The notes: a model not told the origin generated them from the sequence alone. DNA of 21,951 nucleotides from a virus (IMGVR_UViG_3300034044_000012:1-21951); one strand, 5' to 3'. Counted from the first letter of the stretch, positions 1-21,951 are shown. Numbers and translations are program-made.

Positions 1-595
1 GGCCGAGGGTGACGGGACAAACATCTCTGACAGAGTAGTAGTAGAACTAGCGAAGGCGTTTGGTTGCATACGAGGTGTGATTGATGCGGCACCGGACTTC
101 ACCACGGCGTTGCGTGTCGTTGAGACGTTGCCTGCGGGCATAGCGTTTGCCAACTACTATACCAAGATAGACAACAAGAGAATGAGCTTGTTTAGCGTGA
201 AGGATGACCGTATCTTGCACAGCAACAGGACGAAAACGCTCAATTCTATGGTTGCAGCGGTGAATATGGGGCAGGTGACATTCCCTATTCATGAAGAAAC
301 CAAGTTCATTAAAGAACATTTGCGGTCGTTGAAGCGAGTGACCAGAAAGGTCGGTGAAGAAGGGGATTTGAAGGAGTTTTGGGTCAATTCAGGGCCAGAT
401 CACTATGCACATGCGTTAAATTATGCGATGATTGCCGCAAGAACTGTAGATGAAGGCGTGTCTGTTGGGGCTGTTGGGGCTTTGCCTAGTTTCGGTACGG
501 TCAAAATCGGCTCTGTGCAAGAGGACAGGCCAAAAATGCGTGAGCTTACCTCAGAGAAGAAGCGGCGTGAGCTGTTTAATAAGGGAGTCTTGTGA
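1..595 (+). CDS. terL: Terminase large subunit, C-terminal part (5'-truncated)
   Basis: This is the end of the packaging motor protein that translocates DNA into the prohead and cuts it. Only the C-terminal nuclease part is in the window, and the open frame runs in from the left edge, starting at base 2. What is visible fits the RNase H/RuvC-like nuclease of large terminases: a VIDAAPD segment near bases 77-97, in the position of the second acidic active-site residue, and a C-terminal GPDHYAHALNYA segment near bases 391-426, the usual Asp-His-Ala-Leu-Tyr signature with the last catalytic Asp. The ATPase domain must lie upstream of the window. The TGA stop overlaps the next gene's ATG, so the two are translationally coupled. 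The portal gene directly downstream supports the call. The terminase subfamily (cos or headful) cannot be told from this fragment. Confidence 0.88.
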   Translation, partial: AEGDGTNISDRVVVELAKAFGCIRGVIDAAPDFTTALRVVETLPAGIAFANYYTKIDNKRMSLFSVKDDRILHSNRTKTLNSMVAAVNMGQVTFPIHEETKFIKEHLRSLKRVTRKVGEEGDLKEFWVNSGPDHYAHALNYAMIAARTVDEGVSVGAVGALPSFGTVKIGSVQEDRPKMRELTSEKKRRELFNKGVL

Positions 596-2031
596 TGGCG
601 CTTAAACCACCTCAAGTTAAGCCATTAAAAAAGGTGAGAACGAAGGCTGTCAGTAAGACCCCTGCATCCTCCACGGAGCGCGGAACGAAGATCCCGAAGA
701 CTGACAAGCGGGCGTTCCAGCAGTCTGTAAGCACACTCAGGTCGCAGGGCAACTCTGATGCGGCTATTCGTTACTTGGCGAAGATCGACGGGGTATTCTC
801 TGCGGCTGTGCATAACATGGTGCAGACTGCAAACTCTGGTTGGTCAGCTTGCTTCAGGGACGTTGATGGTAATTTCTCCAGCGAGGGCACTGTAGCTTTG
901 TATTCCCTGATAGCACGGATGAACACCGTGTACGATTACACGAAAGGGTTCACCAATAGGCGGGGTATTGACTCGCTGTTGGAGACTCTGCTCAGGGATG
1001 CAGCCACTACAGGTGGTGTTGGGGGCGAGCTTGTCCTCAATGAGCAGCGGTGGCCGGACAGGATTCAGACCATTTCCCTAAGCGATGTGACCTTTGTTTC
1101 AAGGGGTGATGGCACTTTTTACCCTGTGCAGGAGACTGATGACGGGGATGTGAAGCTGGATTTGCCCACAATTTGGTTTGAGTTTAGCCATTTAGACTCT
1201 AACGACGTGTACCCGACATCCATTTTTGAGTCGGCACTTGGCCAGACATTCTACTTTGATGAGTTCGTGGAGGATGTTCGACGTTCCGTTAGGGAGAGTG
1301 GGCACAGCAGGCTGGTTGTTGAGTTGGATGCGGAGAAGGTGGCGGCTACGGCCCCTGCTGATGTTCGTGCTGATCCTGAAGAACTGAGGAAGTACATGGA
1401 CTCCGTAAGGTCAAGCACTGAAGACATCATCAGCAATCTCAGTCCTGAAGATGCTTTGGTGTATTACAACACGGCCAAGCCGGATATTCTGGATTCTGGG
1501 CTGGGTAACAAGGTGGACTATGTACCGTTGATGAAGACTATCAATGGTCTTTTGAGTACGGCGTTGAAGACCCCGCCATCTATCCTTGGCTTACGGCTTG
1601 AGGGAAGTCAGTCGCTGTCGAATACGGAGTCTCTGATCTTCCTCAAGACAGCAAAATCTTTGCAGACCCCTGTAGAGACGCTGATGAGGAGGGCTTTGAC
1701 GCTTGCCATGAGGCTTATCGGGTTTGATGGTTATGCGGAGTTTTTCTTCAAGCCAATCCACCTGCGGCCTGAGCTTGAGCTTGAAGCCTTTACGACAATG
1801 CGCCAGAATAGGATTCTACACCAACTGAGTTTGGGGCATATAACGGACGATGAGGCCGCTTGGTTACTTGGTACATTCCCTAGGCCAGAGGGTGCGCCGG
1901 ATTTGTCTGGTACAATGTTTATGGACGCCAACCAAGTCCAGAATCCGACGCCGAACGCCGATCCGATGGGTCGGGCTATGCAATCAGATCAGCCAACTTC
2001 GGCTGGAGGGGCAGACAATGCCAGCAGGTAG
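595..2031 (+). CDS. Portal protein
   Basis: The product is probably the dodecameric ring at the unique capsid vertex, through which DNA enters and to which the neck attaches. Length (478 aa), the place between terminase and prohead protease, and sequence character fit portals. The N-terminus is basic and disordered. A mixed alpha/beta body follows, with a TLLRDAATTGGVGGELVL segment in the first third. A long helical segment with TPPSILGL and SNTESLIFLKTAKSLQ lies near residues 320-378 and resembles the portal wing/stem region. After it come a domain containing GHITDDEAAWLLG and a Pro/Asn/Gly-rich disordered tail. ATG at 595 is preferred over the in-frame GTG at 592 because the AAGGGAG at 581-587 lies 7 bases before the ATG and only 4 before the GTG. 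The ATG overlaps the terminase TGA. Confidence 0.85.
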   Translation: MALKPPQVKPLKKVRTKAVSKTPASSTERGTKIPKTDKRAFQQSVSTLRSQGNSDAAIRYLAKIDGVFSAAVHNMVQTANSGWSACFRDVDGNFSSEGTVALYSLIARMNTVYDYTKGFTNRRGIDSLLETLLRDAATTGGVGGELVLNEQRWPDRIQTISLSDVTFVSRGDGTFYPVQETDDGDVKLDLPTIWFEFSHLDSNDVYPTSIFESALGQTFYFDEFVEDVRRSVRESGHSRLVVELDAEKVAATAPADVRADPEELRKYMDSVRSSTEDIISNLSPEDALVYYNTAKPDILDSGLGNKVDYVPLMKTINGLLSTALKTPPSILGLRLEGSQSLSNTESLIFLKTAKSLQTPVETLMRRALTLAMRLIGFDGYAEFFFKPIHLRPELELEAFTTMRQNRILHQLSLGHITDDEAAWLLGTFPRPEGAPDLSGTMFMDANQVQNPTPNADPMGRAMQSDQPTSAGGADNASR

Positions 2032-2040
2032 GAGAAGATT

Positions 2041-3552
2041 ATGAACGTATCGTGGGTGCCTGAAGGGTTTTGGGCAGGGACAGTCAAGAGCCTGTATGAT
2101 GTTATTGAGAAGTCTCGTCTTCTCCAAGGCGCGGAGAAGATTGACACGTCCCTTCTGTCTTTTGACGATGGCGGCGACGAGGGGAACCCGCTTCTGAGCG
2201 TTTTGGGTCCGGTTGCCGTAGTGAACATCTCTGGGTCTTTGACTTCGCAAGACAGCCCTCTGAACTTTCTGTTCGGGATTACTTCGTATCAGACGATACG
2301 TGATGCGGTGATAGAGGCGGCGAACGATGACTCTGTAAAAGAGATCGTGTTGAACATCGACTCTCCCGGCGGTTCTGCGAACGGGGCCTTCGAGCTTTCC
2401 AGATTTATCAAGGAAATTGACTCCAAGGTGAAGCCTGTCAGGGCGTTCACTGGAGGGCTTATGGCCAGTGCTGCCTATCTCATTGGGAGTTCAGCGCGTG
2501 AGTTGGTGGCTTCGCCTACGGCCACTGTGGGTAGCATTGGGGTGATTTCTGTGCATAAAGAAGTCACGAAGATGCTTGAGGATACAGGGGTCAACGTAAC
2601 TGTAGTGCGAAGCGGCAAGTACAAGGCATTGGCGAATCCTTACGAAGAACTGAGTGCGGAGGCAAAAGCAGAGCTTCAGGCGCAAAGCGATGAGCTTTAC
2701 AACGAGTTCATTTCTGTGGTGGCTGAGAACAGAAACGTCACTACTGTTGTAGCCGATCAACAGATGGGTCAGGGACGTGAATTCTTAGGAAGAAAAGCTC
2801 TAAGTATCGGACTTGTTGACAAATTGGGAGATATTGATACCCTTATTGCAGACTTAGTGGCAAAATACGCTGTAGCTGCAAGGTCTAAAGCACCCGGAGG
2901 GCACAATTTTTCGTCCTCCATTGGTAATGAAGAAACAGGAGAACCGAATATGCCCCGAAAGAAAGCGAAAACGCTCTCACCAGAGCTGCAAGCGCAACTC
3001 GCTTCGGGAGTACCTCTTGGAGAACTGGAATGTGACGATGAAGTAGATACTTCTGAGTCTGAGCTGAACCAGCAGGCAGGAGGGACTGATGTGCCTTCAG
3101 CCGAAGGCGACGCTACTCCGGGTGCTGAGAGTACCCCAGAGTTGAATGCAGACAACGACAAAGAGGAAACCCAGTCAGCTCCCCAGAAAGACTTGTCTGG
3201 CGTTGTTGAGTTTCTGAAGTCGGAGCTGTCTGCGGCGCAAGACAAACTTACCAACCTCTCTCTTGAGTTGGCGAAAGCCAAGGCAGCCCTTGAAGACTAC
3301 AAGGCTACTGTCCCTGCTCTGGAGGAAATTGTACGCACCGCTATGGTTCGTATGGAGATTGGTATGGGTAATGGACAGGCGAGCTATGAACACCTTTCTG
3401 GAGCTGAGCTGATTGCACAGCACGCTAAGGTGACGAGCAAGTTTGAAGAAAGGTTCCCGGTTGGCGGCAAGGCTAAAGTCTCTGCACCGAAATCTGGGGA
3501 CAAAACTATTGATGGCAAACACCAAGCGTTCCTTGGCGCGGCTTCAATCTAA
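2041..3552 (+). CDS. S49-family prohead protease fused to a scaffold domain
   Basis: This is a serine peptidase of the SppA/lambda gpC class, expected to act inside the prohead and cleave scaffold and other head proteins during maturation. Residues about 50-290 form the peptidase. A DSPGGS motif lies near residue 107, MASAAY holds the probable nucleophile Ser143, and SGKYK holds the probable general base Lys195. The 52-residue Ser-Lys spacing equals that of Bacillus SppA as I recall it (Ser147/Lys199). Residues about 304-503 are different: acidic, Ser/Glu/Pro-rich, then a predicted coiled coil near 384-430 and a basic C-terminal end, typical of scaffolds. A second start within the gene probably makes this part alone. 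An AGGAG-type site overlaps the portal stop just before the ATG. Confidence 0.88.
   Translation: MNVSWVPEGFWAGTVKSLYDVIEKSRLLQGAEKIDTSLLSFDDGGDEGNPLLSVLGPVAVVNISGSLTSQDSPLNFLFGITSYQTIRDAVIEAANDDSVKEIVLNIDSPGGSANGAFELSRFIKEIDSKVKPVRAFTGGLMASAAYLIGSSARELVASPTATVGSIGVISVHKEVTKMLEDTGVNVTVVRSGKYKALANPYEELSAEAKAELQAQSDELYNEFISVVAENRNVTTVVADQQMGQGREFLGRKALSIGLVDKLGDIDTLIADLVAKYAVAARSKAPGGHNFSSSIGNEETGEPNMPRKKAKTLSPELQAQLASGVPLGELECDDEVDTSESELNQQAGGTDVPSAEGDATPGAESTPELNADNDKEETQSAPQKDLSGVVEFLKSELSAAQDKLTNLSLELAKAKAALEDYKATVPALEEIVRTAMVRMEIGMGNGQASYEHLSGAELIAQHAKVTSKFEERFPVGGKAKVSAPKSGDKTIDGKHQAFLGAASI
2937..2952 (+). promoter_or_regulatory. Internal ribosome binding site for the nested scaffold start
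   Basis: AGGAG (2937-2941), an 8-base spacer and an in-frame ATG (2950-2952) lie inside the protease gene, exactly at the boundary between peptidase and scaffold regions. Confidence 0.65.
2950..3552 (+). CDS. Nested scaffold protein (internal in-frame start)
   Basis: A second product of about 200 aa is proposed from ATG 2950, in the same frame as the protease gene and sharing its stop. AGGAG at 2937-2941 sits 8 bases before this ATG, which is near-ideal ribosome-binding spacing. The start falls between the peptidase domain and the acidic, coiled-coil C-terminal region, so the shorter protein would be a scaffold free of protease. Lambda uses the same plan: gpC is the protease and Nu3, started inside C, is the scaffold. 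Its N-terminus reads MPRKKAKTL, then a strongly acidic stretch, a coiled coil and a basic end that could contact the capsid protein. The internal start is inferred from sequence only. Confidence 0.7.
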   Translation: MPRKKAKTLSPELQAQLASGVPLGELECDDEVDTSESELNQQAGGTDVPSAEGDATPGAESTPELNADNDKEETQSAPQKDLSGVVEFLKSELSAAQDKLTNLSLELAKAKAALEDYKATVPALEEIVRTAMVRMEIGMGNGQASYEHLSGAELIAQHAKVTSKFEERFPVGGKAKVSAPKSGDKTIDGKHQAFLGAASI

Positions 3553-3567
3553 GAGGGGTAATAACTC

Positions 3568-4092
3568 ATGGCAGGTACAGTTTTTAAGCAAGATATTTCG
3601 GTTTTGCCACCCGGAGGGATTATTTCCTCCCCGTTGGGTGCAAACGCTACTGGGGAATTTGCTCAGGCGGATGTAGGCAAGGCGGTCAAGTTTCAAGACG
3701 ACGGCAATGGCACGTTTACTGCGGTTTTGTGCGCGGCAAACGACGACATTGATGGCTTCGTCTCCAGCGTTGAGCCGTTTACGGTCAATTCCGGTTTCTC
3801 CTTTGGCGGCGTGCAGGTAAAAGGTCGCGTCAAGGTAGAAGTTGGCACAACTGCTGTGGCTCTTGGGGATTTGGTTGTTCTTGAGTCTCAAGCGGCGCTC
3901 GGCACTGCGGGTGTTCCCAGAGTTGTCAAGAAGCCTGATCTGACTCTGAACTCCGGCACCGTGGCGGCTTTGGCTACTGACGTAGCGACCCGACTTAACG
4001 AATACGCAGCCAAATCTTTTTGGAAGTGTGTTCAGGTTGTAACAGGTACTGGCGCTACTGCTGGGGACCAAATCATCATTGAACGTGTTTAA
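3568..4092 (+). CDS. Probable head decoration protein
   Basis: This 174-aa protein has no motif I can name with certainty. It lies between the protease/scaffold gene and the major capsid gene, where lambda-like phages place gpD-type decoration proteins that cement the expanded capsid. It is Gly/Val/Thr-rich and predicted all-beta, with short strands such as GRVKVEVGT and LGDLVVLES. A helix near residues 130-145 precedes a final strand pair ending in DQIIIERV. The N-terminus has the loose PPGGIISSPLG character seen in capsid-binding proteins. A purine-rich AAGAGGGG follows the upstream stop and precedes the ATG. The role is inferred mainly from gene order; a capsid fibre or minor head protein is also possible. 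Confidence 0.55.
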   Translation: MAGTVFKQDISVLPPGGIISSPLGANATGEFAQADVGKAVKFQDDGNGTFTAVLCAANDDIDGFVSSVEPFTVNSGFSFGGVQVKGRVKVEVGTTAVALGDLVVLESQAALGTAGVPRVVKKPDLTLNSGTVAALATDVATRLNEYAAKSFWKCVQVVTGTGATAGDQIIIERV

Positions 4093-4103
4093 GGAGACTT
4101 GAT

Positions 4104-5315
4104 ATGCCAGCAGAATTCAAATCTTCGTTCGTAGATAGCAACGGGCACCGTAACGAGGTGTCGTTGTCTCTGGACGATTATCGAGAGGCGGAAGCCCGCA
4201 AGATGACGCTTCCCCAGTACCTGAACAGCAAGTACGACACAGACACAAGCCGTTATGGGCAGCCGTTTGTTCAGTTCCTTGCCGCTGCGGGTATGTTCAC
4301 TAAAGCAGACAGAGAGCTGGGCATTCGCCCCCCGACTATGAAGGAAGTCCTTGACGGTAGCGTATCTGTGGATATGGGTGCAATCGCCCGCCCCGATGGG
4401 CAGAACGCTCTGTCGCCTTCGGGCCGACTGCTGTTCCCTGCTCTGGTTCTGGAGATGGTTGAGTCTGCGCTTCGCCGCGACGACACTGTATACGCTTCCG
4501 TGTTCAACCGCATGGTGGCTACTACTGTAACGACCAATACTCCTCGCTATGACCAGCCTGTGATCGACTTCAGTGGCCCTCAGGGTTCCAAGTCTCAGGC
4601 TATTGCTCAGGGCGCAGAGCCTCCGATGATGGTCACCATCTCCCTGTCTGACCGTTCTTTCCGTATGCCGGTACACTCTATCGGTCTGGAAATTACGAAA
4701 GAGGCTCAAGAGGCTTCTACTCTGGATTTGGTGAGCATGATTGTTCGTGAGCAAGCCCTCCGTGAGCGTGGGGACCGCATCGACGACGATCTGGCGAGCA
4801 TTATTCAGGGCAACCCTGATATGGGTCCGAGCGCTCAAGGAGCGCTGCCGGTAACTTCGGCTTCCACCTATGACGCTGCTGCTACTGGTGGCACCATGAC
4901 CCACAAAGCGTGGATCAAGTTCCTCAGAAGCCAGTGGCGCTATCGTTCAATCGACTGGGTTATTACGGACATCGACGGGTATCTTGCCATCGAAGGCCGT
5001 TCTGGCCGCCCCGTAGTGCAAGACGACGCAGCTAAAGACGGTCGCCTTGACTCTATGCCGAAGGCCGCCAACCCCGGCTTGAACGACAGCATCAACTTCT
5101 TCATTGTGGAAGACCCGACCATTCTGGGCGGAGCTAACCGCTTCGTGGGTCTGGACAGCCGCAAGGCTATCCGCAAGGTTGTTTATGTTGGCGCGGATTA
5201 TCAGGCTACTGAAGAATTCGTTATGCGGAAAACTACCGCGTTCCGGTTCGACTGGTCTGAGCGTCACGAGCGTCTGGGCTTCGATAACGCTTTCGAGGTC
5301 GTTGACTTCTCGTAA
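4104..5315 (+). CDS. Major capsid protein
   Basis: This is the likely main shell protein, predicted to have the HK97 fold. The 403-aa length fits, as does the position after protease, scaffold and decoration genes. The N-terminal 90 residues are charged and helical and could be a delta-like or N-arm region. A helical spine segment with LVLEMVESALRRDD and a later helix with LVSMIVREQALRERGDRIDDDLAS follow, and the C-terminal third is beta-rich with WVITDIDGYLAIEGR. AAGGAG overlaps the upstream stop, 7 bases before the ATG. Arginine codons are almost all CGT/CGC, unlike most neighbours where AGG/AGA are common, as expected for the most highly expressed gene. An intrinsic terminator follows directly. 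No long N-terminal scaffold domain is present, consistent with a separate scaffold. Confidence 0.85.
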   Translation: MPAEFKSSFVDSNGHRNEVSLSLDDYREAEARKMTLPQYLNSKYDTDTSRYGQPFVQFLAAAGMFTKADRELGIRPPTMKEVLDGSVSVDMGAIARPDGQNALSPSGRLLFPALVLEMVESALRRDDTVYASVFNRMVATTVTTNTPRYDQPVIDFSGPQGSKSQAIAQGAEPPMMVTISLSDRSFRMPVHSIGLEITKEAQEASTLDLVSMIVREQALRERGDRIDDDLASIIQGNPDMGPSAQGALPVTSASTYDAAATGGTMTHKAWIKFLRSQWRYRSIDWVITDIDGYLAIEGRSGRPVVQDDAAKDGRLDSMPKAANPGLNDSINFFIVEDPTILGGANRFVGLDSRKAIRKVVYVGADYQATEEFVMRKTTAFRFDWSERHERLGFDNAFEVVDFS

Positions 5316-5320
5316 CACCC

Positions 5321-5346
5321 AAGGGGGGCTTAGGCCCCCTTTTTTA
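5321..5346 (+). terminator. Rho-independent terminator after the capsid gene
   Basis: AAGGGGGGC (5321-5329) pairs with GCCCCCTTT (5334-5342) across a TTAG loop, with one G-U pair. The downstream arm runs into a T tract (5340-5345). It lies 6 bases after the capsid stop. The gap to the next ATG is only about 25 bases and shows no promoter, so it probably attenuates rather than stops transcription. Confidence 0.85.
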
Positions 5347-5355
5347 TCTTAACCA

Positions 5356-5363
5356 AACGGAGC
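5356..5363 (+). promoter_or_regulatory. AACGGAGC leader motif / ribosome binding site
   Basis: AACGGAGC lies 7 bases before ATG 5371. The same octamer at the same spacing precedes the chaperone gene at 9368 (copy at 9353-9360), and a third copy is at 10166-10173. The GGAG core can act as a Shine-Dalgarno site. The conserved flanks are unexplained. Confidence 0.55.
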
Positions 5364-5370
5364 AAACAAG

Positions 5371-5688
5371 ATGGCATTGAAACAGAAACGAAATCAAAAA
5401 GTCGAGGAAGACAATGTACGGCCCTCGTTTGATCAGGAAGCGGGCGTTCAGGAAGCAAACGCAGCTGCTGAACCTAAGGAGGAGGCACCTGCGGTTAAAG
5501 AACACGCACCTGAGAAGAAATCAGGAAGGGCACGAACAGTTAAACTCATGAACGTAAAGAAGTACGCGATCACCTGCATGGAATCCCGGCTTGTGTTTAA
5601 GCCAAATGTCCTTGTGGAGGTTAAGTCTTCTGACATGACCAAGTTCATTAAGGGTCAAATTGCCGCTGGCGTCTTGGTAGAGGCGTAA
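5371..5688 (+). CDS. Small K/E-rich protein of the head-tail region, unknown function
   Basis: I do not recognise this 105-aa protein. The first 55 residues are a disordered, charged, Ala/Glu/Lys/Pro-rich stretch. The last 50 form a compact domain with alternating strands (VKLMNVKKYAITCMESRLVF, then NVLVEVKSS) and a short helix ending in AAGVLVEA. A flexible tail joined to a small beta domain is common among minor head or neck proteins. It is the first gene after the capsid terminator and is followed after 6 bases by a head-tail adaptor candidate, so a role at the capsid vertex or on the capsid surface is plausible. That is inference from position only. The start is supported by AACGGAGC 7 bases upstream. 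Confidence 0.6.
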   Translation: MALKQKRNQKVEEDNVRPSFDQEAGVQEANAAAEPKEEAPAVKEHAPEKKSGRARTVKLMNVKKYAITCMESRLVFKPNVLVEVKSSDMTKFIKGQIAAGVLVEA

Positions 5689-5694
5689 GAAACA

Positions 5695-6165
5695 ATGGCT
5701 GTCGTTATCCTGTCCCTGACGGACTCAGACGAGGTTAGAAGTGCCCTTGGGGTAACGTCAAGGGACGTTAGCGACACCTTTATAACTTCCCGTAATGTGG
5801 ACAGGGAGCTTAGAATCGCTCTTAACGAGTGGCTCCCTGACTACGCTACAAGGTTGGCTACGTGGAACGCTGATACAGCTACGTATCAGACCGAGCTTGA
5901 CCTTCTTAAATCCTACGCTATGTACATGAGCGCGTACATCCTGTCCTCAGGGTTGGAGTTTCTTGTTGTTCGAGAGATCAGCGACTCCAAGATGTCAGCA
6001 GCAAGGTTTTCTAACACCAAGCTGGATGAGATCAGGACGAGTATGTATTCCAAGGCATCCAAATTCCGGAGGATGTTGGAAGAAAAACTTGGCCTGCCCA
6101 CGAATGGGACCCCTTCAATCTTTTCTTCGGTATCGCCTAGTTACGATCCTGTCCTTGGGGGCTAA
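5695..6165 (+). CDS. Head-tail connector (adaptor) protein, putative
   Basis: This 156-aa protein is predicted mostly helical. Four or five helices lie between residues 10 and 135 (for example RELRIALNEWLPDYATRL, and TELDLLKSYAMYMSAYILSS), followed by a Pro/Ser-rich tail. Size, helix pattern and place after the capsid gene fit the adaptor ring that docks under the portal (HK97 gp6 or SPP1 gp15 class). The segment near 115-135 (TSMYSKASKFRRMLEEKLG) resembles the amphipathic end helix of such proteins. There is no strong ribosome binding site next to the ATG. An AGAGG at the end of the previous gene is about 11 bases away, so translation may depend on coupling. The family assignment is by fold-like features and synteny, not by a signature motif. 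Confidence 0.6.
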   Translation: MAVVILSLTDSDEVRSALGVTSRDVSDTFITSRNVDRELRIALNEWLPDYATRLATWNADTATYQTELDLLKSYAMYMSAYILSSGLEFLVVREISDSKMSAARFSNTKLDEIRTSMYSKASKFRRMLEEKLGLPTNGTPSIFSSVSPSYDPVLGG

Positions 6166-6167
6166 GT

Positions 6168-7061
6168 ATGCAGCTCTCACAGATCGCCAGCTATTTTGAC
6201 GACCAGCCTTTTGATGTTTACGACAAGGCTACTGGCACGTGGTTGCCAGAGGCTATAAAAGGTCAGTTAAAGATTGCAGACGACTTTGTATCGCTGTTCA
6301 ACAGATCCACCCGCAGGCGGATGCTCCTTCTCAACCCAGAGGAACACGCCAAACTGCGTGACAACAACGTGGTTAGGGTTTCTGGGCTTACAGAAGCTGT
6401 GATGTTGGGGCATCCCCAATTTGACGCTTCTGGAGGTGAGGTATACAGGGTCACTATTCCAGCGAACTCTGTGAGAGGGGAGGCCACCCATGTACGCAAA
6501 CAGCCCACAGGCCCTGCGAATGACCCCGGCCCCCTTGTAGCTGTCAATTTGGGGACGATATTCTTTGATCTCGAACTACGGACTGTTGAGGTTACTGGCG
6601 CTTCCGATGTTGTAACAGCGGGGAAATACTTTATTTACATGCCTGCTGGCTCTGACGTTCAAGAGTTGGACGAATTAACCTACAATGGAGTGACTTACAG
6701 GCTAACAGAGCTGTACGACGACTCAGGGTTCCTTGCGGCCAGAGCTACGACAACTCCGGATTTGCGGCAGACGTTCACTTACACTTATGTAACAGACACC
6801 AACGTGTTTGATAATAACACTGGGGCTTACACAGAGAATGTAACGACCTACCAGATCACAGGGGAGATCAGCAAAGTAGAGGAAGCTGAGAAAACCTTCA
6901 ACGACGCTCTCAAGACGAAGTACACTATAATCATCGGCACAACGCATATTGGTTTCCCTCCACGAGTAGGCGACAGGATTCTGGTTGATGGTGCTGACAG
7001 AAACATATTAAAAGTGTCGAGGGACCGCTATGCTGACGCTTGGGAGGTGGAGCTGATATGA
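6168..7061 (+). CDS. Head closure (stopper)-like protein, putative
   Basis: This 297-aa protein is predicted all-beta in its second half. The C-terminus has the pattern of small phage neck barrels: VGDRILVDGADRNILKVS followed by a closing strand ending in WEVELI. A similar pattern occurs earlier (ELDELTYNGVTYRLTELYDD, then FLAARATT, near residues 165-200). The two may be a duplicated stopper-like domain, which would explain a length well over the usual 100-130 aa of stoppers. The N-terminal part begins MQLSQIASYF and is unfamiliar. It follows the adaptor candidate and overlaps the next gene by ATGA. The likely role is to seal the connector after DNA packaging and offer a tail docking surface. 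A minor tail protein is an alternative. Confidence 0.5.
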   Translation: MQLSQIASYFDDQPFDVYDKATGTWLPEAIKGQLKIADDFVSLFNRSTRRRMLLLNPEEHAKLRDNNVVRVSGLTEAVMLGHPQFDASGGEVYRVTIPANSVRGEATHVRKQPTGPANDPGPLVAVNLGTIFFDLELRTVEVTGASDVVTAGKYFIYMPAGSDVQELDELTYNGVTYRLTELYDDSGFLAARATTTPDLRQTFTYTYVTDTNVFDNNTGAYTENVTTYQITGEISKVEEAEKTFNDALKTKYTIIIGTTHIGFPPRVGDRILVDGADRNILKVSRDRYADAWEVELI

Positions 7062-7660
7062 GCTTCAAAGAAGAATTACGGGCAGAGATGCGTTCCCTGA
7101 AGGCTGAGACTAAAGGGGCTATGACCCGCGCGGCATCTTCCTTTGGAACGGAGGCCACCAAGAGAATAATTTTTGGTGTTGTACAGGATACAGGTACTGC
7201 CGTAGCCAATAAAATTGTCGAGATTGAGACAGATAGCGGGGTTACTATAGAGACACCATCAGGGTTCACGCCTCCAAGCACATACAAGCAAATATCTGGT
7301 TTGCCTTACATAGCTGCGAAGAAAACTAAGAAGTGGACGGTGGATCAAGCGGATGCAGCATTGGAGGGTAGAAATAAAGATCTTGAGCAGAACTCGGTGG
7401 CTCTTGAAGCTATAATTGCAGGCTCTGAGGCCCCTCATGAAGCGGTGTCTAAGTTATCAACTAATGAAATGCTGCATCGGGTGAGTATTAAACTTATGGC
7501 AAAAACTTTCCACAAGAAGTATCAAGGGGCTTATGAGTTTAACGCTTATGGGCTTCTCTTGGAGTTGCAGCCGCTTTCTTTTTCTCGTAGCTTGGAGGAG
7601 GAGGTCTTGAAAGACCGGGAACTTGTGCTTCGTTACGGACCCAACTTCAAGGGAGGTTAA
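7058..7660 (+). CDS. Neck / tail completion protein, putative (HK97 gp10-like position)
   Basis: This 200-aa protein starts at ATG 7058, overlapping the previous TGA, with GGAGGTGG at 7043-7050. An in-frame TTG further upstream is less likely. The N-terminal 45 residues form a charged helix (EELRAEMRSLKAETKGAMTR). The middle is mixed and the C-terminus forms strands (GLLLELQPLSF, then LVLRYGPNFKGG). It lies between the stopper candidate and the tail-terminator candidate, where HK97-type phages encode gp10-like proteins joining neck and tail. I see no diagnostic motif, so the role rests on gene order and size. Confidence 0.5.
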   Translation: MSFKEELRAEMRSLKAETKGAMTRAASSFGTEATKRIIFGVVQDTGTAVANKIVEIETDSGVTIETPSGFTPPSTYKQISGLPYIAAKKTKKWTVDQADAALEGRNKDLEQNSVALEAIIAGSEAPHEAVSKLSTNEMLHRVSIKLMAKTFHKKYQGAYEFNAYGLLLELQPLSFSRSLEEEVLKDRELVLRYGPNFKGG

Positions 7661-8077
7661 ATGAGCTTCGCCACAGCGGAAAAGTTGTTATTTCAGGAGG
7701 TCATAGACAACTTCCCTGCCTATAACATGAAGTTTGTTTTCCCGAACTCTGTTGCGGATGAGCTTGCCGCGAGAGAGTCTTCTCCTTATGTAGCTGTAAG
7801 GCTTATGCCCGGTTCTGATAGACCCGCGTCTTTGGGAGGAACAGGGAATAGAGTGTACAGGACGCAAGCAACGCTTGTATTTAGCGTCCATATCCTTCAA
7901 AATCAGGGTACACGGGTAGCTCACAGCTACATTGACAATATCTTAGCTATATTTCAAGGAAGAAATATAGGCAACATCATAGTGCGAGAGGCGAACTCGG
8001 AGTATGTCGGCTCTCTTGGCGGGTGGGAAGTCTACATGGTACAGTTCCCAGTTTACTTTAACAGAGAGGGCGTATAG
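7661..8077 (+). CDS. Tail terminator protein, putative
   Basis: This 138-aa alpha/beta protein has the pattern of the tail terminator family (lambda gpU class): an N-terminal helix (TAEKLLFQEVIDNFP), strands (YVAVRLMPG, then TQATLVFSVHILQ), a helix (AHSYIDNILAIFQG), and closing strands (NIIVREAN, EVYMVQFPVYF). Such proteins cap the tube when it reaches the tape-measure length and connect the tail to the neck. It immediately precedes the tail tube gene, the normal place. GGGAGG at the end of the previous gene supplies the ribosome site, and the ATG directly follows the upstream TAA. Confidence 0.68.
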   Translation: MSFATAEKLLFQEVIDNFPAYNMKFVFPNSVADELAARESSPYVAVRLMPGSDRPASLGGTGNRVYRTQATLVFSVHILQNQGTRVAHSYIDNILAIFQGRNIGNIIVREANSEYVGSLGGWEVYMVQFPVYFNREGV

Positions 8078-8079
8078 CT

Positions 8080-9267
8080 ATGGCTTTTGCAACATCAGAC
8101 CAAACCGAACTCCGGTACATCAAAGAGACTAACTGGGGAACTACTCCCACTACGGGCAATCTTACAGTTCTTCGTTACAAGGGCGAGAGCCTTAACGCCA
8201 ACATTGAGACTACGGTTTCTGAGGAAATTCGGGCTGACAGGGCGACAGCGGATTTGACCCCTGTTGGTCAATCTGCTGGAGGCTCAGTAGATTTCGAGTT
8301 GAGCTTTGGAGCTTTCGACGACCTGATTGAAGGCGCGTTGTTCAGTTCTTTCTCTGCGGATCTCAACATTGTTGGGGTTGCAGGGGATATTACTGCCGAT
8401 AGCGCAGCCTCCAAGTTCACGTCAACTACTACGACAAAGTTCGATTCTATCACTGTAGGACAGTGGATCGAGGTTCGAGGTTTCACTGCGAACAGCGGCG
8501 AGAACAACGGGTACTACAGAGTTGTAGCTGCGACCCCCGGAACTGGCGAGATTACTGTCTCTCCGGCACCTAAGTCCACAGAGACTCCGGCTGGCACTGC
8601 GGCTGAGATTCATGGCCAGATGCTGCGGAACGGCGTCACTCCACAGTCGTTCACCTTGCAGAAGCGGTTCTTGGATGCAACCCCAGTAACGTATCAGAAC
8701 TTTGCGGGCAGTATGGTTTCTGGGATGACTCTGAGCTATGAGGTTGGGTCCATTCTGACAGGCTCTTTCGAGTTCCTGTGTAAAGAGGGGCTGATGACCA
8801 CTACGGCCCTCCCCGGTTTGACTGACACCCCCGCACCGAGTAACGAGGTGTTGAACGCCGTATCCAACCTTACGGACATCAGAGTTAATGATACTGTTTC
8901 GTCAAAGAGTTTCCTGACGCTTGGCCTTGAGATCGGCAACAACCTCCGTGGCCAGAAGGCTATTGGTTCTTTGGCCAACGTAGGTGTAGGTGCGGGCAAG
9001 CTGGACGTTAGCGGTCCCATCAGCGTCTACTTCCAAGACAAGACAGAGTTTGATCTGTTCAGCGCAGGAACGGCGTTCTCTTTAAGTTTCCGTTTGCAGG
9101 ATTCTGCTGGAAACGCATATATCTTCACTTTTCCGAGAGTGAAGTATGAATCTTTGACGGTGGCTGCATCTGGTCAGAACAACGACCTGTTGGCAGAAGG
9201 GCAGTGGAGAGCGATCCTCGATCCTGTCACTTCAGCTATGGTTCAAATTGACAAGTTTGTTGCCTAA
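8080..9267 (+). CDS. Major tail tube protein
   Basis: This 395-aa protein is the likely subunit of the tail tube. It opens with a typical tail-tube N-terminus (sensing segments TELRYIKETNWGTTP and LTVLRYKGESLNANIET), and SAGGSVDFELSFGAFDDLIE follows, as in the common siphophage tube family. Residues about 96-165 look like a separate small beta domain inserted in the tube core (TVGQWIEVRGF, NNGYYRVVAA, GEITVSPAP), which could project from the tail surface. The core then resumes (FTLQKRF, SGMTLSYEVGSILTGSFEF) and ends in strands that close the barrel. No sheath gene is adjacent, which supports a non-contractile tail. A branched RNA structure follows the stop. Confidence 0.82.
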   Translation: MAFATSDQTELRYIKETNWGTTPTTGNLTVLRYKGESLNANIETTVSEEIRADRATADLTPVGQSAGGSVDFELSFGAFDDLIEGALFSSFSADLNIVGVAGDITADSAASKFTSTTTTKFDSITVGQWIEVRGFTANSGENNGYYRVVAATPGTGEITVSPAPKSTETPAGTAAEIHGQMLRNGVTPQSFTLQKRFLDATPVTYQNFAGSMVSGMTLSYEVGSILTGSFEFLCKEGLMTTTALPGLTDTPAPSNEVLNAVSNLTDIRVNDTVSSKSFLTLGLEIGNNLRGQKAIGSLANVGVGAGKLDVSGPISVYFQDKTEFDLFSAGTAFSLSFRLQDSAGNAYIFTFPRVKYESLTVAASGQNNDLLAEGQWRAILDPVTSAMVQIDKFVA

Positions 9268-9275
9268 TGAGTTAT

Positions 9276-9335
9276 GGCTGGCGTAGGGTATTCCCGTCCT
9301 CTGGTGGCTCCGTCAGAGCGCCAGCCTCCTTTTAT
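9276..9335 (+). terminator. Branched (three-way junction) terminator-like structure after the tail tube gene
   Basis: GGCTGGCG (9276-9283) is perfectly complementary to CGCCAGCC (9319-9326), and a T-rich stretch (TCCTTTTATT) follows. The 35 bases enclosed contain two more hairpins: GGG/CCC around TATT (9286-9295), and CTCTGGTG/CGTCAGAG (9299-9318) with a GCTC loop and two G-U pairs. The result would be a three-way junction. It lies 8 bases after the tail tube stop, in the same relative place as the terminator after the capsid gene. A plain terminator would not need the two inner arms, so another structural role is possible. Confidence 0.65.
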
Positions 9336-9352
9336 TCACGGAGCCATGTAAC

Positions 9353-9360
9353 AACGGAGC
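9353..9360 (+). promoter_or_regulatory. AACGGAGC leader motif / ribosome binding site
   Basis: The octamer AACGGAGC is identical to the copy at 5356-5363 and lies 7 bases before ATG 9368. A near copy (CACGGAGCC) sits 16 bases upstream, followed directly by an ATG-TAA start-stop. Confidence 0.55.
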
Positions 9361-9367
9361 TAACCTT

Positions 9368-9844
9368 ATGAGTACATACGAAGAAAGACTGGATAAAGTC
9401 AAAGAGGAACAGACCTCGCCCAAGGGCTTTGACTTCAACAGGAGCTTTGCTACTGACACGAGAAAAGAAGTCGATGGCGCGTGGGCGGAGCTGAACATTG
9501 ATGGGCAGACCCTTGAGGTGCTTGTCGCCAGAGAAGGGAACCGCAGGTACAAATCCTACATGCGGGGGCTTTTGAAGCGTCACGAGCGTATCCTTCGCAG
9601 AGACGATGACAAAGCAAACGAGCTGTTCGAGCGTTTGGAGAACGAGGCTATCGCTCACACTATCCTTCTCGGTTGGAAAGACCTATACATCACCGAAGGT
9701 GGGGTGAAACGGAAAGCTGAGTACAGCCCGGAGCTGGCCCAAAAGCTGCTTGAATATCAGGATTTCAAGAAAGCTATCTTGGACCTCAGCTCTGACTTCA
9801 ACTTGTTCCGCGAGCAGCAGGACGAGGCCATCATAAAAAACTGA
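9368..9844 (+). CDS. Tail assembly chaperone (lambda gpG-like)
   Basis: This 158-aa helical protein corresponds in position and character to the shorter of the two tail assembly chaperones, which coat the tape measure and recruit tube subunits and are absent from the finished virion. After a charged N-terminus and a small beta part (AELNIDGQTLEVLVARE), long helices follow (MRGLLKRHERILRR, and the region with FERLENEAIAHTILLGWKDL), ending in SDFNLFREQQDEAIIKN. The last two sense codons are part of the slippery heptamer A AAA AAC, directly before TGA. That is the typical arrangement for a programmed -1 frameshift giving a longer G-T protein. It follows the tail tube gene and its terminator-like structure. 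Confidence 0.82.
   Translation: MSTYEERLDKVKEEQTSPKGFDFNRSFATDTRKEVDGAWAELNIDGQTLEVLVAREGNRRYKSYMRGLLKRHERILRRDDDKANELFERLENEAIAHTILLGWKDLYITEGGVKRKAEYSPELAQKLLEYQDFKKAILDLSSDFNLFREQQDEAIIKN
9835..9841 (+). promoter_or_regulatory. Programmed -1 ribosomal frameshift site, A AAA AAC
   Basis: A9835 AAA(9836-9838) AAC(9839-9841) is a canonical X XXY YYZ slippery heptamer in the chaperone frame, immediately before TGA 9842-9844. A one-base backward slip continues in the frame that stays open to 10185. Possible downstream stimulators are pairing of AGGAGG (9845-9850) with CCTCCT (9888-9893) and a GGGAC/GTCCC hairpin at 9875-9889. Confidence 0.85.
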
Positions 9845-10185
9845 AGGAGGTCTTGGAGTGGCAGCTAACCCTTGGGGACAAAGCGTCCCTCCTAGACAAA
9901 CTACAGGAGGTTAAGGGTGAGGATGTACCGATCCTCAAAACAGCGCCAAAGCTGCTTGACGACAGTATCTGGTACATGGCTGCTTTCCAAGACCTCAACT
10001 CCTGCCGTCCCCTAGGGGACGGCTGGTTTCCAATAACGGTTCAGGAGTTTTGCGAGTATTGCAAAATGATGGAAATAGAAGGGGATGAAAAGATTGACCT
10101 GTTTTACAAGGTTAAATACATGGACAACATTCTCCAAGAGTGGGTAGCAAAGCAGAGGAAAAAAGAACGGAGCAAAACAAGTTAG
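9841..10185 (+). CDS. Frameshift extension of the tail assembly chaperone (gpGT-like C-terminal part)
   Basis: This frame, entered by -1 slippage at 9835-9841, adds about 114 residues to the 158-aa chaperone and would give a fusion of about 272 aa. The extension holds the T-like domain, thought in lambda to bind the tail tube subunit. It has several helices (KASLLDKLQEVKG, LLDDSIWYMAAFQDLNS, TVQEFCEYCKMMEIEG, IDLFYKVKYMDNILQEWVAK) and a very basic C-terminal end. Independent initiation is unlikely: the first in-frame start-like codon is a TTG at 9853, only 2 bases after AGGAGG, too close for good initiation. A 20-bp perfect palindrome lies inside at 10004-10023. Confidence 0.82.
   Translation: MKEVLEWQLTLGDKASLLDKLQEVKGEDVPILKTAPKLLDDSIWYMAAFQDLNSCRPLGDGWFPITVQEFCEYCKMMEIEGDEKIDLFYKVKYMDNILQEWVAKQRKKERSKTS
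10004..10023. repeat. 20-bp perfect palindrome
   Basis: The two 10-base halves GCCGTCCCCT and AGGGGACGGC are exact reverse complements with no spacer, centred on CCTAGG. In RNA it can form an 8-bp GC-rich stem with a CTAG loop. It lies within the coding region of the chaperone extension and encodes CRPLGDG. Confidence 0.9.
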
Positions 10186-10202
10186 ATGGAAAGGCGAGGG
10201 TT

Positions 10203-10241
10203 TGTTATACTCTTTCCTTGAGTTCTTAATCTGGTATACAT
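10203..10241 (+). promoter_or_regulatory. Possible tandem extended -10 promoter elements
   Basis: TG-T-TATACT (10203-10211) and TG-G-TATACA (10232-10240) both match the extended -10 pattern (TGn then a TATAAT-like hexamer) in the 68-base gap between the chaperone extension and the 555-aa gene. The first has a weak -35 (TTAGAT, 10182-10187) 18 bases upstream. This is the only sizeable gap without an RNA hairpin in the tail region. Recognition by a sigma-70-type polymerase is inferred. Confidence 0.4.
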
Positions 10242-10253
10242 GAGGGTTTTAAG

Positions 10254-11921
10254 ATGGCACTAGTACCTGCGGATTGGTCGATCTCCTCCAGCGGCCTTAT
10301 AAGCTACATTGGTGACGCGCATGGGGGGGCATCTCCCTCGTATGCCACCGTACTTGAGTTGCACAGATGGCTTGAGGATTTGGCTGACGATGAAGCACCT
10401 ACCGGTGATGACCTCGTAGCCATTGTGAGTGACACGCCATCCGACAGGTCAACTGACAACATTATCACCCTCCTGCCGCCCTACACGATTGACGCTACTG
10501 CGGCGGAGCATCTGTACGATGGCTCTATCACGCAGGATAACGGCAACACTGTGTATTCTGGCCTTGTTGTTGTGGGCTCTACAGTTGCCGGGACACAGAT
10601 ACAAATTGTCCAGAATAACACCATCCTGCCGAACTACTGGGGAACTGGGCTAAACGCAGACCCAGCAAACAACATTCTGCTGAGAATTATGGTTCTCACC
10701 CGCACAGGCGGTGTTGATATTGATGGCAAGCGTCTAAGGGTACAAGCAAGAGAGCTTGGTGACACTTATGCAGAGTTCTCCCTTACAGCTGGATTGGGTA
10801 ACTCTACTGCGGCATTGTTCACCTCCACTGACTTGAACAACCAGACCTCTCCGGCAACTATCGCTTCTTGGACAGACATCACAGCCACTGAGGGTTATCA
10901 GGGCCTTGACGTTAATGGCGATTCTGTTAATGAGTATTACTACGTACAGTGGACGAAAGGATCAAGGTCGATAAACGACCTGTATGAAAGGGTCAAGTGG
11001 ATTCAGAGGAGAGGCACTTCGGAGGTTATCTTCGGCATGAACGGAGAGCTGTTCCGAGGTGTTACCCATGAAATCCCTTACGACACTCAAGACGCAGGCA
11101 CGACCTTCCAACAAAATGAAGTAGTAACCTTTGGTAACGGAGCTACAGCAGCCGTACTCGCGGATACTGAGGCTGGGGTTGACGGGGGCACCACAGGAAC
11201 CCTGTATGTGCAACTCCTAACTGGTGTTGCCCCATCCGACAATGACACAATTGTTGGCGGAACGTCTGGGACAAACGCGCTGGTTAATGGCACTCCAGTA
11301 TCCAGAGCAATCTCTCCGGAGGCCATAGGCACCTCTACAGGCTCCGCCATTATCGGGGCCTACGGCGTAGGCATAGCACCGTCCGACCTGACAGCATCAG
11401 ACCAGCTGTTTGACCTGAGCAACAACCTTGTTATCCCACCGAACAATGTCACCTTCTCGGTGAACGGTTTGGTAGCCGGGGAAGACAGGGTTCTCGTAAC
11501 TAACGACAATGGTGGCGGCATCGACTTCTCCCAGCTTACCTTGGCCTCAACTTTGACTGGCGGCGAAACAACTATCACAGTGAATGAGGTAATCCCCACA
11601 GATACTCCCCCTTCAGGCACGATCAGGGTGTTCGACGGAACCTCTTATATAAGGGTCACGTACACAGGGTTTAGCGGTTCCTCTTTCACCGGATGTTCTG
11701 GAACCCCTGCTGCGGCTCTTAATGCAAACGTGTTCATCTCTTACATTGACAAACTTGCAACAGCAACAACGGAGTCTTTCACAGTTGTATTTAACTCGCC
11801 AAGAACTCTGTTTATCCGTGTAAGGGACGGAGGAGTGACACCTATAAAGACCTTCCAGACTACGGGTACTTTGGGCAGCTCAGGCGGCTCTACTACAGTA
11901 ATCCGAACTTCTGACATATAA
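10254..11921 (+). CDS. Large beta-rich virion protein of the pre-tape-measure module, unknown function
   Basis: This 555-aa protein begins the seven-gene insert. I cannot name a family. It is Thr/Gly/Ser/Asn-rich with very few Cys, typical of phage surface proteins. The N-terminal 140 residues have a defined start (PADWSISSSGLISYIGD, LHRWLEDLADDE) and alternating strands. Residues about 140-275 appear to form a mixed domain with LRVQARELGDTYAEFSL and ERVKWIQRRGTSE. Residues about 285-350 resemble a small repeated beta motif (FQQNEVVTFGNGATAAV, then NDTIVGGTSGTNALVNG) of a kind seen in phage appendage proteins. The C-terminus is Ser/Thr-rich beta. GAGGG lies 7 bases before the ATG. Possible roles are a tail-side fibre or tail-surface protein. 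Confidence 0.6.
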   Translation: MALVPADWSISSSGLISYIGDAHGGASPSYATVLELHRWLEDLADDEAPTGDDLVAIVSDTPSDRSTDNIITLLPPYTIDATAAEHLYDGSITQDNGNTVYSGLVVVGSTVAGTQIQIVQNNTILPNYWGTGLNADPANNILLRIMVLTRTGGVDIDGKRLRVQARELGDTYAEFSLTAGLGNSTAALFTSTDLNNQTSPATIASWTDITATEGYQGLDVNGDSVNEYYYVQWTKGSRSINDLYERVKWIQRRGTSEVIFGMNGELFRGVTHEIPYDTQDAGTTFQQNEVVTFGNGATAAVLADTEAGVDGGTTGTLYVQLLTGVAPSDNDTIVGGTSGTNALVNGTPVSRAISPEAIGTSTGSAIIGAYGVGIAPSDLTASDQLFDLSNNLVIPPNNVTFSVNGLVAGEDRVLVTNDNGGGIDFSQLTLASTLTGGETTITVNEVIPTDTPPSGTIRVFDGTSYIRVTYTGFSGSSFTGCSGTPAAALNANVFISYIDKLATATTESFTVVFNSPRTLFIRVRDGGVTPIKTFQTTGTLGSSGGSTTVIRTSDI

Positions 11922-11932
11922 GGAGAAAGCTG

Positions 11933-12430
11933 ATGGCCATGGTAAACCTATTGAATAAAGCGGTACTAACACCGAGTTCTGGTGAGGGCGTAACTGGAAA
12001 TGGGATTTTCAGGCTCTACGAGTCTCCGGTGATCACAAACCAGAATAGAAATTCTCTTGAAGTGACTATTGACTACGGAGATCCCATCCCGGACCCGTTG
12101 GTTGGCGGGACAAATTTCAGACTCACAGCTTGGCTTGAAACCCTTGACGATTCTGGAAATGCTTATGTGTTCCACAATCAGTTTGAGACTTATGTAGCTC
12201 GCCAGCAGGGTAACGTCCACAGGATGATTATGGAGCCGGGTCTGTTTGTACTGGACGAGGGCGTTGTAGTTGATATGTGGAATGGCCAAGAGGTTATTGC
12301 TAGGGAGTCAAAGAAGGGTGGGGTTACACCTGATAATTTTCGGGTTGTAATCGCGCTTATAGAAAATGGGTTTGAGACTTCCGGGGCTTTCCAAAGTATT
12401 GAGGTTTCTGCAAGCTACCGAATTTATTAA
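11933..12430 (+). CDS. Beta-rich virion-associated protein, unknown function
   Basis: This 165-aa protein is predicted almost entirely beta, with strands such as GIFRLYESPVI, SLEVTIDYGD, FRLTAWLETLDD, ETYVARQQ, GLFVLDEGVVVDMWNG and a last pair FRVVIALIENG / QSIEVSASYRIY. That pattern suggests a single jelly-roll or Ig-like sandwich. The start is clear: AAGGAG overlaps the end of the upstream gene and the ATG follows at about 7 bases. It sits between two large beta-rich proteins of the insert and may be a partner or cap of one of them. I recognise no motif giving a specific function. Confidence 0.6.
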   Translation: MAMVNLLNKAVLTPSSGEGVTGNGIFRLYESPVITNQNRNSLEVTIDYGDPIPDPLVGGTNFRLTAWLETLDDSGNAYVFHNQFETYVARQQGNVHRMIMEPGLFVLDEGVVVDMWNGQEVIARESKKGGVTPDNFRVVIALIENGFETSGAFQSIEVSASYRIY

Positions 12431-12460
12431 GGGGCTGCTGAACCCAACTAGGAGGAAGGC

Positions 12461-14095
12461 ATGGCAGTTCCTGTAGTTGCCACCCTTAACGTAACTCGTG
12501 TTGAGGATTCGGAATCTGACATTGGGTGGGCCTCTATTGGAGGCGGCCCCGGAGGGGCCGCCGAACCCTCGTTCGCTTACCAAGGAAGTAACCTTTTTAA
12601 CCGTAAGGTAACCTCGTCTACAGGTGCCGGGTTCTACTATACTCCAACCTTGGATTCTGGGTCGCCCTTAGATATGACAACGGCACCCAACACTACGTTG
12701 ATGGTGAAGTGCGCCGTAACCGACTATTCAGGTCTACAGCCCACAAACGGTGTTAGGATAAGGATAGGCTCGTCAAGTTCTGCGTACAGAGAGTACGTAA
12801 TTGCTGGCAGCTTGGCTAAGAAAACAACGTACTCTGAGTACCCTCAAAGAGGGGGGGTTTTGATTGTCCCCATAGACCCAAATTTGCTCTGGGCCTATGA
12901 CTCGGTTTCGGGAAGTCCCAACTTTTCATCAGTAAACTATTACGGGATGTTGGCTGCGTTTACGGTCAGCCAAGCGAAATCCGAGAACGTGGGCCTTGAC
13001 GCTTTGGATGTTGGGGAGGGGCTGGTTATTACCGGGGGTGGCGGAGCAGACCCTTCCGGGAGTTTCGGAGACTTCTTCACCTTCGATGAGGGCACACCAA
13101 ACAACAGGTATGGGTTTTTCACAAAACTCGCTGAGGGGGTGTACAGAGCGTTTGGCACTCTGGAAGTTGGGGACGGAGTTACTTCGACCGACTTTTACTC
13201 ATCTGGAGAAACTGTACTGTTTTACGACGGGTATTTTGCAGATGGGTGGTCTAAAGTCTTGATTAACCTATCTGGCCCAACTACTGCGAGCATCACTAAT
13301 AGCACTCTAAAGAGCCTAGGCTCTATAACCTCTGGCTCTGACACTAGGGCGGATTTAATAGTACAAGGCACCACAGGGACGCTGTTTTTGAGCGGGACAG
13401 TTGAAGGGTTCAGACGGATAGCCTTCACCTCAGCTTGCACGGTTGATGGGGCGGTTTTGTCTGCTTCTGAGATAGACGATGGGGGCGCGACTATAACGCT
13501 GTCAACCATCGAAACTCTCCAGACGAGCTTGGATACGGCAACTATGGTTGACCCGAATTTTGCCAACATTACGAGCTGTACTTTCACTAACTCTGCCACT
13601 TCCACCCACGCAATCAAGATAACCATACCGGGAGTGTATACCCTTGATGCTCTAAAGTTTCTAGGGTATGGGGCAGATGGCAGCAGCAACTCTGCCATCC
13701 TCAATGATTCTGGCGGTTCAGTCACAATAAACATTGTCAATGGCGGGGACACTCCCACTGTAACTAACGGCACAGGGGCCAGCACTACCGTCAATAATGC
13801 AGTGAACATCAGCATTAAAGTCCTTGATGCCAAAACAAAATCTCCAATAGCTGGAGCAAGAGTTTTTATTGAGACTGACACAGGAGGGCCAGAGGCGGCA
13901 GGGACCGTACTTGTAAACACTGTATCTGATGCCAGCGGGAGCGTTACTTTTGCCTACAATTATTTGGGCGACCAGCCAATCTTAGGCAAAGTGAGGAAGG
14001 CAAGCTCTCCTCCGTACTACAAGCCTAATCAGTTTTCGTCTACCATTACAGCTTCAGGGGTTTCTCTAAACATTTTGATGATTGAGGACCAGTAG
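12461..14095 (+). CDS. Beta-helix-like fibre protein with C-terminal carboxypeptidase-regulatory-like domain
   Basis: This 544-aa protein starts after AGGAGG. Residues 1-180 form a beta domain, and a Gly-rich linker (GGGGADPSGSFGDFF) lies near 190-205. Residues about 280-445 show repeated short Thr/Ser/Val strands and turns (SITNSTLKSLGSI, ANITSCTFTNSAT, GGSVTINIVNGG) like a right-handed parallel beta-helix. Residues about 446-544 look like a carboxypeptidase-regulatory/Ig-type domain: ISIKVLDAKTKSPIAGARVF, then TVSDASGSVTFAY, and a final hydrophobic strand (GVSLNILMIED). Beta-helices in phage appendages often bind or cleave surface polysaccharide; no catalytic residues can be assigned here. 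A very stable hairpin lies in the first 100 bases of the gene. Role inferred: tail-associated fibre or adhesin. Confidence 0.62.
   Translation: MAVPVVATLNVTRVEDSESDIGWASIGGGPGGAAEPSFAYQGSNLFNRKVTSSTGAGFYYTPTLDSGSPLDMTTAPNTTLMVKCAVTDYSGLQPTNGVRIRIGSSSSAYREYVIAGSLAKKTTYSEYPQRGGVLIVPIDPNLLWAYDSVSGSPNFSSVNYYGMLAAFTVSQAKSENVGLDALDVGEGLVITGGGGADPSGSFGDFFTFDEGTPNNRYGFFTKLAEGVYRAFGTLEVGDGVTSTDFYSSGETVLFYDGYFADGWSKVLINLSGPTTASITNSTLKSLGSITSGSDTRADLIVQGTTGTLFLSGTVEGFRRIAFTSACTVDGAVLSASEIDDGGATITLSTIETLQTSLDTATMVDPNFANITSCTFTNSATSTHAIKITIPGVYTLDALKFLGYGADGSSNSAILNDSGGSVTINIVNGGDTPTVTNGTGASTTVNNAVNISIKVLDAKTKSPIAGARVFIETDTGGPEAAGTVLVNTVSDASGSVTFAYNYLGDQPILGKVRKASSPPYYKPNQFSSTITASGVSLNILMIEDQ
12542..12562 (+). 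repeat. 9-bp GC inverted repeat forming a strong intragenic hairpin
   Basis: GGCGGCCCC (12542-12550) and GGGGCCGCC (12554-12562) are perfectly complementary around a GGA loop, about 80 bases after the start codon of the 544-aa gene. It encodes a Gly/Pro/Ala turn (GGGPGGAAE). There is no T tract, so it is not a standard terminator. Confidence 0.85.
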
Positions 14096-14113
14096 GCTAG
14101 GAGAGGTTTACCC

Positions 14114-14407
14114 ATGAAAGAATTTGAAAGCATGAGGAAGATGATCTCCTCCAGCCCAAGAGCCCCAGAGACTGATATGCTCACTGTTTTGAACACTATA
14201 GAGGCATCGTACAATGGACTCTGGAGGCGCTTGAAGTCGCTACAAGACCAAGTAGTTGCTGGCGGGGAGATGGTCGAGTCCTACAAGGCCATGTATGAAC
14301 AGGAGAAGAAAAAATCTTTGGCGTATTTAACCATGGTGCGTAAGATGGAAGAAGTTACATCCGCCATGGCCAGAAACTGCGGTACAGGGGCAACGACAGA
14401 GGAATGA
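14114..14407 (+). CDS. Small coiled-coil protein, unknown function
   Basis: This 97-aa protein has a long helix over residues about 20-88 with heptad-like hydrophobic spacing (MLTVLNTIEASYNGLWRRL, then QVVAGGEMVESYKAMYEQ, and LAYLTMVRKMEEVTSAMA). A short disordered tail (GTGATTEE) follows. It could form a coiled-coil dimer or trimer. TAGGAGAGG supplies the ribosome site. It lies between the beta-helix-like gene and the conserved 148-aa gene. Possible jobs are trimerising a fibre, acting as a fibre chaperone, or forming a rod; none can be chosen from sequence. A scaffold role in head assembly is unlikely this far into the tail block. Confidence 0.6.
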   Translation: MKEFESMRKMISSSPRAPETDMLTVLNTIEASYNGLWRRLKSLQDQVVAGGEMVESYKAMYEQEKKKSLAYLTMVRKMEEVTSAMARNCGTGATTEE

Positions 14408-14410
14408 CAA

Positions 14411-14857
14411 TTGGCTATAACTGTAGATTGGGTGAACAAGGTCGTTTTCATACCAGAAGCGGATCTAACCCCTAATGGGGTGGACCCAATATCTGGTAGG
14501 GCTTTGTATACCCTTGATACAGAGGCTTTCCGGAGAGAAGTAAAGGCTCTTGAGGCCAGCCCATCAGGTCTTACTTACCCTGACATTATAGCCCACAACA
14601 CTGAGGTATCTGTATCCGGTGTAACAATTGCAAGGGTGATCGTTATTGTTAATGGCTACAGTGTTGAGTTCGAGGACGGGACTTACGCGGTTACGCTTAC
14701 CGGCTCAAACAACAATATCGCTGACGTAGCTGTAGTCAACCAAGTTTCCATACGTCCCACAAACACAGCTGGACTTGTTTCTGCGGGCGGGGCAGCTGCT
14801 ATAACTGAGCAAGACAAAGATGATATAGCAACAAAAGTTTGGAATTACACACAATGA
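14411..14857 (+). CDS. Conserved phage protein of unknown function (TTG start)
   Basis: This 148-aa protein has a layout I have seen in many siphophages without a known role. The opening is DWVNKVVFIPEADLT-like. A helix follows (DTEAFRREVKALEAS), then a PDIIAHNTEVSVSGVTIARV segment, a strand pair (GYSVEFEDGTYAVTLTGSNN), and IADVAVVNQVSIRPTNTAGL near the end. Family membership is recalled, not searched. TTG 14411 is chosen because AGAGGA at 14398-14403 lies 7 bases upstream and no ATG is in frame there. It overlaps the next gene by ATGA. The C-terminal end (ITEQDKDDIATKVWNYTQ) is a helix of the kind that joins a trimeric or appendage protein to its partner. Confidence 0.68.
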   Translation: MAITVDWVNKVVFIPEADLTPNGVDPISGRALYTLDTEAFRREVKALEASPSGLTYPDIIAHNTEVSVSGVTIARVIVIVNGYSVEFEDGTYAVTLTGSNNNIADVAVVNQVSIRPTNTAGLVSAGGAAAITEQDKDDIATKVWNYTQ

Positions 14858-15114
14858 GTACGGCATGGGAACTTTTACAGCAGGCAAGTAGGGTAGACTC
14901 AGGAACTGCATGGGACCTCGCCCAAAGTCTGGTTTATGTCAATGAAGTTAAAGGGTTTGATGTTTCCGTAGCTGTTGCTGAGGTAGAAACAGTGGTAGAA
15001 TCAGTAACAGTTACTGCATCTATTGACCTTTCAGAGGTGGAGGTGGTTGTTGATACCTCTGAAACTGTGGTGCAGGTGTCGGAGGGTGAGATGGGAGCTG
15101 GGGTATGCACGTAA
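14854..15114 (+). CDS. Val/Glu-rich small protein, unknown function
   Basis: This 86-aa protein starts at ATG 14854, overlapping the previous TGA. A TTG 15 bases upstream is a weaker choice. Residues 1-35 form a helical head (TAWELLQQASRVDSGTAWDL). The rest is unusual: VEVVVDTSETVVQVSE and related segments alternate Val with Glu/Thr/Ser, so one face is hydrophobic and the other acidic, as in a long beta strand stack. There is one Cys, next to last. No strong ribosome site is visible, so translation probably depends on coupling to the previous gene. It overlaps the next gene by 10 bases. Function is unknown. Close linkage with two recognisable virion-type genes suggests a structural or chaperone role. 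Confidence 0.5.
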   Translation: MSTAWELLQQASRVDSGTAWDLAQSLVYVNEVKGFDVSVAVAEVETVVESVTVTASIDLSEVEVVVDTSETVVQVSEGEMGAGVCT

Positions 15115-15443
15115 CCAAAGAAGAAGTCCACAGGTTTAGGAAGGACACTTACCCATTCAAAATTGTTGTAAAGGACAAGGGTACAGGTGCCCCCCTCAAC
15201 GTGACTGGCAACACTTTTACGCTTTCAGTGTCTACTGAGAATGCACCTTCCACAGCTTCTTACGTGTTTCAATCCACAGGGGTAATAACAGACGCTGTTA
15301 ATGGCAAAGTCTCTTTCCCCATGTCTGCTTCTGACGTTGACAGGGTAGGAACCTACTATTTTGACGTTGTAATGGATACAGGAACTGAAAGGACTACCAT
15401 ACTTAGAGGGATATTGGAGTTTGAAGAAAGCATAACCAAGTGA
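15105..15443 (+). CDS. BppU-N-terminal-like Ig domain protein
   Basis: This 112-aa protein resembles the N-terminal domain of baseplate upper protein BppU and similar tail-attachment domains: FRKDTYPFKIVVKDKGTG, then PLNVTGNTFTLSVSTE, a VTGTVTDA-like segment (TGVITDAVNGKVSFPMS), and SDVDRVGTYYFDVVMDTG. In lactococcal phages such domains anchor receptor-binding assemblies to the tail tip. Here the domain stands alone, so it may be an adaptor attaching other proteins of this module. GGGAG lies 7 bases before the ATG, and the first 10 bases overlap the previous gene. The family is recognised by pattern and recall; the attachment role is inferred. Confidence 0.65.
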   Translation: MHVTKEEVHRFRKDTYPFKIVVKDKGTGAPLNVTGNTFTLSVSTENAPSTASYVFQSTGVITDAVNGKVSFPMSASDVDRVGTYYFDVVMDTGTERTTILRGILEFEESITK

Positions 15444-15457
15444 ACTAAGGTAATTTA

Positions 15458-18400
15458 ATGGCCATTAACTTCGTCATAGACACTACAGGTGCAGTAAAGG
15501 CTCTCAAGGAGGTTGAGGGGGCGCTTGATTCTGTAGAGAAGAAGGCGGAGAAGGCTTATGAGGCCATGCAGAAAGCCTTTGGCGGCGCACAGTCTAAAGG
15601 CAGTTCTTCTGTAAAAGAACGCAAGGAAGAAGCGTTGGGCATGGTTGAGGCTCTGGACCGACAGACAGCCTCGATTAAGAATTTGCTGGCAAAGCAGCAG
15701 GATGAGATAAGCATAATGCTTAAACTGGCCTCTGCTGCGAAGAAGCTGTCTGAAGCCCAGAAGGAATCCACTGCCGGGGAACAGAGTGTAATAGACAAAC
15801 TCAGGGCGCGTATAAAGGGCCAAGCTGAGCTTGCGAACGCCACTAGGGAGTTGGTTCTCTCTGGGGATAAGTCAGTAATAGCCGATCTCAAAGCCATAGA
15901 GGTTGGTAAGAAGTTCTCCGCGATACTCAGAGAGAGGATGGCGATCCTAGGGGAGTTGAAGGCAAGGAAGGAGGCTGACCTTGTTATCACCAACCAGTCA
16001 ACTTTAGCCGCACTACGTAAAGTATCCGCAGAGAAAGAGCTTGAGCGGATAGAGAAATCCTTGGCCACTACAAAAGGCACAAGGTTTGCTCTGCAAGGGA
16101 ACAAAGACACAGCGGTTGAATTGGCCACTGAGAAGGCCAGAGAGTCAGACATCCGCAGGCTGATACAGGCTGAGGGTGAGCTTGCCGCGCTGAAGTCGAA
16201 GCGGGCTAGGGCGTCCTTGCGTGCTACAGAGGTCGCGCAACAGGAAGTAAGGACAATACGTGAAGAAGCAAGAGCCTCCGCATCGTTGAAGGTAGCCATA
16301 GAGGACTTGGCCAAAGGCAAGGACTCCCTGATCAGGAAGCAGATAGTTGCAAGCACTCGCACCAAGAATTTGAGGGACGCGCTAAGGGCCGAGATTGAAG
16401 CCACAGACAAGTCCGTGATCTCATCGAGGAGGCGGCTTGAGGTCGCTAAGTTGATGAACTCCCTGAAACAGAAGGAGCTGGAGCTTGAGGCTCAGCTGAA
16501 AGTTTCCAAGGAGCGTTTGGCATCTGGGGCTGCGGCTAAGACAGCTAAGGAGTTGAGAGAGTTGGAGATCCTCCGGCTCAAGGAAGCGCAGATGGTCAAG
16601 TTGGCAAAGCTGGAGGCTTTGCAGGTGGTCCAGAACGACAAGGCATCTGCGGCCATACGCAAGAAAATATCAGAACTTGAGAGGGAACTTGGGGTGATGA
16701 AGAAAACCACCACAGGGTCTCAGAGGAGTAGGGCTGAGATTTCCGCGTGGGCTGCGGCTAATAAGAAAGCCGCAGTATTCGCCGCCGAGTTCAGAGCTGC
16801 GCTCAACGCTTTGGGCCTAGGCTTTGGTATCTTCACCGGCAGTACGATTATCGCGGCTACAGCGATCTTTGGTATTGTGCGGGCAATTCGCGGGGTCATA
16901 GAGTCTGGAACTAAATTTGAGTTTACGATGGACAGGGCCAAAGCGGTTATGTCGGCAACAGCTTCTGAGTCTCTAAGGCTGGATTCTGAAGTAAAAAGGC
17001 TGGCAAAAACCACCGTGTTCACGGCAAACGAAGTTTCCGAGGGTCTTGTGTTCCTTGGTATGGCTGGCTTCAACACCAACGAGGCGCTCCTTGCCCTTGA
17101 CCCCACGCTCAAGCTCGCACAGATCGGCATGGTGGATATGGCGCAGGCTGCCGACCAAGTGACAAACATCATGGCGGCGTTTGGCGTTTCCGCAGCGGGT
17201 ATTTCTGAAGTTGTAGATAAGTTGTCTGTAGTTGTTACGAGCAGTAACACCTCCATGAGTCAATTGGCTCAAGCCATCTCCTTTGTTGGCCCAGCAGCAG
17301 CGGAAACCGCTACGTCTCTGGATGAAGTCGCTGCGATTATCGGGGTGTTTGCAAACAGGGGCGTAAAAGCATCCCGCGCTGGTACTGCTTTGCGAAGGGG
17401 TATAGCAAACTTGGCCAACCCTACACAAAAAGTGCGAGATCGCCTTTCAAAGTTGGGCGTAGTGGTTCAGGGAGTCGACGGTCGGATGAGGTCTATGAAG
17501 GACATTCTCATTGACTTAGCCGACTCTGGTGCCACAGTAAACGACATCTTCTCCATCTTTGGTACAAGAGCAGGACCAACTTTTGCTGGAGCGATATTGA
17601 GTGGCAAGGAAGAACTTGTTTCGCTTCTTGAAAAGATTGAGAACACCAAGGATGCTGCGAAGGGTTTGCAGGAAAAATTGCAGGACAATGTGTGGACAGA
17701 GTTCAAACTTGTAGTTTCTGCGATAACAGATGTAGCCATTAAGCTATATGAGAGGCTTCAAGGGCCGTTAAGAGCAGCTCTGGTTCTAGTGAAAAACACC
17801 TTCATAACTCTTTCTGAGAACGTAGATAAAGTTGCTTTTGCTTTTAAGGTTTTACTGACTTTTGGGCTTTTTAAGCTGGCTAAAGGGCTTCGCTCCCTAG
17901 CTGTTGGGGCCATGAGAGATTATATTTCCTCGATTACAGTGGCAAACCTCAGAACAGCTAAGTTCGTCCCTATAGCTGAGGCTGCCGCAACCCAAGGTCT
18001 GGCCCCTTTATCTACGGCAATGAGGACAGCAACAGCATCTACGAGTGCATTAAACGTGGCGCTCAGGGCTGGCAAGGCGCTGCTGAGGACGTTCCTACCC
18101 TTTGCAGTAATAGCCACCATTTGGGAACTTGTGGATGCTTTCGACAACTACGATGAAGCTGCTAGACGGGCGAAGAAGACCACCTCTGAATTGTTGCCCG
18201 TCCTCAAAGACCTAAAGGAGCTTGGCAAGGGTGGGAACGCTGTAAAATCAGCCATTGATATTGCCTCCGAGGACCCTTCAAAGGCTTTGGAGAAAGCAAT
18301 CAGCGACTCTGAGAGCGTAGGGCAAGTATTCCAGAAAGCTATAAAGGCTAGGGAAGACCTGAAGGCCAGTTTGGAGCGAGCCAAGGTAAAACAAACGGCG

Positions 18401-20449
18401 GCCTTGGCCTTAGGAACTCTGTTTGGTTTTGACACTAGAGCGACCATGAAGGAGATTTCAGAAACCCAGCAGAAGCTAAAAGTTGTAGACTCTCAGCTGG
18501 ATAAACTGTACACGGCTATGGAGGCTATCGGGGAGAAGTCTCTTAACTCCACCGTTGCACAGCTTAGGGAGGAAAATCGGCAGAAGAAGGTGGCTGAAGA
18601 AGCTGAGGCGAAACGCAGAGAGGCTATAAAGTCGCTTAAAAGCAACTACCAAAAGAGCGTAGATGAGTTTCTGGACCTCCTCGGCCTTGTCACTGGGCAA
18701 AAAGAAAACCTTGTAGAAAGGCTGAAAACCCAAGCAACCATACAGCAGAAAGAGTTCAATGACGCTATAACCCTTATGTTGTCTGGGGGCGACCTCGCAG
18801 CCACCAGAGGGAAGATAAAAGCGCAGGAAACCCTCGACGTTTTGAAGGCTTTGGCGAAAGAGGCGAAGGACAGAAGGGACGCTGTGAGGGAATTTGTGAT
18901 CTCCGAAATAAGGAAGAACGTAAAGAGTAACACTGAGGCAAAACGCCTGTTCCTGAGTACCCTAGAAGCTACAGGGAATGTCAATAAAGCCTTGGCTGAA
19001 GCCAACAAAACTGGGGCTATATCGGACATAGAGGAGTTCAAGGGGGCACTCCTTCAGAAGATCAACGACCAGCTTAACCTCAGCGCAAAAGATTTTGACA
19101 ACTTTGACCAGTTCATCTCGTTTTACGAGAATCTGTCGAAAGCTGCTGGCACACTTGGCGAGAGGGCGAAACGGGCTCAAGACAAACTTAGGGATGCTTT
19201 CAGCACATTGAGTGCGAGAAATTTGGTGGAATTCACAGACAGTGCCCTGAATGCTGAGAAGGACAAGCTCAAAGCAACTCTCAAGGCGCTTGAGGATACC
19301 ACCAACAACGCTATTGACATCCTGCGCCAACGCTTCGATGCTGGGCTTATCAATGTTGATGAGGTTGTGAGCGAGGCGTCTAGGATACAGAGGTCGGCCT
19401 TGTCTGAATCCAAGGCGGCGTATGAGGAAGAACGCACCGTCATAGAGTTTAATATACGCAGGCTCGAAGAAAGGCTTACCTTGGTGTCGGAAGATGCCAA
19501 AGCAACAAAAACTCTGACCGCTGCATTGAAGCGTCAGAAGAAGGCTCTGGATAGCGTCAATTCGGCCATACAGCAGATTAGTGTTTCTCAGGGCACTGTA
19601 GAAGAAACTGCCATAATTGACACGTTAAACAAAGGCATAAGGTCAATAAGCAGATACAATCTTGGCTTGGAGACGCAGGTTGAGTCCTACAAGGACCTTC
19701 AGGACAGGGTGGGTAGGGCCACAAAAATGTATAACGCGAACAGGGAAGCCCTCGAACAGTTGGCAGAAACAGGAGGAACCGAGGAGGTTCGCAATCTGGC
19801 TAAGGAGTTCCTCTTGCTGCTCAAGACTGCATCTAAAACAGAAAAGCAGTTGGTTGCCTTGCAGTTATCTTGGCAGCCTAAAGACATGGCGCAGGAAGCA
19901 GTCTCTGCTGCAACTAAGATGGGCGATGCGTTTACCGAGTTCTTCATAGACCCGACCCTTGATGGTCTGGAGAGGTTGGAAAACGCTTTCCTCAATCTTG
20001 TCAAGCAGATCATAGCGCAGAACATCACAAACGCGCTTTTCAAGACAAAAGACAAAGGCGGGTTTGGCTTTGGTGATTTTTTCACCGGGCTATTTAAAAT
20101 TGGGCAAGACTCCAATAAATCAACAAACTCAGATGCTATAAAGGTTGGGTCTGGTGGAAGTTCAAAAACTTTCAACAGTCCTAAACTGACAGGTATATCT
20201 TCTGGGAGTATTGGTGGGGCTACTGCCGTAACCCCAACTGGTGTCGTTGTTCCTGACACGACGTTTATAAAGCCTACCAATGGTTCTGAAGGCGCAGGCG
20301 CACCGATAGTCAACAATTTCTACATCACCGTAGGGGATGTGGCTGATAAAGGGTTTGTTCGCCAAGAGATCCAGAGGAGCATAGACATCTCCGTGGCTAA
20401 GGTGGCTGACCAACAACAGAGAAGAAAGAAACCCCTAGGAGTGAGGTAA
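15458..20449 (+). CDS. Tape measure protein
   Basis: This 1663-aa protein sets tail length and is expelled during DNA injection. Residues 1-440 are a long Ala/Lys/Glu/Leu coiled coil. A Gly/Ile/Ala hydrophobic segment follows at about 448-478 (FGIFTGSTIIAATAIFGIV). Residues about 480-690 match the TP901-type tape-measure core, with AKTTVFTANEVSEGLVFLGM, MAGFNTNEALL and ANRGVKASRAGTALRRGIANL. Two further hydrophobic segments lie near 789-810 and 870-895. More coiled coil follows to about 1540, and the C-terminus ends in a Gly/Ser/Thr-rich linker and a basic segment (VDQQQRRKKPLGVR-like). Arginine codons are mostly AGG/AGA. The ATG follows TAAGG. At the usual rule of about 0.15 nm per residue the tail would be near 250 nm. 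Confidence 0.9.
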   Translation: MAINFVIDTTGAVKALKEVEGALDSVEKKAEKAYEAMQKAFGGAQSKGSSSVKERKEEALGMVEALDRQTASIKNLLAKQQDEISIMLKLASAAKKLSEAQKESTAGEQSVIDKLRARIKGQAELANATRELVLSGDKSVIADLKAIEVGKKFSAILRERMAILGELKARKEADLVITNQSTLAALRKVSAEKELERIEKSLATTKGTRFALQGNKDTAVELATEKARESDIRRLIQAEGELAALKSKRARASLRATEVAQQEVRTIREEARASASLKVAIEDLAKGKDSLIRKQIVASTRTKNLRDALRAEIEATDKSVISSRRRLEVAKLMNSLKQKELELEAQLKVSKERLASGAAAKTAKELRELEILRLKEAQMVKLAKLEALQVVQNDKASAAIRKKISELERELGVMKKTTTGSQRSRAEISAWAAANKKAAVFAAEFRAALNALGLGFGIFTGSTIIAATAIFGIVRAIRGVIESGTKFEFTMDRAKAVMSATASESLRLDSEVKRLAKTTVFTANEVSEGLVFLGMAGFNTNEALLALDPTLKLAQIGMVDMAQAADQVTNIMAAFGVSAAGISEVVDKLSVVVTSSNTSMSQLAQAISFVGPAAAETATSLDEVAAIIGVFANRGVKASRAGTALRRGIANLANPTQKVRDRLSKLGVVVQGVDGRMRSMKDILIDLADSGATVNDIFSIFGTRAGPTFAGAILSGKEELVSLLEKIENTKDAAKGLQEKLQDNVWTEFKLVVSAITDVAIKLYERLQGPLRAALVLVKNTFITLSENVDKVAFAFKVLLTFGLFKLAKGLRSLAVGAMRDYISSITVANLRTAKFVPIAEAAATQGLAPLSTAMRTATASTSALNVALRAGKALLRTFLPFAVIATIWELVDAFDNYDEAARRAKKTTSELLPVLKDLKELGKGGNAVKSAIDIASEDPSKALEKAISDSESVGQVFQKAIKAREDLKASLERAKVKQTAALALGTLFGFDTRATMKEISETQQKLKVVDSQLDKLYTAMEAIGEKSLNSTVAQLREENRQKKVAEEAEAKRREAIKSLKSNYQKSVDEFLDLLGLVTGQKENLVERLKTQATIQQKEFNDAITLMLSGGDLAATRGKIKAQETLDVLKALAKEAKDRRDAVREFVISEIRKNVKSNTEAKRLFLSTLEATGNVNKALAEANKTGAISDIEEFKGALLQKINDQLNLSAKDFDNFDQFISFYENLSKAAGTLGERAKRAQDKLRDAFSTLSARNLVEFTDSALNAEKDKLKATLKALEDTTNNAIDILRQRFDAGLINVDEVVSEASRIQRSALSESKAAYEEERTVIEFNIRRLEERLTLVSEDAKATKTLTAALKRQKKALDSVNSAIQQISVSQGTVEETAIIDTLNKGIRSISRYNLGLETQVESYKDLQDRVGRATKMYNANREALEQLAETGGTEEVRNLAKEFLLLLKTASKTEKQLVALQLSWQPKDMAQEAVSAATKMGDAFTEFFIDPTLDGLERLENAFLNLVKQIIAQNITNALFKTKDKGGFGFGDFFTGLFKIGQDSNKSTNSDAIKVGSGGSSKTFNSPKLTGISSGSIGGATAVTPTGVVVPDTTFIKPTNGSEGAGAPIVNNFYITVGDVADKGFVRQEIQRSIDISVAKVADQQQRRKKPLGVR

Positions 20450-20450
20450 T

Positions 20451-21443
20451 ATGGCTAGGACACTGGCGTTTCCAACAAGGCTTGCTCCTGCTGCGATGAG
20501 CAAGACCATTTTGGCAAAAACGGTTACTTTCACTTCGCAGTACACGGGGTCTACCCAGACTGTTGCAGCATTGGGTCAGGTTTGGAAGTTTTCTCTGGAG
20601 TATTCTGACCTCTGGCAGGACTTGAAGGACCCGCTCCTCGGTGTTATCTACGGGGTTGGCGGGGCTGCTGGGAGGCTGTACTGCCACGACTTTTCACGTC
20701 CTGAACCTCTTGGATCTGTGGATGCGTCTGAGAGATTGCAGAACGGGGATTTCATGCTCGGCCTTACCTCGTGGTCGCAGACCCCTTCGGACGGAAGTAT
20801 TGAATTTTCTGGGGGGTACGTCCAGCTTGTTAAGGGTTCTACAGGGTCGCCAAGTATAAGCCAGTCGGTTACTTTATCCGCTGGCACAAATTATGTGCTG
20901 ACTGTTGATATTGGCATAGGCACAAGCAACCTTTTGGATGTTCTTGTAGGGTCTACCAATGGGGCTGAGGATTTAGCTACAGCGAATTATACGTCTCCGG
21001 GCAGATACACGCTGGGTTTCACAGCGTCAGCAACCACCTACATTACGTTGTCTGTGGGCACTGCCGCATCCGCTGGAGACTACTGTACGGTGCAAAGGGT
21101 GAGTGTAGCTTATGCGCCTCTGACTTCTGGGGCTTCTCAAGCAGGGAGCCTTATCACTGTGGACGGCTTGCCAGCGAGTTCCTCTGGGCTTTTGGTTCCC
21201 GGTGATATGGTGGGGATCAACGGAGAGCTTAGGCAGGTAGTATCTCCTGTTCATTCAGACTCATCTGGGGCCGCGAAACTTCAGCTGGACTACCCACTTA
21301 GGTCTGCTGTACCTGACAACACTCCTGTAGTTCTGAACAGGCCATCTACTAGATTTATGTTGACAGACGACTCTGTTTCTGAGGCTATATCCGCACCTGT
21401 TCTTTCTTCGGTGAGCATAAACCTGTTGGAGGCCATAACATGA
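20451..21443 (+). CDS. Distal tail protein-like protein with an inserted carbohydrate-binding-module-like domain
   Basis: This 330-aa protein follows the tape measure, the place of Dit-type proteins that join tube and tail tip. Residues 1-92 are the N-terminal core (KTVTFTSQYTGSTQTV, LGQVWKFSLEYSDLW). Residues about 94-222 look like an inserted beta-sandwich of the CBM4/CBM9 type: LQNGDFMLGLTSWSQTP, then ISQSVTLSAGTNYVLTVDIG, and a SPGRYTLGFTASATTYITL segment. Residues 223-330 return to the tail protein core (GLLVPGDMVGINGELRQVVS, LQLDYPLRSAVPDNTPVVLN). Phages with evolved Dit proteins carry such domains to touch host glycans. The ATG comes 1 base after the tape-measure stop, and GGAG and GAGG lie just before it. 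It overlaps the next gene by ATGA. Confidence 0.68.
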   Translation: MARTLAFPTRLAPAAMSKTILAKTVTFTSQYTGSTQTVAALGQVWKFSLEYSDLWQDLKDPLLGVIYGVGGAAGRLYCHDFSRPEPLGSVDASERLQNGDFMLGLTSWSQTPSDGSIEFSGGYVQLVKGSTGSPSISQSVTLSAGTNYVLTVDIGIGTSNLLDVLVGSTNGAEDLATANYTSPGRYTLGFTASATTYITLSVGTAASAGDYCTVQRVSVAYAPLTSGASQAGSLITVDGLPASSSGLLVPGDMVGINGELRQVVSPVHSDSSGAAKLQLDYPLRSAVPDNTPVVLNRPSTRFMLTDDSVSEAISAPVLSSVSINLLEAIT

Positions 21444-21951
21444 GCAGAGGTTTACTTGGGTCTTTAGCTTCAGCCCTACAACAGGAGTCAATCCTTGTCA
21501 GCTTCTTCGTCAAACTGGAGTTCGATTCTGGAGTTCAAAGGTATCACTCTGGAATAGGAGACGTTACCTTGAACTCCGAGGTATACAAAGGGGTTGGGGA
21601 ATTGGGCAAGATTGATGCCATTTCCGAGGACTCTGATCTGGCCATGAAGGGCATCAAGATACAGCTCTCTGGAATAGACACTACCAAGGTTGACTTAACC
21701 ATATCCGAGAGCATCAGGGGGCGCTTGGCCACCCTGTACGCAGGGGTTGTAGACCCAGAAACTATGACTTGCTCAGATTATGTTGAGATGTTCATAGGGT
21801 ACATGGACTCTGTGCAATATGTCAGGAGTTCTGAGAAGGGTTCCATGGTTCTGTCTGTGGAGTCTATAATGACCCAATTCGACCTTCCAGCCATACGCAG
21901 GGCCACCAACGAAGACCATCAAGACAGGTATCCGGGGGATACGTTCTATGA
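21440..21951 (+). CDS. Minor tail / tail-tip protein, N-terminal part (3'-truncated)
   Basis: About 170 residues are present, and the frame stays open past the window end. It starts at an ATG overlapping the previous TGA. The opening (LLGSLASALQQESILVSFFV, then KLEFDSGVQRYHSGIGDVTL) and the later beta segments (LAMKGIKIQLSGIDTT, YVEMFIGYMDSVQYV, MVLSVESIMTQFD) resemble the DUF2163/minor tail protein L-like group found after Dit genes in marine and GTA-like phages. The last visible residues, RRATNEDHQDRYPGDTFYE, fit the conserved arginine-and-RYPGD end of that domain. It likely helps build the tail tip or hub. The family call is from recall and pattern, not a search. Confidence 0.62.
   Translation, partial: MSRGLLGSLASALQQESILVSFFVKLEFDSGVQRYHSGIGDVTLNSEVYKGVGELGKIDAISEDSDLAMKGIKIQLSGIDTTKVDLTISESIRGRLATLYAGVVDPETMTCSDYVEMFIGYMDSVQYVRSSEKGSMVLSVESIMTQFDLPAIRRATNEDHQDRYPGDTFY

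Follow-up and report, generated by a model that had tools for sequence, protein, structure and literature searches.

A mobile gene cassette between the tail chaperone and tape measure genes of an uncultured phage: a possible second type of the Syn5 horn cassette

Results

The window analyzed here, meaning the whole stretch of DNA at its length of 21,951 bases, is a complete virus record. On its plus strand lie two tail assembly chaperone genes, TAC1 (9368-9844) and TAC2 (9853-10185), which match phrog_313/8233/3817 and Phage_TAC_18, and a tape measure gene (15458-20449; 1663 aa) that was matched by 879 phage records; a tail tube gene (Phage_tube_2, E = 3.5e-42) is also found on the chaperone side. 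Family searches agreed with the initial annotation, which had named the chaperone pair and the tape measure as the flanks. The interval from TAC2 to the tape measure gene holds seven ORFs on the plus strand, with the lengths given there: P1 (10254-11921; 555 aa), P2 (11933-12430; 165 aa), P3 (12461-14095; 544 aa), P4 (14114-14407; 97 aa), P5 (14411-14857; 148 aa, from a TTG start), P6 (14854-15114; 86 aa from an ATG, or 91 aa if an upstream TTG is used as the start), and P7 (15105-15443; 112 aa). Both of the overlaps that had been described are present in the sequence, namely an ATGA common to P5 and P6 at 14854-14857 and 10 bases common to P6 and P7 at 15105-15114.

This insert of 5.2 kb breaks the lambda-type tail order, in which the tape measure gene comes right after the chaperones, both in the window and in contig G001 (which is also L004/L011/L107), where the same seven genes are found (identity to the window of 83% for P1, 65% for P3, and 79% for P7). 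In L054/L105 and L010, related tails whose tube and chaperone genes are homologous to those of the window, the chaperone gene directly adjoins the tape measure gene, and in Pseudomonas phage Lana the tape measure follows the chaperone with nothing between them. Because these phages have no insert at this site and G001 carries all of it, we regard the insert as real and lineage specific. Its GC content was unremarkable. The genes had also been credited with a possible promoter of their own, but no sigma-70-like site was found on the plus strand of 9200-15600, and the minus strand of the same region held 1 such site versus 5.4 expected by chance. On this result we discarded the idea of a separate transcription unit under a sigma-70 promoter of the insert's own; the insert is probably transcribed together with the late genes.

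Searches of P1 to P6 against Pfam and PHROG returned nothing useful, and profiles of P1, P3, and P5 found nothing among PDB sequences. The AlphaFold2 model of P1 (pLDDT 91) depicts a multidomain beta protein, for which Foldseek gave weak partial Ig, pilin, and barrel matches only. In this predicted model, residues 270 to 351 weakly match a barrel, and a C-terminal CnaB/pilin-like Ig domain, likewise a weak match, is made up of residues from about 397 to 411 and from 499 to 555, with an OB-like domain (residues 412 to 498) inserted in it. The OB-like domain superposes on JBD30 distal tail protein gp49 (8rk3_D; Z 5.9, 79 residues, rmsd 2.4) and, with a Z of 5.2, on a tail tip chain of phage Chi (8vjh_B), over 78 to 79 residues in the two cases; both Z values are under 8, a level that common arrangements also reach. 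The matched part of 8rk3_D is OB domain V of the JBD30 distal tail protein (PMC11445458). The likeness to these tail proteins is that of one common small domain, and the architecture as a whole is not shared. A beta-helix-like protein had been expected in the mix; the predicted model of P1 gives no sign of a beta-helix, which fits P3 and the long variants of P5 better.

P3 consists of a variable body and a conserved C terminus, which in the window spans about residues 441 to 544. Among the loci described below, P3 bodies include matches to Laminin_G_3, Big_1, and beta-helix families, with lectin-like Laminin_G_3 domains in one P3. The C-terminal domain is common to P1 and P3 (hhalign E = 4.5e-9), and an HMM of the P3 tail also picks up many P1 proteins. 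P5 (AlphaFold2 model, pLDDT 89) is conserved, in the alignment of its homologues, over an N-terminal domain some 125 residues long; its C terminus varies and in long homologues carries additional beta-helix-like repeats. Foldseek matched the P5 model to nothing in the PDB and, in BFVD, to three proteins of uncultured viruses only. P4 is a predicted coiled coil. P7 matched phrog_1084 (E = 2.5e-12) and, at 22.1 bits, lay just under the Pfam cutoff of 23.1 for BppU_N (PF10651), for which its L010 homologue scored 25.8 bits. The L010 protein thus matches the BppU_N/phrog_1084 baseplate upper-fiber adaptor and P7 resembles it; the likeness to that system is confined to this small adaptor, and a BppU-type fiber is absent here. 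The beta-rich, coiled-coil, and BppU_N-like products expected of the insert, which are typical of an appendage, were found.

About 100 P1-type loci were analyzed by gene clustering and HMMs. The gene order was P1-P3-P5 in 59 loci and P3-P1-P5 in 13. Where the contig left room (at least 3 kb before and at least 6 kb after P1; 48 nonredundant loci), P3 was present in 48/48 loci and P5 in 47/48, all on the same strand and beside TerL, portal, capsid, or tail genes in phages that differ widely, these loci not being phylogenetically independent. Conversely, loci seeded with P5 contained P1 in every case but L002, whose contig stops there. Just before P5, most loci have a same-strand ORF of 60 to 103 aa, usually with strong heptads, like P4. 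P1, P3, P4 (the coiled coil), and P5 make up a conserved same-strand cassette, and the co-occurrence of P1, P3, and P5 is far beyond chance. In all, P1 is encoded by at least 267 IMG/VR contigs.

The remaining genes are less constant companions. P2, an accessory ORF, has a clear homologue only in L004/L011 (69.7% identity), and no other relatives were found in the viral contigs or phage records searched; the Val/Glu-rich P6 is 60% identical in L107, the same contig G001, and was not found elsewhere. Judged by these searches, P2 and P6 occur in the window and G001 only and are not core genes. A minority of loci encode a P7-like BppU_N protein after P5; in L010, L036, and L046 the gene resembling P7 lies no more than about 320 bases beyond P5. 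The suggestion that the seven genes form one unit is thus upheld for P1, P3, and P5, which travel together, and not for P2 and P6, which the window shares with its closest relative only.

The cassette moves: its place differs from one related phage to the next. A run of TerL, portal, S49 protease, decoration, and MCP genes is syntenic in the window, L025, and L006; the cassette lies after TAC in the window, after MCP in L025, and before TerL in L006. Identity to the window at P1 (64% in L025 and 37% in L006) is out of step with identity at the portal (49% and 47%, respectively). Elsewhere the cassette sits between portal and capsid genes (L069 and L062) or beside replication-type genes (L012). 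The phages that carry it also differ in type: contractile sheath genes are present on the cassette contigs of L009 and L012, a PF10145 tape measure on eight further cassette contigs, and in L003 the context is podovirus-like. The podovirus marker PF12236 had no match anywhere, controls included, and was uninformative.

By tblastn against 50,697 phage records, P3 matched only Virus Rctr197k, whose protein Rctr197k_179 aligned with the body of the window P3 (32%, E = 6e-30). The gene before Rctr197k_179 encodes a homologue of Syn5 gp53 and the gene after it a homologue of Syn5 gp55, and in Syn5 itself the order is gp52-gp53-gp54-gp55. Profile-profile comparison matched P1 to the gp53 family (probability 91%, E = 1.1e-6) and P5 to the gp55 family (probability 86%, E = 4.8e-6), with unrelated families below 1%; these are remote matches with one-against-one E values, covering about 174 to 227 columns for P1-gp53 and 82 for P5-gp55. 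Direct BLAST reached gp53 only via L098, L013, and L044 (E = 3e-10 for the P1-type protein of L098), and gp54 matched the P3-type protein of L020 (E = 2e-27). Other gp54-type bodies also aligned directly with P3-type bodies, namely S-TIP28_57 with the P3 of L016 (40% over about 600 aa, E = 6e-109), ctPCi537 with the P3-type body of L049 (E = 6e-157), and Panino 98, from a gp53-type Maribacter phage, with that of L057 (E = 8e-108). The window P3 had no significant direct match to Syn5 gp54 (hhalign 5%), and this link runs via intermediates. These comparisons identify P1 as a distant homologue of gp53 and P5 as one of gp55, and they place P3 in the gp54 position, with bodies common to P3 and gp54-type proteins.

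The likeness to the Syn5/S-TIP28 (Voetvirus) horn cassette extends to the gene order and to the C terminus shared by core and body protein, which is seen in both cassette types. In addition, gp52-like proteins are encoded in nine P1-type loci, in 9/9 at most two genes upstream of the cassette. The two types differ in the presumed docking end, which is CnaB-like and ending D-E in the P1 type and R-x-Y-x-N in the Syn5 type. The P1-type cassette further differs in having a coiled-coil gene ahead of P5, OB-like and barrel domains that P1 has in addition to what gp53 has, and another genome position; it occurs in tailed phages of several types.

Proteins like gp53 were found in at least 278 contigs and proteins like gp55 in at least 194, with gp53 present in 43/43 gp55-seeded loci with room. 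At strict cutoffs, no locus contained a mixed pair (gp53 with P5 or gp55 with P1); borderline cases were L098, with a gp53/P1-like protein, and L016/L017, with a weakly gp55-like adaptor. The bodies, on the other hand, cross between the types: 82 of the 92 P3-type bodies from gp53-type loci had a homologous body in the P1-type set. These cross-type alignments start at residue 1 and stop a median of 79/93 residues before the C termini, whereas within-type alignments, used as a control, reach to a median of 1/1 residues from the C termini. The P1-type tail domain was detected in 0/92 gp53-type bodies versus 79/91 P1-type bodies, the latter figure being partly by construction (the tail HMM was made from P1-type proteins), which does not apply to the 0/92 or to the alignment break. 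An R-x-Y ending was present in 76/92 gp53-type bodies versus 1/91 P1-type bodies. In the window, P1 ends in RTSDI and P3 in MIEDQ; because the R-x-Y-x-N ending is absent, we place the window cassette as a sister type and not as a subtype of the Syn5 (gp53/gp55) cassette. In these alignments, each cassette type has its own version of the last 80 to 90 residues of the bodies, similar to the C terminus of the core protein of that type, P1 or gp53. This suggests that the C-terminal end docks the body onto its core. The simplest reading would be that bodies have been swapped between the two cores, each with the docking domain of the core that it joined.

Discussion

To our knowledge, the Syn5 horn has been described from one cyanophage group only and has not been assigned a function. 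Immunogold labeling by Raytcheva et al. (J Virol, 2014) reportedly located both gp53 and gp54 to the horn, and infection was reportedly not blocked by antibodies against the two proteins. The horn sits on the vertex opposite the tail (PMC10575957). We propose, with a probability of roughly two in three, that the insert is a mobile virion-appendage cassette of a second type beside the Syn5 gp53-gp54-gp55 horn cassette, and that it entered the window between the chaperone and tape measure genes. Homology, synteny, and the tail switch are what we observe, and from here on we infer position on the virion and function. P1 and P5 would form a core or base, onto which P3 would dock by its matching C-terminal domain, while the coiled coil (P4) and P7 might act as spacers or adaptors. 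Displayed outward, and perhaps binding glycans, would be the N-terminal body of P3, which is variable, and in some P5 proteins the long C terminus. The cassette products would decorate the virion, most likely its head, as in Syn5, and the displayed bodies, some of them lectin-like, suggest adherence to surfaces or glycans.

The genes had been interpreted as a single tail appendage, and a tail-bound receptor-binding structure, such as a side fiber or baseplate arm, is the main rival to the horn reading; the Syn5 relatives would then be an exceptional case in which such proteins were taken over by the capsid. Of this interpretation the single unit stands, and the tail assignment is not supported. 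It is true that the window cassette lies inside the tail module, between TAC and TMP, and that P7 is BppU_N-like, but across loci the cassette is independent of tail type and often placed among head or packaging genes, both of which a capsid appendage would explain, and in L012 it lies among replication-type genes. Tail-like features are also found around and within the cassette: collagen-like tail-fiber proteins are encoded just upstream of P1 in several loci, one neighbor weakly resembles the podophage GP4 fiber-tail adaptor Gp77, Laminin_G_3 occurs in one P3, and residues 412 to 498 of P1 are weakly like the JBD30 OB domain (PMC11445458). Against these stands homology to capsid horn proteins, and because of this Syn5 link, we consider a purely tail-borne appendage less likely.

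It is also conceivable that the cassette is a moron-like gene set whose product is not a virion part but an adhesin that is produced in the course of infection and secreted or carried on the cell surface. The mobility of the cassette, its position away from structural genes in L012, and the weak pilin- and CnaB-like fold matches of P1 would suit such a role; however, most loci are embedded in a late structural operon and the homologues gp53/gp54 and S-TIP28_56/57 are annotated as structural proteins, which makes the adhesin a very improbable explanation. Finally, a chance gathering of unrelated accessory genes at a recombination-tolerant site, with which the lineage specificity of P2 and P6 would agree, is refuted for P1, P3, P4, and P5 by the joint presence of P1, P3, and P5 in 47/48 loci and of gp53 and gp55 in 43/43, and hardly any weight is left to it.

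With the cassette taken as a horn cassette, the P1 type would be its undescribed second type, and horn-type cassettes would be common and modular. We put at even odds the broader idea that horns on capsids form a mobile class of phage appendage that is found widely. There would be at least two cores, P1/P5 and gp53/gp55, which exclude each other but draw their interchangeable displayed proteins from a common pool, and a swap of the C-terminal docking domain would direct a body to the other core. Related cassettes are found in hundreds of unrelated uncultured phages with podovirus-like, contractile, and noncontractile tails, and in contigs binned with Patescibacteria, so that what had passed for a peculiarity of the marine phage Syn5 may be widespread. 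A testable rule is proposed as well, namely that a displayed protein joins the core specified by its C-terminal domain. Such a rule would open horn function to experiment and would give a name to a large block of unannotated virion genes that have no useful Pfam or PHROG entry.

As for distribution, P1 and P5 had no tblastn match in the 50,697 phage records; the absence of P1 is only mildly significant, because the low rate in IMG/VR predicts few matches. Among 84,980 species genomes, P1 had 13 matches, all in MAGs, several of them Patescibacteria, and these may be free phage contigs.

The profile of gp53, the Syn5 horn protein to which the core protein P1 is distantly homologous, also matched a 642-aa P1-like protein of locus L098 (E value of 4e-14), and this protein is a possible evolutionary intermediate between the P1 and gp53 cores. 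At L098:7259-9187, on a contig binned as Shapirobacteria, one cassette has two P1-like proteins, of which the 642-aa protein is one. Unusually long P1 homologs (737 to 959 aa) were observed in Patescibacteria-binned contigs (L099, L100, L101, and L104).

L016 is the sole locus with at least 3 kb before and 6 kb after P1 that lacks the adaptor P5. In its place is a 241-aa protein (L016:9209-9934) with weak likeness to the Syn5 protein gp55 (E value of 9e-5), and both P1 and P3 of this locus bear the P1-type, CnaB-like tail. In the window, P5 starts with TTG at 14411, 3 bases past the stop of the predicted coiled-coil gene P4, and the two may therefore be translationally coupled.

In the 1232-aa P3 of L030 (L030:11696-15394), two stretches match Laminin_G_3, a ConA-like lectin domain, and the C terminus resembles CarboxypepD_reg; this protein gives the clearest hint that P3 bodies bind sugars.

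About a dozen loci encode a collagen-like (GXY repeat), tail-fiber-type protein ahead of the cassette, immediately 5' of P1 (L069:4376-5077 and equivalents). Its C-terminal region resembles a protein of ctPCi537 whose gene lies a short way upstream of that genome's gp53-type cassette. The cassette at L012:1323-6613 lies among genes that by eye look like replication/recombination genes (SbcCD-like), distant from the sheath gene of the same 159-kb contig.
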